Shown here piece by piece: positions 1 through 64,000 of a DNA stretch of 64,000 nucleotides; positions within the stretch are counted from its first letter, which is position 1, and every line of letters starts with the position of its first letter. The stretch is taken from positions 62,001-126,000 of the forward strand of contig NZ_ML974129.1 in assembly GCF_004765815.2 (NCBI RefSeq). Direction: 5' to 3'. A program made the translations under genes and the position numbers. The notes beneath the pieces were generated by a model. It saw only the letters and a list, made by a program, of their open reading frames with translations, had not been told where the DNA came from and ran no database searches. Source of the stretch: Halorussus salinus (GTDB lineage: Archaea > Halobacteriota > Halobacteria > Halobacteriales > Haladaptataceae).

Positions 1-2
1 CG

Positions 3-2804
3 ACGACCCTCCTCGTCGCGCCCGCGGTCTTCGGGACGCTCGTGGCAATCCCGACGTATCTCGTCGGCAAGCGGCTCGGCGGCCGCCCCGGCGGGCTGTT
101 CGGGGTCGTCATCCTCGCGCTACTCCCCCGCACGTTCCTCCGGCGTGGACTCGTCGGCTTCGCCGACCACAACATCGCGGAACCGCTGTTTCAGGCGTTC
201 GCCGTGCTGGCGATGATGGTCGCGCTGACCGTCGCCGAGCGCGAGAAACCGGTGTACGAACTCCTCGCCGACGGCGACTTCGAGGCGCTCCGAAGGCCGT
301 TCGGCTACAGCATCCTCGCCGGTATCGCCACCGCGTTCTACCTCTGGACGTGGCCGCCGGGCGTCCTGTTGGTCGGTATCTTCGCGGTCTTCTTCGGACT
401 GAAGCTCACCGCCGACTACGCCCGCGGCGTCAGTCCCGACCATCTCGCGTTCGTCGGCGCGGTTAGCATGACCGTGACGGGGCTCCTCATGCTGGTGCCG
501 CTCGGCACGTTCGACTTCAGCCCGACGAAGTTCTCGCCGCTCCAGCCGCTTCTCGCGTTCGCCGTCGCGTTCGGCTGTGTCTTCATGGCGTGGCTCGCCC
601 GCCAGTGGGACGCACGCGACCTCTCGACGGCGCTCTACCCCGCGACAGTCGGCGGCATCGTCGTCGCGGTGGTCGGCGTCGTCTACGTCGCGCTCCCGTC
701 GCTGTACAGCCTCGTCAGCAACAACCTCGTCCGAATTATCGGGTTCAGCACTGGTGCGAAGACCCGAACCATCGGCGAGGCCCAGCCGTTCCTCTCGCGG
801 ACTCAATCGCAGTTCGGCATCGCGTGGTACGACCTCATCATTCAAGAGTACGGTCTGATGCTGTTCACAGCCGTCCTCGCGGCTGTCTGGATGCTCTGGC
901 GGACCTACCAGTCGGACGACGACCGCGCCGAGTACCTCCTCGTGCTGGTGTGGGCCGCGTTCATCACCGCGGCGGCGTTCACGCAGGTCCGGTTCAACTA
1001 CTATCTGGCGGTGCCGGTCGCGGTGCTGAACGCCTACTTGGTCGGCCAAGTGATTTCGTGGGCGAAGTTCCCGAGCTTCCAGAACGTCGGCGACATCAAC
1101 GGCACGCAGGTCTTCGCAATTCTGTTCGTCATCCTGCTCGTCGTTCCGGTACTCGTCATGCCCGCCAACCTCGGTACGGCCCGGTATCCCGACACACCGA
1201 CGGCGATTGAGACCGGACAGGAAAGTCCGGACGACATCACCAAGTGGAAAGGGTCGCTCGACTGGATGGAGAACAGCACGCCCGCGGAGGGCGACTACGG
1301 CAACGCGAACAACGCCGACCAACTCGACTACTACGGCACCTTCGACCAGAGCAACAGCGACTACGACTACCCCGAAGGAGCCTACGGCGTGATGTCGTGG
1401 TGGGACTACGGCCACTGGATTACGGTCGAAGGCGAGCGCATCCCGAACGCCAACCCGTTCCAAGAGGGTGCCACGACCGCCGCGAACTACCTCCTCGCCC
1501 AGAACGAGTCGGAGGCCAATCAGGTCATCGAGACGCTCGGTGCTCCCAACGAGGAGACCCGATACGTGATGGTCGACTGGAAGATGGCCTCGGTGTACTC
1601 GAACGCTGGCGGGAAGTTCTTCGCGCCGCCGACGTTCAAGGAGAACGTCTCCCGGTCGGACTTCTACGAACAGGTCTACCGCCAGAGCCAGCGAGGCGGT
1701 CTTCAGCCAGCGTTCAACCTGAAGAGCCAGAACTACTACGACAGCCAGTTGGCGCGGCTCTACCTCTATCACGGCAGTCGCGTCGAAGCCCAACCCATCG
1801 TCGTGGACTGGCGCGCTCGCCAAGTCCAGACCCGGACCGGTGAGCCCGTAACCATCAAACTCTCCGAGAGCGGTCCGAACTCGACGCTCGTCCGGCGCTT
1901 CCAGACGATGGAGCAAGCCGAAGCCTTCGTCGCTAACGACTCGACCTCCCAAATCGGCGGCATCGCGAAGTTCCCGACCGAGACCGTCGAGGCGCTGAAC
2001 CACTACCGCGTCGTCCACCAGAGCAACGAGTCGGGCGCGAACAACGCGCGGTGGGCACAGCGACTTCGCACGGAGATGCAACTGCTCTTGCAGGGGAACG
2101 CGATTCGCAACCCCAACGCCATCTTCCAGACCTCGCCCTCGTGGGTCAAGACCTTCGAGCGGGTCCCCGGCGCGACGGTGACGGGCACCGGCCCGGCCAA
2201 CACCACGGTCACGGCGTCGGTTCGCATGTCGCCGGTCGGCCGGAACTCGTCGTTCACCTATCAGCAAGAGGCCCAGACCGGCCCGAACGGCGAGTTCACG
2301 ATGACGCTGCCGTACTCCTCGACGGGCTACGAGAACTGGGGTCCGGAGAACGGATACACTAACGTCAGCGTCCGCGCGACCAGCCCCTACCAGTTCTACA
2401 CGCCCCAGAACTTCGAGGAGGGCAACGTGACCTTCCACAACGCCACGGCGCAGGTGACCGAAGCGCAGGTCATCGGCGAGAGTGACGAGACCACTACGGT
2501 CGAACTGACCGAGGAGTCCGTCTCGCTCCAGCAGAATCAGAACGAATCGACGGCCGGAGGTAACGAGACGGCCCCGAACGGTACGTCCGGTGACGAGACT
2601 GCACCCGCGAACGGGACCGCGGACAACGAGACCGCGACGAACACCACCGGCGACTCGACGGCCGGGAACGCGAGCGGCAACTCGTCGAACGCGTCGCAAC
2701 TGACGCCCGACGACGCACTCCCCGAGCGCGACGAGACCGTCCCGGCGCGCGCCGGACTCGTCGGCGCGTGGGCCGGTGCGCTCGTGGTCGCGGGTCGGAA
2801 CTGA
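3..2804 (+). CDS. aglB: Oligosaccharyltransferase AglB (STT3 family), 5' end cut by the window
   Basis: Transfers lipid-linked (dolichol phosphate) glycan to Asn of N-X-S/T sequons on the outer face of the membrane. The reading frame is already open at base 3, so the true start lies upstream; about 933 codons are visible. The first ~400 residues are strongly hydrophobic multi-pass membrane segments with a DHN motif (about base 162-170), an acidic metal-binding motif of STT3 enzymes. The hallmark WWDYG follows at about bases 1396-1410, and a DWKM motif near 1576 fits the DxxK-type motif of archaeal AglB. The last ~100 residues are N/T/E-rich with many sequons of their own and end in a short hydrophobic stretch. 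The next gene encodes a DUF368 protein, a plausible lipid-carrier partner. Function is well supported by the motifs. Confidence 0.96.
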   Translation, partial: TTLLVAPAVFGTLVAIPTYLVGKRLGGRPGGLFGVVILALLPRTFLRRGLVGFADHNIAEPLFQAFAVLAMMVALTVAEREKPVYELLADGDFEALRRPFGYSILAGIATAFYLWTWPPGVLLVGIFAVFFGLKLTADYARGVSPDHLAFVGAVSMTVTGLLMLVPLGTFDFSPTKFSPLQPLLAFAVAFGCVFMAWLARQWDARDLSTALYPATVGGIVVAVVGVVYVALPSLYSLVSNNLVRIIGFSTGAKTRTIGEAQPFLSRTQSQFGIAWYDLIIQEYGLMLFTAVLAAVWMLWRTYQSDDDRAEYLLVLVWAAFITAAAFTQVRFNYYLAVPVAVLNAYLVGQVISWAKFPSFQNVGDINGTQVFAILFVILLVVPVLVMPANLGTARYPDTPTAIETGQESPDDITKWKGSLDWMENSTPAEGDYGNANNADQLDYYGTFDQSNSDYDYPEGAYGVMSWWDYGHWITVEGERIPNANPFQEGATTAANYLLAQNESEANQVIETLGAPNEETRYVMVDWKMASVYSNAGGKFFAPPTFKENVSRSDFYEQVYRQSQRGGLQPAFNLKSQNYYDSQLARLYLYHGSRVEAQPIVVDWRARQVQTRTGEPVTIKLSESGPNSTLVRRFQTMEQAEAFVANDSTSQIGGIAKFPTETVEALNHYRVVHQSNESGANNARWAQRLRTEMQLLLQGNAIRNPNAIFQTSPSWVKTFERVPGATVTGTGPANTTVTASVRMSPVGRNSSFTYQQEAQTGPNGEFTMTLPYSSTGYENWGPENGYTNVSVRATSPYQFYTPQNFEEGNVTFHNATAQVTEAQVIGESDETTTVELTEESVSLQQNQNESTAGGNETAPNGTSGDETAPANGTADNETATNTTGDSTAGNASGNSSNASQLTPDDALPERDETVPARAGLVGAWAGALVVAGRN

Positions 2805-3083
2805 AAGACTTCTCGCTCTGATTTTCCGGTATCCGCCTCGATTTTGTGGTCGTGCCACCGGTCGATACCGAGCGAACTCCGGCCGCACGGGCGAGTACCG
2901 CAACCACGTCGGCACTGCGACCGCGCCGCGGACTATCGTCTGAGACATATCGACGCGTCTTTAGCACAGAATAATATTTCCGGGGGAAACCTATAGCTGT
3001 TCGAGACGTACGTGTTAATTAGTCGCACGCCGAGTCCCGAGAAAGCAAACCGTTTTCCGGCCTGTCGTCGTACTCCCGCCTCA

Positions 3084-4055
3084 ATGCGAGAGTGGCTCTC
3101 CATCTACCTCAAAGGCGTCTTCATGGGTGCCGCCGACGCCGTGCCCGGCGTCTCCGGCGGGACAATCGCGCTGATAACCGGCATCTACGAGCGACTCGTC
3201 GGGGCCATCGCGGCCTTCGACCCGAGCGTGGTGGCCGACCTGCCCCGCGCCTACGACGCAGAGGCCCGCGGGCGCATCGCCGCGATGCTCCGCGAGATGG
3301 ACGTGGCGTTTCTGTTGGTCCTCGGAACAGGCATCATGACGGCTATCGTCGGCGTGACTGGAGCGGTCGCCAGTATCTCGGACTCGTCGCCCGCGATTCT
3401 GTTCGCGTTCTTCTTCGGACTCATCGCCGCGTCGGCGTTCGTCCTCTGGAGCGAGGTCCGTCTCGACACCGGCGGGGAGAAAGCGGCCGCGGTCGTCGGA
3501 TTAGTCGTCGCGTTCCTGCTCGCCAGCGAATCGACTGCCGCGGCGATTCCGCACTCTCCGCCCGTGCTGTTCGTCGTCGGCGCGATAGCCATCTGCGCGA
3601 TGATTCTGCCCGGTGTCTCCGGGTCGTTCCTGCTGATCCTGTTCGGGCAGTACATCTTCATGTCGGACACGCTACACGCGTTCATCGGCGAAGCCGTCGG
3701 CGTCGTCCGCGGCGGACCGCTCGAACCCGTGGTCGGTCCTACCGTGGCGGTCGTCTCCTTCGTCGCGGGTGCGGCGGTCGGCATCCTCAGTTTCGCCCGT
3801 GTGGTGAAATGGTCGCTGTCGAACCACCGCGAGGTGACGCTGACGTTTCTCGTCGCGCTGATGGTCGGTGCGCTTCGGCTTCCGGTCGCCAAGGTCGTCA
3901 CTGCGGGGGGCGCATGGCCGATGTCGCGCGTGACCGCGGTCCTGTTGGCTGCCGTCGCAGGTGTCGTTTCGGTCCTGCTGGTGGACTACTACACCGACGA
4001 CCTCGATTACGTCGAGGAGGAACCGACCGCGACGCCCGCGGCGCGCAACGACTGA
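3084..4055 (+). CDS. DUF368 membrane protein, PopT-like polyprenyl-phosphate translocase candidate
   Basis: A 323-residue polytopic membrane protein. It carries the two family signature loops in an inverted-repeat arrangement: MGAADAVPGVSGGT near residue 14-27 and ILPGVSGSF near residue 172-181. Bacterial DUF368 proteins (PopT) flip undecaprenyl phosphate back across the membrane. In an archaeon the equivalent lipid would be dolichyl phosphate, which is inference. I chose ATG 3084 because homology begins there (MREWLSIYLKG); an in-frame start at 3012 would add 24 low-complexity residues. The gene is about 280 nt downstream of aglB on the same strand. That fits recycling of the lipid carrier released by N-glycosylation. 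Confidence 0.9.
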   Translation: MREWLSIYLKGVFMGAADAVPGVSGGTIALITGIYERLVGAIAAFDPSVVADLPRAYDAEARGRIAAMLREMDVAFLLVLGTGIMTAIVGVTGAVASISDSSPAILFAFFFGLIAASAFVLWSEVRLDTGGEKAAAVVGLVVAFLLASESTAAAIPHSPPVLFVVGAIAICAMILPGVSGSFLLILFGQYIFMSDTLHAFIGEAVGVVRGGPLEPVVGPTVAVVSFVAGAAVGILSFARVVKWSLSNHREVTLTFLVALMVGALRLPVAKVVTAGGAWPMSRVTAVLLAAVAGVVSVLLVDYYTDDLDYVEEEPTATPAARND

Positions 4056-4098
4056 AAAAACACCGCTTCGCTTCCGCTCGCGTCCGCTTCTCCCGACT

Positions 4099-4743
4099 CT
4101 ACTCCTCGAACAGCGCGTGCAGAACCGCCGACTCCGCTTTCCGGAGGTGTTCGGACGCCGTACTCGGCGCGCAGTCGAGTCGCTCGGCTACCTCCTCGTG
4201 GGTCGCGGTCCGGGGCACGTCGTAGTAGCCCGCGGCCAGCGCCGCCTCGACGGCCTCGCGCTGTCGCTCGGAGAGCATCGCATCGGGGTCTGCGGTCGGG
4301 CCGCCCACGCTGTCTATCACCACGTCTATCTCGTCGGGCGCGCCGTCGTAGAACTGTTGGAGCGTCTCGGCGGTGCCGACGACTTCGAAGGTGACGCCGC
4401 CGTCGTCGGTGTGTTCGAGCGTCGAAGTGACGACCGCACCGCCCTCGTGGTAGGCGTCGAACATCCGCCGCTGGAGCGGGGTCGTCTCGGCGCGGACGTG
4501 GGCGTAGAACGAATCCGTCCCGACCGACGTGAGGTCGTGGGCCCGCACCGCGGGGGTCCCGTCCAGTTCGGCGGCGAACTCCTCGGCGTCGCCCTCGACG
4601 TAGAAGGCGTGAGTCATCGTCTCGCCCGCGTCGTTCCAGTGGACCATCTCGGCGGCCTCGACGTAGTCGCGCTCGGCCAGCATCGTGTGGACCGGGTGGA
4701 CCTCGGCCTCCGGAGCGTAGAACGTCAGGCGAACCCGGCGCAT
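4099..4743 (-). CDS. Bacterio-opsin-activator-type HTH regulator (Bat/HTH-10 family)
   Basis: A 214-residue haloarchaeal transcription factor. The first ~150 residues form the ligand-sensing Bat-type domain. The last ~58 residues form the HTH-10 DNA-binding domain: LSERQREAVEAALAAGYYDVPR, then an E-E-VAERL turn and a STASEHLRKAE recognition helix. ATG at 4743 (MRRVRLTFYAPEAEV) is the canonical beginning for this family; longer in-frame starts only add non-homologous sequence. The gene is divergent from the SDR gene at 4829 with 85 bp between the starts. Control of that gene or of itself is plausible but unproven. The effector is unknown. Confidence 0.9.
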   Translation of the reverse strand: MRRVRLTFYAPEAEVHPVHTMLAERDYVEAAEMVHWNDAGETMTHAFYVEGDAEEFAAELDGTPAVRAHDLTSVGTDSFYAHVRAETTPLQRRMFDAYHEGGAVVTSTLEHTDDGGVTFEVVGTAETLQQFYDGAPDEIDVVIDSVGGPTADPDAMLSERQREAVEAALAAGYYDVPRTATHEEVAERLDCAPSTASEHLRKAESAVLHALFEE

Positions 4744-4828
4744 ACGACCGTCCGCGCTCGCCACGCTTATAAAACCACCGCGCAGGTCCGGCAGAACCGC
4801 TACCGTCGTCCCGGCCGTCGATTCGAGC

Positions 4829-5866
4829 ATGAACGTCTTCGTCGCAGGCGCGAGCGGCGTCCTCGGCCGACGACTCGTCGCGGAACTCGCCGAGCGCGGC
4901 CACGAGGTCGTCGGCCTGACACGGGACGAATCGGGCGATAGAACGGTCCGCGCCGAGGGGGGTGCCCCGCGGCGCGGTGACGTGCTGGACCGCGACTCGC
5001 TCCGGGCGGCCGCGGCGGACGCCGACATCGTAGTCCACGCCGCGACCGCCATCCCGACCGACGGCAAGCCGACCGACGCCGACTGGGACCGAAACGACCG
5101 CGTTCGCCGGGAGGGCGCGCGGAACCTGACCGCCGTCGCCGAGGAGGTCGGCGCGGACCGCTTCGTCCAGCAGAGCGTCGTCTGGGTCGCTCGCCGACCG
5201 GACGGTTCCGAGTTCGACGAGACCGCCGACCCGAACCCCGACCGGTCCACGCGGTCGGCGCTCGACGCCGAGCGAATCGCCGCGGAGGCGGCCGACGACG
5301 CCGGGTTCGAGACGACCGTCGTCCGGTGTGGGTTCTTCTACGCCCACGACTCGGCGCACGTCCGGTCGTTCGCCGAGCGGTCGCTCGCCGGACGGATGCC
5401 GATAGTCGGCGGCGGATTGCTCGGCCGCGGGGACGCAGAACTCTCCGTCCTGCACGCCGACGACGCGGCGCGCGCGTTCGCGGAGGCGGCGCTCGGAACC
5501 GAGACCGGTCTCTACCACGTCGTGGACGACCGACCGGTCACGACCGCCGACTTCCTGCGCGCGCTGGCCGAGCGTCTGGACGCGCCCGACCCGCGCCGGG
5601 TTCCGGGGTGGCTGGCCAAACACCTCGTCGGCGAGGAGACCGTTCGACTGCTGACGAGTCCGATGCCCACCACGGCCCGGCGGTTCCGGCGGGACTTCGA
5701 CTGGGAACCCCGCTATCCGACGTACCGGGAGGGCCTCGACGCGGTAACCGAACGCTGGCGCGAGGACGGGACCCTCCGGGAGACCGCGGAGGGATTCGAC
5801 TGGTGCGAGCCGGGCGAATCGTCCGATTCTCGGTCGGCGGCGCTCGCCGAGGAGCGTTCGGTCTGA
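4829..5866 (+). CDS. NAD(P)-dependent epimerase/dehydratase (extended SDR)
   Basis: A 345-residue Rossmann protein. The dinucleotide-binding GASGVLG motif lies at residues 7-13 of an otherwise canonical first beta-alpha-beta unit. DVLDRDSLRAAAADADIVVHAA matches the acidic/alcohol-binding strand region of extended SDRs. Homology to NAD-dependent epimerase/dehydratases runs to about residue 315. The usual YxxxK catalytic pair is not obvious at the expected place: after QQSVVWVARRPDG the sequence reads STRSALDAERIA. The chemistry may therefore be atypical, or the protein may be a binding or redox-sensing relative. The substrate cannot be read from the sequence. It is divergent from the Bat-type regulator and convergent with the Cdc6-like gene. 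Confidence 0.87.
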   Translation: MNVFVAGASGVLGRRLVAELAERGHEVVGLTRDESGDRTVRAEGGAPRRGDVLDRDSLRAAAADADIVVHAATAIPTDGKPTDADWDRNDRVRREGARNLTAVAEEVGADRFVQQSVVWVARRPDGSEFDETADPNPDRSTRSALDAERIAAEAADDAGFETTVVRCGFFYAHDSAHVRSFAERSLAGRMPIVGGGLLGRGDAELSVLHADDAARAFAEAALGTETGLYHVVDDRPVTTADFLRALAERLDAPDPRRVPGWLAKHLVGEETVRLLTSPMPTTARRFRRDFDWEPRYPTYREGLDAVTERWREDGTLRETAEGFDWCEPGESSDSRSAALAEERSV

Positions 5867-5880
5867 AAACGAGACCCGAC

Positions 5881-7035
5881 CTACTCCGGCCGCGCGTCGC
5901 CGTCGAACCGCCGGAACGGGAGCGTCGGGAACTGGGGTTCGGGGCGACTCGGGCGGCGGCCGCTCCCGTCGGTCGCGTCGGTCTCGACGCGTTCGAGGAC
6001 ACCGTGTTCGGCGAGTTCGTACAGGAATCGCTTGACGGTGCCCGCCGAGAGGTCCGACCGGTCGGCGATGGCGCTGGCGGCGTCGTCTATCGGCGGCGTC
6101 GGGTCGAGCGCCAGCAGTTCCGAGAGGACCGTCCGGCGGTTCTCGGGCAGGCCGAACACGCGCCCGAGGTGGACGCCCTCGTCGGGCACGTCGTCGATGC
6201 CCGCGTCAACGTCGCTGGCGCGGACGCGGTCGGCGTCGTCGGCGTCGGCCAGTTCCGCCGCGTTGGAGACGGCCGCCAGCGCGTCGTGGGCGTCGCCACT
6301 GGCCCACTCGGCGACGTGGCGGGCCTGCCCGTGTCTGAGCGCGTTGCTCGTCAGCGCCCGTGAGGCGCGCTCGGTCAGGATGTCCACCAGCGCGTGCTGG
6401 CGGTACGCCGGGACGTGGACGGTCGCGGCGTCCCACTCGTCGGGCACCGACCGACCGACGACGACTAATGCCACGTCCTCCTCGACGGGCGCGAGCCACT
6501 CGCGGAGTTCCGACGCCGACGGCGAGTTCTCGCTGGCGAGGTGGTCCACCGCGACGACGGCGTTCCGCGTCGGCGACGCGAACTGCTGGACGAACCGCTC
6601 GCGGAGCCGTTCGGTCCCGACGCCGCGCCGGGGGACCGACTCGTCAACGAGCGCGTCCAGCAGTCGGTGGTAGAACTGGAACTCGCTGGTCGTCCGGTAG
6701 CCGTCGGCGTGGACGAACGCCACGGTGTCGGTCGCGGTTCCGGCGCGCGTGGTCGTGCCGAGTCGCTGTTTGCGGCGGCCGAACTGGTCGTTCAGGTGGG
6801 CGAACAGCGCGTTGACCAGCGCCGACTTCCCGGCACCCTTCGGGCCGTAGACCGCGGCGTCGGGCGGGAGTCGCCGGTCGAAGACGGGGTCGAACACGTC
6901 CAGCAGGCGTTCGAGAACCGTGTCCCGACCCACCGGTTCGGCGAGGTGGACCGCGGGGTTCAGCGGTCGCCGGTCCACCAGCAGGTCGTCGTCCCGCGTG
7001 GCCTGTCGCCGAGCGATGCGTTCTTCCAAGTCCAT
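5881..7035 (-). CDS. Orc1/Cdc6-family AAA+ ATPase, divergent member in the glycerol operon
   Basis: A 384-residue AAA+ protein. Walker A is YGPKGAGKSA at about residues 63-72. The Walker B position reads VVAVDHLASE (about 161-170), with His where replication initiators normally have Glu or Asp. The C-terminal ~80 residues look like a winged helix (ENRRTVLSELLALDP, then DLSAGTVKRFLYELAEHG). This matches haloarchaeal Cdc6/Cdc18-like paralogues. Only 6 nt separate its start from the glpC stop, so it is probably co-transcribed with glpABC. No AT-rich origin with origin-recognition-box repeats is evident beside it, which argues against a role as the local origin initiator. Possible roles include a regulatory or metabolic ATPase; this is inference. 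Confidence 0.85.
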   Translation of the reverse strand: MDLEERIARRQATRDDDLLVDRRPLNPAVHLAEPVGRDTVLERLLDVFDPVFDRRLPPDAAVYGPKGAGKSALVNALFAHLNDQFGRRKQRLGTTTRAGTATDTVAFVHADGYRTTSEFQFYHRLLDALVDESVPRRGVGTERLRERFVQQFASPTRNAVVAVDHLASENSPSASELREWLAPVEEDVALVVVGRSVPDEWDAATVHVPAYRQHALVDILTERASRALTSNALRHGQARHVAEWASGDAHDALAAVSNAAELADADDADRVRASDVDAGIDDVPDEGVHLGRVFGLPENRRTVLSELLALDPTPPIDDAASAIADRSDLSAGTVKRFLYELAEHGVLERVETDATDGSGRRPSRPEPQFPTLPFRRFDGDARPE

Positions 7036-7041
7036 CCGTCG

Positions 7042-8412
7042 TCAGTGGCTCCTCTCGCCGACCAGCGCCTCGTCTAACACTTCGAGCGGGTGGCGAATCT
7101 CGTAGCCGGTGCCGTGTTCCATCTGCATCGCGCAGGTCGGGCACTCGGTCATGCCCGTCTCCGCGTCGGTCGCTTCCATGTGGTCGAACATCTCCGAGCC
7201 GATCTTCATGGATGTTTCGTATTTTTCCTCCTTCCAGCCGTAGGTGCCCGAGATACCGGAACACGAGTCGCCCACGTCCTCGGCGTTCGCGCCAGAGAGT
7301 TCGTCGAGGAGTTCGACGGCTTGCCCGGCCAGCCCCTGATTGCGGGCGTGACACGGCGCGTGGTAAGCGAACTCCCCGGCGTCCACTTCGGCCTCGGAGA
7401 GTTCGGCCTCCAAGTCCTCGTGGAGGCGCAGATACTCCAGCGCCTCGTAGGTGTGGGCCGCGACGCTGGCGGTCCCCTCGAAGCTGAACAGTTCGGGATA
7501 CTCTTGGCGGAGCGACATCGAGCAGGAGGTACACGAGGCGATAACGTCGTAGCCCTCCTCGACGAGTCCCGAGAAGTTCTCGACGTTGATTCCGGCCGCG
7601 CGCTTGGCGTCTTTCAGCATCCCGTTGGCGAACATCGGGGTGCCCGAACACCGCTGTTTCGGGACGACGACTTCGTAGCCGAAGTGTTCGAAGAGCCGCA
7701 CCATCGACTTGCCGACCGCCGGGGTGTTGTAGTTCGAGTAACAGCCGTGGAAGTACGCGACCCGCTTCTCGTCGCTCCGGACCTGCGGGCCGCCGCGCTC
7801 GTCCCACCACTCCCGGAACGTCTGGTCGGCGAACTCGGGGAACTCGCGTTCCGCGGTGATGCCCAGTAGCTCCTCGTTGACCTTCTGGACCAGCGAGTTG
7901 CCCATCAGGAAGTTGGTCAGCCGCGGGACCTTGCTCCCCAACTCGGCCATCGTCCGGTAGTTCGCCAGAATTCGATTGCGAATGTACTCCCGCGAAAGCT
8001 TGTCCATCTGGTCTTCGACGTACTCGCCCCGCGCGGTGTTGTGCATCTGGCTCAGGGGCACGTCGGAGGGACACGCCGAGTCACACCGCATGCAGTTCGA
8101 ACAGGACATTACCGAGTCGTCGATATCGTGGTCGTCCTTGCGCTTGAGCCGCCACTGCTCGGGGCCTTGGAACTTCGGACCGGGGAACTCGTCGTCTACC
8201 TCCGCGACCGGACAGTTCGTATCGCAGGTCGAACACTTGTAACAGTCGTCGCTCCCCGGCCGGAGGTCCATGTCCTCGCTCTCGGGGAACACCTGCACCG
8301 GCTCGAACTCGTCGTCCGCGACCGTCTCCTCTTCGCGCACATCGTTGGGGTCACTCGCTCCGTCTACGCTACTCGCGTCGTTCGCGTCCGTCGGCTGTTC
8401 TGCGTCACTCAT
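7042..8412 (-). CDS. glpC: Anaerobic-type glycerol-3-phosphate dehydrogenase subunit C
   Basis: A 456-residue iron-sulfur subunit that passes electrons from GlpAB to the quinone pool at the membrane. After a ~50-residue acidic N-terminal extension come two ferredoxin-type 4Fe-4S clusters: CYKCSTCDTNCP and CSNCMRCDSACP. Two CCG-type cysteine-rich repeats follow, with motifs FHGCYSNYNTP, QRCSGTPMF, YHAPCHARNQG, SCSGISGTYG and CPTCAMQ. The gene is third in the glpABC operon, 6 nt after glpB and 6 nt before the Cdc6-like gene. Length and motif order are normal for haloarchaeal GlpC. Confidence 0.96.
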   Translation of the reverse strand: MSDAEQPTDANDASSVDGASDPNDVREEETVADDEFEPVQVFPESEDMDLRPGSDDCYKCSTCDTNCPVAEVDDEFPGPKFQGPEQWRLKRKDDHDIDDSVMSCSNCMRCDSACPSDVPLSQMHNTARGEYVEDQMDKLSREYIRNRILANYRTMAELGSKVPRLTNFLMGNSLVQKVNEELLGITAEREFPEFADQTFREWWDERGGPQVRSDEKRVAYFHGCYSNYNTPAVGKSMVRLFEHFGYEVVVPKQRCSGTPMFANGMLKDAKRAAGINVENFSGLVEEGYDVIASCTSCSMSLRQEYPELFSFEGTASVAAHTYEALEYLRLHEDLEAELSEAEVDAGEFAYHAPCHARNQGLAGQAVELLDELSGANAEDVGDSCSGISGTYGWKEEKYETSMKIGSEMFDHMEATDAETGMTECPTCAMQMEHGTGYEIRHPLEVLDEALVGERSH

Positions 8413-8418
8413 AGAAAA

Positions 8419-9783
8419 TCACCTCGTCACCTCACTGGCCGCGCTCCGTCCGGCCGCGACGCCGGTGGCGAGCGAGACGCCGCTCCCGGACTTCTCCGCG
8501 GCGAAGTCGTAGCCGCCCAGCACCGCCCCGGCGGCCCGCAGGTTCGCGAACTCCTCGTCTCCCTCCCGGTCGAGGGGTCGCAGGTCGTCGTCGGTCGCCA
8601 CGCCGAACTGCGCGAAGGGGTGGTCGCCGAAGGCGTCGTCGGCGAACCAGTCGTAGCGGTCCGCCGAGTGGGCCACGTAGCAGTCGAAGATTGGCTCCTC
8701 GACGCCCTCGCGGTCCGAGTCGATGCCCTTGCCCACCAACCCGCCGGTCGCCAGCACGAACTGGTCGGCGTGGAACGGAATCGTCGCGCCGTTGCGCTCG
8801 ACGCGGACCGCGGCGATTCGGTCGTCGGCCGCGCTCGCCGCCGTCTCGTAGTCCACCACCGGGTTCCCCGTAGTGAAGCGTACGCCCGCCTCCCGGCAGG
8901 CCGACAGGAGCGCGCCTTCGAGGCGCATCCCCGGCAGGCTCGGCGGTCCCATCGGGACCTCGAAGACGGCCGCGCCGAGTTCGGATTCGAGGTCCGCGCG
9001 GACTTCCGCCGGGTCGTGCTGGCCCAAAATCGCGGGGAACCCGACGCGCTCCTCGCCCCGGAGGAGCGGTTTCACGGTCTCCGCGAGCGCCGTGCGAGCG
9101 GGTAGTTCGGTCGTGTAGCCGTCTCCCTCGACCGCGACGCGCTCGTTCGCGTCGAGCGCGTCGGCGAGGCGCGTAATCTTGGCGTCCACCCGGAAGTCGC
9201 CGGGGAACGAAATCGTCGCTCCCCGCGCGGTGAACGGGACGCCGGTCGATTCGAGGTGGTCGGCGGCCAGCGGCGCGTCGAAGTCCGTGACGGTCTCGAA
9301 GCCCACGAGGAGAACACTTCGGTCGTCGCTGGCCAGTCCGGCCGCGGCGGTCGCGGGGTAGCGCGCGGTCGGCTTGACCGACCCGCCGTGGGTCGGGACC
9401 AAGGCGTTGCGGTCGGTGTGGCCGCCCCGATAGCGGTCGCCGACCACCTCGTCGAAGAGCGCGAGCGCGTCGCGGACGCCCTCGACGCCGACGGTGCTGT
9501 AGGGATGGGAGTCGGGCAGGTCGGGAATCGTCTCGAAGGGGTCGGCGACCGGGCCGTCCTTACTCGACGCCGACGCTTCTTCCGACTCCTCGTCGCTGTC
9601 GGCGGCGTCGGCCGCCGACCGGGGCGGGTATCCCAACACGTCCACCAGTCCGCTCGCGCTCCGGAGCGTCGAGTCCTTGTGCGAGAGGAGTCGGACCTCG
9701 GCACCGTCGCGGGCGGCCGCGAGCGCGGCGGTCATGCCCGCGATACCGCCGCCGATGACGGTCACGTCGTCCTCAATCGCCAT
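8419..9783 (-). CDS. glpB: Anaerobic-type glycerol-3-phosphate dehydrogenase subunit B
   Basis: A 454-residue flavoprotein subunit. The N-terminus has the FAD-binding dinucleotide fold [17 protein letters not shown] (residues 9-25). The C-terminus has a typical flavoprotein ending ([19 protein letters not shown]). An acidic Ser/Glu-rich insertion at about residues 58-75 ([15 protein letters not shown]) is a salt-adaptation feature. It works with GlpA and GlpC to oxidise sn-glycerol-3-phosphate to dihydroxyacetone phosphate. Its start overlaps the end of glpA by 11 nt, implying translational coupling. Confidence 0.95.
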
Positions 9784-11536
9784 GTCGCCCTCCGTCGGTG
9801 ACGCCCGTGGCGTCCGCGGTGTCGGTGTCCGCCCGACTCGATGCGCCCGACTCGCCCGCGTCGAACGCGTCGAAGTCGAACGATTCGGTCTCCTCGTCGC
9901 GCTGGCCGTCGGCCACCGGGTCGCGGTCCCGGTTCATCGTCGTCGCGTGGAGCGCGTAGTTCAGCGCGGCCTGCGAGAGCTGTTCGCCCCAGAGGGCGTG
10001 GCGCTCGCCCTTCCAGCGCTCCTCGAACAGTTCGTCGAGCGCGGCGTAGGCCTTCGGTTCGTCGAACTCGGGGTGGAGTTCGCTGGCCATCCGGTGACAG
10101 CAGAACCCGCCCTGACAGTTGCCCATCGAGGCGCGGGTCCGGATGCGGACCGCGTTGAGGTCGGTGCCCGACTGGTCGATGGCGTCCCGCACTTCCGCGC
10201 GGGTGACGGCCTCGCAGTCACAGACGACCGGGTTCGGGTCTGCCGACGACAGCACGTCGTCGGCCCTCGACCCGAGACGTTGGGCGCTCCGGCGCGCGAC
10301 CGGCGAGCGCAGGCCGAAGCGGTCCATCCCGGCGTCCAAGACCGACTCGTCCTCGCTTCCGGGCAGGGGCACGTCGGCGGTACGACACGCCGCGGAGACG
10401 CCCAACTGCTCGCAGACGTGGTCGCTTATCTCCTCGGCCATCATCCGGTAGGTGGTGAACTTTCCGCCGACGATGGAAGTGAGTCCGCGCAGGTCGTCGC
10501 GGTCCTCGTGGTCCAGCAGGAAGTAATCGCGGGTGATGTCTGTCGGGTCGGCACTGCCGACCTCCGGCGGTTCGTACAGCGGCCGGACGCCCCAGAACGA
10601 CCGGACCGTCCGGGCCTCTTCGAGGATGGGGACCAGTCGCTTCAACTCGTCTATCATCAAGTCCACTTCCCATCGCTCCTCGGGGTAGTCCTCGGGGTCG
10701 GCGACCTCCTCGTCGGTCGTGCCGAGGATGGCCGTCGTCTCGTGGGGCACCACGATGTCGGCGTCGCCCTTCGGCCTGCATCGGTTGATAACGGTGTCCA
10801 CTTGGCGGCAGTTCATCACGACCATTACGCCCTTAGAGGGTCGGACCTCGATGTCCACGCCCGCCATCTCGCCGATCTGCCCGGCCCACGCGCCGGTCGC
10901 GTTGACGACGTAGTCGGCGCGAATCTCTTCGGTCTCCCCCGCCTTCCCGTGGGTGCGCTTGCCGGGACCGCTGTCGTGGCGGACTTTTACGCCGGTCACG
11001 CGGTCCGAATCGCCCAGCAGGTCCACGACCTCGGCGTGGGTCTCGATGCGTCCGCCGTGGTTTTCGGCACTGATGGCGTTGGCCACGCAGAGTCGAAACG
11101 GGTCGATAGCGCCGTCCGGGACCCGAATTGCGCGCTTCACGTCCTTGGTCAGGTAGGGTTCCTCCTCGCGGGCCTCCTCGGCGCTGAGGACTTCCGCGGG
11201 GATGCCACACTCCCGACACCCCTCCAACTTCTCTTCGAAGTACTCGTCGGGGTCGCCCTCCAACTGGACGAACTGGCCGCCGGTCTCCTCGACGCAGTGG
11301 CTCGCGATGTCCCGAAGGACGCGGTTCTCCTCGATGCACTCCTCGGCGCTCGCTCGGTCCGAGACCGCGTAGCGACCGCCGCTGTGGAGGAGTCCGTGCA
11401 TCCGCCCGGTCGTCCCGTGGGTCAAGTTCCCCTTCTCGACGAGCGTCACGTCCACTCCTCGCATCGCCAAGTCCCGTGCGATGCCGGTGCCCGTGGAACC
11501 CCCGCCGACGACGAGAACGTCCGTAGTAGCTGTCAT
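9773..11536 (-). CDS. glpA: Anaerobic-type glycerol-3-phosphate dehydrogenase subunit A (catalytic)
   Basis: A 587-residue FAD enzyme. The FAD motif [19 protein letters not shown] is at about residues 8-26, the DAO-type oxidoreductase domain extends to about residue 400, and a C-terminal bfd-like [2Fe-2S] region follows ([13 protein letters not shown], then [12 protein letters not shown]). I chose ATG 11536 ([13 protein letters not shown]); an in-frame ATG ten codons upstream precedes no conserved residues. It is the first gene of a minus-strand operon with glpB, glpC and the Cdc6-like gene, and is divergent from glpK across a 242-bp control region. The inverted repeat at 11572-11600 sits just upstream of its start. 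Confidence 0.96.
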
Positions 11537-11571
11537 TCCTTTTCTCGAAACTCGCACCCACGACACTTTAC

Positions 11572-11600
11572 TTTACCGCCATTCCATATTTCGCGGTAAA
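11572..11600. promoter_or_regulatory. Inverted repeat TTTACCGC-N13-GCGGTAAA in the glpA/glpK divergent region
   Basis: Two perfect 8-bp arms (11572-11579 and 11593-11600) flank a 13-bp AT-rich spacer that contains a TATA-like ATATTT. The element lies 36-64 bp upstream of the glpA start on the minus strand, where a TATA box would be expected. It is a candidate operator for the glycerol genes; the cognate regulator is unknown. Confidence 0.55.
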
Positions 11601-11664
11601 TGATTTCTCCAACGTCGAATTTGAGCTATTTCTAGACGATGTACTCCGATAGAGAGCGTTTCTG

Positions 11665-11680
11665 CGAAAGTTTTATAATG
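11665..11680 (+). promoter_or_regulatory. Candidate TATA/BRE promoter of glpK
   Basis: The sequence GCGAAAGTTTTATAATG has a purine-rich BRE-like CGAAAG followed by TTTTATAA, one of the best archaeal TATA boxes in the window. Transcription would begin near 11700, giving glpK a leader of about 80 nt, which is long for a haloarchaeal gene. Confidence 0.6.
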
Positions 11681-11778
11681 AAAGTCAATATTGTTTACCA
11701 GTAGAGCGGCACCGTGCGTAAACTACTCACGATGCCGCGAACGCGGTAGTGGTTGACGGTAACTACGGTAACTCATCC

Positions 11779-13323
11779 ATGACTCAGGAAACATACGTCG
11801 GCGCGATAGATCAGGGGACGACCGGTACTCGGTTCATGGTCTTCGACCACGGCGGCCAAGTCGTCGCCAACTCCTACGAGACGCACGAACAGATGTACCC
11901 CGAACCCGGCTGGGTCGAACACGACCCGGTCGAAATCTGGGAGAACACCAAGTCGGTCGTCCGGTCGGCGCTCGAAGACGCCGGACTGACCGCGGACCAA
12001 CTCGCGGCCATCGGCGTGACCAACCAGCGCGAGACGACGCTGCTGTGGGACCGGGACACCGGCAAATCGGTCCACAACGCCATCGTCTGGCAGGACCGAC
12101 GGACGACCGACCGGGTCGAGGAGCTAGAAGAACAAGGAAAGGTAGACGAAATCCGAGCCAAGACCGGTCTCGAAGCCGACGCCTACTTCTCGGCGACCAA
12201 AGCCGAGTGGTTGCTGGACAACGCCGACCCCATCAAGACCCAGCGCGCTCGTCCGGCCGACCTGAAGTCGCGGGCGGCCGAGGGCGAAATCATGTTCGGC
12301 ACCATCGACTCGTGGCTCATCTACAATCTCACCGGGAACCACATCACCGACGTTACCAACGCCTCCCGGACGATGCTGTTCGACATCCACGAGATGGACT
12401 GGGACGACGACCTCCTGCGGGAGTTCGACGTACCCGAGGAGTGCCTGCCGGAGGTCCGGCCCTCCAGCGACGAGGACTACTACGGCACGACCGACCCCGA
12501 CGGGTTCCTCGGCGCGGAGGTTCCGGTCGCGGGCGCGCTCGGCGACCAGCAGGCCGCGCTGTTCGGCCAGACCTGCTTCGACGCGGGCGACGCGAAGAAC
12601 ACCTACGGCACGGGGAGTTTCTTCCTGATGAACACGGGCAACGAGGCGGTGGACAGCGACCACGGCCTGCTCACGACGGTCGGGTTCCAGCGCTCGGGCG
12701 AACCCGTCCAGTACGCCCTCGAAGGAGCCATCTTCGTCACGGGCGCGGCCATCGAGTGGCTCGAAGACATGACGCTCATCGAGGACGCCGCCGAGTCCGA
12801 GACGCTGGCCCGGAGCGTCGATTCGACCGACGGCGTCTACGTCGTCCCGGCGTTCACCGGTCTCGGCGCACCCCACTGGGACCAGCGCGCTCGGGGCACC
12901 ATCGTCGGGATGACCCGCGGGACGCGACGCGAACACGTCGTGCGCGCGACGCTCGAATCCATCGCCTACCAGACCCGCGACGTGGCCGAGGCGATGGTCG
13001 CCGACAGCGACATCGAGATGGAGAGCCTGAAGGTGGACGGCGGTGCCGTCAAGAACAACTTCCTCTGTCAGCTCCAGTCCGACATCATCGGCACCGAAAT
13101 CGCCCGCCCCGAGGTGGACGAGACGACCGCGCTCGGCTCGGCCTACGCGGCGGGACTCGCGGTCGGCTACTGGGACGACCCCGACGAACTCCGCAAGAAC
13201 TGGCGCGTGGACCGCGAGTTCGAACCGGAGATGAACCGCGACGAGGCCGACGAGATGTACGAGCGGTGGGACGACGCCGTCGAGCGCGCGACCGACTGGG
13301 CGCGCGACGGGGGGGAAACGTAA
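11779..13323 (+). CDS. glpK: Glycerol kinase
   Basis: A 514-residue FGGY-family kinase that phosphorylates glycerol with ATP to sn-glycerol-3-phosphate, the substrate of GlpABC encoded divergently. The phosphate-binding loop AIDQGTTGTRF is at about residues 8-18, the TNQRETT and WQDRRT substrate regions follow, and ALGDQQAALFGQ and the C-terminal VDGGAVKNNFLCQLQ segment are typical of GlpK. I chose ATG 11779 (MTQETYVGAIDQG); the upstream in-frame GTG adds ten unconserved residues. The next gene starts 1 nt after the stop, so the two are surely co-transcribed. Confidence 0.97.
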   Translation: MTQETYVGAIDQGTTGTRFMVFDHGGQVVANSYETHEQMYPEPGWVEHDPVEIWENTKSVVRSALEDAGLTADQLAAIGVTNQRETTLLWDRDTGKSVHNAIVWQDRRTTDRVEELEEQGKVDEIRAKTGLEADAYFSATKAEWLLDNADPIKTQRARPADLKSRAAEGEIMFGTIDSWLIYNLTGNHITDVTNASRTMLFDIHEMDWDDDLLREFDVPEECLPEVRPSSDEDYYGTTDPDGFLGAEVPVAGALGDQQAALFGQTCFDAGDAKNTYGTGSFFLMNTGNEAVDSDHGLLTTVGFQRSGEPVQYALEGAIFVTGAAIEWLEDMTLIEDAAESETLARSVDSTDGVYVVPAFTGLGAPHWDQRARGTIVGMTRGTRREHVVRATLESIAYQTRDVAEAMVADSDIEMESLKVDGGAVKNNFLCQLQSDIIGTEIARPEVDETTALGSAYAAGLAVGYWDDPDELRKNWRVDREFEPEMNRDEADEMYERWDDAVERATDWARDGGET

Positions 13324-13324
13324 G

Positions 13325-14482
13325 ATGGCTTGGGCCGACCTGTGGGCGGTCGAGATGCTACTGGCGGCGTTCGCGGGCGGCGCGTTCGGCGCGGCGCTCG
13401 GGGCGCTCCCGGCGTTCATCTTCACCGGTTTCATGGTCATCGCGGGCGAGGCGGCCAACGTCATCGGCAAAACCGTCGCTGGCGCGTCCGACGCGGGCGT
13501 GGCGGGCGAACTCGCGGCGGTCGGTATCACCGGCTCAATCGCGTTCGGACCGGTGTTCTCCCCGGCCATCAGCTTCGCCGGCGGTGCGGCCGCGGCCGCC
13601 TACGCCGCCAAGAAGGGCTACATGGAGTCGGGCTTCGACTACCACAACGCCAAGGACATCGCGTTCGCGCAGGGCACCAAGCCCGACGTGCTGGCGGTCG
13701 GCGGCGCGTTCGGTATCGTCGGCTACTGGCTGACCGTGGCCTCCTCGACGGCCGGAATGCCCTACGACCCAATCGCGATGGGCGTCGTGCTGTCGGCTGT
13801 CATCCACCGCGTCGTCCTCGGCTACGACCTCATCGGCGACACCAGCGGCGGCATCCTCAACATGAAGCCGTTCGAGGACGGCGACCGGCGGGTCATCGGC
13901 GAGGCCGCGACCGGTGACGGCGACGGCGGGCGGGAACCCGTCGCGGACGGCGGCGAGCCTCGGACCGACGGTGGGACCGCGGAAGGCCGGTTCGTCGTCG
14001 AACCGTGGCTTCCCCACCAGTACAAGTGGGCGAACGTGGCGATGATCGGCCTCGTCGTGGGCATCCTCGCGGCGTTCACCGCCTACACTACTGGCAGTCC
14101 GTTCCTCGCGTTCGGCATCAGCGCGGCGAGTCTGGTCTTCCTCAACTGCGGCGTCGAAAAGATTCCCGTGACCCACCACATCAGCCTGCCCGCCAGCACC
14201 GCGGCGCTGGCGCTGGCTCCGGCCGGAATGGCGGTCTCGACGGCCCCGCCCGCGGAGGTCGCGGCCGCGATTCCGCTCTCCTCGGCGCTCGTGGTCGGCG
14301 GGGTCTTCGGCGTCGTCTGCGCGCTCGTCGGCGAACTCGTCCAGCGCATCTTCTACGCACACGCCGACACTCACTTCGACCCGCCTGCCGCGGCCATCGT
14401 GGTCGGCACGTTCCTCATCGCCGTGTTGGCCATCGTCGGCGTCTTCCCCCAGAGCGTCTGGGTGCCGACGCTCGGCCTCTGA
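13325..14482 (+). CDS. Polytopic membrane protein of the glycerol cluster, candidate glycerol uptake protein
   Basis: A 385-residue protein with roughly nine or more hydrophobic segments. They are split by a hydrophilic, Gly/Asp-rich loop at about residues 180-225 (EAATGDGDGGREPVADGGEP). It has no NPA boxes and so is not an MIP/GlpF aquaglyceroporin; no other transporter signature is recognised. It begins 1 nt after glpK. From memory, homologous membrane proteins follow glpK in other haloarchaea, including Haloferax volcanii, and have been suggested to move glycerol. A transport role is inferred from context only. Confidence 0.85.
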   Translation: MAWADLWAVEMLLAAFAGGAFGAALGALPAFIFTGFMVIAGEAANVIGKTVAGASDAGVAGELAAVGITGSIAFGPVFSPAISFAGGAAAAAYAAKKGYMESGFDYHNAKDIAFAQGTKPDVLAVGGAFGIVGYWLTVASSTAGMPYDPIAMGVVLSAVIHRVVLGYDLIGDTSGGILNMKPFEDGDRRVIGEAATGDGDGGREPVADGGEPRTDGGTAEGRFVVEPWLPHQYKWANVAMIGLVVGILAAFTAYTTGSPFLAFGISAASLVFLNCGVEKIPVTHHISLPASTAALALAPAGMAVSTAPPAEVAAAIPLSSALVVGGVFGVVCALVGELVQRIFYAHADTHFDPPAAAIVVGTFLIAVLAIVGVFPQSVWVPTLGL

Positions 14483-14642
14483 GCGGTCGAACCGACCGCT
14501 CCGGCGGACGTTTCGTCTTTCTTCGGACTTCGACCTCGATTCAGCGTAGTGATGACTCCCCGCGCGGCCCGCCGTCACGTCTGCTATCTGAACGCGAGTT
14601 CACACCGCAACGTCTATTTGAATCTCGGCTCAATCTGCCGGT

Positions 14643-15035
14643 ATGACGGACACGACGGACCGACTCCGCCGCCTCCTCGCCGACGACCTCGGCGAGTGTC
14701 GCGACGCGGACGTGGACCGACGGCTCTCGGAACTCGATTCGCTCGCCGACGACGCATTCGCGGACGACCCGGCCCGACCGGTGTTCGCCGTCCTCGGCGA
14801 CGAGACGCGCTACCGACTCGCCCGCGCCCTCGCCACCGCGGACGACGAACTCTGCGTCTGTGAACTCGAACCGCTGGTGGACGTGAGTGAGAGCGCGGTC
14901 AGTCACGCGCTCTCGGACCTCGTGGACGCCGGACTCGCCAGTCGCCGGAAAGACGGTAACTGGCGCTACTACGACGCGACCGACCTCGCCGCGGAACTGC
15001 TGGCGGTCGCCGACGCCGAGGAGGGCGATACATGA
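14643..15035 (+). CDS. arsR: ArsR-family metalloregulator
   Basis: A 130-residue winged-helix repressor. The metal-sensing segment ELCVCELEPLVDVS (about residues 66-79) carries the paired CxC typical of arsenic-responsive ArsR proteins, followed by the recognition helix SESAVSHALSDLVDAGL and a wing (SRRKDGNWRYYDATD). The ~45-residue acidic N-terminal extension is longer than in bacterial ArsR. The stop overlaps the next gene (ACR3) by 4 nt (ATGA), so regulator and arsenite pump form one autoregulated operon. A TATA-like AACGTCTATTTGAAT lies about 30 nt upstream. Confidence 0.94.
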   Translation: MTDTTDRLRRLLADDLGECRDADVDRRLSELDSLADDAFADDPARPVFAVLGDETRYRLARALATADDELCVCELEPLVDVSESAVSHALSDLVDAGLASRRKDGNWRYYDATDLAAELLAVADAEEGDT

Positions 15036-16084
15036 GCGACGACATCGGCCTCCTCGACCGGTATCTCACGGTCTGGATTGGACTGGCGATGCTGGCGGGC
15101 GTCGGCCTCGGCTACGCGGTGCCGGGCGTCGCGGACCTCCTGAACGCGGTGACGTTCAACGGGACGAGTCTCCCCATCGCCGTCGGCCTCTTCGTGATGA
15201 TCTACCCCATCATGGCCGAAATCGACTACGGGCGCATCCCGAAGGTGACCCGAACCGCCCGGAAGGAGATCGGACTGACGCTCGCGTTCAACTGGCTCGT
15301 CGCGCCGTTCGTGATGTACGGCCTCGCGGTCTTCTTTCTCGGTGGCCACCCCGAGTTCGTCACCGGTCTCATCATCGTCGGCATCGCGCCGTGTATCGCC
15401 ATGGTGTTGGTCTGGAACGAACTCGCGGCCGGGAACCAAGAGATGTGTGCGGTCTGCGTCGGGGTCAACAGCCTCCTGCAAATCGTGCTGTTCGTCCCCT
15501 ACGCCTTCGTGTTCCTGACCGTCTTCCGCGGGACCGGAGTGGACGTTTCCGTCTCGCTCATCGCCCAGACCGTGCTGGTCTTCCTCGGCCTGCCGCTCCT
15601 GCTGGGCTATCTCACCCAGCAGGTCGCGTTCCGAACCGTGGGCGAAGCGGCCTACTACGAGCGTATCGTCCCGCGCATCAGTCCGCTCGGACTGCTCGGC
15701 CTGCTGTTCACCGTCGTTGTGATGTTCGCGCTCAAAGGCGAGTACATCGTGAACAACCCCGAACAGATCGGTCTCATCGCGGTGCCGCTGTTCGTCTTCT
15801 TCGCCGGGATGTGGGCGCTCGCGTACGGCGCGTCCGCCGCGCTCGGGTTCAGCTACGCCGAGGGAATCAGTGTCGCGTTCACGGCCTCCTCGAACAACTT
15901 CGAGTTGGCTATCGCGGTCGCCGTCGCGGTGTTCGGCATCACGAGCAACGTCGCGCTCGCCACGGTCGTCGGGCCGCTCATCGAGGTCCCGGTGATGCTC
16001 GCGCTCGTCCGCGTCGCGCTGGCGACGCGGGACCGACTCTTCCCTGAAGCACAGGGACTAGGCGACGTGGCCTACTCGGACTGA
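15032..16084 (+). CDS. acr3: Arsenite efflux pump, ACR3 family
   Basis: A 350-residue, ten-helix membrane carrier that exports As(III) by proton exchange. Family landmarks are FVMIYPIMAEIDYGRI near residue 52-67, the conserved Cys in GIAPCIAMVLVWNELAAG (the ACR3 thiolate segment) and the VAFTASSNNFELAIAVA motif near the C-terminus. Length is normal. It is translationally coupled to arsR by an ATGA overlap. No arsenate reductase or ArsA lies next to it. Confidence 0.96.
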   Translation: MSDDIGLLDRYLTVWIGLAMLAGVGLGYAVPGVADLLNAVTFNGTSLPIAVGLFVMIYPIMAEIDYGRIPKVTRTARKEIGLTLAFNWLVAPFVMYGLAVFFLGGHPEFVTGLIIVGIAPCIAMVLVWNELAAGNQEMCAVCVGVNSLLQIVLFVPYAFVFLTVFRGTGVDVSVSLIAQTVLVFLGLPLLLGYLTQQVAFRTVGEAAYYERIVPRISPLGLLGLLFTVVVMFALKGEYIVNNPEQIGLIAVPLFVFFAGMWALAYGASAALGFSYAEGISVAFTASSNNFELAIAVAVAVFGITSNVALATVVGPLIEVPVMLALVRVALATRDRLFPEAQGLGDVAYSD

Positions 16085-16158
16085 GAGCGCGTCGCGGCCG
16101 AGTCGCTGTCGAACGTCCGAACGACCGCTTTTTGTGGGCCGCGCCCCGACGCTACGGC

Positions 16159-16833
16159 ATGGTTCCGCCGCTCGTCCTCGACATCGACGGCACGATGACC
16201 CGGCCCGACGACTCCGTAGACCCGCGATTCTTCGACGTGCTTCCCGAGTGGGACGCGCCGGTCGTCCTCGCCACCGGGAAGGCGTTTCCCTACCCTGTGG
16301 CGCTCTGTCACTTCATGTACGTCGAGCAGAACGTCATCGCCGAGAACGGCGGCGTCGTCCTCTCGGGCGAGGAGCTAACGACGAACGGCGACGGCGAGGC
16401 CGCGCGCCGGGTCGCCGAGGAGTACGTCGCAGCGGGCCACGACCTCGGGTGGGGTTCGGCCGACCTCACGAACCGGTGGCGAGAGACCGAAATTGCGGTC
16501 GCCCGCGACCAACCGCTCGGGCCGCTCGAAGAACTCGCGGCCGAACACGGGCTGGAGGTCGTGGACACGGGCTTCGCGTACCACGTCAAGTCGCCCAGCA
16601 TCGAGAAGGGCATCGGCCTGAAGTCGGTCGCGAGGCTCCTCGACCGCGACCCCGACGAGTTCGTAGCCATCGGCGATTCGGAGAACGACGTGTCCACCTT
16701 CGGCGTCGCTGGCGAGTCCTACGCGGTCGCCAACGCCGACGCCAAGGCCCAACGCGCCGCGGACGTGGTACTGGACGAGTCGTACTCCGAGGGCACGCTC
16801 CGCGTGCTGGACGACCTTCGAGAGCGCGCCTGA
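16159..16833 (+). CDS. Phosphoglycolate phosphatase, archaeal type (HAD superfamily)
   Basis: A 224-residue HAD hydrolase that dephosphorylates 2-phosphoglycolate. Motif I is LDIDGTMT (residues 7-14; Asp8 nucleophile and Asp10), motif III is the KSVARL region and motif IV is GDSENDVSTF (about 175-184). The insert between them is a type-C2 cap, as in Thermoplasma/haloarchaeal phosphoglycolate and sucrose-phosphate-type phosphatases. I chose ATG 16159 because MVPPLVLDIDGT is the conserved beginning. It stands alone, downstream of the arsenic operon on the same strand. Confidence 0.9.
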   Translation: MVPPLVLDIDGTMTRPDDSVDPRFFDVLPEWDAPVVLATGKAFPYPVALCHFMYVEQNVIAENGGVVLSGEELTTNGDGEAARRVAEEYVAAGHDLGWGSADLTNRWRETEIAVARDQPLGPLEELAAEHGLEVVDTGFAYHVKSPSIEKGIGLKSVARLLDRDPDEFVAIGDSENDVSTFGVAGESYAVANADAKAQRAADVVLDESYSEGTLRVLDDLRERA

Positions 16834-16881
16834 ACGGCGTCGGACTCAGCGAGGCGGCTCGTCTTTTGACTCGGCGCGTGC

Positions 16882-16990
16882 GGCGCGGGCCTCGTGCCCG
16901 CGCCCACCGCGCGAGGGAGCGGCCGCGGATGCGGCCGCGAGGCTGGGGAGGCGTGAGGCGCGCGGCCGCTGTCGCGGTGCGGTGGCGGTC
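16882..16990. repeat. GC-rich intergenic repeat-like block with a 9-bp hairpin and three GCGGCCGC octamers
   Basis: The intergenic stretch 16834-17107 has no convincing gene. It contains a perfect stem GGCGCGGGC (16882-16890) / GCCCGCGCC (16896-16904) with a 5-nt loop. GCGGCCGC occurs at 16919, 16931 and 16962, with a purine-rich GAGGCTGGGGAGGCGTGAGG between the last two. Then come repeated GCGGT/CGCGGT units up to about 17030. From memory, the GAGGCTGGGGAGGCGTGAGG string recurs between genes in many haloarchaea, but I could not check this. Confidence 0.5.
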
Positions 16991-17107
16991 GCGGTGACTC
17001 CCGTTTGTTGGCGACAGTTCGCCGTGCGGTCGCGATGCGGTCGGCGTCTGCTGTGCGGTCTCGTCGGGGTCGCCAGTAGCTACCGCTCCGCGACGCTCCG
17101 TCGCGTC

Positions 17108-17437
17108 TTACTCACCGTCCGAATACGGTCCCGCGGAAGCGACCTCCTCGTCGCGCCACGCCGCGAACGAGTCCAGCACGTCGCCCTCCTCGAACCGCTC
17201 GATGCAGGGCACGTCGTAGGGGTGTAGCTCCTTGACCCGCGCTTCGAGTCGGTCGTAGCCCGCGTCGGTGGTCTTGGCCAACAGGAGTACCTCGTCGTCC
17301 CGGTGGACCTCGCCTTCCCACCGGTAGACCGACGAGCAGGAGACGCTGTTGACGCAGGCCGCGAGGCGCTCCTCGACGAGCGTTTCGGCGATTTGCGATT
17401 CCGCTTCGGGTGGTGCCGTGATGTAGACGGTCGGCAT
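17108..17437 (-). CDS. cutA: Divalent-cation tolerance protein CutA
   Basis: A 109-residue trimeric ferredoxin-like protein. MPTVYITAPPEAESQIAETL is the CutA start, followed by the ERLAACVNSV and YRWEGEVHRDDEVLLLAKT signatures and the C-terminal HPYDVPCIERF segment. The family is linked to copper and metal tolerance, but its biochemical role is unsettled. ATG 17437 was chosen over an in-frame start 64 codons upstream because only the shorter product is family-like. It is divergent from pyrBI. Confidence 0.94.
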   Translation of the reverse strand: MPTVYITAPPEAESQIAETLVEERLAACVNSVSCSSVYRWEGEVHRDDEVLLLAKTTDAGYDRLEARVKELHPYDVPCIERFEEGDVLDSFAAWRDEEVASAGPYSDGE

Positions 17438-17853
17438 GCCTGTCGTTCCGTCGCCGAGACCGTTAAGATTCGGCCATTGGCTCCGTCCTCTCGGATTAGT
17501 CGGACTAGTAGTCACGGGGTGGGGCGGCGTACGTGGGTCCGCCGCCGAGCGACACTGCTGACCGACTCGCCAGCTATCTGCCCGCGACCGCTCGCTCGGG
17601 TCGCGCAACTTCCGCGACCAGAGCGACACGTCCGGCCGAGGTTCGTCGCGGCTTCGGACTTAAGCCCTCGGGGCGGACTCCTCGGTCGTCGTGCTGGCCG
17701 GTCGGGTGTCAGTCCTTCGACGAGGTACGCCTCTGCACTCTATGGAAATATTTCCGTTTTAATGCATAGCTACGGATGTTCGAGTGACCACTCACTCGGC
17801 CTTCGAATCTCACTCCGAGAGATTCAAGACGCGTCCGCTATCCTACTCTACCA
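17438..17853. promoter_or_regulatory. cutA/pyrB divergent region with perfect palindrome GGAAATATTTCC
   Basis: No gene is convincing in these 416 bp. The main features are a perfect 12-bp palindrome GGAAATATTTCC at 17744-17755, directly followed by a TATA-like GTTTTAATGCAT (17756-17767) about 90 nt before pyrB, and a second TATA-like ACTTAAG near 17659-17665. The palindrome's position suggests an operator for the pyrimidine genes. A short GGTTCG at about 17640 looks like a tRNA T-arm, but no cloverleaf forms around it. Confidence 0.5.
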
Positions 17854-18768
17854 ATGCGGGACGACCACCTCATAACTGCGAAACAGCTCTCTCGGGAGGA
17901 CGTAGAGTCGGTCCTCGACCGGGCGGCGGAGTTCGACGCCGACCCCGCCGCGTTCGGGGACCGCCACGAGGAGTCGATACTGGGACTGTGCTTCTTCGAG
18001 CCGAGTACCCGGACGAAGATGAGCTTCGAGACCGCCATCAAGCGCCTCGGGGGCGACACGGTGGACATGGGCACCGTCGAGTCCTCGTCGGTCAAGAAGG
18101 GCGAGAGTCTGGCCGACACCGCCCGCGTCATCGAGGGGTACGCCGACGCGCTCGTGTTGCGCCATCCGAGTCAGGGCGCGGCCAAGATGGTCGAGGAGTT
18201 CGTGGACGTGCCCCTGCTCAACGCGGGCGACGGCGCGGGCCACCACCCGACCCAGACCCTGCTCGACCTCTACACGATTCGGGAGAACGCCGGGCTGGAC
18301 GACTTGACCATCGGCATCATGGGCGACTTGAAGTACGGCCGCACCGTCCACTCGCTGGCTCACGCGCTGACGAACTTCGACGCCGACCAGCACTTCATCA
18401 GCCCCGAGAGTCTGCAACTGCCCCGGAGCGTGCGCTACGACCTCCACGAGGAGGGCGCGATGGTCCGGGAACACACGGAACTGGACGAGATTCTGCCCTC
18501 GCTCGACGTGCTCTATGTCACGCGCATCCAGCGCGAGCGGTTCCCCGACGAGAACGAGTATCAGGAGATAGCGGGCGAGTACGGCATCGACCTCGACACG
18601 CTCGAACCGGCGAAAGACGACCTGACCGTGATGCATCCGCTCCCCCGCGTGGACGAAATCGCGCCCGAGGTGGACGACACCGACTACGCGACCTACTTCG
18701 AGCAGGCTCACAACGGCGTGCCGGTCAGGATGGCACTCCTCGACCAGATGCTGGAGGGAGGACAATGA
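17854..18768 (+). CDS. pyrB: Aspartate carbamoyltransferase catalytic subunit
   Basis: A 304-residue enzyme that condenses carbamoyl phosphate and aspartate to N-carbamoyl-aspartate, the committed step of pyrimidine synthesis. The carbamoyl-phosphate loop is [13 protein letters not shown] (about residues 49-61). The second loop is SSSVKKGES, the [19 protein letters not shown] motif follows, and HPLPRVDEI lies near residue 259-267. Length is typical. The stop overlaps pyrI by ATGA, so the two subunits are coupled. Confidence 0.97.
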
Positions 18769-19226
18769 GCGACCACCAACTCCGCGTCAGCAAGATTCCG
18801 AAGGGGACCGTCATCGACCACATCCGCGCCGGGCAGGCGCTCAACGTCCTCGCCATCCTCGGCATCGACGGCGAGTCGGGCGACGCCGTCAGCGTCGGGA
18901 TGAACGTCCCGAGCGACCGGATGGGCCACAAGGACATCGTGAAAGTCGAGGGCCGCGAGTTGAGCCAAGACGAGGTGGACGTGCTGTCGCTCATCGCGCC
19001 CGAGGCGACCATCAACATCATCCGGGAGTACGAAGTCGCCGAGAAGCAGTATCTCGAACGCCCCGAGCGCGTGGTCGGCGTCCTCTCCTGTCCGAACCAC
19101 AACTGCATCACGAACCAGAACGAGCCGGTCGAGACGAAGTTCGACGTGTTGGACGACGGCGTGCGCTGTGAGTACTGCGAGACCATCGTCCGCGAGGACC
19201 TCGCGGCTCACATCGCCGTCGAGTAG
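18765..19226 (+). CDS. pyrI: Aspartate carbamoyltransferase regulatory subunit
   Basis: A 153-residue allosteric subunit that binds nucleotides at its N-terminal domain and the catalytic trimer through a C-terminal zinc domain. The nucleotide domain starts [16 protein letters not shown]. The four zinc cysteines are visible in SCPNHNC (Cys-x4-Cys) and RCEYCE (Cys-x2-Cys). It overlaps pyrB by 4 nt. CTP feedback is the known mode for the family. Confidence 0.97.
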
Positions 19227-19297
19227 CGCAAGCGATTCGGGGAACGATTCGCGGGACGACACCGCGGTGACGGCCCGCGACTCGACCACGTGCCGAC

Positions 19298-19355
19298 CCC
19301 GATTCACGGTCGTGAATCGGGATAAGTGGCGACTACTTTGCACGAAACGTTTCGT
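19298..19355. promoter_or_regulatory. Hairpin CCCGATTCAC/GTGAATCGGG and 14-bp palindrome ACGAAACGTTTCGT
   Basis: Between pyrI and the secreted protein at 19421 there is a perfect 10-bp stem (19298-19307 with 19312-19321, loop GGTC). Twenty bases later comes a perfect 14-bp palindrome (19342-19355). The hairpin has no T-tract, so a classical terminator is doubtful. The palindrome lies about 65 bp before the next start and may be an operator; a TATA-like CGTTTATTTCC follows at about 19386. Confidence 0.45.
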
Positions 19356-19420
19356 TACGAGACAAAACGGACAGAACAGTCGTTTTCGTTTATTTCCGGC
19401 CTCGGAGTAGCCCTTCGGAG

Positions 19421-20167
19421 ATGAACGCTCGACCACTTCCCGCCGTCGCGCTCGCACTCGCGGTCCTGCTCGCCGGGGTCGGACCGGTCGTCGGCCTCGG
19501 GACCGACGCCGCCCCGTCCGCTCGGTCAGCGCCGAACGCTACTGCGCCCGCGTCCGCTCCGTCGAACGCGACCGCGTCCGACGCCGACGACTCGTTCGCT
19601 CAGTACAAGGTGTCGCTGAACAACGTGACGGTTCGGACGTGGCTGATACGCAACTCGACGGTGCTGAACGCGACGGTCGAGAACGTCGTGGTCCGGAACG
19701 CCACGACCGAGAACGGGAGTCGGGCGAACGTCACGCTCTCGAACGTCTCTGTCGGTCGGTTCGCGCTCGACCGCGCTCGGATGCAGAACGTCACCGCCCG
19801 GAAACTGGTCATCCGGAACAAGTCCATCCTCGACGTGCCCGGCGGGAGCTTCTTCGACCCGAACGTCGAGAACCGGACCATCGACCGCCAGTGGACGAAA
19901 AACGACACCGTCTCGGGCGTGGTCATCGACCGCCTCGTCGTGGACGCGGCCATCCTCTGTGGTAACGCGTCGCTCGGCCAGCGCGCGACGGGGAACTCCT
20001 CGGTCGCGCCCGGAGCGGGCGACGAGCGACCCGACATCACCGTCGAGAACGGCACGGTCGGCGAGGCGCTGGTCATCCGAGGAGCGGCCTCGAACTGGTC
20101 GGTCGAGTCGGTGAACCAGCCCGCGCCGACGAACGCGACGTTGCCGCAGGGGTGCAGTCGCGGATAA
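19421..20167 (+). CDS. Secreted protein with repeated NVTV/RN-type units, function unknown
   Basis: A 248-residue protein with a Sec signal peptide (hydrophobic LPAVALALAVLLAGVGPVVG, cleavage near residue 27). The mature chain opens with an Ala/Asn/Ser-rich linker. From about residue 65 to 150 it contains short beta-strand-like units such as NVTVRTWLIRNSTVLNATV and NVVVRNATTENGS, resembling a small parallel beta-helix. It carries more than fifteen N-X-S/T sequons and is therefore a likely AglB substrate. No transmembrane or lipobox anchor is seen. Function is not recognised. Confidence 0.75.
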   Translation: MNARPLPAVALALAVLLAGVGPVVGLGTDAAPSARSAPNATAPASAPSNATASDADDSFAQYKVSLNNVTVRTWLIRNSTVLNATVENVVVRNATTENGSRANVTLSNVSVGRFALDRARMQNVTARKLVIRNKSILDVPGGSFFDPNVENRTIDRQWTKNDTVSGVVIDRLVVDAAILCGNASLGQRATGNSSVAPGAGDERPDITVENGTVGEALVIRGAASNWSVESVNQPAPTNATLPQGCSRG

Positions 20168-20283
20168 GGGGTGTAGTCGTAGAGAGGGAGACAGTCGCGG
20201 GCGGGTGACGCAGTCCCGGCTGGGAGAGAGACGCGACCGCCCGAGAGCGAACCACTTACCCGCGCAGACGACCAACCGCGGGT

Positions 20284-21105
20284 ATGTACGGCGTCGTCAC
20301 GCGCAACGAGGAGGAACTCGACTGGTCGGAGTTCGACCGCGGCTTCTTCGAGGTCAAGGACGTGACCGGCAGGTCGGCCGAACCCCTCGCCGGGGCGGTG
20401 AACATGGTGTCGTGTTTCGGGGACAACGCCGCCGTCGAGGCCGACCCCGACCTCGCGGCGGTCAGCGACGCGGGCGAACTCGCCACCCGCGAGCGCCGCT
20501 ACTTCGACTGGGCGTACGTCTGTCCGACCCGCGAGGACTACCGGGAGGGCGTCCTCGAAATCGTCTCCGACTGCGCCGAAGCGAACCCCGACGTTCGCCT
20601 CGACGACGTGGGGTTCCCGCGCGCGGAGTACTGTCACTGCGAGCGATGCGACGAGCGGTTCGCGGCCAGCGACTTCGAGGACCGCTTCGAGTGGCGCGCG
20701 GACGTGATAACCGAGTTCACGGCCGCGGCCGCCGACCGGATTCCCGGCACGACCTACTTCACGCTCTACCCCGACCCGTATCCGGGCCACCTCTACGAGC
20801 GGTCGGGACTCGACGTGGACGCCCTCGCCGAATACGTAGACGAGTTCGTCGTCCCCCTCTACGACATGGCCTACGAGACGACCTACTGGCTCGAAACTAT
20901 CGCCAGCGGCTTCGAGGACGCGCTGGACGCACCCTTCAGCGTCGAACTCTACGCGGTCGACGTGGACGTGGACAACCTCATTCACGCCGCGGAGGTCGCC
21001 GACGAGTACGCCGAGAACGTCTACTTCGGCTACGACGCCAGCAACGCGCGGGCCGCGCTCCGGCGCAAGCGGGCCGAGTCCCGCGAGGGCGTCTCCCACG
21101 AGTAG
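20284..21105 (+). CDS. Uncharacterised TIM-barrel-like protein with CHCERC motif
   Basis: A 273-residue acidic cytoplasmic protein without signal peptide. A middle segment reads EYCHCERCDERF (about residues 119-130). Cys-x-Cys-x2-Cys followed by Phe is a motif I associate with glycoside-hydrolase-like (beta/alpha) barrels. The surrounding pattern of beta strands (VRLDDVGFPR, TTYFTLYPDPYPG, EFVVPLYDMAYE, FSVELYAVDVD, VYFGYDAS) also fits a barrel. It stands alone between a secreted protein and a HalOD1 protein. Enzyme activity is not established, and the fold assignment is an inference from pattern. Confidence 0.7.
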   Translation: MYGVVTRNEEELDWSEFDRGFFEVKDVTGRSAEPLAGAVNMVSCFGDNAAVEADPDLAAVSDAGELATRERRYFDWAYVCPTREDYREGVLEIVSDCAEANPDVRLDDVGFPRAEYCHCERCDERFAASDFEDRFEWRADVITEFTAAAADRIPGTTYFTLYPDPYPGHLYERSGLDVDALAEYVDEFVVPLYDMAYETTYWLETIASGFEDALDAPFSVELYAVDVDVDNLIHAAEVADEYAENVYFGYDASNARAALRRKRAESREGVSHE

Positions 21106-21141
21106 CGCGCCCGAGAGCGGACACGGGCCACGAAGGGTCTC

Positions 21142-21459
21142 TCACGTCCGAGGGTGAATCTCCACGTCCCCGTCCGCCTCGACCACGACCCGGTGGTCGG
21201 CCAGTCGGAACTCGACGCGCCCCGACTCGCGGACGCGCCCGCCGGGCGTCCGCGCGAAGAGGTCGTCCACCGCCTCGGCGTCCACCGAGTGCTGTAGGGG
21301 TTCCATCTCCGAGGGGTCGCACTCCTCGACGGCGGCGACGGCGTTTACCGTCACTTCGCTCGGCGACTCCTCGCTCGGGTCGTACGTCGTCGTGTAGCAG
21401 TCGTTCGTCTCGTCGTAGTCGAGTCTTCCGTCGGTCGGTAACAGTGTTTCGTCGCTCAT
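21142..21459 (-). CDS. HalOD1 output-domain protein
   Basis: A 105-residue stand-alone haloarchaeal output domain. Family-like features are the central PSEVTVNAVAAVEECDP helix, LQHSVDAEAVDDLF and the C-terminal GRVEFRLADHRVVVEADGDVEI strands. HalOD1 occurs fused to receiver or PAS sensors and alone; its molecular role is not known. ATG 21459 (MSDETLLP) is preferred to 21471. It is divergent from nothing obvious and convergent with the barrel-like gene. Confidence 0.82.
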   Translation of the reverse strand: MSDETLLPTDGRLDYDETNDCYTTTYDPSEESPSEVTVNAVAAVEECDPSEMEPLQHSVDAEAVDDLFARTPGGRVRESGRVEFRLADHRVVVEADGDVEIHPRT

Positions 21460-21591
21460 GTGTTCTCCCACGACACCGACCGTAGAGTGCGCCCCTCACT
21501 GTCGATGTCAGGTCTCGAAATTAACGCACGACTCCCGTCGTCGTAATGTTCCGCGCTCAAAATTAATGGCCTCCGTCGCTTGCATACCGAC

Positions 21592-22155
21592 TTACTCCAG
21601 CGCGAACTCGCGCCACGCCCGCAGGTCCTCGCGGTCGCGGGTGTTCTCGGGCAGGTCCCGGAACCAGTCGGCGTCAGTGACCTCGCCGTCGGGGTCTTCC
21701 GGTTCCGGCGTCACGTCGTCCTCGACGCGGGCCTCGAACAGGGGGAGGACGCCCCACGTCGCGTAGTCGTCGCACTGGACCTCGACCCGGACGTTCATCG
21801 CCAGTCCGTCGTAACTGGCTTCGACGCCAGCCTCCTCGGCGAGTTCGCGCTCGGCGGCCCGCCGAAACGACTCGTCGGGGTCGGGTTCCCCGCCGGGGAC
21901 GACCCACATGTCCACGCCCGCGTGCCAGACCAACAGGAGTTCGCCCGACGGTCGGTAGACGACCGAGTGTGCGCCGTAGGGCGCGCCGAACTCCGCGATT
22001 CGCTCCGCGAGCGTGCGGAACCGCGAGCGCGAGACCCGGCGACTGTGGCGGCGTTCGAGGAAGTCGTCGTAGCCGTCGGTCAGGCGATGGTGGGCCTGTT
22101 CGGCGCGCTGGTTCGCTCGGGTGGCGAGATACCACAGGTCGTCAACTGTGGTCAT
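21592..22155 (-). CDS. Nudix hydrolase
   Basis: A 187-residue hydrolase of nucleoside-diphosphate-linked substrates. The complete Nudix box Gx5Ex7REUxEExGU is present at about residues 89-111 (starting GEPDPDESF, ending RELAEEAGV). The ~65-residue N-terminal helical extension is common in haloarchaeal Nudix proteins of this type. The substrate cannot be deduced. The gene is divergent from the lipoprotein hydrolase at 22418, with 262 bp between them. Confidence 0.92.
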   Translation of the reverse strand: MTTVDDLWYLATRANQRAEQAHHRLTDGYDDFLERRHSRRVSRSRFRTLAERIAEFGAPYGAHSVVYRPSGELLLVWHAGVDMWVVPGGEPDPDESFRRAAERELAEEAGVEASYDGLAMNVRVEVQCDDYATWGVLPLFEARVEDDVTPEPEDPDGEVTDADWFRDLPENTRDREDLRAWREFALE

Positions 22156-22317
22156 CGGAGCGTCGTGCGGACGAAATCGACTGACAGCGAGCGGGTCGAA
22201 CCGCGGGAGAGGGCGAGCGCAAAGTCATACTCCGTGGGTTGTCCGGCCGACCGAATAAGCCTTCGGTCGGCCGAACCGACGCCGGACTCGTCTCCCGGCC
22301 GACAGCTCCACCGCCAG

Positions 22318-22364
22318 TTTTAATATCGAGTGTAAAGAGTACTTTACTGTAAAGGGAGCTTTAC
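22318..22364 (+). promoter_or_regulatory. TATA box followed by two tandem GTAAAG-N4-CTTTAC dyads
   Basis: TTTTAATATC (22318-22327) is a good TATA box. Immediately downstream are GTAAAG-AGTA-CTTTAC (22332-22347) and GTAAAG-GGAG-CTTTAC (22349-22364), two 16-bp dyads with starts 17 bp apart. A further half-site CTTTAC lies at 22375-22380. The dyads cover the expected transcription start for the gene at 22418, which looks like repressor architecture. The regulator is unknown. Confidence 0.65.
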
Positions 22365-22417
22365 GACAAACGACCTTTACGCAGCGACCCCGCTGACGAC
22401 TCCACGGCTTTCCACCC

Positions 22418-23908
22418 ATGACACGACTCGACCGACGCAACGTCCTGACCGCTGTCGGCACGGGCCTGACCGCACTGCTGGCTGGCTGTCAGGGCGCTGG
22501 CGACGCCACCGACACGACTGCATCGACCGAGACCTCCACCCCCGCGACGACTACACCGTCCGAGACCACGACGACCGACGAGACGACCAGCGACGCCTCC
22601 GACCCCGAGGAGCTACGACGCCGGGCGAAGGAGTTCGTGGGCCTCCTCGCCGACGGCTCCTTCGAGGAGGCCCACGGTCGGTTCGACGCGAACATGGCCG
22701 ACCAGCTTTCCGTCCAGCAACTCCAGCAGGTCTGGTCCGGGCTGAAGTCCCAAATCGGTAGCTTCAGCACGCTCACGGCCCTAGAGGTTGGGTCGGAGAA
22801 TGGCTACGATGTCGTGACCGGAATCGCGGAGTTCGACCGCGGCCGCCGAGAGGTCATCCTGTATTTCGGCGGCGACGCCATCGCCGGGTTCCGGATTCAG
22901 CGCGTGACCGAGGAGTGGACCTCGCCCGCGTACGCCGACCAGTCGTCGTTCACCGAGCGGTCGGTTTCGCTCTCCGCGACCGACGCCTGCACGCTGGAGG
23001 GGACCCTGACCCTGCCGAACGGCGTCGAGCGCGCGCCGGGCGTCCTCCTCGTCCACGGGTCTGGTCCGATAGACCGCGACGGCACTTTCGGCCCGAACAA
23101 GGTCTACAAGGACCTCGCGTGGGGGCTGGCCTCCCGCGGCGTGGCGGTCCTCCGCTACGACAAGCGCACCGCCGCCTGCGACGTAAACCTCGCGGAGATA
23201 ACCATCGACGAGGTGGTGACCAACGACGCACTCACCGCCGTCGAGGAGCTTCGCAAGACCGACCTCGTGACGGACGACGACGTGGTGGTCGCGGGCCACA
23301 GCCTCGGGGGAACCCTCGCACCGCGCATCGCCGCCCGCGACGGGAACCTCGCTGGCGTCGTCATGCTTGCGCCGCTGGCCCGGTCGGCGAGCGACGCTAT
23401 CATCGACCAGAACCGGTACCTCGCGGAACTGGACGGAACCGTCACCGACGCCGAGGAGGAACAACTGAACCGCTCGCGGCGAATCGCCGAACAGATACGC
23501 AGTCTCGACTTCCCCGACGACGAGGTGGTCCACCTCGGGGGCGACGAGTACTGGCGCACGCTCGCGGAGTACGACCACCTCCAGACGGCGAGCGACCTCG
23601 CGATTCCGCGACTGCTCCTGTTCGGCGAGCGCGACTATCAGGTCACGGTCGAGGAGGACCTCCCCCGCTGGAGAGACGCGCTCGACGGCGAGTCGAACGC
23701 CACGCTCCGGCGGTACGACCGCCTCAATCACCTGTTCATGCCCGGTAGCGGGAAGCCGAACGCCGAGGAGTACTTCGAGCGCAACCACGTCGCCGAGCGC
23801 GTCGTGACCGACTTCGCGGCGTTCGTCGGTGACGCGACGGGCGTCGAAGTCGGCGTCGGTGGGACTGCAACGACCGGCGCGGATAGCACTGGCACCACCA
23901 CCGAGTGA
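22418..23908 (+). CDS. Tat-exported lipoprotein with DUF3887-like and alpha/beta-hydrolase domains
   Basis: A 496-residue surface enzyme. The N-terminus has a twin-arginine start (DRRNVLTAVG) and a lipobox ending LLAGC at residue 24, so it is probably Tat-exported and lipid-anchored. A Thr-rich linker follows (25-60). Residues ~62-150 resemble DUF3887, and the rest is an alpha/beta hydrolase. Nucleophile elbow GHSLGG lies near residue 292-297, an acid candidate in FGERDYQ near 405, and His in RLNHLFMPG near 436. An esterase or peptidase on the cell surface is likely, with unknown substrate. The dyad operators just upstream suggest regulated expression. Confidence 0.88.
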   Translation: MTRLDRRNVLTAVGTGLTALLAGCQGAGDATDTTASTETSTPATTTPSETTTTDETTSDASDPEELRRRAKEFVGLLADGSFEEAHGRFDANMADQLSVQQLQQVWSGLKSQIGSFSTLTALEVGSENGYDVVTGIAEFDRGRREVILYFGGDAIAGFRIQRVTEEWTSPAYADQSSFTERSVSLSATDACTLEGTLTLPNGVERAPGVLLVHGSGPIDRDGTFGPNKVYKDLAWGLASRGVAVLRYDKRTAACDVNLAEITIDEVVTNDALTAVEELRKTDLVTDDDVVVAGHSLGGTLAPRIAARDGNLAGVVMLAPLARSASDAIIDQNRYLAELDGTVTDAEEEQLNRSRRIAEQIRSLDFPDDEVVHLGGDEYWRTLAEYDHLQTASDLAIPRLLLFGERDYQVTVEEDLPRWRDALDGESNATLRRYDRLNHLFMPGSGKPNAEEYFERNHVAERVVTDFAAFVGDATGVEVGVGGTATTGADSTGTTTE

Positions 23909-23970
23909 GAGTCGGTGCGGGGGTCCGGCCGCCGGTCGGCCGACCTGCGGCCCGACGCCGAACCGGGTCG

Positions 23971-23978
23971 TTTTTACC
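23971..23978 (+). promoter_or_regulatory. TATA box of the small DUF1918-like gene
   Basis: TTTTTACC is centred about 27 nt upstream of ATG 24001. That spacing puts transcription initiation at the start codon, consistent with a leaderless mRNA. Confidence 0.5.
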
Positions 23979-24000
23979 ATCAGCGAGGCTACGACGACCT

Positions 24001-24189
24001 ATGAGCTTCGAGGAAGACGACCACGTCATCCTGCACGACGAGCACAGCGAGTACGACGGCGAAGAGGGCCAGATTACACAGGTCATGGACACGATGTTCG
24101 GCGACAGCACCTACACCGTCAGCTTCGAGGACGGACAGGAGACCGGCATCCCCGAGGACTCGCTGGAAGCCGTCGAAGACGAAGAGTAA
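24001..24189 (+). CDS. Small acidic SH3-barrel-like protein (DUF1918-like)
   Basis: A 62-residue protein in which a Gly/Val-rich strand pattern (DHVILHDEHSEYDGEEGQIT, then YTVSFEDGQETGIPEDSLE) resembles the DUF1918/SH3-type mini-barrel common in haloarchaea. It has no catalytic residues and no membrane segment, so it is probably a small binding or structural protein. The TATA box 27 nt ahead supports ATG 24001. Function is unknown. Confidence 0.8.
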   Translation: MSFEEDDHVILHDEHSEYDGEEGQITQVMDTMFGDSTYTVSFEDGQETGIPEDSLEAVEDEE

Positions 24190-24291
24190 CGCCGACCCCG
24201 CGTTTTCCGGACTGCCAGACGACGAACAGCGCGCTCGCCGTCCCGTGCGAACGAAACGCCTTTTTCCGTCCGGGGGGTCTACCTCCTCTCG

Positions 24292-24717
24292 ATGGCCGAA
24301 GTTCCGTTCCACTACATCGACCTGCGGGCGTTCTGCTACGCGACCGAGGACGACAAGCGCGTCGAGCAGGCCCTGCGGACCTACCTCCCCGACGAGTTCG
24401 AAATCGAGCGCGCGACCAGCGAGGGCCACCACGGCGACCGCATCCTCGTTCTCTCGGCGCGCGTCGAGAACGCCGACGAGATGCGCCACGTCCTCTCGAA
24501 GGTGGCCGAACTGCCCGACGCCGAGGAGTTGCTGGACGAACTCGACGACCGCGTGGACGACAACTGCTCGCTGTTCCTCCGACTCGACAAGCAGGCGGCC
24601 TACCGCGGCGGGGCCGAACTGGGCGAGGGAATCACGTTCCGCGCCAAAGTCGAGGCCTACCCCGCCAAGAAGGAGGCCGCCGTCGAGAACGCCCGCGAGG
24701 CGCTGGCGTCGCTCTGA
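24292..24717 (+). CDS. RNA-binding protein of the COG1325 exosome-associated family
   Basis: A 141-residue protein with the hallmarks of the archaeal RNA_binding/COG1325 family: VPFHYIDLRAFCYATED at the start, a central GHHGDRILVLSARVEN strand and LDKQAAYRGGAELGEGITFRAKVEAYP near the end. COG1325 was predicted as an exosome-associated RNA-binding subunit from gene context in other archaea; its role has not been shown. Length is typical, and no exosome gene lies near it in this window. Confidence 0.9.
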   Translation: MAEVPFHYIDLRAFCYATEDDKRVEQALRTYLPDEFEIERATSEGHHGDRILVLSARVENADEMRHVLSKVAELPDAEELLDELDDRVDDNCSLFLRLDKQAAYRGGAELGEGITFRAKVEAYPAKKEAAVENAREALASL

Positions 24718-24749
24718 AGGCCGAAAGGAAGAGTGGCAGTTCGCCCGAG

Positions 24750-24905
24750 TCAGTGCGCCGTGAACCCGTCTATCGTCCCGTCACAGTCGGGACAGGAGAC
24801 CAGTTCCGAACCGGTCGATTTACCGCCGAGTGGTTCGCCGTTCCGCCGCGTCTGAGTCTTCGCTTGCCGATTCAGGTCCGAACCGCAGTGTGGACATTCT
24901 ATCAT
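24750..24905 (-). CDS. Small double-CxxC zinc-ribbon protein
   Basis: A 51-residue protein starting MIECPHCGSDL and ending SCPDCDGTIDGFTAH. The two CPxC knuckles are about 32 residues apart and would bind one zinc. ATG 24905 is preferred; an upstream in-frame ATG at 24992 would add an unconserved segment. Tiny zinc-finger proteins like this are abundant in haloarchaea and mostly uncharacterised. The region upstream is AT-rich, with a TATA-like ATATAC near 24957-24962. Confidence 0.72.
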   Translation of the reverse strand: MIECPHCGSDLNRQAKTQTRRNGEPLGGKSTGSELVSCPDCDGTIDGFTAH

Positions 24906-25041
24906 ACGTCTCACCAGAAGTTCTGTGTGAACAGGTACCAATACCCGCACGACACAGATATACTTTGTGTTGTCTGATTGTACACTTGACAAATCCTCCG
25001 GGCCGCGGCGGACGACGACGAGCGACCGCGACTCGCGTCCG

Positions 25042-25632
25042 TCACGACCCCGGAAGGATGTCGCCGAGCGCCGCGCCGACGGCCATCGGGACGAACGTGA
25101 CCGTCGTCTGGCAGAGCGCGAGCCACGGCGTCGTCCAGTCGATGCGGCCCCACCCGGTCATCAGGAGCGTCGCGCTCAGAAACGAGATGGTGAGGACGCC
25201 GACGAGTCGGCGAGGGACCACGCCGAAGAACGGCTGGTAGATTTCGACCTGCTGAATCTCCGCGACGTAGAGGACGCCGACGACCAGTCCCACCGTCGCG
25301 AATAGGGTGGCGACCAGCAGGGCGGGGTGGGTCGCGAGGTGCGCCCCGATTTCCAAGGTGCCGCCCTCCGCGAGCATCGGAACCCCGATGAGGACGCTCC
25401 CGACCGCCGCCTCCGCGGCGTCGTGGCGGTCGAACCCCCGGATGACCCGACCGAACGCGCTCGGGGTCGAGACCCGGCGCGCGACCCGCATCGTCTCGCG
25501 GACCTGCTCTAACTCCTCGGGGTCGTCCACGGTCTCCTCGAGCGTTTCGAGTTCGTCCAGCAGGTCGTCGAGTTCGGGGTCCTCCCCCGGATTCGACTCG
25601 CCGCCGGAACGCTCGCGCTGGGGGTCGCTCAT
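25042..25632 (-). CDS. DUF2391-family integral membrane protein
   Basis: A 196-residue protein. Residues 1-60 are acidic and helical, possibly a short coiled coil (ELDDLLDELETLEETVDDPEELEQV). About four transmembrane segments follow, in the pattern typical of DUF2391 (AAVGSVLIGVPMLAEGGT, LVATLFATVGLVVGVLY, LVGVLTISFLSATLLMTGW, FVPMAVGAALGDILPG). ATG 25632 (MSDPQRERSGG) was chosen because conservation starts soon after it. Function is unknown. It is divergent from the SDR at 25777. Confidence 0.85.
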   Translation of the reverse strand: MSDPQRERSGGESNPGEDPELDDLLDELETLEETVDDPEELEQVRETMRVARRVSTPSAFGRVIRGFDRHDAAEAAVGSVLIGVPMLAEGGTLEIGAHLATHPALLVATLFATVGLVVGVLYVAEIQQVEIYQPFFGVVPRRLVGVLTISFLSATLLMTGWGRIDWTTPWLALCQTTVTFVPMAVGAALGDILPGS

Positions 25633-25776
25633 GTCCGTCGCATGACGCCCGCAGGTGATAAACGTCGAGGTCCGAAGCGCCGAGGTCCAAACCGCGAAGT
25701 CCGAGCCCCCGACCTCCGAGACTCGTCGCGTTCGCCAGACCCAAACGCCAAGGTCCCGGCGGGCGGTGGTTGCGGT

Positions 25777-26550
25777 ATGCCAGCAGCACTCGTCACCGGC
25801 TCCTCGCGGGGCATCGGTCGGGCAGTCGCCGAACGGTTCGCACGCGACGGCTACGACGTGGCGATCAACTACGTCTCCAGCGCCCAGCAGGCGCGAGCGG
25901 TCGCCGAGTCTATCGAGCGGGAGACCCAACGCGACGCAATCGCGGTCCGGGCCGACGTGGGCGACCCCGAGGAGGCCGCGGACCTCGTGGACGCCGCCGT
26001 CGAGGCCTTCGGCGGACTGTCCCACGTGGTGAACAACGCGGGTATCGACCAGCACGTCTACACCGAGAAGCTGTCGCCCGAGGACTTCGACGGCGTGATG
26101 GACACCAACGTCAACGGCGCGTTCAACGTGACGAAGGCCGCCCTGCCGCACCTCCGCGAGGCGGCCGACGGAGAGGCGGCGAGCGAGGAGGCCGACGCCG
26201 ACCCCGCGCCGACGCCCTCGGTCACGAACGTCTCCTCGATTCTGGCCCACACCGGCGCGCCGGTCGAGTGTCACTACGCCGCCTCGAAAGCCGGGATTCT
26301 GGGGCTGACCAAGAGCCACGCCGGGGACTTCGCGCCCGAGATTCGGGTCAACGCCATCGCGCCCGGTCACGTCGAGACCGACATGACCGCCGACCGGACC
26401 GAGGCGGAGAAAGAGGCGGAGATGGCCGAGATACCGGTCGAGCGGTTCGGCCAACCGCGGGACATCGCCGACGCCGCGGCCTACCTCCGGGACGCCGGGT
26501 TCGTCACGGGCGAGACGCTAAACGTCAACGGCGGGGAACTGATGCGGTAG
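25777..26550 (+). CDS. Short-chain dehydrogenase/reductase (FabG-like)
   Basis: A 257-residue classical SDR. The cofactor motif TGSSRGIGRAVAERF is at about residues 7-21, the NNAGI motif follows, the catalytic Ser is in NVSSI, and YAASK provides Tyr and Lys (about residues 168-172). The C-terminus GFVTGETLNVNGGELM is typical of 3-oxoacyl-thioester reductases. A polar insertion (EEADADPAPTPS) sits before the catalytic Ser. It may reduce 3-ketoacyl-CoA intermediates, since CoA-chemistry genes follow within a few kb, but substrate specificity cannot be read. ATG 25777 is the family start. Confidence 0.92.
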   Translation: MPAALVTGSSRGIGRAVAERFARDGYDVAINYVSSAQQARAVAESIERETQRDAIAVRADVGDPEEAADLVDAAVEAFGGLSHVVNNAGIDQHVYTEKLSPEDFDGVMDTNVNGAFNVTKAALPHLREAADGEAASEEADADPAPTPSVTNVSSILAHTGAPVECHYAASKAGILGLTKSHAGDFAPEIRVNAIAPGHVETDMTADRTEAEKEAEMAEIPVERFGQPRDIADAAAYLRDAGFVTGETLNVNGGELMR

Positions 26551-26596
26551 GGAGTCTGCGTCGCGCCGCGCCGGGCGACTCCTCGCGTCGCCGCGC

Positions 26597-26926
26597 TCAG
26601 AGTTCGAGATACCGGTCGGCCCAGTCGGGGCGCGGTCGGGCCTCGACGGCGTTCTCGTCGGCGTCGTAGCGCACGAGTCCGGCCTCGTCCAGTTTCGGCA
26701 GGTGGACGTGGTGGAGTTTGATTTCGACGCTGGAGTCGGACTCGTCGGCGAGTCGGTCGCCCAACTCCGAGAGCGCGACCGGCCCCTCGTCGGGGTCGAG
26801 CGCGCGGAGCGCGCGCCGCCGGAGCGAGTCGCCGAGCAGACTCCACAGTCGCTCGGGCGTGAGGTCGGTCGCCGGGGACTCGGGGGTGATTCGGGGCGGT
26901 GTCGAACCGTCTCGATTTCCTATCAT
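26597..26926 (-). CDS. DUF7344-type winged-helix protein
   Basis: A 109-residue putative DNA-binding protein. LWSLLGDSLRRRALRALDP, LSELGDRLADE and IKLHHVHLPKLDEAGLVRYD are the conserved elements of the haloarchaeal family usually annotated DUF7344. Such proteins are predicted regulators. It is divergent from another HTH gene at 27158, with 231 bp between the two starts. ATG 26926 is the only start upstream of the conserved core that is free of low-complexity extension. Confidence 0.85.
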   Translation of the reverse strand: MIGNRDGSTPPRITPESPATDLTPERLWSLLGDSLRRRALRALDPDEGPVALSELGDRLADESDSSVEIKLHHVHLPKLDEAGLVRYDADENAVEARPRPDWADRYLEL

Positions 26927-27157
26927 GAGGTACCACAGCGAGTTCACCGAATCAAGGGGCCCGGCGTATTTGATTGTACTCGACCGGACACGATTCGGCG
27001 TCGGACTCGCGTCCGAGTGCGGTACCGACGTTTCGAGGGTCGAAACGCGTCCGAATCCTCGAAACAACTCCCGACGAGACGCTCCGCAAAGCGGTGCCGA
27101 AACGAATACGTCGCTCGCGTTGGAATACACGATAGTCACACAACTGCGAACTACTAC

Positions 27158-27937
27158 ATGACCGACGAACCCGACTCCGACCTCCGCGAGTGTATCTCGA
27201 CGGTGGTCAAGCGCACGGCGTTTCTGGACCGGCTCGCCGACGAACCGACGAGCAAGCGCGACCTGCGCGACGAGTTGGACCTCTCGCGTTCGACGGTCTA
27301 CAAGGCGGTTCGTGAACTCGAAGCCCTCGGACTCGTGACCGAAACCGACGCGGGCGTGGCGCTCACGCTGGTCGGTCGTCTCCTCGCCGAGGAGTGCCGG
27401 GCGTTCGAGTCGCGCGCGGCCGCCGTCACCGACGCCGCGTCGCTCCTGTCGGCGCTCCCCGCCGACGTGCCGGTGACGACCGACTTGCTCGTCGGGGCCG
27501 AGACGGTCCGCGGCGAGCGCCACGCGCCGACCGGCCCGGTCGAACACATTGACGAGGTGGTGCGCCGGACCGACCGCGTGGTCGGGTTCACGCCGGTCGT
27601 CCTCCCGCAGTACGTGGACATGGTTCACGAGGAGGTCGTCGCCGACGACCTGACCGCCGACCTCGTGTTGGAGGCCCCGGTCGTAGAGTACCTGCGGGAG
27701 AACCACGACGAGCGCCTTCGAGAGGCGCTGGCCAGTGGGAACCTCTCGGTCCGTCGGACCGGCGAGACACTGCCGTTCGGACTCGTCGTCGCCGAGGGCG
27801 AGGGGTTGGTCCTCATCGTCTACGACGAGACCGGGGACCTCCGTGGCGTCCTGCTGAACGACACCGAAGCCGCGCTCGACTGGGGGACGGAGCTGTTCCG
27901 GACCTACTGGGAGCGGGCGGGCGACGAGTCGGGGTGA
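27158..27937 (+). CDS. HTH regulator with FilR1/DUF1724-like effector domain
   Basis: A 259-residue transcription factor. The N-terminal winged helix is LRDELDLSRSTVYKAVRELEALGLV (about residues 36-60). The C-terminal two-thirds (SLLSALPADVPVTTDLLVGAE onward) resembles the methanogenesis regulator FilR1 middle domain used across archaeal one-component regulators. The ligand is unknown. Its stop abuts the end of the convergent enoyl-CoA hydratase gene with no gap. Confidence 0.88.
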   Translation: MTDEPDSDLRECISTVVKRTAFLDRLADEPTSKRDLRDELDLSRSTVYKAVRELEALGLVTETDAGVALTLVGRLLAEECRAFESRAAAVTDAASLLSALPADVPVTTDLLVGAETVRGERHAPTGPVEHIDEVVRRTDRVVGFTPVVLPQYVDMVHEEVVADDLTADLVLEAPVVEYLRENHDERLREALASGNLSVRRTGETLPFGLVVAEGEGLVLIVYDETGDLRGVLLNDTEAALDWGTELFRTYWERAGDESG

Positions 27938-28789
27938 CTACGTCCCTTCCCACTCGGGGTCGCGGTCCTCGAAGAAGGCGTCGATGCCCTCGTTCTTGTC
28001 CTCGGAGGCGAACAGGTGGGCGAACAGTTCGGCCTCGTACTCGATGCCCTGCTCCAACTCCATCCGACTGCTGGCCTTCACGGCCTTCTTCGCGAATTCG
28101 AGTGCGAGGGGACTCTTCTCGGCCATCGATTCCGCGAGGTCGTAGACGCGCTCCTCGAACTCCGCTTCGTCGTGAACCTCGTCCACGAGTCCGATGTCGC
28201 GGGCTTCTCCCGCGTCGATGAGTTCGCCCGAGAGAATCAGCTTCATCGCTTGGCCCTCGCCGACGAGTCGGGGGAGTCGCTGAGTGCCGCCGCCGCCGGG
28301 CATGATGCCGAGGTTGATTTCGGGTTGGCCCAACTTCGCTCCCTCGCGGGCGATGCGCGTGTCGCAGGCCTGCGCGAGTTCACAACCGCCGCCGAGCGCG
28401 TGGCCGTTGATAGCGCCGATAACCGGCTGTTCGAGGTCGTCCACGTACTCGTAGACTCTGGGGCGCTTGCTCGCCTCGCGCTGTTCGAGCGGGCCGCGCT
28501 CGCGCAGTTCCGTCACGTCCGCGCCCGCGACGAACGCGCCCGACTCGTCCGAGCCGGTGAGAACGACCACGCGCACGTCGCTGGCCTCGATGGCGTCCAG
28601 CATGTCCTTCAACTCGGCGCGCAGTTGGGCGTTCAAGGCGTTGCGGGCGTCGGGCCGCGAGAGCGTGACGGTGGCGACGTGTTCGACGCGCTCGCCGACC
28701 GACACCTCGACCGTCTCGCACTCCGCGCCGACCGCTTCGGGACTGCCGGGCGCGGCGTCGCCGTTCTCGCGTTCGCTCCCGTCGCTCAT
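27938..28789 (-). CDS. Enoyl-CoA hydratase/isomerase family protein
   Basis: A 283-residue crotonase-fold enzyme. Residues ~1-30 are an acidic haloarchaeal extension. The CoA oxyanion-hole segment is GAFVAGADVTEL, and the catalytic region reads HALGGGCELAQACDTRIA, then LGQPEINLGIMPGGGGTQRL, with both active-site glutamates present (CEL and QPE). It hydrates 2-enoyl-CoA in beta-oxidation-like routes. It overlaps the 3-hydroxyacyl-CoA dehydrogenase gene by ATGA, forming a hydratase/dehydrogenase pair able to serve fatty-acid or phenylacetate breakdown. Confidence 0.93.
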   Translation of the reverse strand: MSDGSERENGDAAPGSPEAVGAECETVEVSVGERVEHVATVTLSRPDARNALNAQLRAELKDMLDAIEASDVRVVVLTGSDESGAFVAGADVTELRERGPLEQREASKRPRVYEYVDDLEQPVIGAINGHALGGGCELAQACDTRIAREGAKLGQPEINLGIMPGGGGTQRLPRLVGEGQAMKLILSGELIDAGEARDIGLVDEVHDEAEFEERVYDLAESMAEKSPLALEFAKKAVKASSRMELEQGIEYEAELFAHLFASEDKNEGIDAFFEDRDPEWEGT

Positions 28790-29682
28790 TCGTCGTCACC
28801 CCAGTCGCCGGAGGTGCCCACGATTTCGCCGTCCTCCCAGACGTAGAACCCCTCGCCGGTCTTCTTGCCGAGTTTCCCGGCCCGGACCTTCCGGCGCAGA
28901 ATCTGGGGCGGGCGGAACCGCTCGCCCAACTCGTCGCGGAGGTGTTCGAGGATGTCCAGTCGCACGTCCAGCCCCACCACGTCGCCCAGTTCCACCGGTC
29001 CCATCGGGTGATTGTAGCCCAGTTCCATCGACTGGTCGATATCGCGCGGGCTGGCGACGCCCTCCTCGACCATCCGCATCGCCTCGACGCCCAAGGCGAC
29101 CCCGAGGCGCGACGAGGCGAACCCGGCGGTGTCCTGCACTTCGATGCCGGTCTTGCCGACGTTCTCCACGAATTCCGTGACGAACTCGACGGTCTCGTCG
29201 TCGGTCTGCTCGCCGACGACGATTTCGACCAACTGCATGATGTGGACTGGGTTGAAAAAGTGCAGGCCGATTCCCCGACCGGGGTCGTCGAGCGCCGAGA
29301 CGATTTCGGTGACGGGGAGCGACGAGGTGTTCGACGCGATGACGGCGTCGTCGGGCGCGGCCGCCTCGACCTCCTCGAAGGTCTGTTTCTTGAGGTCCAC
29401 GTCCTCGGGGACCGCCTCGACCACGAGGTCGGCCTCGGCGACGGCCGCCGCGAGGTCGGTCGTGCCAGAGATGCGCGAGAGCGTCGCGGCCTTCTGGTCG
29501 CCCGACACCTTGTCGCGCTCGACGCCGCCCTGTAGGTTCTCCTCGATGGCGTCGATGCCCTCGTCCACGAGGCTCTCCTCGATGTCCCGAATCGTCACGC
29601 TGTGTCCGGCCATCGCCGAGACTTGGGCGATGCCGTGGCCCATCGTCCCGGCTCCCAACACGGCGACTTGCAGGTCGTTCAT
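28786..29682 (-). CDS. 3-hydroxyacyl-CoA dehydrogenase (PaaH/HBDH-like)
   Basis: A 298-residue NAD-dependent enzyme that oxidises 3-hydroxyacyl-CoA to 3-ketoacyl-CoA. The NAD motif VLGAGTMGHGIAQV is at residues 8-21, and the catalytic His lies in GLHFFNPVHIMQLVE (about residue 140). The Glu partner region follows, and the C-terminal dimerisation domain ends with KTGEGFYVWEDGE. It is the first gene of a two-gene operon with the enoyl-CoA hydratase. In the phenylacetate pathway this is the PaaH role; general beta-oxidation is equally possible. Confidence 0.94.
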   Translation of the reverse strand: MNDLQVAVLGAGTMGHGIAQVSAMAGHSVTIRDIEESLVDEGIDAIEENLQGGVERDKVSGDQKAATLSRISGTTDLAAAVAEADLVVEAVPEDVDLKKQTFEEVEAAAPDDAVIASNTSSLPVTEIVSALDDPGRGIGLHFFNPVHIMQLVEIVVGEQTDDETVEFVTEFVENVGKTGIEVQDTAGFASSRLGVALGVEAMRMVEEGVASPRDIDQSMELGYNHPMGPVELGDVVGLDVRLDILEHLRDELGERFRPPQILRRKVRAGKLGKKTGEGFYVWEDGEIVGTSGDWGDDE

Positions 29683-29756
29683 GTCGGATAGAACGGCGTT
29701 CGGCGTGGGGTTAAGCGTTTATCTCTCGGGCGTGGTCTCCTCGTCTAGCGTCGGAG

Positions 29757-30443
29757 TCAAGTCTCGCGCGACCACCGCCCCCGGAGCAACCCGAGTCCGA
29801 CGGCGACCGCCGCCACCTGCCCGACGGTCGCCTGCCACTCGGGGGGCGCGCCGCGAGGAGCCCGCTCCTCGGCGAGGTAGTAGTAGGTCCCGTTCGCCCG
29901 GACGGTCCTGTGGGCCGCGTCGAGCGGTTCGCCGCGCGTGCGGACCTCCTCGCCGTCGAGCGCCCGCTGGCCTTTCTCCGAGAGGTCGCCGGGCGCGACA
30001 GAGATGTTCCGCAGTATTTCGGGCGGCGTGACCTCCTCCAGCGCGTAGGTCACGCGGTACCGGTCGTCGGAAATCTCGGTCCGGTTTATCCGCCAGCGGT
30101 AGAACGGCTTGCCGGTCCCGCTGTCCTCCACGATGACGTACTTCGTGTCGAACTCGTACGCGCGGGAGAGGAGTCCGGTCTGGTTCACGACCACCGGCCC
30201 GTTCTGGGCGACGCGGGCCGCGAGGACGCACTGCCTGCCGAAGTCGTCGAAGTCGTCGCAGGCCAGCCCCTCGATTTGGCCGGTCGCCCACAGCGTCCCG
30301 GTGACGTGGTCGGTGTACTGGACCTCCTCGGCCTCGTACTCGTAGGTCGTCGCTCCCGCGTCGGGCAACAGCCAGAACGGACTCGCCACGAGCGCCAGCG
30401 CGACGACGAGGCGGAGGTGGGAGGACCACTCGGACACGTCCAC
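29757..30443 (-). CDS. Membrane-anchored extracellular protein, function unknown
   Basis: A 228-residue protein with an N-terminal hydrophobic signal or anchor (LRLVVALALVASPFWLLP, about residues 10-27). A ~165-residue extracytoplasmic domain rich in Tyr, Thr and acidic residues follows, then a C-terminal hydrophobic helix (VGQVAAVAVGLGLLRG) and a basic tail. Two Cys (CDDF and QCV) may form a disulfide. No family is recognised. It is separated by 75 bp from the dehydrogenase gene downstream and probably has its own promoter. Confidence 0.72.
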   Translation of the reverse strand: MDVSEWSSHLRLVVALALVASPFWLLPDAGATTYEYEAEEVQYTDHVTGTLWATGQIEGLACDDFDDFGRQCVLAARVAQNGPVVVNQTGLLSRAYEFDTKYVIVEDSGTGKPFYRWRINRTEISDDRYRVTYALEEVTPPEILRNISVAPGDLSEKGQRALDGEEVRTRGEPLDAAHRTVRANGTYYYLAEERAPRGAPPEWQATVGQVAAVAVGLGLLRGRWSRET

Positions 30444-30571
30444 AGGTTACGCTCGGGTGGCAAGTGCTTTTTCACTCCGGCGGTCTCACCGGGTTCGGGT
30501 GCCTATTCCGTTCTCAAAGAAATATTATTAGGCTTTTCGGGACTGTGTAGATTGTTCGAGGTCTTCCTCGG

Positions 30572-32095
30572 TCACTGCGTTCCCTGCGGCCGAACTTTGA
30601 ATCCGTACCGAGTCACGCCCTCCTGCGTGTAGATGCGCCGCATCGTCGTCTCCACGCCGTCGCCGATTTCGACGCTTTCGGGGTCCGCGGCGACGACCTG
30701 CGCGGGGACGCTGGCCTCGCCGCCCTCGGGACCCCGCAAGGCCACGACGGCCACCCCGAAGTCGCCCGACTGGGCCTGCTGTTCGGCGAACTCCGGCGGA
30801 GCCCCGCCTTGCGAGATGACGGTCGCGGCCTCGACGCGGCCCTCGCCGGTCAGCGCCACCTCGTCGTACTCCTCCACGAGCGTCTTGCAGTCGTTGCAGG
30901 CACCCTCCGGCGGGAAGTTGAGTGCGCCGCAGTCGGGACACCGACCGGCGACGAGTCGATGGCGCTGGTCGAGCGTGCGCTTCCACGAGGGCACGCTGAC
31001 GTAGGCTCCGCCGCCGTCCGGCGGTCCCGACGTGAGTTCCCCGCGCTTGCGCAGGTACTCGGCGTAGCTGACTCGCTCGCCCTCGGAGAGCGCGAGGTCG
31101 GCGGCGACGACGGCGCTCTCGTCGCCGTCGCCACCCTCACCGCCATCCCCGCGGGTCTCGACCAGCAGGGCGTCCGCGCCCGCGCCGCTCCCGAACGAGG
31201 CGGCCAGAATCCGCTCGTCGCCGTCGGCCAGCGCGGCGGCGAGCGAGAGCGGCACGCTCGCCGCGCCCGTGTCGCCCAACTCGTGGACGGTCGCGCACCG
31301 CTGAATCCGGTCGGTCTCGACGCCGAGCGCGCCCGCCGCGCGGTAGGGCAGCTTGCCGTTCGGCGCTTGGACCGCGGCGGCGTCGATTTCGCCGCCGTCG
31401 TACTCCAACTGCTCGACCGCTCCGGCCAGCGTCTCGGTGAACGCCTGTCGTTCGTATCCGGTCGCACCGAGTCCTTCGACCGTCTCCGAGCCAGCGCGCC
31501 GGAAGCGCGTGCCGGGGAACTCCTCGGCGTACTCGGCGCGCGCGGTGACTTCGCCCGCTCCCGATTCGGAGAGGAGCAACGCGGCCGCGCCCGCTCCGGC
31601 GGCGTGGTCCTCGGCGCTGTCGGGTTCTCCTCGGGGGCAGTCGGCGGCGACGACGAGGCCGACCTCCTCGCGCTCCCCGGACGCCTCGCTACCCCACGGT
31701 CCGGCCGACAGTGAGGCATCGAGCGCCCGCGTCCCGGCGCGCGTACTCCCCGTGAAGACGTGGCGAGTCGCGTCGGCCGGAACCCCGAGCATCCCGCCGA
31801 GTCGGGCCGAGAGGTCTTCCTCCGCAAGCGGGGGCGTCGTGGACGCAAACGCGAGAAACGCCACGTCCGACCCGTCGCGGTCGGCGGCGTCCAGCGCCCG
31901 CGTCGCGGCCTCGTAGGCCATCGTCGCCGCGTCCTCGTCGGCGTCCGGCACCGCCTTCGACTGGACGCCCGCGGCGTGGAACTGCCCCCACGCGGCCTCG
32001 AACTCCTCGGCCGAGACGCGGAATCGGGGCGCGTAGGCTCCGACCGCTTCGATTGCGGGTTGCTCCTCGGGCGGGGTGGATTCGCGGTCGCTCAT
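30572..32095 (-). CDS. HMG-CoA-synthase-like protein fused to a zinc-ribbon/OB-fold domain; catalytic Cys replaced
   Basis: A 507-residue protein. Residues ~12-340 have the thiolase/HMG-CoA-synthase fold, including the VHELGDTGAASVPLSLAAAL segment. At the nucleophile position, where HMG-CoA synthases read ACKAGT, this protein reads STRAGT (residues 117-122), so Cys is absent. The C-terminal ~130 residues are a DUF35-type rubredoxin-like zinc ribbon (CPDCGALNFPPEGACNDC, about 383-400) plus OB fold, which usually delivers acyl-CoA to partner thiolases. Its stop side is followed by no gene, while upstream it overlaps the thiolase gene by ATGA. It is probably a non-catalytic or scaffold partner of that thiolase rather than a mevalonate enzyme; this is inference. 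Confidence 0.87.
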   Translation of the reverse strand: MSDRESTPPEEQPAIEAVGAYAPRFRVSAEEFEAAWGQFHAAGVQSKAVPDADEDAATMAYEAATRALDAADRDGSDVAFLAFASTTPPLAEEDLSARLGGMLGVPADATRHVFTGSTRAGTRALDASLSAGPWGSEASGEREEVGLVVAADCPRGEPDSAEDHAAGAGAAALLLSESGAGEVTARAEYAEEFPGTRFRRAGSETVEGLGATGYERQAFTETLAGAVEQLEYDGGEIDAAAVQAPNGKLPYRAAGALGVETDRIQRCATVHELGDTGAASVPLSLAAALADGDERILAASFGSGAGADALLVETRGDGGEGGDGDESAVVAADLALSEGERVSYAEYLRKRGELTSGPPDGGGAYVSVPSWKRTLDQRHRLVAGRCPDCGALNFPPEGACNDCKTLVEEYDEVALTGEGRVEAATVISQGGAPPEFAEQQAQSGDFGVAVVALRGPEGGEASVPAQVVAADPESVEIGDGVETTMRRIYTQEGVTRYGFKVRPQGTQ

Positions 32096-33270
32096 GCCTC
32101 GACCTCCCGTTCTTTTTCGAGTACGTGAACCACGGCGGCCCCGCCGCTCCCGCCGACGTTGTGCGTCAGGCCGCGGGTCGCGCCCTCGACCTGCCGATTT
32201 CCGGCGTCGCCCGAGAGTTGCTTGAAGGCTTCGGCGACCTGTCCCGCACCGGTCGCGCCGATTGGGTGGCCCTTCGACTTCAGCCCCCCGGAGGAGTTCA
32301 CCGGCAACTCGCCGTCGAGCGCGGTCGTCCCGGACTCGACCAACTGGCCGCCCTCGCCGGGGGCACAGAAGCCCAAGTCCTCGTAGGCCAGAATCTCGGC
32401 GATGGAGAAACAATCGTGGACCTCCGCGAAGTCGAGGTCGTCGGGCGAGACCCCGGCGCGGTCGTAGGCCGTCTCCGCGGCGCGCCGGGAGGCTTCGATG
32501 CCGGTGTAGCTGTCGCGCTGGAACAGGCCCACCGCGTCGCTCGCCGCGCCGACGCCCGCGACGCGAATCGGGTCGTCGGTGTACTCGCCGACGACCTCCT
32601 CGCTCGCTATCAGTGCGACGGCGGCCCCGTCGGTCGTCGGACAGCAGTGATAGAGCGTCAGCGGGTCGGCGACGGTCTGGGCGGTCTCGGCGTCTTCGAG
32701 CGAACACTCGAAGCCCAGTTGTGCGTGAGGATTCTTCGCGCCGTTGCGGTGGTTCTTCACCGCGACGTGCGAGAGTTGTTCGGTGGTGGTGCCGTACTCG
32801 GCCATGTGGGCGTCGGCCATCTGGGCGTAGACGCCCGCGAAGGTGGTCCCCGAGAGGCGTTCCCACTCGGTCTCGCCCGAGACGCCGAGCCAGTACTTCG
32901 TCGCGTCGCCGGACGCGTCGGTCATGATTTCGACGCCGCCAGCAAGCACCACGTCGGCCATCCCCGAGCGGACCGCTTGGACGGCCTGCCGGACGGCGTA
33001 GCCCGACGCGGCGCAGGCGTTCTCGACGCGCGTGGTCGGGATGCCGTGGAGGCCGACGTGTTCGGTCACGGCCGGGCCGGAGAGTCCCAACTGGCGACCG
33101 CCGACGCCGAGGGTGCCGACGACCGCCTCGTCTACCTCCTCGGGGTCCATCCCCGCGGGCACCGACTCGCGGGCCGCCTCGAACGCGCTGGTGAATAGCG
33201 ACCGGTAGCTTTCGTCGGGGAACGACCCGAAGTCGGTCTGGGCCGCGCCGACGAGGTAGGCGTCTCGCAT
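32092..33270 (-). CDS. Thiolase (acetyl-CoA acetyltransferase/SCP-x type)
   Basis: A 392-residue thiolase. The nucleophile is Cys86 in RVENACAASGYAV, the first His region is EVHDCFSIAEI, and the C-terminal signature GGLKSKGHPIGATG carries the general base His. These are features of the SCP-x/archaeal subfamily. It makes or cleaves a C-C bond adjacent to CoA thioesters. The ATGA overlap with the HMGCS-like/OB-fold gene suggests a complex like the archaeal thiolase-DUF35-HMGCS assembly, where the OB protein shuttles the substrate. It could perform the final thiolysis of phenylacetate or fatty-acid degradation. Confidence 0.94.
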   Translation of the reverse strand: MRDAYLVGAAQTDFGSFPDESYRSLFTSAFEAARESVPAGMDPEEVDEAVVGTLGVGGRQLGLSGPAVTEHVGLHGIPTTRVENACAASGYAVRQAVQAVRSGMADVVLAGGVEIMTDASGDATKYWLGVSGETEWERLSGTTFAGVYAQMADAHMAEYGTTTEQLSHVAVKNHRNGAKNPHAQLGFECSLEDAETAQTVADPLTLYHCCPTTDGAAVALIASEEVVGEYTDDPIRVAGVGAASDAVGLFQRDSYTGIEASRRAAETAYDRAGVSPDDLDFAEVHDCFSIAEILAYEDLGFCAPGEGGQLVESGTTALDGELPVNSSGGLKSKGHPIGATGAGQVAEAFKQLSGDAGNRQVEGATRGLTHNVGGSGGAAVVHVLEKEREVEA

Positions 33271-33432
33271 GTACACCACGTGACGGTCTCGGTGGAAATA
33301 ATTGCCGTTGTCGGCCGGTTTCGGTCGCCGCCGGATTTCGGGTGGCCGTCCGGTCGGGGCGTCTCGCGCCGACGCCCGCCGCTCGCCGAACCCGAAAGCA
33401 TAACGGCGGGCGGACCGGCAGTTCGGAACGAG

Positions 33433-33561
33433 ATGGTAGGTGCGGGGGCACTGCGGACGTTCGGCGAGCGACCGAGGAGACCGGCGGCCGACCTCGACCG
33501 GGGGTGGCGAGCGACCGCGGTCGGCCATCGCGTCGCCCCGGCGGTGCGGGTCGCGGCGTAG
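33433..33561 (+). CDS. Possible 42-residue ORF ahead of the YeiH gene
   Basis: The ORF starts MVGAGALRTFGERP, is basic and Ala/Arg-rich, and ends 1 nt before the YeiH start. It lies about 35 nt downstream of an AT-richer AAAGCATAA, which might be a promoter. Its third-position GC is similar to neighbouring genes, but there is no recognisable domain, and high-GC DNA yields such ORFs by chance. It is kept only as a low-confidence candidate in the 292-bp gap between thiolase and YeiH. Confidence 0.2.
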   Translation: MVGAGALRTFGERPRRPAADLDRGWRATAVGHRVAPAVRVAA

Positions 33562-33562
33562 G

Positions 33563-34654
33563 ATGGCCCCGAAAGCCCCGAATCGCTCGGCCCTGCTGGA
33601 TTCGCTCGGCGACCTGCTCCCCGGTCTCGCGCTCCTCGTCGCGCTCGCGCTCGTCGCCCGCGGTCTCGCCGCGTTCGTCCCGGTTCCCGCGCTCCTGCTC
33701 GCCGTGCTGGTCGGCGGACTCCTCGCCAACACCGTCGGCGTCCCCGACCGCTTCGAGTCGGGCGTCGGGACCTACAATTTCTGGCTGGAGGTCGGTATCG
33801 TCCTGATGGGCGTCCGGGTCTCGCTCGACGCGCTGGTCGAAGCGGGGCCGACTCTGCTCGTCACGGTCGTCGGCGTGGTCGGGTTCACACTCGTCGTCGC
33901 GGAACTCCTCGCACGCGGGTTCGACCTCCAGCGTCGCCTCGGGTCGCTGGTCGCGGCGGGCGCGAGCGTCTGCGGCGTCTCGGCGGTCGTCGCGGTCGCG
34001 GGAGCGATTCGGGCCGACGAGGAACACGTCGCCTACGCGACCAGCACGATACTGGTCTTCGACGCGCTCACGCTCTTTACCTACCCCGCGGTCGGCCACG
34101 CGCTCGGACTGGCCGACCGGGTGTTCGGCGTCTGGGCGGGACTGACGATGTTCAGCACCGGCCCCGTGACGGCCGCCGGGTTCGCCTACTCGGAGGTCGC
34201 CGGACAGTGGGCGACCGTGGCGAAGTTGACCCGCAACGTCCTGCTGGGCGGACTGGTCGTGGCGTACTCAGTGGTCTACGCCGGGTCGGGTTCGGGCGAC
34301 GAATCGGCCGTCGGGTCGGGTTCGGACGACGAATCGGCCGTCGGGTCGCCGTCGGGCGACGGTTCCGCGTCGGCGGTGTCGTTCCTCCGGAGCCTCTGGG
34401 ACGGCTTCCCGACGTTCGTCCTCGGGTTCCTCGCGCTGGTCGTGCTGGCCAGCGCGGGCGTCTTCACCGACCCGCAACTCGCCCGCATCGAGGAGGCCTA
34501 TCGCGCGGCGTTCCTCGTCGCCTTCGCGGGCCTCGGCACGAGCGTCGCGCTCGGCGACCTGCGCGAGACCGGGGTTCGCCCGCTGGCGGTCCTCGCGCTC
34601 ACGCTCGCGGTCGTGAGCGCGGTCGTGCTGGTCGTCGTCCGAGTCGTCTTCTGA
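33563..34654 (+). CDS. YeiH/UPF0324 family membrane transporter (putative sulfate exporter)
   Basis: A 363-residue protein with about ten transmembrane helices. Family landmarks are LPGLALLVALALVARGLA, LLLAVLVGGLLANTVGVP, GIVLMGVRVSLDALVEAG and GASVCGVSAVVAVAGAI with a conserved Cys. A poorly conserved hydrophilic loop at about residues 234-270 is built of imperfect GSGSGDESAVGSGSDDESAV repeats. The family is annotated as a putative sulfate exporter, but the substrate has not been firmly shown. Confidence 0.9.
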   Translation: MAPKAPNRSALLDSLGDLLPGLALLVALALVARGLAAFVPVPALLLAVLVGGLLANTVGVPDRFESGVGTYNFWLEVGIVLMGVRVSLDALVEAGPTLLVTVVGVVGFTLVVAELLARGFDLQRRLGSLVAAGASVCGVSAVVAVAGAIRADEEHVAYATSTILVFDALTLFTYPAVGHALGLADRVFGVWAGLTMFSTGPVTAAGFAYSEVAGQWATVAKLTRNVLLGGLVVAYSVVYAGSGSGDESAVGSGSDDESAVGSPSGDGSASAVSFLRSLWDGFPTFVLGFLALVVLASAGVFTDPQLARIEEAYRAAFLVAFAGLGTSVALGDLRETGVRPLAVLALTLAVVSAVVLVVVRVVF

Positions 34655-34780
34655 CGCGACGCGGGAGTGGCCGGTTCGCGCGCGGTAATCGAACTTCCGG
34701 CGGTCACGACGCCGAGGTTCCGCGACGACGCCTCCACCGACCAAACAGTTTAGACCCTCTCTTGCGAATGATTATTCGAC

Positions 34781-36079
34781 ATGGTCTACAACGACGTAGA
34801 GAGCCTCCCCCGCGAGGAGTTGCGCGATTTGCAGAGCGAGCGACTCGCCGAGACCGTCGAGTACGCCTACGAGAACGTCGAGTTCTACCGCGAGGCGCTG
34901 GAGGAGGCGGGCCTCTCGCCCGAGGATATCGAGAGCGTCGAGGACATCTCGAAGCTCCCGTTCACGACGAAGGAGGACTTCCGCGACGAGTACCCCGACG
35001 GCCTCTTCGCGGTCGAACACGACGAGGTCAGCCGGATTCACGCTTCGTCGGGCACCACGGGCAAGCCCAAAATCGTGAGCTACACCGACGAGGACTTGGG
35101 CGTCTGGCGGGAGGTCATGGCTCGGTCGCTGTACGCGGCGGGCGTCCGCCCCGACCACGTCGTCCAGAACGCCTACGGCTACGGCCTGTTCACGGGCGGT
35201 CTGGGATTCCACGACGGCGTGGAGGAACTGGGGGCCTGCGTCATCCCGACCGGCGGCGGCAACACCGCCCGCCAGTTGGACATGTTGCAGGACATGGAGA
35301 GCGACGTACTGTCGGCCACGCCCTCCTACTGCCTCTATCTGGCGGAGGCCGCCGAGGAGCGCGGCATCGACCCGAGGGACCTCCCGCTCTCGACGGTCAT
35401 CATCGGCGCGGAACCGTTCACCGACCCCATGCGCGAGGAGATAGAGGAGGCCCTCGACGTGACCGCAGTGGACGTGTACGGTCTGTCGGAAATCATCGGA
35501 CCGGGCGTCTCCATCGAGTGCGAGGAGGTCCAGCACGGCCTGCACGTCTGGGAGGACCACTTCTACCCCGAGGTCGTGGACCCTCGGACCGGCGAACCGC
35601 TCCCCGAGGGCGAGGAGGGCGAACTCGTCCTGACGAGTCTGACGAAGGAGGCCCTGCCGGTCCTCCGGTACCGCACGGGCGACATGACCTCGCTGACTTA
35701 CGACGAGTGCGACTGCGGGCGCACCGTGGTCCGGATGGACAACGTGACCGGGCGCACCGACGACCTCCTCATCGTCCGCGGGGTGAACGTCTACCCGAGC
35801 CAAATCGAGGAGGTGATGGTGGACATCGAGGACGTGGCTCCGCACTACCGCATCGACCTCTACCGCCGCGGGAACTTGGACCGGATGGAACTCACCGTCG
35901 AGTACCACGAGGAGTACGAGGGGACCCACGACGAACTCGAACGACGCATCCGCGAGAAACTGGAGGAGACCTTGGAGGTCAAGCCCGACGAAATCGAGGT
36001 CGTCGGACCGGGCGTCGTGGACCGGACCGAGGTCGGAAAGGTCAAGCGCGTGTTCGACCACCGAGGAGACGACGAGTGA
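34781..36079 (+). CDS. paaK: Phenylacetate-CoA ligase
   Basis: A 432-residue adenylate-forming enzyme that activates phenylacetate with ATP and CoA to phenylacetyl-CoA. The P-loop-like motif HASSGTTGKPK is at about residues 87-97, VYGLSEIIGPG lies near 231-241, the YRTGDMT hinge region follows, and the C-terminal lid has GRTDDLLIVRGVNVYPSQIEE. Length and order match PaaK. It sits 13.5 kb from paaABCD, so the pathway is dispersed rather than in one operon. A TATA-like AACAGTTTAGA precedes the start by about 35 nt. Confidence 0.94.
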   Translation: MVYNDVESLPREELRDLQSERLAETVEYAYENVEFYREALEEAGLSPEDIESVEDISKLPFTTKEDFRDEYPDGLFAVEHDEVSRIHASSGTTGKPKIVSYTDEDLGVWREVMARSLYAAGVRPDHVVQNAYGYGLFTGGLGFHDGVEELGACVIPTGGGNTARQLDMLQDMESDVLSATPSYCLYLAEAAEERGIDPRDLPLSTVIIGAEPFTDPMREEIEEALDVTAVDVYGLSEIIGPGVSIECEEVQHGLHVWEDHFYPEVVDPRTGEPLPEGEEGELVLTSLTKEALPVLRYRTGDMTSLTYDECDCGRTVVRMDNVTGRTDDLLIVRGVNVYPSQIEEVMVDIEDVAPHYRIDLYRRGNLDRMELTVEYHEEYEGTHDELERRIREKLEETLEVKPDEIEVVGPGVVDRTEVGKVKRVFDHRGDDE

Positions 36080-36192
36080 GACGGTAGGCGCGTCGTCGTT
36101 CTCGTTCTTCTCGCCGTTCCGAAGGCTCCGGACCGCTCAGTACGAAACGGCGTTTCCCCGAGCGTGACTGCCGGAATATCCGAGAAGACCTT

Positions 36193-36320
36193 TTAGAAAG
36201 CCCCCGCCCGCTCGCGGTCGCTCGGCGACATCTCCGCCGCTCCCTGCGGTCGCTCCGGAGAGGGGTCGCCGAGACGACCACGGCCTCCGGCCGCGAGCGG
36301 GCGGCCCCTTTATCCACCCC
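36193..36320 (+). repeat. Structured intergenic element, copy A (long interrupted hairpin)
   Basis: About 128 nt opening TTAGAAAGCCCCCGCC and closing GGCGGCCCCTTT with a TCCACCC tail. The outer stem is 14 bp, perfect (36204-36217 with 36291-36304). Inside it are a 9-bp stem (36221-36229 with 36265-36273), a 6-bp stem (36231-36236 with 36256-36261) and a 4-bp apical stem. The same outline with different stem bases recurs at 47975-48105. It contains no ORF of interest and is either an RNA element or a small mobile repeat. Confidence 0.8.
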
Positions 36321-36327
36321 GTCGGTT

Positions 36328-36365
36328 GCGTCGCCGAGCGTCTGTCGCGTCGCCGAGCGTCTGTC
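36328..36365. repeat. 19-bp exact tandem duplication
   Basis: GCGTCGCCGAGCGTCTGTC occurs twice back to back (36328-36346 and 36347-36365), directly after the structured element copy A. It is too short for a coding role and may mark local slippage. The remainder of the gap to 36509 shows no feature that I can support. Confidence 0.7.
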
Positions 36366-36509
36366 GGTGGTTCGTCGCGGGGAGTGCGCTCCTCGTCCGC
36401 CCCAACCTCCTGCGGTCCTCGTCCCTCGCGCAGATGGGGGCGACGACCGCGAGCGTCGCGGCAGTATCGCTTTTCACCGACGACGTTGGGTTCCGGGGTG
36501 GTGAGACCG

Positions 36510-36563
36510 ATGTTCGACAGGTCCGAAATCACGGCCGAAACCACAACCGGAGGAGACCGCTGA
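36510..36563 (+). CDS. Possible 17-codon leader ORF coupled to the flavodoxin gene
   Basis: An ORF of 17 residues beginning MFDRSEITAETTTGG. Its TGA shares its last base with the A of the flavodoxin ATG (TGATG), an arrangement used for translational coupling. A GGAGGA Shine-Dalgarno-like stretch inside its end would serve the downstream start. There is no independent evidence that it is translated. Confidence 0.35.
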   Translation: MFDRSEITAETTTGGDR

Positions 36564-37117
36564 TGGCGCGCGTCGCGCTCCTCTACGGGACCACCGAGGG
36601 ACAGACCGCGACCATCGCCGAGCGAATCGCCGACGTGTTGGCCGACGCGGGCCACGAGCCGACCCTGATTCACGCCAAGCACCTGCCCGAGGAGTTCTCG
36701 CTCGCGGACTACGACGCCGCGGTGGTCGGGGCGTCGCTCCACTACGGGAAACACCAGAAGTACGTCCGGCGGTTCGTCCGCGAGCGCGCCGACGAACTGA
36801 ACGGGATGCCCTCGGCGTTCTTCTCGGTCAGCCTCGCCGCGGCGGCCGGGACCGACGAGGGCTGGCGGGAGGCCCGCGGAAAGCTCGAAGACCTCCTCGG
36901 CGAGACCGGCTGGGACCCCGACGCGACCGCGGTCGTGCCCGGCGCGCTCAAGTACAGCGAGTACGGCGTCCTCAAGCGGTTCCTGATGAAACGAATCTCC
37001 AAGAAGACGGGCGGGGACACCGACGCGTCCCGCGACTACGAGTACACCGACTGGGACGAGGTAGAGGGCTTCGCGGCCGATTTCGGCGAGTCGCTGGCCG
37101 AGGCGGCGAACAGTTAG
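36563..37117 (+). CDS. Flavodoxin-domain protein (HemG-like)
   Basis: A 184-residue FMN protein. The phosphate-binding loop LYGTTEGQTATIAERIA is at residues 6-22, the isoalloxazine loops are GASLHYGKHQKYVRRFV (about 53-69) and SVSLAAAAGTDEG. The C-terminal part resembles menaquinone-dependent protoporphyrinogen oxidase (HemG) and flavodoxin_5 proteins. A redox role is certain, but haem biosynthesis is only one option. ATG 36563 has a GGAGGA ribosome-binding site 8 nt ahead. The stop overlaps the stop of the convergent LiaF-like gene by 4 bases. Confidence 0.88.
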   Translation: MARVALLYGTTEGQTATIAERIADVLADAGHEPTLIHAKHLPEEFSLADYDAAVVGASLHYGKHQKYVRRFVRERADELNGMPSAFFSVSLAAAAGTDEGWREARGKLEDLLGETGWDPDATAVVPGALKYSEYGVLKRFLMKRISKKTGGDTDASRDYEYTDWDEVEGFAADFGESLAEAANS

Positions 37118-37815
37118 TCGGTCACGCTGATGCCGCCGAAAGCGACGAACCCCGTCACCACGAGGTCCACCTCGTCGTGTTCCTCGTCGCGGCGCGGGCG
37201 GTCGTCCTCGGCCGCGCCGAACACCGGAATCGCGTCGATGCGGACGTTCCAGTCGCGCGGGACCACCACGTCCACGCCGCCGAACAGCGCGGTCGCCGAG
37301 ACCTGCGCCGGGCGGTCGGAAATTCGGGCGTCCCGGAGGTCGAGTTCCGCGCCGCCGAACACCGCGGTCAGGTCCCCGCCCGCGAACGACTTCGATGTCG
37401 AACGCTTCTCGTTGCCGCCGAAGAACGCGAGGGCGGAGACGTACTCGTCGGCGACCGTGTGGACGCGAGCGCGGTAGCGCGCCAGCACGACCGAGAGTCC
37501 GAAGACGATGACGAACACGGGCCAGAGCGGCGCGAGGTCGGCGACCTCGACGATTCCGAGCGCGACCAGTTGCGCCCCGCCAGCGACGAGGACGATTATC
37601 GCCGGTCCCGCGACGTTCCGGAACTCGCTGGCGACCATCGCGTACACCGCCACGAGGACGAACAGCGAGGGGACGTAGGTCAACAGCGAGTCGGTTTCGA
37701 AGAGACCGGTCGTGTCCAGCAGAAGCAACACGCCCAGCAGGACGACGAGCGCGCCGAAGATGGTCTGGCTGGTCGGTCTGCGTCCGAGGTTTCTAGATCG
37801 AGTTTCCGTGGCCAT
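37114..37815 (-). CDS. LiaF-like membrane protein
   Basis: A 233-residue protein. Four to five transmembrane segments lie in residues ~15-120 (TIFGALVVLLGVLLLLDTTG and following). A soluble C-terminal domain follows with the repeated GG-A motif strands FFGGNEKRSTSKSFAGGDLT, FGGAELDLRDA and LFGGVDVVVPRDWNVRID. This is the LiaF/DUF2154-type beta-helical domain that in Bacillus senses cell-envelope stress with LiaRS; no such kinase is present here. Start ATG 37815 gives a clean N-terminus. It may have an envelope-stress role, by family. Confidence 0.86.
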   Translation of the reverse strand: MATETRSRNLGRRPTSQTIFGALVVLLGVLLLLDTTGLFETDSLLTYVPSLFVLVAVYAMVASEFRNVAGPAIIVLVAGGAQLVALGIVEVADLAPLWPVFVIVFGLSVVLARYRARVHTVADEYVSALAFFGGNEKRSTSKSFAGGDLTAVFGGAELDLRDARISDRPAQVSATALFGGVDVVVPRDWNVRIDAIPVFGAAEDDRPRRDEEHDEVDLVVTGFVAFGGISVTD

Positions 37816-37898
37816 GCTCCTAGTACGACGAGTGGAGAGATAACCGTATCCGAAGCCTCTCAAATCCCGAGAATCAGGACCTCTCGACGCGATTGTCT

Positions 37899-39257
37899 CT
37901 ACTTGACGGCGAACCTGACGCGATACCGGACGGTCGAGCCATCGGTTCTGCCCCGACCCGTCACACCGAACGACCCCGCCACGACGTACTCGCCCGGCGG
38001 CAGGTCGGCCGGGACCGCGTACTCCTCGGCGACCGACTCGCCGGGCGCGAGCGTCGAAACCAGCGCCACCTCCTCGGTCGCCGTCACGTCCCGGCCTGCG
38101 GTTCGAACGCGGTTGCTGGCGGCGTAGGCGTCGGTCCAGAGGAGATGCCGGGACTTCTCGCCGTCTTCCGCGGAGCGACACCGGACGACGCCGAAGGGTC
38201 GCGGCGGACCGCTGGCGAGTCGCACCTCGCCGCCGCTTCCGGTTCCGTCGCCACCCCCGCTCGCGTCGCTCCCCTCGTGGCGGGCCGCGAGTCGAAGTCG
38301 CCCCTCGCGGACCTCGGCCTCGACCGAGACCGGGACCTCACCGTCGGACTCCACGTAACTCGTGTAGAACGTGCCGTCGAGCGCGACGTACCGGTGGTCC
38401 CGGAGCGCGTCCAGCAGGCCCGCGGGCGCGCGGTCGAACCCGTACGCCCCGCGCGCCCGGCCAGCGCGCCGGACGAGTTCGCGGGTGCGTTCCGGGGCCG
38501 CGTCGGCGCGCCAGACCGCGCCGCCGACCGCCGCCGAGACGGGGACCTCGGTCGCCGAGAGTTCGGCGGGCGGGCCAGCGTCGTCCACCTCGACGGCGAA
38601 ATCGAGGAGGTCGCCGTGGTAGCGCGCGGCGTCGTAGTTCTCGAAGAACGCCCGGAGCGCGGGCCAGACGTAGCTCAACTCGACGCCCTCCCGGCGGGCG
38701 ATTCGCAGGAGACCCGTGGCGACGTACTCGTCGCGGGTGACGGCGCGCTCGTACTCGGCGTAGGTCGCAATCGCGCCCGTCACGTCGCGCTCGGCGACGG
38801 TCTCGGCCGTGACGCGGTAGGTCGGCAGGGTGTCGTCGAGCCGGTAGTAGGTGCCCGACCGCTCCACGAACGGGGTCGCGCTGGCGAACTCGCAGAGCCA
38901 CTCCGGCGGGTCGCGGGTCCGGTAGGTGCCGTCTATCGCGCTGGCCGCGACCTCCCGCTCGCGGGGCGAGAGGTCCGAGAACGGCGTAACTCGTCCGCGG
39001 GGGTCGTCGCCGAGGTCGTTCAGTCGGACCACGCGGTCGAACGTCTCGGCGCGCCGGACCGACAGCGCGCGGTCGGTCGCGGCCGGTCGGGTCTCGTCCG
39101 GCGCGGCCGAGTCTCCGCGGTTCGCCGCGCCGCGGTTCGTCGCGCCGGGGTCCGTCCCGCCGTCGCTCCCGCTCGACGCCCGGAGCGAACCGAGGAGTCC
39201 GGCGGTTCCCGTCGCCGTCGCGGCGACCGCGAGGCCGAGGAACGGGCGGCGTCGCAT
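37899..39257 (-). CDS. Tat-signal secreted protein, function unknown
   Basis: A 452-residue protein. MRRRPFLGLAVAATATGTAG is a twin-arginine signal sequence, followed by a disordered Gly/Asn/Ala linker (about 25-55). The rest contains conserved-looking strands (GTYRTRDPPEWLCEFASATP, GTYYRLDDTLPTYRV, GTFYTSYVES) and a C-terminal beta-sandwich-like end (LPPGEYVVAGSFGVTGRG). A Gly/Ser loop interrupts it at about 340. No enzyme motif or family is recognised. It is large for an orphan and lies between the LiaF-like gene and a thioesterase. Confidence 0.78.
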   Translation of the reverse strand: MRRRPFLGLAVAATATGTAGLLGSLRASSGSDGGTDPGATNRGAANRGDSAAPDETRPAATDRALSVRRAETFDRVVRLNDLGDDPRGRVTPFSDLSPREREVAASAIDGTYRTRDPPEWLCEFASATPFVERSGTYYRLDDTLPTYRVTAETVAERDVTGAIATYAEYERAVTRDEYVATGLLRIARREGVELSYVWPALRAFFENYDAARYHGDLLDFAVEVDDAGPPAELSATEVPVSAAVGGAVWRADAAPERTRELVRRAGRARGAYGFDRAPAGLLDALRDHRYVALDGTFYTSYVESDGEVPVSVEAEVREGRLRLAARHEGSDASGGGDGTGSGGEVRLASGPPRPFGVVRCRSAEDGEKSRHLLWTDAYAASNRVRTAGRDVTATEEVALVSTLAPGESVAEEYAVPADLPPGEYVVAGSFGVTGRGRTDGSTVRYRVRFAVK

Positions 39258-39417
39258 ACCGGTGGATGACACTCGGGGTTCAAAAGTATGCAGGAATTAA
39301 AATAGGCTTGTCGGGGCGGCGACTCCGGCGGCGGGTCTGCGCTCCGGAGTCGAACCATCGGCGCTCGTCGGACCGCGGATGAACGGCGACGCCACCGTCC
39401 GGGGAAAACGGCGGAGG

Positions 39418-39822
39418 CTACTTTTCGCCGGGGCGGTACACTCGGCCGCGGAACGCCGCGACTTCGTCGTCGCGCTCGTCGGTGACGGCGACGCGGTAGG
39501 ACGCGGTTCGGCCGCGCTCGTGGACGCGCTCGGCTTCGGCGGTCAGCGTCTCGCCGACTTCGACCGCCTCGAAGTAGGAGATGTTGGTCTCCAGCGCGAG
39601 CGCGGTGTCGCCCTCGCCGTTCGACGCGGCCGCGAACGCGGCGTCCGCCAGCGAGTAGACGGCTCCGCCGTGGGGCGTCCCGTGGAAGTTCAGCAGGTCC
39701 TCGGTGACGGTCAGTTGGGTGGTCGCGGTGCCGGGTTCGAGGTCGGTCAACTCGACGCCCAACGTCTCGCAGAAGGGGTCCGAGGCGATTCGTTCGCGGC
39801 GTTCGTCGGGAATTTCGGCCAT
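39418..39822 (-). CDS. paaI: PaaI-type hotdog thioesterase (hydroxyphenylacetyl-CoA thioesterase-like)
   Basis: A 134-residue hotdog-fold enzyme. The sequence NFHGTPHGGAVYSLADAAFA (about residues 48-67) contains the HGG and catalytic Asp segment of PaaI, followed by AASNGEGDTALALETNISYF. PaaI removes CoA from dead-end hydroxyphenylacetyl-CoA intermediates during phenylacetate degradation. ATG 39822 (MAEIPDERRE) is the family start. It is divergent from the MaoC gene at 39967. Confidence 0.92.
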   Translation of the reverse strand: MAEIPDERRERIASDPFCETLGVELTDLEPGTATTQLTVTEDLLNFHGTPHGGAVYSLADAAFAAASNGEGDTALALETNISYFEAVEVGETLTAEAERVHERGRTASYRVAVTDERDDEVAAFRGRVYRPGEK

Positions 39823-39966
39823 GGGCGCAGTTCGCGCGACGGGCACTTAGTGTTCGACTTCGGCGACCGACTCGACTCGTCTCGATTGCTCACCGTCGTC
39901 GGTCCTCTCTGACTCCTCCACGAAAGATACCATAGAATTTTGTCGCCGACGAGCGAACCCCGAAAT

Positions 39967-40437
39967 ATGCCGTACAGCTACACGCCTCACCACTTCGAGG
40001 ACTTCGAGGAGGGACAGACCTTCGAGAGCGTCGGCCGGACCGTCACCGAGTACGACTTCGTCCAGCACTCGGCGTTCGCGGGCGACTGGACCGAACTCCA
40101 CACCAACAAGGAGTACGCCGAGGACGAGTACTTCGGCGAGCGCGTGGCCCACGGCCCCATGACGTTCGTCCTCGCCACGGGGTTCGTCTACCGCACCGGC
40201 ATCTTGGAGCGGACCGTGCTGGCGTTCCTCGGGATGAACTACATGGACATCCCGAACCCGGTCCACATGGACGACACCGTCTCGCTGGACATGGAAGTCG
40301 TGGAGACGAAGGAGATTTCGAGCCGAGACGACTCCGGGATGGTCGTCATCGACACGACGATGACGAATCAGGAGGACACCGTGGTCTTCGAGGGCGACAT
40401 GAAGTTCCTCATCAAGAAGGACGAGGGCGACGAGTAG
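39967..40437 (+). CDS. MaoC-family dehydratase (R-specific enoyl-CoA hydratase-like)
   Basis: A 156-residue hotdog-fold hydratase. The active-site segment GDWTELHTNKEYAED supplies the Asp/His pair, and FGERVAHGPMTFVLATGFVY is the conserved central helix of the MaoC family. It hydrates 2-enoyl-CoA with (R) or (S) stereochemistry depending on subfamily. In phenylacetate degradation the oxepin-CoA hydrolase domain of PaaZ is MaoC-like, so this stand-alone protein could take that role; this is inference. It is divergent from paaI. Confidence 0.92.
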   Translation: MPYSYTPHHFEDFEEGQTFESVGRTVTEYDFVQHSAFAGDWTELHTNKEYAEDEYFGERVAHGPMTFVLATGFVYRTGILERTVLAFLGMNYMDIPNPVHMDDTVSLDMEVVETKEISSRDDSGMVVIDTTMTNQEDTVVFEGDMKFLIKKDEGDE

Positions 40438-40504
40438 GCCGATTCCGCTCCTCCTGCGGCGACTAATCGAAATAGTTTTGTAATAATTATTTTACTATCG
40501 AGTC

Positions 40505-41221
40505 ATGGACTACTCGTCAGCGCGGCGTGGCGAATCATCCGACGTGGCATCCCTCGAAGGCCGCTCGCTCGTCGCGGTCGGGGCCGTCCTCGCGGTGATG
40601 CCCGTCACCCTTCTCGTCTTCGCCGTCGTCGGCGGACTCACCGGAACCGGACCGAACGAGTTCGACCTCCCGAGCGTCTTCCTGCTGTACGGCCTCGCCA
40701 ACCTCGCCGTCCTCGGCGGGGCGTACGCGGTCCTCTCGCCCGCCGAGCGACGGGCGGCGTTTCCCCTCCGGCGACCGACCGGCCGCGAACTGCTCGCCGT
40801 CGCCGCCGCCTTCGTCGTCGGTCTCGGCGTCTTCGAGGTCACGACCGCGGTCACGTCCTCGTTCGGCTACGAGGTGAGCGGCCTCTCGTACTCGCTGTCG
40901 GACCCCGCGACGCTCGCCGCCGTGGTCGTCGGTCCCGTCCTGCTCGGGCCGTGGGTCGAGGAGTTGCTCTACCGAGGGTTGCTCCTCGGCGGCCTGCTCG
41001 CTCGTGGCTGGTCCCCGCTCGCGGCGGCCGCGGGAACGATTCTGGTCTTCGGCGCGATTCACGTCCCGTTCTTCGGGGTGGCGGGCGGCGTCTTCGTCAC
41101 GGTCTGGAGCCTCCTCCCGACCGCGCTTCGGCTCCGGTACGGCGACCTCACCGGCCCGAGCCTGTTGCACGCGGCGAACAACGCCTTCTCGTATCTGGTC
41201 GTCGTCGCGCTCGGGATGTGA
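40505..41221 (+). CDS. CPBP-family intramembrane glutamic endopeptidase (CAAX-type)
   Basis: A 238-residue membrane protease with about seven to eight helices. The three family motifs are present: EELLYRG (EExxxR; about residues 153-159), the second FGAIHVPFF histidine motif and the third LLHAANNAFSY. Members cleave prenylated proteins or bacteriocins, or are implicated in immunity and signalling; the haloarchaeal substrates are unknown. A TATA-like TTATTTTAC precedes the start within 20 nt. It stands alone. Confidence 0.93.
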   Translation: MDYSSARRGESSDVASLEGRSLVAVGAVLAVMPVTLLVFAVVGGLTGTGPNEFDLPSVFLLYGLANLAVLGGAYAVLSPAERRAAFPLRRPTGRELLAVAAAFVVGLGVFEVTTAVTSSFGYEVSGLSYSLSDPATLAAVVVGPVLLGPWVEELLYRGLLLGGLLARGWSPLAAAAGTILVFGAIHVPFFGVAGGVFVTVWSLLPTALRLRYGDLTGPSLLHAANNAFSYLVVVALGM

Positions 41222-41311
41222 GTTTTCGCGTCCGGACGCGATTCCGAGCCGTCGTCGCTCCGACCACCACCCTTCGCACGATTTTTCACTACAGTTCCCG
41301 AACACCACTCC

Positions 41312-42193
41312 ATGCCCAAACTCGACGTAGTTCGAGACCATCCCGACGAGAATCCCATCATCGACACCCACTGCCACCAACCCACCGAGGAGTTCCTGCA
41401 CGACGCCGGTGGGCTGATGATGGAGGACGCCGCCGAGAAGTTCGGCTCGTCAATCGAGACCGACACCTACGACAACCTCATCGAGGAGTACCACGAGGTC
41501 GGCATCGGCAAGACCGTCCTGCTGGGGTGGGACGCCGAGACCAACACCGGCAACCCGCCGGTACCTAACGACTACGTCGCGGAGGTGCGCGACGAGTACG
41601 ACGACTTCTTCGTCGGGTTCGCCAGCGTGGACCCGCTGAAAGACGACTGCGTGGAAGAGGCCGAGCGCGCGGTCAAGGACCTCGGTCTCTCCGGGTTCAA
41701 GTTCCAGCAAATCGCGCAGGGCTTCGACCCGAGCGACCCCGAACACGAGGAGCTGTTTTCGACCATCGAGGACCTCGGGGTCCCGGTCGTCTTCCACGGC
41801 GGCAACTCCACGCTCGGGGCTGGCGCGCCCGGCGGTCGCGGGCTGAAAATCAAGTACGGCAACCCGATGCTGATAGACGACGTGGCGGCCGAGCATCCCG
41901 ACCTCCAGATTCTCCTCGCGCATCCCGCGTTCCCGTGGGAGAAAGAGCAGTTGGCCATCTGCCAGCAGAAGGGCAACGTCTACATGGACCTCTCGGGGTG
42001 GATGCCCCGGTACATCGACGACCAAGTGTTGCACTACGCCAAGACGCTCCTGCAGGACAAGGTGATGTTCGGTACGGACTACCCGATGATAGAACCGGCA
42101 CCGTGGCTGGAGCAGTTCGAAGAACTCGACTTCCCCGACGAGGTTCAGCGCAAGATTCTCTGGGAGAACGCAGAACAGTTCCTCGGACTCTGA
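41312..42193 (+). CDS. Amidohydrolase 2 (ACMSD-type) TIM-barrel hydrolase
   Basis: A 293-residue metal-dependent hydrolase. The first metal motif is IIDTHCHQP (HxH at about residues 20-22), later histidines are in VVFHGGNST and ILLAHPAFPWE, and the catalytic Asp is in VMFGTDYPM (about 258-266). This is the amidohydrolase-related/ACMSD decarboxylase-type family acting on aromatic-derived carboxylates, consistent with the aromatic-degradation neighbourhood. The substrate is unknown. It is convergent with the tiny Cys-rich ORF on the minus strand. Confidence 0.93.
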   Translation: MPKLDVVRDHPDENPIIDTHCHQPTEEFLHDAGGLMMEDAAEKFGSSIETDTYDNLIEEYHEVGIGKTVLLGWDAETNTGNPPVPNDYVAEVRDEYDDFFVGFASVDPLKDDCVEEAERAVKDLGLSGFKFQQIAQGFDPSDPEHEELFSTIEDLGVPVVFHGGNSTLGAGAPGGRGLKIKYGNPMLIDDVAAEHPDLQILLAHPAFPWEKEQLAICQQKGNVYMDLSGWMPRYIDDQVLHYAKTLLQDKVMFGTDYPMIEPAPWLEQFEELDFPDEVQRKILWENAEQFLGL

Positions 42194-42250
42194 CTCGCGG
42201 GAACGCACTTTCGAGGTTGGTTTCAGAACGATACGACTGCTGCGTCGAAC

Positions 42251-42316
42251 TCAGCACTCCAGAGTCGGGAACTCCTCGCACGTACAGAACGGAACCACGC
42301 TGATTTCGAATGCCAT
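42251..42316 (-). CDS. 21-residue Cys-rich peptide ORF with perfect Shine-Dalgarno
   Basis: The minus-strand ORF encodes MAFEISVVPFCTCEEFPTL followed by Glu-Cys. Three Cys are in the last eleven residues, including CxC. An exact GGAGGTGA (42330-42323) sits 6 nt before the ATG. A TATA-like GTTTAAATTA/TAATTTAAAC (42353-42362) lies upstream at the spacing that would start transcription just ahead of the ribosome-binding site. Most genes here lack such a Shine-Dalgarno, so this combination is unlikely by chance. It could be a signalling peptide, a metal-binding mini-protein or a RiPP precursor. No modifying enzyme is adjacent, and the role is unknown. Confidence 0.6.
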   Translation of the reverse strand: MAFEISVVPFCTCEEFPTLEC

Positions 42317-42407
42317 ATTTTGTCACCTCCGTACGTATTTGATATATCGCATGTTTAAATTATTTTTTGCTAGATAGAGGTACATTAACACGGCCACCGC
42401 CCCGACT

Positions 42408-42806
42408 CTACTCGCCGTCGTCGGCCTCCACGAGGGTCGTCTCGTCACCGCTCGCGTGGCGAATCTCGACCGCGTGGCGAGTGTGGCGCGCGTGGGTCTC
42501 GGCCCATCGCGTCGCGGCGTCGCTGGCGAGTCGTTCGGCCTCCTCGGGACAGTGACGACAGACGGCCCGCCACGTCGCTATCTCGTCGGGGAAGTGGCCG
42601 GTGTGCCGGCGGTGGTCGAGCGCGAACTGCTCGACGGCGTGGTTGCCCACGCCCAAGTCCGCGAACTCGTCGGCGAGGTCCCACTCGCGGTCGCACCGCT
42701 CGCAGGTCACGATGGGGGCGTCGAACTCGTCGTTCGTCGCCGGGCCGCCGGTCGGTCCGTCGCCCGGTAGCGGGTCGTCGGTCGGGCCGTCGCGTCCGTC
42801 TGCCAT
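42408..42806 (-). CDS. Small zinc-finger-like protein (CxxC/HxxH/CxxC)
   Basis: A 132-residue acidic protein. It has an N-terminal Pro/Gly-rich acidic tail, then VTCERCDREWDLADEF, a His-rich HRRHTGHFPDE and CRHCPEEAERLASD. The Cys and His pairs could bind one or two zinc ions. No established family is recognised, but the pattern is common in haloarchaeal uncharacterised proteins. It is the next gene after the tiny Cys-rich ORF on the same strand, read before it and separated by about 90 nt. Confidence 0.75.
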   Translation of the reverse strand: MADGRDGPTDDPLPGDGPTGGPATNDEFDAPIVTCERCDREWDLADEFADLGVGNHAVEQFALDHRRHTGHFPDEIATWRAVCRHCPEEAERLASDAATRWAETHARHTRHAVEIRHASGDETTLVEADDGE

Positions 42807-42906
42807 ACCCCACCGTAGCGAGGCCAGCCATTTGAGTGTCGTCCCCGAGACCGAATCGAAAGACGAGAACGAAAGCGCATTTGTTCCCCGAAAAACACGT
42901 TCGGGT

Positions 42907-43272
42907 GTGGTACTCGACGCATTTCGCTCTCGGGGTTTCTCGGTGGGTCGTCTGCTGGTCACGCTCCCGTTGGTGGCACTACTGGCCGCCGCCGTACTCT
43001 ACGGAGACCCCGACCCGTCGTCGCTGGCGTTCGTACTCACGACAGTCGTCTTTCTCGCTGTGAGTGCCGTCCGCCGATTCCGAACCCACGACGCGTGGCC
43101 GGTCGTCCACACTGGCATGCTGTTCGTGTGGGGCCTCGCGCTCTTTTTCGTCGGCGGCGACCCGCGCTCGTACGGGTTGCTCCTCGTCGTCGTCGGACTG
43201 GTCGGTGCCGCCGTCGAGACGTACAACTACCGCCACGGAACGTCCTACGGTCAGATTTCGCGGTCGGAGTGA
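42907..43272 (+). CDS. Small four-helix membrane protein
   Basis: A 121-residue protein starting at GTG 42907 (MVLDAFRSRGFSVGR) with four hydrophobic segments (LLVTLPLVALLAAAVLYG, LAFVLTTVVFLAVSAV, VVHTGMLFVWGLALFFVGG, YGLLLVVVGLVGAAVETY). An alternative longer start would put ~25 polar residues in front. No family is recognised; it probably sits in the cytoplasmic membrane. It is divergent from the zinc-finger protein and convergent with the PaaG-like gene. Confidence 0.7.
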   Translation: MVLDAFRSRGFSVGRLLVTLPLVALLAAAVLYGDPDPSSLAFVLTTVVFLAVSAVRRFRTHDAWPVVHTGMLFVWGLALFFVGGDPRSYGLLLVVVGLVGAAVETYNYRHGTSYGQISRSE

Positions 43273-43292
43273 CGACGTTTGGGGCCGCCGCC

Positions 43293-44057
43293 TCACTCGA
43301 ACTCGGGGTCCCGACCCTCCAAGAAGGCCGCGACGCCCTCCTCGTGTTCGGGCGTGTCGTAGGCCAGCGACTGGACGTGGTTCTCGTAGTCGATGGCCTC
43401 CTGCCAGCCCCGGCCCAAGTTCTCGTGGATGGCGCGCTTGGCCAGTCCGATGGTCGTCGTCGGGCGCTCGCGGAGCGTGTCCAGCAGGTCCGCGACGCGC
43501 TCGTCCAGTTCGTCGTCGGGGACCGCCTCGTTGACGAGTCCGAGTTCGGCGGCCTCGTCCGCGCTGAAGAACTCCCCGGTGAACGCGAGGCGCTTGGCGG
43601 CGCGCAGGCCGACGAGATGGGGCAAGAGGAACGACCCGCCGGTGTCGGGAATCAGGCCGACGCGGACGAACGCGCAACTGAACGTCGCCGACTCGACGGC
43701 GTAGGCGAAGTCGCTGACCGCCGCGATGGCCAGTCCCGCGCCCACGGCGTCGCCGTTCACCTTGGCGACGATGGGCACCTTCGCCGACATGGCCTCCTCG
43801 ACCACGCGGCCGAACGTCTCCGTGACGCGCTCGTAAGCCTGTTCGGTGGTCTCCTCGCGCTCGGCCATCGACTCGATGTCTCCGCCCGCGCTGAACACGC
43901 CGCTCTCGCCGGTCAGGACCAGCGCGTCGAACTCGTCGGCGTCGGTGTCGGATATGATATCGGCCAACTCCTCGGCGGTATCGGTGGTGAAGGCGTTCAT
44001 CACTTCGGGTCGGTCGAACGTGACGGTTCGGACGCCGTCCTCCTCGGCAATTTCCAT
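43293..44057 (-). CDS. Enoyl-CoA hydratase/isomerase, PaaG-like
   Basis: A 254-residue crotonase-fold enzyme. The CoA and oxyanion segment is GVFSAGGDIESM. Instead of the hydratase Glu pair it has NGDAVGAGLAIAAVSDFA and FVRVGLIPDTGGSFLLPHLV, where the Asp in the latter is typical of the PaaG-type isomerases acting on the ring-1,2-epoxide of phenylacetyl-CoA. This makes it a good candidate for epoxide isomerisation to oxepin-CoA after PaaABCD. ATG 44057 removes an unconserved 29-codon extension. Confidence 0.9.
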   Translation of the reverse strand: MEIAEEDGVRTVTFDRPEVMNAFTTDTAEELADIISDTDADEFDALVLTGESGVFSAGGDIESMAEREETTEQAYERVTETFGRVVEEAMSAKVPIVAKVNGDAVGAGLAIAAVSDFAYAVESATFSCAFVRVGLIPDTGGSFLLPHLVGLRAAKRLAFTGEFFSADEAAELGLVNEAVPDDELDERVADLLDTLRERPTTTIGLAKRAIHENLGRGWQEAIDYENHVQSLAYDTPEHEEGVAAFLEGRDPEFE

Positions 44058-44147
44058 ACGCCCACCGTCCGGCGCTACCGAAATAAGGCTACCCCACTGT
44101 CGGGCGGGCCGACCGCTTTTCGCGTCGCGTAGCGGCTCGGACAACGA

Positions 44148-44157
44148 GTATTTTTAA
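44148..44157 (+). promoter_or_regulatory. TATA box of the thioesterase gene at 44184
   Basis: GTATTTTTAA is centred about 31 nt before ATG 44184, implying a leaderless or nearly leaderless transcript. Confidence 0.55.
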
Positions 44158-44183
44158 GCCGCTCGCCGCCCCAAATCGACCGC

Positions 44184-44570
44184 ATGGACGTAGAGAACTT
44201 CTTCGAGGAGATGCCGTTCGCCGACCTGCTGGGCGTCGAAGTCACCGAAGTCGAAGACGGTCACGCCGAGGGCCGGGTCGAGATGCGCGAGGAGTTGTCG
44301 TGGAACGCCGACCGCCAGATGGCCCACGGCGGCGTCACCTTCACCCTCGCGGACACGGTGGGCGGCGCGGCGCTGGTCTCGCTGGTGGACCAACCGGTGC
44401 CGACCATCGACATGCGCATCGACTACCTCGAAGCCGGGACCGGCGACCTGCGCGCCGAGGCCGACGTGGTGCGCTGTGGGAGCGACGTGGGCGTCGTGGA
44501 CGTGGCAGTCTATGCAGAAGACGGAGACGCGCAGGTCGCCGACGCGCGCGGCGTCTACAAGACCGGATAA
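44184..44570 (+). CDS. PaaI-family hotdog thioesterase
   Basis: A 128-residue hotdog-fold protein. QMAHGGVTFTLADTVGGAAL (about residues 44-63) is the PaaI/YbgC-type HGG motif with the catalytic Asp, and the C-terminal half follows the family strand order. It is a second thioesterase beside the one at 39418; the two differ in the residues around the catalytic Asp and may have different acyl preferences. It is probably also tied to CoA-ester housekeeping in aromatic degradation. Confidence 0.91.
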   Translation: MDVENFFEEMPFADLLGVEVTEVEDGHAEGRVEMREELSWNADRQMAHGGVTFTLADTVGGAALVSLVDQPVPTIDMRIDYLEAGTGDLRAEADVVRCGSDVGVVDVAVYAEDGDAQVADARGVYKTG

Positions 44571-44594
44571 GCGCGGATTGTTTTGCCCGCCACC

Positions 44595-44747
44595 ATGCGA
44601 CTCCTCCACTACTCCGATTTGGAAAACGTCTACGACCGCCCCGAGCGCGCGGGCAGACTTGCGGGCTGTATCGACGCGCTCCGTGACGACGAGACTGTCG
44701 TGGTCGGTACCGGCGACGACCACTTCGGCGTAAGACGTATTCGTTGA
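44595..44747 (+). pseudogene. Truncated 5'-nucleotidase/metallophosphoesterase N-terminus
   Basis: Fifty codons beginning MRLLHYSDLENVYDRPERAG, then LAGCIDALRD and VVVGTGDDHFGVRRIR. The HYSD start and GTGDD segment match the beginning of haloarchaeal metallophosphoesterases, which normally continue for hundreds of residues with further metal motifs. Here the frame stops at 44745 and the sequence turns AT-richer and non-coding. It is most likely a remnant whose remaining part was lost when the adjoining island was inserted or deleted. Confidence 0.65.
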
Positions 44748-45187
44748 GCAGTCGCGCGACGAAGATTCTGGGGCCTATATTTCTCCTTCGAGAGGAATAT
44801 CTAGAAAGACAGTGACTACCGCTGCGTCTCCTCCACTTTGCGGAACGCAGAGCATCGGGCTCTACCCGTGTAGTACCCTGTTCAGGGGACGGGAGTCGCT
44901 TCATTGAGCAGATCGGCGACTGTCTTGACCGCTTCATCGCAGGGACAGACTCGTTTAGCGGGATGTTCGGGTACGAGGCCTCATCGTGGCGTAGACTGGA
45001 CGCCGTGCGTGGCAAAACTCTACTGACCGACTGCGCCGCTTGGCGGTTGTCGGCAAAGCCACTATCCAACGAGTGGTAGGTCAACTACTTCAGTCCCCCG
45101 CGACTATATATTCCAAAGTAATATCATATAATATTAAATATTTAGAACTAGCGAATAAAAATAAGTGCCATTACCAGAGTTTCAAAA
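44748..45187. other. AT-richer non-coding stretch, possible relict of a mobile element
   Basis: No intact gene is seen in 440 bp. Composition is clearly lower in GC than the neighbours and becomes very AT-rich from about 45108. A 17-bp imperfect direct repeat TTGAGCAGTCGCGCGAC (44744-44760) / TTGAGCAGATCGGCGAC (44904-44920) is present. Translation gives only fragments interrupted by stops. It starts exactly where the metallophosphoesterase fragment is broken, which suggests an eroded insertion. The last ~80 bp probably hold the promoter of the gene at 45188. Confidence 0.5.
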
Positions 45188-46012
45188 ATGCAGATGAAAA
45201 AAGATGATACAAGCGGAATGAATCGACGAAGGATGCTGTCGGCAACGGGAACTGCTCTTGCAGGGTTGAGCGTCGGCACCGCGAGCGTGCGAGCCGGTGG
45301 GAAGTCCTCGAGCAACGGCAAAAGTTTGTACGACATCGGGTTGTCCCTTCGGGATAAACACGACTGGAGTAACTCCGAATGGCGCTCGTTCCTGAGCAAA
45401 AAAGGAATGGACCATACGCATTCGAGCGTAGAAATCCCGGTTTCGAAAGGCGGCACAGAACGGAACGATCCCGGAACGCAGAAGATGGACCAGTCGAAGC
45501 TCCGGTTCTACCTGACTTACACCTACTCGCCAGACATCACCCAACCGCAATACGACGCGATAGACTTCGAGTGGGAGTTCGTGTACGGCGACGAACTACC
45601 CTACGGAGAGAGTCCATACGACCTCTGTACCATCGAGTGGGAACAGGGCAAGTACAACTACGGCGGGCTCTATTACGACAACGATTGGTGTCGGGAAGTG
45701 AAAAACGGGGACACGTCCGGTGTCACTGGTGCTGCGGTTGAGTACGACGATGGCGCACACACGAACTACATAATCGGAGATGCGGTCAACAACGACCCCG
45801 ACAACTACAATCAGGCGTCGTACATGGGATTGTCTGTTGAGCAGGAGTCGGGCAGTGCGAGCGACAACGACATCGACTTCGATTACTGGCACTCGTGGGA
45901 GAACACCTACTTTAATGTCAGTATCGGAACCGGCGGTGTGTCAGTCTCACCCCAGAGTGGAACCAACTGGTGGAGCGAGTCGAAAGTCGTGCAGGTGGAG
46001 GATATCGACTAA
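45188..46012 (+). CDS. Tat-signal secreted protein, orphan, of the AT-richer island
   Basis: A 274-residue protein with a twin-arginine signal (MNRRRMLSATGTALAGLSVG from residue 11; ATG 45218 is an alternative start). The mature part is rich in Tyr, Trp, Asp, Asn and Ser (SYMGLSVEQESGSASDNDID) and contains two Cys (DLCTIE, NDWCRE) that could pair. It is a likely extracellular beta-rich protein without a recognised family. The gene is visibly AT-richer than its neighbours, indicating recent acquisition. A hairpin plus T-run terminator follows 25 nt after the stop. Confidence 0.8.
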   Translation: MQMKKDDTSGMNRRRMLSATGTALAGLSVGTASVRAGGKSSSNGKSLYDIGLSLRDKHDWSNSEWRSFLSKKGMDHTHSSVEIPVSKGGTERNDPGTQKMDQSKLRFYLTYTYSPDITQPQYDAIDFEWEFVYGDELPYGESPYDLCTIEWEQGKYNYGGLYYDNDWCREVKNGDTSGVTGAAVEYDDGAHTNYIIGDAVNNDPDNYNQASYMGLSVEQESGSASDNDIDFDYWHSWENTYFNVSIGTGGVSVSPQSGTNWWSESKVVQVEDID

Positions 46013-46036
46013 CTAGAGAGTACCGACGGACATTGA

Positions 46037-46074
46037 GCCACTTCGAAACAGACGAAGTGGCGGCGCGTTTTTTA
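46037..46074 (+). terminator. Intrinsic-terminator-like hairpin with T-tract
   Basis: A perfect 9-bp stem GCCACTTCG (46037-46045) / CGAAGTGGC (46053-46061) with a 7-nt loop is followed within 7 nt by TTTTTT. It lies 25 nt after the stop of the secreted orphan. T-tracts end archaeal transcripts even without hairpins; the hairpin gives it a bacterial look. Confidence 0.65.
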
Positions 46075-46542
46075 GATCGTCGTATTTATGCATTAAGAAG
46101 TAGCTGGCCAAACGTCAAGCGACGGCTATCGCTGACCGAACTGATACGCTTTTGCACACGAATCCCGGGAAACGTGGATTCGATTCGACAATGAAAGTTC
46201 CGCGTTTCTGACTCGTATCTATTCCGCCCCGCCGACACGAATACGGAGGGGAGCTGTTTGGAATATATGAACTTCGGGTCGGCCGGTTGGCGTCATTGGG
46301 TGCCGGACGACGATGAGAGCCACAGAATAACCCAGCATGGGATTGGGAACTGACTTCTTCGAAACGGTCAATATATACTCGGCGAGCGATGCGAAGGTGT
46401 CGTTGGCGCGCGGGTCGTCCGACCGGGCTTGAGCGGCCGAGTAGTCTACGAAGTCAAACTGGCCGAAGAATAACCCAAATCATTTTGTCTATTTTATAGA
46501 CAGTGTTTCCTTGCCAATAGAATCAGTTAGGTTGTGCATAGC
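46075..46542. other. Gene-poor AT-richer stretch of the island
   Basis: Nothing convincing is seen in 468 bp. A 28-codon ORF (ATG 46267, MNFGSAGWRHW) lacks a proper ribosome-binding site and recognisable homology. The AT-rich end at 46480-46500 is probably terminator or intergenic sequence for the small membrane-protein gene that ends at 46543. Confidence 0.5.
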
Positions 46543-46722
46543 TCACTCGCTCGTCGTCTCGGTGGCGCGCCAGAGCGCGTTGAACCCGAGGAGGAACGCC
46601 GCGCCGCCGCCCACGACCACGCCGAGAGTACCGCCGTTCTGGAGTATCAGGACGGCCAACAAGAACGCGACGACTTCGAGCATCCGGTGAACGTCGGTGA
46701 GCATCGTGTCTGCGTCGGTCAT
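46543..46722 (-). CDS. Tiny membrane protein, paralogue 1
   Basis: A 59-residue protein: a hydrophilic start MTDADTMLTDVHRMLEVVAF followed by two hydrophobic helices (LLAVLILQN, GVVVGGGAAFLLGFNALW) and an acidic tail. It shares TD-H-LE-A-LLAV with the protein encoded just upstream on the same strand (46764-46934), so the two arose by tandem duplication. Function is unknown. Confidence 0.65.
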   Translation of the reverse strand: MTDADTMLTDVHRMLEVVAFLLAVLILQNGGTLGVVVGGGAAFLLGFNALWRATETTSE

Positions 46723-46763
46723 GGTCGGGTCGTGAGAGACGACCCTCAAGAAAAGGTCGGTTT

Positions 46764-46934
46764 CTACAGTGCCCGAATAATGGAGTTCCCGACTAGCAGG
46801 AGTATGGCGACGCCTCCTGCGACTAAACCAAAGAACCCCTGACTGAGAGCGACCACCGCTAGCAAGAGCGCTATCAGTTCGAGCGTCTGGTGGATGTCCG
46901 TGAGTTGCTGAACGATTTCGTCGTCGGCCATCAT
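46764..46934 (-). CDS. Tiny membrane protein, paralogue 2
   Basis: A 56-residue protein beginning MMADDEIVQQLTDIHQTLEL and continuing with two hydrophobic helices (ALLLAVVALSQGFFG, GVAILLLVGNSIIRAL). Its N-terminal helix aligns with that of the product of 46543-46722 (TD[IV]HxxLExxAxLLAV). The start could equally be the second Met. It lies 41 bp upstream of paralogue 1 on the same strand, so the two are likely co-transcribed. Function is unknown. Confidence 0.62.
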   Translation of the reverse strand: MMADDEIVQQLTDIHQTLELIALLLAVVALSQGFFGLVAGGVAILLLVGNSIIRAL

Positions 46935-47030
46935 TCGAGCGTGTCGGCTACGTCACAAATTCGATTTGGTTCCGCGCGAGTTGCCCCGTGTTCCGCAAGC
47001 TACTTTCCACCGACCCGACAGGAATTTGGC

Positions 47031-47252
47031 ATGGACGACGCCCTCCGAATTCGACTTGACGCTATCATCCTCCTCCTGGTCGTCGTCGCCACCCTGCTCG
47101 CGCTGACGCTCGCTGCTGTCGGCGGCGGTGAATGGCTCGTATTCGCCTTTCTCCTCGGCTTCGTGAGCGTGACAGTCACCTATTCGATTTTAGTGGGAGA
47201 CGAGCATCGAGGAGGCGACGGGAAAACGACCGGTCCCACCGAGGAGGATTGA
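47031..47252 (+). CDS. Small two-helix membrane protein
   Basis: A 73-residue protein with two hydrophobic segments (AIILLLVVVATLLALTLAAV, WLVFAFLLGFVSVTVTYSIL) and an acidic C-terminal tail (GDEHRGGDGKTTGPTEED). It starts at ATG 47031 (MDDALRIRLD) and is divergent from the two tiny membrane proteins, with about 96 bp between. No family is recognised. Confidence 0.65.
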   Translation: MDDALRIRLDAIILLLVVVATLLALTLAAVGGGEWLVFAFLLGFVSVTVTYSILVGDEHRGGDGKTTGPTEED

Positions 47253-47271
47253 GACCGTCCACGGTCCGTCC

Positions 47272-47913
47272 CTACCCGAACACCTGCGCGAACAGCGTCG
47301 CCTGCCCCCGGCGCAGGCGCTCCAGAAACGCCGACTTGCTGATTCCCACCTCGTCGGCGACCGCCGCGGCGGTCGCGCCGCGCGGCACCGCGAAGTAGCC
47401 CATCTCCAACGCGGTCCGGAGCGCGACCTCTTGGGCGGGGGTCACGTCCCACCGCTGGGCGACCGCCTCGTCGTCCTCGCTCCCGAGCGGGAAGACGCGT
47501 TCGAGCGAGACGCCCACCGTCTCGGCGACCGCCGCGAGGACGCCCTGTAACACGTCGTGGCCGACCACCGCACCGGTGTAGCGTTCGGTCCCCTCGCGGT
47601 ACTGCAACGTCTCGGCCATGAACCCCGCGTCGGTCAACTCGTGGACGACGCAGGGGTGTTTCGAGAGACACCGGAAGTTGGTCCGACTGTCGGTCCGGGA
47701 GACGTGGAGGTAGCGAATCCGGTCGTCGGCGTCGAGGAGTGCCGCGAGTTCGTCGGTCTCCTCGCCCGCCGAGAAGCGCAGGAGCGCGTTGTCGTCGTGG
47801 CGGAGTTGCGGCGGTCTGGCGTCGATGGTCGCGCCCGTCTCGCGGGTCGCCTCGGCCAGCGGGCAGTCGTCGCCCGTGACGCTGAACTCCACGACGAGAC
47901 ATTCGTCTATCAA
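47272..47913 (-). CDS. Bat-type HTH-10 regulator next to the phenylacetate operon
   Basis: A 213-residue transcription factor related to the one at 4099. The N-terminal sensor half contains FRCLSKHPCVVHELTDAGFM with two Cys, and the C-terminal HTH is VTPAQEVALRTALEMGYFAV followed by GISKSAFLERLRRGQAT. The gene is divergent from paaA with 381 bp between the starts; that region carries structured element copy B and three repeats of GTCGGCCGGGCG. Regulation of paaABCD is the natural hypothesis. Confidence 0.9.
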   Translation of the reverse strand: MIDECLVVEFSVTGDDCPLAEATRETGATIDARPPQLRHDDNALLRFSAGEETDELAALLDADDRIRYLHVSRTDSRTNFRCLSKHPCVVHELTDAGFMAETLQYREGTERYTGAVVGHDVLQGVLAAVAETVGVSLERVFPLGSEDDEAVAQRWDVTPAQEVALRTALEMGYFAVPRGATAAAVADEVGISKSAFLERLRRGQATLFAQVFG

Positions 47914-47974
47914 TTTCGACCACCTCTCGAACCGATGCGTCGCCGAGAGACGGAGGAACGTCGGCGAAGAAGAG

Positions 47975-48105
47975 TTAGAAAGCCCCCGCCGAGTCGCGGT
48001 CGCTCCGCCGGATATTCCGCGCGCAGAACTGCGCGCGGAATAGGGCCGCCGGAGGCGACCACGGGCCTTCGACCCGCGACTCGGCGGCCCCTTTCAGTCC
48101 ACCCA
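47975..48105 (+). repeat. Structured intergenic element, copy B
   Basis: About 131 nt with the same opening (TTAGAAAGCCCCCGCC) and close (GGCGGCCCCTTT, TCCACCC) as the copy at 36193-36320. The outer 14-bp stem is perfect (47986-47999 with 48074-48087) but differs from copy A at three adjacent base pairs, all compensated on both arms. A distinct 13-bp apical stem, TATTCCGCGCGCA/TGCGCGCGGAATA (48013-48025 with 48030-48042), carries a GAAC loop. It lies between the HTH regulator and paaA. Confidence 0.8.
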
Positions 48106-48118
48106 GACGTGGCGGTCG

Positions 48119-48240
48119 GTCGGCCGGGCGTTCGCGGTGGTTCGGTGGGTACTCGCGCTATCGTTCGACGGTCGGCCGGGCGTCGGCGGCGTGTCGGCCG
48201 GGCGGTCATACGAGAAACTTGTTCGGCTGGCTATTTAAAC
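48119..48240 (+). promoter_or_regulatory. paaA promoter with three GTCGGCCGGGCG repeats
   Basis: GTCGGCCGGGCG occurs at 48119-48130, 48171-48182 and 48193-48204, the last two 22 bp apart (two helical turns). A clear TATA box TATTTAAAC (48232-48240) follows. Transcription would begin near 48262, about 33 nt before paaA. The repeats are candidate activator sites upstream of the core promoter. Confidence 0.6.
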
Positions 48241-48294
48241 CCGCCACATGGACGGGTTAATCGGTATCCCGGTCGGGGTCGTAGACGATTGTAT

Positions 48295-49236
48295 ATGGAC
48301 ATCGAGCAAGTCAAGGAGCGCGCCGGGCCGCGCGAGTTCAGTCCGAAAGACGACCTCCCGGAGAAGTACCGGAAGGCCGCGACCCGCATGATTCAGTTCC
48401 ACGCCAACAGCGAAATCATGGGGGCCTACCTCGAACGACCCTTCATCCGTGAGGCACCGAGTCTCGACCGGAAGCTGGCCTTTTCCGCGAAAGTGCAGGA
48501 CGAAATCGGCCACGGGCAACTCCTCTACCGGGCCGCCGAATCGCTCGGTATCAAGGACCGCGAGCAGATGCTGGACGAACTCGCCAACGGCGAGGGCAAG
48601 TTCCTCAACTGCTTCCACTACCCGCTGGAGTCGTGGGTCGAGACGCCGATGATAGCGTTCTTCGTGGACGGCGCGGCGATGCGCCGACAGGCGACGCTCA
48701 AGCAGTCCAGTTGGGAGCCGTACGCCCACGCGATGGACAAGGTGTGTTTCGAGGAGGGCTTCCACGTCAAGCACGGCGAGGCCATCCTCTACGAACTCAT
48801 GACCGGCTCGAAGGCCGAGCAGGAGAAGACCCAAGAGGCCTTCGAGACGTGGTGGCCTCGAATCATCCAGTTCTTCGGACCGACCGACGACAAGTCCACC
48901 CACCACGACTTCTCGGCGGACGTAGGGCTGAAGACGATGACCAACGACGACCTGCGAAACGCCTTCCTCAACGCCTACATCCCGAAGGCCGAGAAGTACG
49001 GTCTCGAAATCCCCGACGAACCGCGCATCCGGGAGAACGGCGACGGCACCTACGAAGTCGAGGAGGACGACCTGAACTGGGACGAGTTCTTCACCATCGC
49101 GAAGAACGACGCGCCGGGGAGCCACGAACAGATCGGCAAGCGCAACCGCACCCAAGAGGCCGTCGAGTGGGTCCGGAACTCGATGGACGGCTGGGAAGCG
49201 AAGGACGCGGGCCAGACCCCGCAGGCGGCCGACTAA
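48295..49236 (+). CDS. paaA: Phenylacetyl-CoA epoxidase subunit A (catalytic)
   Basis: A 313-residue ferritin-like di-iron oxygenase subunit that epoxidises the aromatic ring of phenylacetyl-CoA. Two ExxH iron-binding motifs are visible: QDEIGHGQLLYRAAESLG (about residues 66-83) and FEEGFHVKHGEA (about 153-164). A typical PaaA substrate region lies between (NCFHYPLESWVETPMIAFFV). It is the first gene of a five-gene operon. ATG 48295 starts 33 nt after the predicted transcription start. Confidence 0.96.
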   Translation: MDIEQVKERAGPREFSPKDDLPEKYRKAATRMIQFHANSEIMGAYLERPFIREAPSLDRKLAFSAKVQDEIGHGQLLYRAAESLGIKDREQMLDELANGEGKFLNCFHYPLESWVETPMIAFFVDGAAMRRQATLKQSSWEPYAHAMDKVCFEEGFHVKHGEAILYELMTGSKAEQEKTQEAFETWWPRIIQFFGPTDDKSTHHDFSADVGLKTMTNDDLRNAFLNAYIPKAEKYGLEIPDEPRIRENGDGTYEVEEDDLNWDEFFTIAKNDAPGSHEQIGKRNRTQEAVEWVRNSMDGWEAKDAGQTPQAAD

Positions 49237-49238
49237 CC

Positions 49239-49559
49239 ATGATTTGGGAAGTGTTCCGTCAGGACCAAGCGGGCGAGTATCACACCCACTGCGGAAACGT
49301 CCACGCGCCCGACCGCGAGATGGCGCTGATGTTCGCCGAAGTCCAGCACGGGCGGCGCAAGCCGACCAACAGCCTGTGGGTCGTCCCGCAGAAGGAAATC
49401 GGCGAGGTCGATACCGAGGACGCGAAGTTCGGCGGCACGACCGACAAGTCCTACCGGTGGGCACAGTCCTACAGCTTCGAGGCCGCCGCCTCGGAGGTCG
49501 CCGAGTCCGAGAGCGAACAGGTCGAGGCCGAGGCCGAGCGCCAGCGGGGTGACGACTGA
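49239..49559 (+). CDS. paaB: Phenylacetyl-CoA epoxidase subunit B
   Basis: A 106-residue protein. MIWEVFRQDQAGEYHTHCGN and the EMALMFAEVQHGRRKPTNSLWVVP segment are the conserved PaaB core; the C-terminal ~25 residues are an acidic Glu/Ala tail. PaaB bridges PaaA/PaaC subcomplexes in the epoxidase. It starts 2 nt after paaA, and its stop shares a base with the paaC start (TGATG). Confidence 0.94.
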   Translation: MIWEVFRQDQAGEYHTHCGNVHAPDREMALMFAEVQHGRRKPTNSLWVVPQKEIGEVDTEDAKFGGTTDKSYRWAQSYSFEAAASEVAESESEQVEAEAERQRGDD

Positions 49560-50398
49560 TGGCGACCGCAGAGCAACTGTCCGGACCCGACGAACTCTCC
49601 GACGAGGAGCGCGAAGCGGTCGAGACCCTGCTGTTCCGGCTCGCGGACGACGAGTTCGTCCTCGCGGAGCGATACACCGAGTGGCAGGTCCGCGCGCCCA
49701 CCCTCGAATCCGACCTCGCGCTGGCGAACATCGCGCAGGACGAGTTGGGTCACGCCCGACTCTGGTACGACCTCCTGCAGGATTTCGGCCCGGACGAACC
49801 CGACCTGATTTGGGAACGTCCGCCCGACGAGTGGCACCACAGCACGCTGACCGAACGCCCCTTCGAGGAGGGCGACTGGGCCGACCCCATCCTGCGGTCG
49901 TACCTCTACGACGTGGCCGAGGAGATTCGCCTCGAAGCCCTCGTGGATTCGTCGTACGCCCGCATCCGCGACCGCGTGGGCAAGATTCGGGGCGAGGAGG
50001 ACTACCACCGCGAACACGCCGAGAACTGGCTCGAACGACTCTGCGACGACGACGAGGGGCGACGGCGCGTCCAGCAGGCGCTCGACCGACTTCTGCCCTA
50101 CGCCCTGACCGTCTTCGCGCCGGTAGACGACGAAATAGAGACCCGAATCGACGAGTTGGGGCTTCGGACCGAGACGCTGGCGGACATGCGCGAGGAGTGG
50201 CTCGACACCGTGGTCCCGTACCTCGAAGGACTCGGTCTCGATGTCGATGCGGACGCCGACCTGCCCGAGGAGATCGGCCGGGACACTAGTCACACCGACG
50301 ACTGGGACGACCTCTGGGACGAGTTCACCAACACGTATCGCGAACTCGACCGCCACGAGGCGACCCGAATCATGAAAGACCCCGACGAGGTGGAGTGA
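49559..50398 (+). CDS. paaC: Phenylacetyl-CoA epoxidase subunit C (structural)
   Basis: A 279-residue ferritin-like protein paired with PaaA. It keeps AQDELGHARLWYDLLQDFG (about residues 59-77) and RGEEDYHREHAENWL (about 143-157), the remnants of di-iron motifs seen in PaaC, which is the non-catalytic structural partner in bacteria. The stop codon ends 1 nt before the paaD GTG. Confidence 0.95.
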   Translation: MATAEQLSGPDELSDEEREAVETLLFRLADDEFVLAERYTEWQVRAPTLESDLALANIAQDELGHARLWYDLLQDFGPDEPDLIWERPPDEWHHSTLTERPFEEGDWADPILRSYLYDVAEEIRLEALVDSSYARIRDRVGKIRGEEDYHREHAENWLERLCDDDEGRRRVQQALDRLLPYALTVFAPVDDEIETRIDELGLRTETLADMREEWLDTVVPYLEGLGLDVDADADLPEEIGRDTSHTDDWDDLWDEFTNTYRELDRHEATRIMKDPDEVE

Positions 50399-50399
50399 C

Positions 50400-50972
50400 G
50401 TGTCCAGCGAAAGTGACGAACCACGTTCGTCATCTCGTGAGACGGAGTCTCACGGTGTGCCCTACGACCCCGAGATTCCGGACCTCCGCGAGGAGGACCC
50501 CGCGGACCTCGACGCCGACGAGATTCCCGGCACCGGGGGCGTCCCCGGTTTCGGCGACGACTGCGAGGACCCCGCGCTCTGTGCGTACACCGAGTACGTC
50601 GAGGGCGAGGAGGTCGAGGACCTGCCCGAGACCGGCGAGGGTGCCGAGGGCGTCGAGGCCGACGTGTGGGACGCCCTCTACGGCGTCGAGGACCCCGAGA
50701 TGCCCGTCTCCATCGTGGACCTCGGGCTGATTTACGGGGTGGAAGTGACCGAGCGCGTGGACGAGGGCCACCACGCCGAGGTGCTGATGACCCTGACCTA
50801 CTCGGGGTGTCCGGCCCGCGACATGCTGACCGACGAGGTGGAGCGGAGCGTCACGGGCGTCGAGGGAATCGAGTCGGTGGACCTGCGACTCGTCTGGAGT
50901 CCCGAGTGGTCCATCGAGATGGTGACCGAACAGGGGAAGGCCGACCTGAACGACTTCGGCCTGAGCGTCTGA
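50400..50972 (+). CDS. paaD: Phenylacetyl-CoA epoxidase maturation protein PaaD, MIP18 domain only
   Basis: A 190-residue protein starting at GTG 50400. Residues 1-75 are an acidic Ser/Glu/Asp-rich N-terminal tail with Cys in DDCEDPALCA. The rest is the MIP18/DUF59 domain (PEMPVSIVDLGLIYGVEV, TLTYSGCPARDMLTDEVER, VWSPEWSIEMVTEQGKADL). Bacterial PaaD has a zinc-ribbon C-terminus on the same chain. Here the chain stops after the MIP18 domain and the ribbon is the next gene. PaaD is needed for epoxidase maturation, probably in iron insertion. Confidence 0.92.
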   Translation: MSSESDEPRSSSRETESHGVPYDPEIPDLREEDPADLDADEIPGTGGVPGFGDDCEDPALCAYTEYVEGEEVEDLPETGEGAEGVEADVWDALYGVEDPEMPVSIVDLGLIYGVEVTERVDEGHHAEVLMTLTYSGCPARDMLTDEVERSVTGVEGIESVDLRLVWSPEWSIEMVTEQGKADLNDFGLSV

Positions 50973-50974
50973 CC

Positions 50975-51142
50975 ATGCGACGACCCGACCCGAGCGTCGA
51001 GACCTCCGGCGAGGACAGCGGCGCGGAGTGCCCCTACTGCGGTTCGACCGAGACCGAGCGCGAGCATCCGAAAGGCCCGTCGCTCTGCCGGTCGATGCAC
51101 TACTGCAACGACTGCGAGCAACCGTTCGAGAAGTTCGAGTAG
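50975..51142 (+). CDS. Stand-alone zinc-ribbon equivalent of the PaaD C-terminus
   Basis: A 55-residue protein starting 2 nt after paaD. It contains CPYCGSTETEREHPKGPSLC, then MHYCNDCEQPFEKFE: four Cys arranged like the zinc ribbon at the C-terminus of bacterial PaaD (CPRCGS, STACKALYRC, C-EPF). It is therefore the split-off half of PaaD and belongs functionally to the epoxidase operon. The acidic start MRRPDPSVETSGEDSGAE is haloarchaeal in style. It is the last gene of the operon; no PaaE reductase follows. Confidence 0.85.
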   Translation: MRRPDPSVETSGEDSGAECPYCGSTETEREHPKGPSLCRSMHYCNDCEQPFEKFE

Positions 51143-51151
51143 TCCGGTGTC

Positions 51152-51193
51152 GTCCGTCGCGGGTTGTCCGTCGCGGGTTGTCCGTCGCAGGTC
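51152..51193. repeat. 14-bp tandem repeat downstream of the paa operon
   Basis: GTCCGTCGCGGGTT occurs twice exactly (51152-51165, 51166-51179), followed by the variant GTCCGTCGCAGGTC (51180-51193). It lies in the 3' region of the paa transcript. No ORF is seen. Confidence 0.7.
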
Positions 51194-51273
51194 GTCGCCG
51201 CTCTTTCTCCGAACTGCACCGAAGCGCGAGCGAACGCGATACCGAGACTATCTATCGTACCATGCCCGAAATA

Positions 51274-51297
51274 GTTTGATTTATTAGTTATAAGTAT
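51274..51297 (+). promoter_or_regulatory. Promoter region of the giant secreted protein
   Basis: An AT-rich ATAGTTTGATTTATTAGTTATA stretch contains several overlapping TATA-like cores (TTTATTA, TTATAAG) about 30-45 nt before ATG 51324. Confidence 0.5.
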
Positions 51298-51323
51298 AGA
51301 AACTAGGTCGCACTCCACCATTC

Positions 51324-54300
51324 ATGATAGGAGATGACACACGAAGCTGGTTCGGAGCCGTCGCTACCTGCGCAGTCGTCTTGCTCACGCTGACGGGTAG
51401 CACGCTCGCGCCAGTCGCGGCCGCGACGCCAGTACCGACGACCGACCGAACCGCGCCGAGCGCGGCGACGAGCGCGACGAATGCGACGACGACCGCGGCG
51501 AGCGCGACGACGACCGCCGCGAGCGCGACGACGACCGCCGCGAGCGCGACGACGACCGCCGCGACTACCGCGGCGGCCGGGAACACCGCCACGGTGACGC
51601 TCTCGGGCACCGTGACCTACCCCAACGGCACGGCCGCCGAGAACGTCACGATTCGGTTGCTGACCGAGGACGGCGGCGAGACCGACTTCGCGGGCGTCGT
51701 CACCGACGCCGACGGGTCGTACGCCGCGACGCTCCGAGCCAACCGGAGCTACGAGGCCCACCTCTGGCAGGCGAACCTGAACGACGCGGACCCCGACTCG
51801 CCGACCAACGTCGTCTTCCCCCGCGACGGCGTGGCCGACTTCACCTCGCTGGGGTGGGTCAACACGACCACGACCGCCGAGACGCGTAACTACTCGTTCC
51901 CGGTCGGGCACCTCCTCGACGTGACCGTCGAGAGCGAATCGGGCGCGCCGGTGGCGAACTCCTCGGTCGGCCTCCGCGACGGCGAGGGACCGACCGGCGC
52001 GTCGGTCTACAGCTACCTCTACGCCGACGGCCTCCCCACCGACGCGCAGGGCCGGATGGCTCACCCGCCCAACCCCGGTACGGGACTGGAGGTCAACGGT
52101 TCGACCGGCATCTCGGTCGAACCGCCCGCGAACTCGTCGTACGACGAGACGTATCTCCGGCGCACGGTCACGAGTGATTCGAACGTCACCGCGACGCTCT
52201 CGACGCCGACCGTCGTCTCGGGCACCGTGACCGACCCCGACGGTACCCCGGCGTCGAACGTCACGCTCCAGTGGGAGGGTGTGAACGGAACCGAAAACGA
52301 CGGCCGGACCGTCACCGACGCCGAGGGTGACTTCTCCGTCGAGTTCGACCGGACCGGCGACTACCAGTTCACCTACTGGCAGGGCGGCGACGTGTACGCC
52401 GAGGCCGGGAACGTCACCTTCCCGCGCGACGGCGTGGCCGACTTCGGGAACCTCGGAACCGTCTCGATTTCCGGCGCGACCACGACCAACTTCACGCTCC
52501 CGGTCGGCAACGTCCTGAACGTCACCGTCCTGAACCGCTCGGGTATGCCCGTCGAGGAGGCCGAAGTCGTCCTCTCGGACCAGCATCCGGCGACCGACGA
52601 GCGGGCGTACGCCCGCGGATTCGCCGACGGCAACGTCCCGACCGACTCGCAGGGCCGGATGCAGAATCCCTCGAACGACCGACCCGGCATCGAGGTCAAC
52701 GGCTCGGTCGGCGTCTACGTCGAGGAGCCGGTCGGCACCGACTACGGTGACAACTACACCGAGTACGACGTGCAGGGGCCGCGAAACGAGGCGGTAGTCC
52801 TGTCGAAGACGACGGACCTCTCGGGCACCGTGACCGAACCCGACGGCACCCCGGCGTCGAACGTCACGCTCCGCTGGTGGACCGACGACGCGGGCGGCGA
52901 CTTCCGACAGGCCGTCACCGACGAGAACGGCACCTACGCCGTCGATCTGCTGACGAACAGTGACTATCAGGTGGACGTGTGGCAGGCCGACTTGCGCGAG
53001 GCCGACGCCGATTCCCCGACCAACGTCGCCTACCCGCGCGACGGCGTGGCCGACTTCGCCGCGCTCGGGTGGCACAACACGACCACGGCCGACGAGACCC
53101 GCGAGTTCCGGCTTCCGGTCGGGCACGTCCTGAACGTCACCGTCGAGAACGGGTCCGGCGCGCCGGTGGCGAACTCCTCGGTCCAACTCGCCGACCGGAC
53201 CGACGGCGTCTGGACCACGTTCTACGGCTACCTCCGCGCCGACGGGGTGCCGACCGACGCGCAGGGACGGATGGTTCACCCGCCGAACCCCGGCCCCGGC
53301 GTCGAACTGAACGGCACCGTCAGCGCGATAGCGCGACTGCCCGCGGACGCGCCCGACGACCACGTGGGGACCGAGGTGACGCTCACCGAGGACCGCGACG
53401 TGACGCTGACGACCGAGGAGGCGACGGAAATCGAGGGCCGAGTCGTCGGTCCCGACGGTCTCCCGGCCCCGAACCTGACCGTCTCGGTTATCAACTTCTC
53501 GACGGGCGTCTTCGAGCAGACGACGACCGCCGGAGACGGCACCTTCTCGAAGTCGGTCCCCGACGGTGACTACCGAGTCTACGTCTTCGACGGCGCGACC
53601 GGGGACGGCGTGGCCGACGCGTGGCTGACCGGTCGCTTCGACGCGAGCGGCCCGACAGACGTGGGCAACCTGACCCTGCCGCCCGCCTCTGAGACGACTA
53701 TCGACGTGACCGACCGCCGCGGCGACCCGATGGACGCCTACACCGACGTTCGCGGCGGCAACGGCGGTTGGATATTCACGTTCGGCCACGGGCAGGCGCT
53801 CGACCGCCCGTCGAGCTACGACAAGCAGTCGGCCGACCTAACGGTCGGCACCCACGCCGCGACGGTCTACGACTCGTGGACCCACGACGTGCTGGCGACC
53901 GAGGTCGTCCGCGTCGGCGACTCCGACCGGACCGCCACGCTCTCGGTGGACCGGTTCAACGGTACGCGGGTCTCGGGCGCGTTCGGCACGACGGTCGTCC
54001 GCGACCTCCAGACGCCGACCGCCCAACAGTCCGTGCAGGACGTGCTGAGCGAGAGCGTCAACGTCCGCCTGTTCGTGCTGAACGCGACGAGTAGCACCGA
54101 CCTCCGGGTTACCGAGAAGCTTCCGGACGGGTACGGTCTCGACACGTCGAGCGTGACGGCGGACGGGCCGGGAAGCGTCGAGAACGTCACGTTCGCCGAC
54201 GGCACGCTCTCGTTCGACGTGCGCGGCGACGTGTCCGAAGTCCGGTATCGCGCGGTGCCGACGAACGGTTCGGCCGCCGAGGTGCGCTTCGCTGGCGAGT

Positions 54301-54623
54301 TCGGCGACACCCCGACGGTCGGCCAGACCGCGCTCCCGGCCGAGGCGAACGTCTCGGTGTTCGCGCCCGCCGACGGCGCACAGGTCGCCACGGCGAACCC
54401 GGTCGTGGAGTTCGTGACCCGCCACCCCGACGCCGGGAACGTCACCGACCTCGAATATCGCGTGGACGGCGGCGCGTGGCGGCCGCTCGGCGACACGCCC
54501 GCTATCGGCGCGACGCAGCTCGCGGGTCTCGACGACGGCCAGCACACCGTCACCGTGCGACTCGTGAACGACGAGGGAACCGTCGTGACCGACACCACGA
54601 CCTTCACGGTCGATACGTCCTGA
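51324..54623 (+). CDS. Giant secreted multi-domain repeat protein with carboxypeptidase-regulatory-like modules
   Basis: A 1099-residue protein with a signal peptide (WFGAVATCAVVLLTLTGSTL, cleavage near residue 34). Residues 54-81 are ATTTAAS-type repeats encoded by four 21-bp DNA repeats. Four carboxypeptidase-regulatory-like beta-sandwich modules follow, opening near residues 90, 295, 502 and 704 (SGTVTYPNGTAAENVTIRLL, SGTVTDPDGTPASNVTLQW, SGTVTEPDGTPASNVTLRWW, EGRVVGPDGLPAPNLTV). The first three are each paired with a second sandwich ending in a GLPTDAQGRMAHPPNP-like motif. The C-terminal part has an Ig-like domain (ADGAQVATANPVVEFVTRHP). Sequons are very frequent, so it is probably a glycosylated surface or adhesin-like protein. 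No sortase-type or PGF anchor was found. Confidence 0.85.
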   Translation: MIGDDTRSWFGAVATCAVVLLTLTGSTLAPVAAATPVPTTDRTAPSAATSATNATTTAASATTTAASATTTAASATTTAATTAAAGNTATVTLSGTVTYPNGTAAENVTIRLLTEDGGETDFAGVVTDADGSYAATLRANRSYEAHLWQANLNDADPDSPTNVVFPRDGVADFTSLGWVNTTTTAETRNYSFPVGHLLDVTVESESGAPVANSSVGLRDGEGPTGASVYSYLYADGLPTDAQGRMAHPPNPGTGLEVNGSTGISVEPPANSSYDETYLRRTVTSDSNVTATLSTPTVVSGTVTDPDGTPASNVTLQWEGVNGTENDGRTVTDAEGDFSVEFDRTGDYQFTYWQGGDVYAEAGNVTFPRDGVADFGNLGTVSISGATTTNFTLPVGNVLNVTVLNRSGMPVEEAEVVLSDQHPATDERAYARGFADGNVPTDSQGRMQNPSNDRPGIEVNGSVGVYVEEPVGTDYGDNYTEYDVQGPRNEAVVLSKTTDLSGTVTEPDGTPASNVTLRWWTDDAGGDFRQAVTDENGTYAVDLLTNSDYQVDVWQADLREADADSPTNVAYPRDGVADFAALGWHNTTTADETREFRLPVGHVLNVTVENGSGAPVANSSVQLADRTDGVWTTFYGYLRADGVPTDAQGRMVHPPNPGPGVELNGTVSAIARLPADAPDDHVGTEVTLTEDRDVTLTTEEATEIEGRVVGPDGLPAPNLTVSVINFSTGVFEQTTTAGDGTFSKSVPDGDYRVYVFDGATGDGVADAWLTGRFDASGPTDVGNLTLPPASETTIDVTDRRGDPMDAYTDVRGGNGGWIFTFGHGQALDRPSSYDKQSADLTVGTHAATVYDSWTHDVLATEVVRVGDSDRTATLSVDRFNGTRVSGAFGTTVVRDLQTPTAQQSVQDVLSESVNVRLFVLNATSSTDLRVTEKLPDGYGLDTSSVTADGPGSVENVTFADGTLSFDVRGDVSEVRYRAVPTNGSAAEVRFAGEFGDTPTVGQTALPAEANVSVFAPADGAQVATANPVVEFVTRHPDAGNVTDLEYRVDGGAWRPLGDTPAIGATQLAGLDDGQHTVTVRLVNDEGTVVTDTTTFTVDTS
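51484..51567 (+). repeat. 21-bp tandem repeat, four units, coding the ATTTAAS linker
   Basis: CGACGACGACCGCCGCGAGCG-type units lie at 51484, 51505, 51526 and 51547; the second and third are identical, the first has one change and the fourth drifts at its end. They keep the reading frame (seven codons each) and encode a Thr/Ala linker after the signal peptide, a likely O-glycosylation or spacer region. Confidence 0.85.
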
Positions 54624-55000
54624 GACGGTTCCGGCGCTCTCCTCGGTTTTTCTTCGGCCGTCGATACGTTTCCGCACAGAGAACAGACTGGCGGCTGAGA
54701 TGATACAGACCGATAGCGCATACCTCCGTCTTCAGGCGCGGGAGGAGATCAAGACGAAAGTGGAGGACTGGAACTCGTGATACCGAACCGCGCCGGATGG
54801 CGAACGCGCGGGGCGGATGACAGACCGGGACCGTCGGGCGGCGTGGTCGTGGAGTCGCGGCGCAACCGGGGCGCAACCGCAGTTAACTCATCTAGTAGTA
54901 CCTGTTTAGTTGTTATGGCCGTATTCTGAGAAAATTAGCTGAGGAAGGTGTTCGGACCGACGACTCGCTCGACCGTAGAGCCGCGGGGGTCGCTCGGAGA
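54624..55000. other. Non-coding gap between the secreted giant and ogt
   Basis: Nothing is firmly supported in these 377 bp. A 26-codon ORF at 54700-54780 (starting MIQTDSAYLRLQARE) has no recognisable homology and could be a gene remnant. An AT-richer segment at 54894-54925 (TAGTAGTACCTGTTTAG) resembles a promoter but faces no clear gene. Confidence 0.4.
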
Positions 55001-55450
55001 TTACGCGTCGGCCGGGTCGCGCTCGTCACCGCTCTCGACGGCTCTCGGCGTCTCCCGACGGCCCTCGGCGGCTCCTTCGAGCGCCAGCAGTCGGCGCTTG
55101 AGCGGGAGTCCGTCGCCCGCCGAGTAGCCGCCCAGCGAGTCCGCGCCGACGACGCGGTGGCAGGGCACGACCAGCGGGACGGGGTTCGCGCCACAGGCCC
55201 GACCCACCGCGACGGCCGCGGTGTCGAGGTCGTCGGCGATTTCGCCGTAGGTCCGGGTCTCGCCGTACGGAATCGTCCGCATCTCGGCCGCGACCTCGCC
55301 AGCGAACCCCGACGAGAGCGCCACCGACAGGTCGAACGCGCGGCGCTCGCCCGCGGCGTACTCGCCGACCTGCGCGCGAATCTCGTCCGCTGGAGCCTCG
55401 ACACGTTCGGCGTCGAGTTCGACGGTTCGGTCGAAGAGTTCGACGTTCAT
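55001..55450 (-). CDS. ogt: Methylated-DNA-protein-cysteine methyltransferase (O6-alkylguanine repair)
   Basis: A 149-residue suicide repair protein that moves the methyl group from O6-methylguanine to its own Cys. The active-site VPCHRVVG has Cys at residue 97. IPYGETRTYGEIADDLDT (about 60-77) is the DNA-binding helix-turn-helix region, including the expected Arg, and the Asn hinge is in GRACGANPVPL. The C-terminal tail (AAEGRRETPRAVESGDERD) is a haloarchaeal acidic extension. It is codirectional with the hsp20 gene. Confidence 0.95.
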   Translation of the reverse strand: MNVELFDRTVELDAERVEAPADEIRAQVGEYAAGERRAFDLSVALSSGFAGEVAAEMRTIPYGETRTYGEIADDLDTAAVAVGRACGANPVPLVVPCHRVVGADSLGGYSAGDGLPLKRRLLALEGAAEGRRETPRAVESGDERDPADA

Positions 55451-55528
55451 CGGTCCAGCGAGGGTGCGCGAGGACTTTGCGGTTTCGGTCGGCGGCCTCG
55501 CGGTCGCCGCCTCCGCTCGTCGGCGTGG

Positions 55529-55906
55529 CTACTCTACGTCCACCGACTGCCGTCGCTCGCGCTTCGGGAGCGTGATTCGGAGTCGCCCGTTCAGGTACTC
55601 GGCGCTTGTTCGCTTCTCGTTCACGCGCTCGGGGAGCCGAATCGTCCGGCTTATTCGGCCCTCCTCGCGCGCTCTCGCACCGAACGCGCCCGCGTTCTCG
55701 GGGTCGTCCTCCGGTTCGGCGAGTATCTGGACGCGGTCCTTCCGGACTTTCACGTCGATGTCCTGCTTGCGGACGCCCGGCAGGTCCGCGGTCACGACGA
55801 ACTCGTCGCCGCGTTCGGCCACGTCCACGGCTATCGCAGGGTCCGGTCGGGCGTCAGTCGCGCGAGCGTCGGTCGGTCGGCGTCGGCGTCGATTTCTGCG
55901 AACCAT
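55529..55906 (-). CDS. hsp20: Small heat-shock protein, Hsp20/alpha-crystallin family
   Basis: A 125-residue ATP-independent chaperone. The alpha-crystallin domain spans about residues 25-120 (IAVDVAERGDEFVVTADLPG, VKVRKDRVQILAE, GRISRTIRLPERVNEKRTSA, LNGRLRITLPKRE). The final GxLxIxLPK motif is intact. The N-terminus is basic and Arg-rich (MVRRNRRRRRPTDARATDA), unusual in an otherwise acidic proteome. ATG 55906 is the only sensible start. Confidence 0.92.
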   Translation of the reverse strand: MVRRNRRRRRPTDARATDARPDPAIAVDVAERGDEFVVTADLPGVRKQDIDVKVRKDRVQILAEPEDDPENAGAFGARAREEGRISRTIRLPERVNEKRTSAEYLNGRLRITLPKRERRQSVDVE

Positions 55907-56015
55907 CGTTTCTCCCTGTATGGTCTGGCGACGGCGTCCGGCTTAACGTTGGTGTGGGCTCGCGCCGCGACCCGAGTAGCGCAGGTTTAAACCCGAAGAC
56001 GCGCAAGCCTCGGGC

Positions 56016-56921
56016 ATGACCGACGACGGACCCCACCCCGAAGGCGGGTGGTTCGAGGAGGTCGCGCCCGGCGACGCCGCGGCGGGCGCGGCCCGGATAC
56101 GCGAGGGGCGGGCCGACGCGCCCGCCGACTGGCCCGAGCGGGCGGTCGCGTCCGGATTCGCCGAGAGCGAGGACGAGTACTACGACGCGCTCCGGGACGC
56201 GAGCCTCCGGGCGGCCCGCGAGGGGGCGGCCGAGCGCGAGCGCGCCGACGACCAGCAACTGGTCCACGCGGTCCGGGCGATGGACGACGCCGCGTCCGAG
56301 GCCAACGAACTCGCCGAGCGCGTCGCCGAGTGGGCGGGGAGTCGCTACCCCGACGCGGGGACCGGCGTCGAGTACGCCCGCGAACTCGCGGAGCGCGACC
56401 CCGAGTCGCCGACCGACGAACGTCTCGTCTCGCTGGCGCGGCGCGTCGCGGACCTCGCCGACGAGTCCGACGAACTGCGCGAGTTCATCGAGCGCGAGAC
56501 GCCCGAGGTCGCGCCCAACCTCGCGGCGCTGGCCGGGCCGGTCCTCGGCGCGCGACTGATTTCGCTCGCTGGCGGCCTCGAACCGCTGGCGAAAAAGCCC
56601 TCCGGGACGGTGCAGGTCCTCGGCGCGGAGGACTCGCTGTTCGCGCACTTGCGAGGCCACGCGACCTCGCCCAAGCACGGCGTCATCTTCACCCACGAGT
56701 TCGTCAGGGGCACTCGTCCCGACAAACGCGGGTCCGCGGCCCGGACGCTGGCGGGGAAACTCACCATCGCCGCGCGCATCGACCACTACTCGGGCGAGCG
56801 CAAGCCGGAACTCGACGACGAGCTACAGCGCCGAATGGACCAGATTCGCGGGCGGGGCGACGGGAGCGAGGAAGATGACAGCCCCGAGGACGAGAACGCA
56901 ACCGAGGAGGGCGACGCATGA
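56016..56921 (+). CDS. nop5: Nop5/Nop56-family protein of C/D-box RNPs
   Basis: A 301-residue scaffold of archaeal box C/D small ribonucleoproteins that guide 2'-O-methylation of rRNA and tRNA. It has an N-terminal domain, a central helical coiled coil (about 100-165) and the C-terminal NOP domain: PVLGARLISLAGGLEPLAKK, PSGTVQVLGAEDSLFAHL, SPKHGVIFTHEFVRG and LAGKLTIAARIDHYSGERKP. It is shorter than most Nop5 proteins and ends in an acidic tail. It overlaps the fibrillarin gene by ATGA, the classic archaeal pair. Confidence 0.95.
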   Translation: MTDDGPHPEGGWFEEVAPGDAAAGAARIREGRADAPADWPERAVASGFAESEDEYYDALRDASLRAAREGAAERERADDQQLVHAVRAMDDAASEANELAERVAEWAGSRYPDAGTGVEYARELAERDPESPTDERLVSLARRVADLADESDELREFIERETPEVAPNLAALAGPVLGARLISLAGGLEPLAKKPSGTVQVLGAEDSLFAHLRGHATSPKHGVIFTHEFVRGTRPDKRGSAARTLAGKLTIAARIDHYSGERKPELDDELQRRMDQIRGRGDGSEEDDSPEDENATEEGDA

Positions 56922-57565
56922 CTGACCAGTCCGACATCGCTCTCCCCGAGGGCGTCGAGCGCCGCGCGTTCGACGGCCGACGGCGGCTGGCGACGCGGGG
57001 CGCGCCGGTCTACGGCGAACCGACCGACGGCGAGTGGCGCTGTTGGGACGCCGGGCGCTCGAAGCTCGCGGCGATGGTGGAGTCAGGAATGGAAATCGGT
57101 CTCGCTGGCGGCGAGACCGTGCTGTACCTCGGCGCGGCCAGCGGGACGACCGTGAGCCACGTCGCGGACTTCTCGGGGGCGACCTACGCCGTCGAGTTCG
57201 CTCCTCGGCCGGTCCGGGACTTGGTGGGCGTCGCCGAGGACCGCCGGAATCTCTTTCCCCTATTGAAGGACGCTCGCAAGCCAGCGACCTACGCCCACGT
57301 CGTGGAGGCCGACGTTGACGCCATCGTGCAGGACGTGGCGACTCGCGGGCAGGCCCGCGTGGCGGTCGAAAATCGGCAGTTTCTGGCGGACGACGGTCGC
57401 CTGCTTGCGGCCGTCAAGGCCCGTAGCGAGGACGTGTCCCGCGACCCCGAGGCGGTCTTCGACGACGCGCTGGCCGACCTCCGCGACGAGTACGAAATCG
57501 TGGAGACGGCGCGACTCGAACCGTACCACGACGACCACCTCGGCGTGGTCGCGCGGCCGCGGTAA
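56918..57565 (+). CDS. flpA: Fibrillarin-like rRNA/tRNA 2'-O-methyltransferase
   Basis: A 215-residue SAM-dependent methyltransferase that works with Nop5, L7Ae and guide RNA. The SAM-binding segment [19 protein letters not shown] is near residues 67-85, followed by [14 protein letters not shown] and the fibrillarin [13 protein letters not shown] strand. The C-terminal half has typical catalytic-face segments ([15 protein letters not shown]). It is translationally coupled to nop5. Confidence 0.97.
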
Positions 57566-57641
57566 GGCTCTTCCAGACCGCAACCGCCCGGCCATGCCGG
57601 GTTCGGAACTATTTACACCTCGGATTACGAAAGACCGAGAA

Positions 57642-58724
57642 ATGGACTCGGGTTCGGCTGGAAGTTTCGCGGAGATGGGGACGCTGGGCATCGAAGAGGA
57701 GTTCTACGTCGCGGACGAGCGCGGCCGCCCGACCGCGGGCACCGACGAACTCGTCTACCAGCGCGACCCGCCCGAACTGTTGGACGGACGCCTCGACCAC
57801 GAACTGTTCAAGTGCGTCGTGGAGACCCAGACACCGAAGATACAGCGTCTCGCGGACGCTCGCGAGCATCTGCTTTCGGTCCGCAACGCCCTCGTGGACC
57901 ACGCCGAGGAGGCCGGATTCCAAATCGCGGCCGCGGGTCTCCACCCCGGCGCGCGGTGGCGCGAGTTGGAACACGCCGAGAAGGAGCGGTATCGCGCCCA
58001 GTTGGACCGGATTCAGTACCCTCAACACCGGAACACGACCGCGGGCCTGCACGTCCACGTCGGCGTGGACGACGCCGACAAGGCGGTCTGGATAGCCAAC
58101 GAGATTCGGTGGTACGTGCCCGTGATGCTCGCGCTCTCGGCGAACTCGCCGTACTGGAACGGGTTCGACACCGGACTCCAGTCCGCGCGAGCGAAGATTT
58201 TCGAGGCCCTGCCCAACACCGGGATGCCGACCTGCTTCGACTCCTACGACGACTTCGCGACGTTCGAGGAGACCATGCTTCGTTCGGACTCCATCGCCGA
58301 CCGCGGGGAACTCTGGTACGACGTGCGACCCCACACCGGCCACGGCACGGTCGAAGTCCGGACGCCCGACGGGCAGGCCGACCCCGACCGCGTGATGGCG
58401 TTCGTGGAGTACACTCACGCGCTGGTCGAGGACTTGGCGACGCGCTACGAGGACGGCGAGGAGGGCTACCGACACCGCCGGGAGCTGTTAGACGAGAACA
58501 AGTGGCGCGCGATGCGCTACGGTCACGACGCCGCGTTCATTCGCCGGGACCGCGAGGGAGAGATTGGTCTCGGTGAGGTCGTAGACCGGGAGTGCGAGCG
58601 ACTGGGCGTCTCGGGCATCCGGGACCTCTACGAGGGCGAGAGCGGGGCGACCCGCCAGCGCCGGACTCTGGACGAGGAGGGACCCGACGCGTTGTACGAG
58701 TCGTTGCTCCTCGAACGCGAGTGA
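57642..58724 (+). CDS. gshA: Glutamate-cysteine ligase (gamma-glutamylcysteine synthetase)
   Basis: A 360-residue enzyme that joins Glu and Cys, making gamma-glutamylcysteine, the main low-molecular-weight thiol of halobacteria. [18 protein letters not shown] near residue 13-30 and the [35 protein letters not shown] and [19 protein letters not shown] regions are those of the GCS2/haloarchaeal GshA family. I prefer ATG 57642 over the in-frame ATG 57594 because TATTTACAC at 57609 sits about 30 nt before it, implying a leaderless transcript. Confidence 0.94.
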
Positions 58725-58856
58725 CCGAGCGCGCGGTCGCGGACTCGACACCCGAGACCGTCGAGGGCGGTGCCTCCCGAAAACCTCCGTGCGCGGCCCG
58801 GACCGCTCTGAGCAACCTTTTTACTCGCCCGCGACTTGTGTCCTCGTAGAGAGGAC

Positions 58857-59588
58857 ATGTCCGACGAGAATACAGACGACGAAGACATCGACGTGAACGT
58901 CGAAGACGACACCGTCGAGGAGGCCGAAATCGAAGACGTAGACGACGACGTGTCCGTCGAGGAGGAGCTCGACGTGGACGACGAGGGCGGCGTGACCGAG
59001 GAGGTGAACGTGGAGATCGCCGACGACGAGAAACTATCGGTCGAACAGGACGTGTCGGTCGAGACCGACGCCGACGCCGAGGCGGACCGCCTCTCGAAGG
59101 GCCGCGAGCGCCTCGGCGAGGAGGCCGACCGAGCGGTGGACCAGTTCGACCAAGGCATCGTGGACCTGCTGTCGTGGGTGCTGGACACCGAGACGCGGGC
59201 GCGAATCTATGTCTATCTCCGACAACAGCCTCACAGCACCAGCGAGGAGGTCGCCGAGGGCACCGGTCTCTACCCCTCGACGGTTCGGGAGTCGCTGGCG
59301 GAACTCCACGACGAGGAGAACGTAGAGCGCCGCAAGCGCGAGAGCGAGGGCGCGGGCAACAACCCCTACGAGTACACCGCCATCGCGCCGAGCGAACTCG
59401 TCGGCGGCATCGTCGGCCAGATTCAAGACGAACTCAACACCGTCTTCAATTTAGACGACCACCTCGAACCCGAGTCCGAGACCCCAGCGGAGACGGAACC
59501 GAGCGAACCGGTGAGCATCCGGGTCGAAGACGAAGAGGACGCGAGCGACGACGAGACGACCGGGGCCGACGACGAGGGCGACGAGTAA
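58857..59588 (+). CDS. Winged-helix (TrmB-like) regulator with long acidic N-terminus
   Basis: A 243-residue protein. Residues 1-75 are almost entirely acidic (Asp/Glu/Val repeats such as EEELDVDDEGGVTEEVNVE). A helix (LSKGRERLGEEADRAVDQFD) is followed by a winged helix (TRARIYVYLRQQPHSTSEEVAEG, LYPSTVRESLAELHDEENV) and a second acidic tail. The HTH resembles sugar-type TrmB and haloarchaeal DUF-type regulators. TATA CTTTTTACT (58817-58825) is 36 nt ahead of the ATG, and the -GTCCTCGTAGAGAGGAC- stretch between them forms a short inverted repeat (GTCCTC/GAGGAC). The target is unknown. Confidence 0.83.
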   Translation: MSDENTDDEDIDVNVEDDTVEEAEIEDVDDDVSVEEELDVDDEGGVTEEVNVEIADDEKLSVEQDVSVETDADAEADRLSKGRERLGEEADRAVDQFDQGIVDLLSWVLDTETRARIYVYLRQQPHSTSEEVAEGTGLYPSTVRESLAELHDEENVERRKRESEGAGNNPYEYTAIAPSELVGGIVGQIQDELNTVFNLDDHLEPESETPAETEPSEPVSIRVEDEEDASDDETTGADDEGDE

Positions 59589-59649
59589 AATTCGCTCCTC
59601 CGGCGGGTATTCCGAAGGCACTAAGCCGCGGGGCACCCTTCGCGGGGGT

Positions 59650-60138
59650 ATGAGGGTTGCCTTGGGCGGGACCTTCGACCCGGTCCACGACGGCCACCGC
59701 GCGCTGTTCGAGCGCGCGTTCGAACTCGGCGACGTGACGGTCGGTCTGACGAGCGACGAACTCGCGCCGAAGACGCGCCACGAGGACCGGTACGTCCGCC
59801 CGTTCGACGAGCGGAAGGCCGACTTGGAGACGGTCCTGTCGGGGTTCGCCGACGAGTACGACCGCGAGTTCGAGGTCCGAGAGTTGACCGAACCGACCGG
59901 TATCGCCACCGAGGAGCAGTTCGACGCCTTGGTGGTCTCGCCCGAGACGACCGACGGTGCCCAACGCATCAACGACATCCGCGCCGAGCGCGGGTTCGAC
60001 CCGCTGGAGGTCGAAGTCGTGGACCACGTTACGGCCGCGGACGGCGACATCATCTCCAGTACCCGCATCGTGAAGGGTGAAATCGACGAACACGGGAATC
60101 TCACGCCCGAACGCGACGGACGCGACGCGGAACGCTGA
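59650..60138 (+). CDS. coaD: Phosphopantetheine adenylyltransferase, archaeal type
   Basis: A 162-residue nucleotidyltransferase that adenylates 4'-phosphopantetheine in coenzyme A biosynthesis. The ATP motif GGTFDPVHDGH (HxGH-type) is at residues 6-16, and IISSTRIVKGEID at the C-terminus is the ISSTRI motif. The lysine in PKTRHEDRYVRPFDERKADL is conserved. Length matches archaeal CoaD. It lies next to the HTH gene on the same strand, with 61 bp between, and probably uses its own promoter. Confidence 0.96.
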   Translation: MRVALGGTFDPVHDGHRALFERAFELGDVTVGLTSDELAPKTRHEDRYVRPFDERKADLETVLSGFADEYDREFEVRELTEPTGIATEEQFDALVVSPETTDGAQRINDIRAERGFDPLEVEVVDHVTAADGDIISSTRIVKGEIDEHGNLTPERDGRDAER

Positions 60139-60213
60139 GCCGGATTCGGTCTTTGTCCGGAACTTCGGAGTCGAACCGGTAGCTTCGACTGTCGTCGCTC
60201 CCAACCGACTCGC

Positions 60214-60489
60214 ATGAGCGCACAGGAGACCACCGCGAACGGCATCACCGCGCGCTACCGCGAGACCGACGACGAGCGCCTGCTGGAGTTCGAGTCCGAC
60301 CGTTCGACCGCCGCCATCGCCCAGAACGTCGAGGGCTACGCCATGCTGAAGGTCCGCCCGACGGCCGACGGCGACGAACTCGAACGCTACTACGGGTTCG
60401 ACATGGCGCTGGACCACGCCGCGGAACTGCTCGGCGTCTCGCCCCACGACCTGCCGGTGCCCGACGGGGCCGACGACATGGGAATGTGA
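60214..60489 (+). CDS. Conserved small haloarchaeal protein, function unknown
   Basis: A 91-residue acidic protein (MSAQETTANGITARYRETDD). Its strands ARYRETDDERLLEFES and GYAMLKVRPTADGDELERYY are followed by a helix and the end ELLGVSPHDLPVPDGADDMG. No motif or membrane segment is seen. It resembles unnamed haloarchaeal DUF proteins (for example DUF7111). It stands alone downstream of coaD. Confidence 0.72.
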   Translation: MSAQETTANGITARYRETDDERLLEFESDRSTAAIAQNVEGYAMLKVRPTADGDELERYYGFDMALDHAAELLGVSPHDLPVPDGADDMGM

Positions 60490-60863
60490 CGGTTCGGAAC
60501 AACTATAGCATTCTTAGAAGCTTATTTTCATTCTCCAAGAGATTCTCTAGTTTCCTCCGGACGTGCGACCAGCGGCGCTCGCGCGGACCAGACGCGCCGG
60601 AGTCGCGCACGAAGGTTTAAATCCGAGAGCGGGACCAACTCGTCTCGGACGTTCCGGGTCGTCTCGGGCGAGCGACCCACAGTCCGACTAACCTGAGAGA
60701 GGGCTGAGCCAGTACGAACGACTGTGACCTCGGAGGTCGCGCTCGCTTCGCTCGCGCAACCGGCCGTTACCTCGCAGGCCACGAGCGACTGCCACGTGAA
60801 GAATTCGGGTCGGACGAACCCGGTTACGGAGCCGCGGGCACCGAATCGGTCGCCGAGCCTCGG
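60490..60863. other. 374-bp gap; TATA-like box but no gene recognised
   Basis: No convincing ORF is seen. An AAGGTTTAAATCC box at about 60612-60624 has the form of a haloarchaeal promoter and points to the right, toward a GC-rich segment (60640-60840) with no long open frame on the plus strand, which could encode a non-coding RNA. An AT-rich TTAGAAGCTTATTTTCATTC (60514-60533) after the preceding gene may be its terminator region. No SRP, RNase P or tRNA signature was found. Confidence 0.4.
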
Positions 60864-61541
60864 CTACCGGAAGGTCAGGTAGTGGCCGTCGGGGTCCCGG
60901 ACGCGCGTCCCGTCCTCAACTTCGGCGACCTCACAGGCCGCGTCGCGGACCGCGTCGGCCGCGGCCGCCGGGTCGTCGGCCGCGAACCCCACGTCGGCGT
61001 GGAGACCGCCGCGAGCGTCGGCGATGCCGAGGTGCGGCTCCCACAGTTCGAGGTCCACCGGCCCGCCGAGTCGGAGGCGACGGCGCTGGTCGCCCCTATC
61101 CACGACCTCGAAGCCCAGCGACCGGTAGAACGACTCGGCGCGCGCGAGGTCTTCGACTTCGAGAACTATCTCGAAGATGTCGGTGATGGCCTCCTCGCCC
61201 TCGCCGACGCCGCCGATTTCGACGCAGTTGCCGTCCGGGTCGTAGAAGTACAGCGACTTCGCGCCGCCGAAGTCGAACTCCGTGAGGTCGAACGACTCGC
61301 CGAGGAGGTCGTACCACTCGTCGTAGCGGTCGGGCGGCGTGGCGAAGGCGTAGTGGGTGTGGACCCCGCCGCGGGGCACCGCGCCGGGTTCCCGGAGGAC
61401 GAGGTTGGCCCCGCCCGCGTCGAAGACGACTTCGCCGTCCTCCTCGCGGACCACCGACAGGTCGAGGTGCGTCTCGTAGAATTCGCGGGCGCGGTCGAGA
61501 TACTTCGCTTCGAGCGCCAGCCAGCGCAGCCCCGAGAGCAT
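60864..61541 (-). CDS. Tandem VOC-domain protein (glyoxalase/dioxygenase superfamily)
   Basis: A 225-residue protein with two vicinal-oxygen-chelate modules. The first (LRWLALEAKYLDRAREFYET, then SLYFYDPDGNCVEIGG) is complete; the second starts IFEIVLEVEDLARAESFYRS and ends VRDPDGHYLTF. Metal-coordinating residues of the glyoxalase type (HYAF, E in VEIGG, H in LHADVGF) are plausible. The substrate is unknown. ATG 61541 is preferred over an extended in-frame start. It is divergent from the gene at 61640. Confidence 0.88.
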   Translation of the reverse strand: MLSGLRWLALEAKYLDRAREFYETHLDLSVVREEDGEVVFDAGGANLVLREPGAVPRGGVHTHYAFATPPDRYDEWYDLLGESFDLTEFDFGGAKSLYFYDPDGNCVEIGGVGEGEEAITDIFEIVLEVEDLARAESFYRSLGFEVVDRGDQRRRLRLGGPVDLELWEPHLGIADARGGLHADVGFAADDPAAAADAVRDAACEVAEVEDGTRVRDPDGHYLTFR

Positions 61542-61639
61542 GGGCGGGGATACGCACGCCCGGTGCTTAAACCCCCGACGCTCTCGCACCGCAGGACGCG
61601 TACAGGAGGGTTTTGTGGGTTCGGTCCGTACAGTCGGCT

Positions 61640-62317
61640 ATGCCGCTGAAGAAATCGGAGCCCGCGACGGAGTACGAGGAGATAAACCGGTGGGACGAGG
61701 GCGTCGGGTGGATAGCCCACCCCGACGAGACGATGTTGCGGGCCAGCCACGCGCTCGACACGGCGGCTGGCGTCTGGGCCGTAGACCCCGTGGACGCGCC
61801 GGGCGTGGACGACCTGTTCGCGGAGTTCGGCGACGTGGCGGGCGTCGTCGTCCTCCTGAACCGCCACTACCGGGACGCCGACGAGATAGCGCGCCGCCAC
61901 GACGTGCCGGTGTACGTCCCCGCGTTCTTCGACCGCGTGCCCGAGATGGAGGCCGACCTTCGGCGGTTCGACGCGACGTTGCCGGGCACGGACTACCGGA
62001 TGCTGAAGGTCGCCGACGCGTTCGGCTGGGAGGAGGCCGCCCTCTACGACGAGGCGGCGGGGACGCTGGTCGTCGCCGAGAGCGTCGGCAACGCGCCCTA
62101 CTTCACGACGCCGGGCGAGCGCATCGGCGTCCACCCGATGATGCGACTCACGCCGCCGTCGGCCCTGAAGGGGCTTCGACCGGAGCGCGTGCTGGTCGGG
62201 CACGGCCGGGGCGCGATGGACGACGCGACTCGCGCGTTGGACGACGCGCTCGGCGGCGCGCGACGACAGACGCCGAAGCTCTACGCCGAGAATCTGCGGA
62301 TGATACTGCGTCGGTGA
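61640..62317 (+). CDS. Metallo-beta-lactamase-fold-like protein lacking most metal ligands
   Basis: A 225-residue protein. The strand-helix order GWIAHPDETMLRASHALDTA, VAGVVVLLNRHYRDADEIAR, VPVYVPAFFDRVPEME and VLVGHGRGAMDDATRALDDA resembles the MBL fold. The HxHxDH metal signature is reduced to NRHYRDADEI, so hydrolase activity is doubtful. It begins 8 nt after a TACAG stretch and has no other clear family. A structural or binding role is possible; this is inference from pattern. Confidence 0.65.
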   Translation: MPLKKSEPATEYEEINRWDEGVGWIAHPDETMLRASHALDTAAGVWAVDPVDAPGVDDLFAEFGDVAGVVVLLNRHYRDADEIARRHDVPVYVPAFFDRVPEMEADLRRFDATLPGTDYRMLKVADAFGWEEAALYDEAAGTLVVAESVGNAPYFTTPGERIGVHPMMRLTPPSALKGLRPERVLVGHGRGAMDDATRALDDALGGARRQTPKLYAENLRMILRR

Positions 62318-62349
62318 CCGAACGGTTCGAAACTGACGAAACTCACCAG

Positions 62350-62358
62350 TAAATTTTT
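62350..62358 (+). promoter_or_regulatory. TATA box ahead of the 18-codon ORF and CHAT-like gene
   Basis: TAAATTTTT is centred about 31 nt before ATG 62385, so the transcript should start at or very near that ATG, leaderless. Confidence 0.55.
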
Positions 62359-62384
62359 GCAATTCCAGCACTAGGGTAGAAAAC

Positions 62385-62441
62385 ATGCGTTCCCTCCAAG
62401 GGGTACCGACGCGTGAGAAACGACTGGGGGTGTGGCAGTGA
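62385..62441 (+). CDS. 18-codon leader ORF overlapping the CHAT-like gene
   Basis: The ORF encodes MRSLQGVPTREKRLGVWQ and stops with TGA that overlaps the next gene's GTG (GTGA, shared bases 62438-62441). TATA spacing places its ATG at the 5' end of the transcript. It could be a real micro-protein or a translational leader whose translation is needed to reach the downstream GTG. No homology is recognised. Confidence 0.5.
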   Translation: MRSLQGVPTREKRLGVWQ

Positions 62442-64000
62442 CACTGTCGTTCGAGGCCGCGACGGAGCCGACCGGCCTCGAAATCCGGGACCGAATCGAG
62501 CGGCGCACGTACACTATCGGAACGTCGGGGTCGGTCTCCCCGACGCCGACCGACGCCGACGAGTTTCGGTTCCCGGTAGACGACGCGGTCGCCGTCACGA
62601 CCGACACGCTCGCGCTTCCGACGTTCGTCGCGTCGTACGTCCGCGACGCGACTGGTGGGATGCTCCTCGAAGTCGGGAGCGAGACCGACCGACGCCTTCC
62701 GGCGGGGTGCTACGGCGTCGAGTTGTGCGCGCCGATGAAACTCTATCTCGCCGTCGAGGGACCGATGAGAGTGACGGGGGCCGACGACGGGATTCGGTTC
62801 GGGTTCGAGTCGGCGACGACGGTTCGCGTCGGCGCGCGGTCCCACCACGAACGCCCGGCGGCGACGGTCACGACGACCGACGACCCCCGCGACGTGATGG
62901 CCGCGCTCTCGACGCTCGGGTCGGCGCTCAAGACGACCAGTCCCGAGCGGAGCTTTCCGACGTTGCGGGGCCACCCGCCCCTCGTGGAGTTGGGCGACGA
63001 GCTGTCGATTCCCGACGAACTCGCTCGCCCCGATACCGGCGTCCGCATCGAGTTGCCGCCCGAGCGCGGCCGGGCCTACGTCGCCGCACCGCTGGCGTTC
63101 TACCTCGGCGCGGAGTTAGTTCCCGTGACCGACGCGAGCGCGCCCCGCATCGTCACCGACGGGACTGCTCGTGCGGACGGGTTCGCCTACGACCTCGACG
63201 GGCCGAAGGGGTTCGAAGAGGAAGTGGCCAGAGTCCTCAAGCAGACGTTCCTGCTCGACTGCGTGACCCGAACGGAGGGCTACTACCCGGTGGCGCTCCA
63301 CGAGCGCGAGGCGCTCGACCCCGACGTGGGGCTGGACTTTGCGGCCCTCTACGACCGGTCGCTGGCCGAACGACTGGCCGCGTACCTCTCGGTCCCCTTC
63401 GAGGTGGTCGAGGACCAGATTCCGACGTGGAAGCTGACGACCCACGTCGAACCGACGCCCGAGAACGTCGCTACCGTGCCGTTTCTGGTGGACGACCTCG
63501 CGGTCGTCCGGACGCCCGCGTCCCGACGACCGACCCGGCGTACGACTACTTCGTCCGGCGAACTCGTGCGGGACGGCGACTTCACGCGAAGCTCCTCGGA
63601 GTCGGAGGACACGCGCCCGGTGGTCGAACCCGAGGGCAGCGACTCGGTCGAACAGGCGTGGATCGGCGACCACGCGCCGGTGGACGCCAGCAAGGCGACC
63701 CCGACCGCGTTCCGGAATCGGTTGGAACAGCGGTCGGAAGCCGAGGAGATCGAGATTTCGGTCGTCTGCAACGACACCGAAATGGACGAGGAGCGCGACA
63801 TCGCCGCCGAGGTGTACGGTTCTCGCGAGAGTTTACCGTTCGACGTGACGGTCCACCGCAACCTGCGGACCGACGAACTCCGCGCGGTGCTGGCCGACGA
63901 GACGGCGTTCCTCCACTACATCGGCCACATCGACGGGGCGGGCTTCGAATGTGCGGACGGCCACCTCGACGCCGGAGACGTGGACTCGGTGGGCGCGGAA
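62438..64000 (+). CDS. CHAT-domain (caspase-like) protein, 3' end cut by the window
   Basis: At least 521 codons, open to the last base. GTG 62438 is preferred (GTG 62432 is possible); no in-frame ATG lies upstream. The first ~370 residues are an unrecognised beta-rich region (LEIRDRIERRTYTIGTS and onward), followed by a Pro/Ser/Thr-rich linker. From about residue 440 the sequence (IEISVVCNDTEMDEERDIAA, then VTVHRNLRTDELRAVLADET) leads to AFLHYIGHIDGAGFECADGH, which fits the His motif of the CHAT/caspase-like superfamily (LHxxGH). The Cys of the dyad would lie beyond the window. CHAT proteins are peptidases or adaptor proteases, often in defence and signalling systems. Confidence 0.72.
   Translation, partial: MTLSFEAATEPTGLEIRDRIERRTYTIGTSGSVSPTPTDADEFRFPVDDAVAVTTDTLALPTFVASYVRDATGGMLLEVGSETDRRLPAGCYGVELCAPMKLYLAVEGPMRVTGADDGIRFGFESATTVRVGARSHHERPAATVTTTDDPRDVMAALSTLGSALKTTSPERSFPTLRGHPPLVELGDELSIPDELARPDTGVRIELPPERGRAYVAAPLAFYLGAELVPVTDASAPRIVTDGTARADGFAYDLDGPKGFEEEVARVLKQTFLLDCVTRTEGYYPVALHEREALDPDVGLDFAALYDRSLAERLAAYLSVPFEVVEDQIPTWKLTTHVEPTPENVATVPFLVDDLAVVRTPASRRPTRRTTTSSGELVRDGDFTRSSSESEDTRPVVEPEGSDSVEQAWIGDHAPVDASKATPTAFRNRLEQRSEAEEIEISVVCNDTEMDEERDIAAEVYGSRESLPFDVTVHRNLRTDELRAVLADETAFLHYIGHIDGAGFECADGHLDAGDVDSVGAE

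Follow-up and report, generated by a model that had tools for sequence, protein, structure and literature searches.

A family of haloarchaeal DNA hairpin repeats, undescribed in the open-access papers that we searched, is represented by two copies in the stretch of Halorussus salinus DNA analyzed here (64,000 nt, "the window") and by some 50 in the genome as a whole. We think it probable that the family is a dispersed, non-coding, non-autonomous repeat of the REP/BIME-, MITE- or SMR-like kind, most likely acting as folded DNA.

An earlier note on this DNA had described two elements of about 130 nt, 11.8 kb apart, with common borders. The border TTAGAAAGCCCCCGCC is indeed found at two places in the window and no more, 36193 and 47975 (11,782 nt apart), although the part common to all copies of the family begins with (R)GAAAG rather than TTAG. 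The hairpin core of copy A spans 36195-36322 (covariance-model match G000:C3:98195-98322, 109 bits, E = 1.4e-23; 126-position model), and that of copy B 47977-48105 (G000:C3:109977-110105, 99 bits, E = 4.8e-21); these cores and the parts of the two copies given below are on the plus strand. Each folds as a single long hairpin, with free energies of -78.0 kcal/mol (z -6.3) for copy A and -82.4 kcal/mol (z -7.3) for copy B, and in neither case was any of 200 shuffled sequences as stable. The perfect 14-bp stem that the note had seen in both copies, with three adjacent pairs that differ and are all matched on the opposite arm, was found again in sequence and fold. Its 5' and 3' arms are CCGCCCGCTCGCGG (36204-36217) and CCGCGAGCGGGCGG (36291-36304) in copy A, and CCGCCGAGTCGCGG (47986-47999) and CCGCGACTCGGCGG (48074-48087) in copy B. 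The nested inner stems of copy A were also confirmed.

Two parts can be added to this description. Outside the 14-bp stem lies a basal stem of AAAG and CTTT, separated from it by a symmetric CCC/CCC mismatch, and on its 3' side the element runs on into degenerate direct repeats of about 19-29 nt. In copy A the AAAG at 36197-36200, near-invariant among 88 distinct copies, pairs with CTTT at 36308-36311, and the CCC at 36201-36203 faces the CCC at 36305-36307. The 3' end of this copy, CTTTATCCACCC (36308-36319), comprises the basal stem and a conserved tail, and is followed by 2.5 direct repeats of 19 nt at 36320-36366 (...GCGTCGCCGAGCGTCTGTC), detected by TRF and a repeat search. Copy B has an apical perfect inverted repeat, TATTCCGCGCGCAG..CTGCGCGCGGAATA (48013-48042), with 14-nt arms that are 100% complementary, a 3' end, CTTTCAGTCCACCCA (48091-48105), that follows the family consensus, and direct repeats in 29-nt units at 48117-48197. 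Copy A lies 3' of a phenylacetate-CoA-ligase-like gene (with AMP-binding domains) and 5' of a flavodoxin gene, and copy B is located between divergent genes. A second dispersed repeat, CCTCCCCAACC(G/T)CCTGCGGTCCTCG followed by TCCCTCGCGC..., shares the spacer of copy A, at 36397-36421. It has 35 occurrences in the genome at up to 3 mismatches (the window site and 34 others), and related sequence was also seen 3' of several other cores (L022, L027, L036 and L085).

The consensus core is about 126 nt long (126 model positions). From the outside inward it consists of the AAAG/CTTT basal stem, the CCC/CCC mismatch, a stem of 13-14 bp, a junction that may carry a small hairpin, a bulge of one base in the 3' arm, a sequence-variable stem, an asymmetric loop in which an A faces GNG(G), and an apical hairpin, of which there are several unrelated types. 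The core finishes with CTTTCAGTCCACCC or CTTTATCCCACCC, and its ends form prominent inverted terminal repeats (AAAGCCCCCGCC / GGCGGCCCCTTT). The bases preceding AAAG are mostly TCG or TAG, with GTAG in a minority only, and the 5' flank is purine-rich and weakly conserved over about 35 nt. The downstream repeats have the same orientation as the core, with a period of 27 nt in the clearest array. Of the 13 occurrences of the repeat motif GGTNNNNNGTGTCACCGAGCG in the host genome, 12 directly follow a core and share its strand, and we therefore regard these repeats as part of the element. At the hairpin base, the 3x3 C/C mismatch is invariant: the 5' side reads GCCC in 137/137 copies and the 3' side CCC in 136/137, and the unpaired A is retained in at least 125/137.

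An exact 18-mer from the family, AAAGCCCCCGCCCGCTCG, occurs 22 times in the host genome, and its reversed control not at all. Further copies were sought in haloarchaeal genomes with a covariance model derived from an alignment of 20, and were found with their pairing preserved. There were 51 strong copies in the host genome, distributed over contigs C1 to C6, and in other Halorussus genomes about 100 in H. caseinilyticus (G002), 6-7 in G005, 1 in G013 and 0 in G008. These large gaps between close species make their cause searchable by comparative genomics. Across the order, matches with E <= 1e-9 were obtained in 115 of 392 sampled Halobacteriales genomes, representing 40 of 95 genera, in a search with a strict filter that scored few candidates per genome. 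In a set of 84,980 species genomes, an exact core pattern of 23 bases matched 62 stretches, every one of them haloarchaeal. Phage records contained no copy, nor did 2.9 million viral contigs searched with the exact pattern, and a viral or phage origin was therefore rejected. Within the host genome the copies have a mean pairwise identity of 74.5% (maximum 95%), with no local clustering of similar copies; because the copies are thus old, recent movement in this genome is not evident. On Haloarcula plasmids, single cores were seen about 490 nt upstream of a gene for a SOSS-B-like single-strand-binding protein, beside a second inverted repeat (L140, 2500-2617, pNG500; L141, 2500-2613, pHH126). 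A function in replication through this neighbor was considered and set aside, since the two cores may represent one inherited plasmid locus.

Genes were called from codon usage, with the window as training set. All 49 mapped copies were intergenic, with 12 in convergent, 33 in tandem and 4 in divergent spacers. Orientation to transcription was unbiased, the copies in tandem spacers being sense in 15 cases and antisense in 18. Twenty-seven of the 49 follow a same-strand stop codon, mostly by 48-123 nt (full range 48-297, median about 79). These positions, mostly outside divergent spacers, together with a hairpin that folds from either strand, are what would be expected of a bidirectional transcription terminator or a stabilizer of mRNA 3' ends. 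However, the hairpin is followed by a run of just three Ts, neither function needs an invariant C/C mismatch or a sequence conserved across families, and most orthologous spacers in relatives lack a copy, so that we rate this explanation as extremely improbable. Close pairs of copies (within about 300 nt) are all arranged tail-to-tail (L063, L074, L076, L077, L190, L205, L224 and L235), some of the second members being weak matches.

Presence of the element at a given site varies between species, as seen in a comparison of eight orthologous loci in up to six relatives. The site of L039 was empty in 5/5 relatives examined, and those of L029 and L023 in several; at the L029 site, G005 has a remnant lacking the hairpin interior. 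The copy B site is filled in G009, G002 and, in interrupted form, G005, and is empty in G013. The outer helix at this site reads GCCGAGTCGCG in the host, whereas G009 has GCACGCTCGCG and G002 has GCCGGGTCGCG; all three have a matching 3' arm, and the interior is nearly identical. A target duplication was not clearly present at L039, L029 or L023, where divergence of the flanks blurs the junctions. In H. caseinilyticus, three identical cores with different 5' flanks are found inside 7 kb.

One of the two most surprising features of the family is that its strong covariation carries no signature of an RNA. Pairing was observed in 98.4% of cells, and double changes in 22 pairs (258 cells); none of 500 shuffles reached this covariation, and sliding abolished it. 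Among 137 distinct copies, after exclusion of three positions that align poorly or are unpaired in part, the departures from pairing comprised 22 G-U, 25 A-C and 38 other cells, i.e., 85 one-sided changes versus 354 compensated double changes. Selection on an RNA would be expected to tolerate G-U over A-C on the transcribed strand, as was seen in a control treated identically, SRP RNA from 18 Halorussus genomes, in which 12% of all pairs were G-U and the departures amounted to 38 G-U, 7 A-C and 54 double changes. The model to which the element alignments had been fitted favors G-U, and this bias opposes the result obtained. Thus, the arms seem to be kept complementary as DNA and not as RNA.

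These results bear on whether the family is a structured RNA, either non-coding or cis-regulatory (riboswitch-like, an sRNA or a component of an RNA-guided system), as its stable fold, strong covariation and deeply conserved skeleton might suggest. Against this are not only the lack of G-U enrichment over the SRP control but also the equal frequency of both orientations to transcription, the absence of a TATA-like motif from the aligned 5' flanks (judged by eye), the lack of any Rfam match in the window (relaxed thresholds gave one chance miRNA match of 20 bits) and the fact that the roughly 100 copies in one genome adjoin unrelated genes. We consider an RNA function very improbable. The earlier suggestion of an RNA or DNA-cruciform element under selection, or a small mobile repeat family, therefore stands as regards a repeat family (about 50 dispersed copies, empty orthologous sites, and 0 to about 100 copies within a genus) and structured DNA (hundreds of compensated changes), but not as regards RNA. 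There is also a caution here for RNA discovery: DNA hairpins can yield textbook covariation, and a count of G-U versus A-C quickly separates the two.

Could a mutational process, namely arm-templated correction of quasi-palindromes together with gene conversion among copies, by itself keep the arms complementary in the absence of any selection? The arms do change together with no wobble intermediates, several adjacent pairs change together at a single orthologous site, and identical cores occur in different flanks. However, such correction alone should erase both the C/C mismatch and the unpaired A, yet both are kept. Arm-templated correction accounts for the concerted change of the arms, but not for these two features, and as a complete explanation it is improbable. 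The invariant mismatch and the retained unpaired A suggest that a specific folded DNA is recognized.

How might a folded DNA of this kind be used? The folded form would be either a single strand exposed in replication or an extruded cruciform. Recognition would be by shape together with fixed motifs at the ends and bulge, i.e., the mismatch base (AAAGCCC / CCCTTT) and the loop with A versus GNG(G). A candidate trans-acting enzyme would then have copied or moved the element into spacers adjoining the 3' ends of genes. The arms would stay complementary for two reasons: only copies able to fold would continue in use, and one arm can serve as the template for its partner. We infer that the element was moved by a trans-acting enzyme acting on DNA hairpins, and that the family is, or formerly was, mobile and not merely domesticated. 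A more specific version, in which an enzyme other than a Y1 HUH transposase moves or copies a folded single-stranded hairpin whose arms evolve in concert while the C/C mismatch clamp stays invariant, is speculative and on present evidence rather doubtful. If true, it would represent an archaeal system of structure-recognized DNA recombination.

Set against mobility is the copy B site, whose sharing by several species is expected equally of a retained functional element. The hairpin or cruciform might be a domesticated element of chromosome structure that binds a host DNA protein (a topoisomerase, nucleoid protein or recombination protein) and is selected site by site, as proposed for bacterial BIMEs. 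An ancient skeleton common to many haloarchaeal families, the pairing still present in old copies, the outer helices that differ yet pair at the copy B site where it is occupied (G009, G005 and G002), and the scarcity of copies in divergent spacers (4/49) are all consistent with this. Domestication would not predict congeners with 1 or 0 copies, the turnover of sites between close species, or the distribution in H. caseinilyticus, where the spacing of copies looks random (CV 1.1) and the strands show no clear bias (40+ / 37-). We regard domestication as unlikely, although it retains an appreciable chance of being correct. The same distribution disposed of regular spacing or a replication-strand bias, neither of which was seen in H. 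caseinilyticus.

Returning to mobility, the abundance of the family with no recognized mobilizing enzyme is surprising. Judged by eye from their proteins, neighboring copies have no gene in common. The Y1 transposase domain PF01797 is absent from G001, G002, G003, G009, G010 and G016, which have 32 to about 100 copies, and is present in low number in others; because it does not track copy number, mobilization by a RAYT/IS200 enzyme was rejected. TnpB (PF07282) was present in all genomes, the copy-free G008 among them, but its counts do not track copy number either, and none of 12 TnpB loci inspected contained a core, so a relation to IS605 TnpB and its omega-RNA was also rejected. A composite transposon with cores as its ends was discarded because the genes enclosed by divergent pairs are not the same from pair to pair and resemble those of the host. 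The neighbors of close copy pairs were likewise ordinary host genes in appearance, and no autonomous transposon partner was found among the genes near copies.

The family resembles known repeats in behavior but fails the defining features of each. REP/BIME/REPIN elements are high-copy, intergenic palindromes forming imperfect hairpins, with close copies inverted and a proposed action as single-stranded DNA hairpins (PMC2817692, PMC6006769, PMC3733652). The present family is likewise extragenic (49/49) and abundant (51 and about 100 copies), with close copies in inverted, tail-to-tail pairs. However, a REP is 20-40 bp long and has a GTAG/GGAG or CGTC foot (PMC3733652, PMC6006769), whereas the core described here measures about 126 nt, is followed by 3' repeats, has a C/C mismatch at its base, and shows GTAG before AAAG only in a minority. 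The Y1 transposases found in Archaea were of the IS200 subclass only (PMC6006769), and Y1 (RAYT/TnpA_REP) genes are absent from copy-rich congeners of the present host. REP/BIME-type elements have been described mainly from bacteria and are tied to Y1 transposases; a comparable but larger, structurally elaborate family in the Halobacteriales, where several copy-rich genomes lack Y1, suggests another route by which palindromes are spread or kept.

Among haloarchaeal repeats, SMR-A of Haloquadratum walsbyi (HqIRS42, 43 and 55) is about 110 bp, has inverted ends unlike those of known transposons, generates no target duplication, reaches 54 copies and has no known mobilizing enzyme (PMC3119063). 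The present family is similar in its haloarchaeal hosts, length, inverted terminal repeats and copy number, and here too no mobilizing enzyme was found. SMR-A copies are, however, >95% identical within a type and insert into the near-terminal palindromes of PATE/IS605 elements (PMC3119063), whereas the copies described here, compared with SMR-A by description, have a mean identity of 74.5%, and the 12 TnpB loci lacked a core. PATEs and the ends of IS200/IS605 elements are also haloarchaeal, palindromic and non-coding, with no target duplication; near each terminus PATEs carry short palindromes, and some PATEs originated from IS605 (PMC3119063). The present core differs in being wholly one hairpin with terminal inverted ends, and its copy number does not track TnpA or TnpB. 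A further parallel, by analogy only, is with the attC sites of integrons. These are folded single-strand hairpins with extrahelical bases, in which stem sequence varies and pairing is kept, but they occur in cassette arrays next to IntI. Copies of the present family are dispersed singly or as inverted pairs, and no array was seen.

Several variants of the core were also observed. In short forms the two ends and the basal stem are retained but the interior is missing, apparently by internal deletion; examples are L099, 1509-1565 (G000:C1:1295608-1295664), and several matches of 55-74 nt in H. caseinilyticus. Upstream of some cores, the 5' flank and left arm (..GAACGCTTAGAAAGCCCCCGCCCGCTCG) are tandemly duplicated, as if the left part alone had been copied (L142, Halorussus salilacus plasmid NZ_CP099994.1, 2400-2510, and the upstream flanks of L089 and L050). 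Finally, in three genomes an inverted-repeat insert of about 76 nt (CCGGAAGACGGTCCTGCTCGC..GCGGGCTGCGACTTCCGAGGTCACRCTCGCTTCGCTCGCGTGACC) lies within a core arm (L005, G000:C1:659043-659118; L101; L108). Partial copies of this insert are present elsewhere in the host genome, and its position recalls the insertion of SMR-type elements into palindromes.
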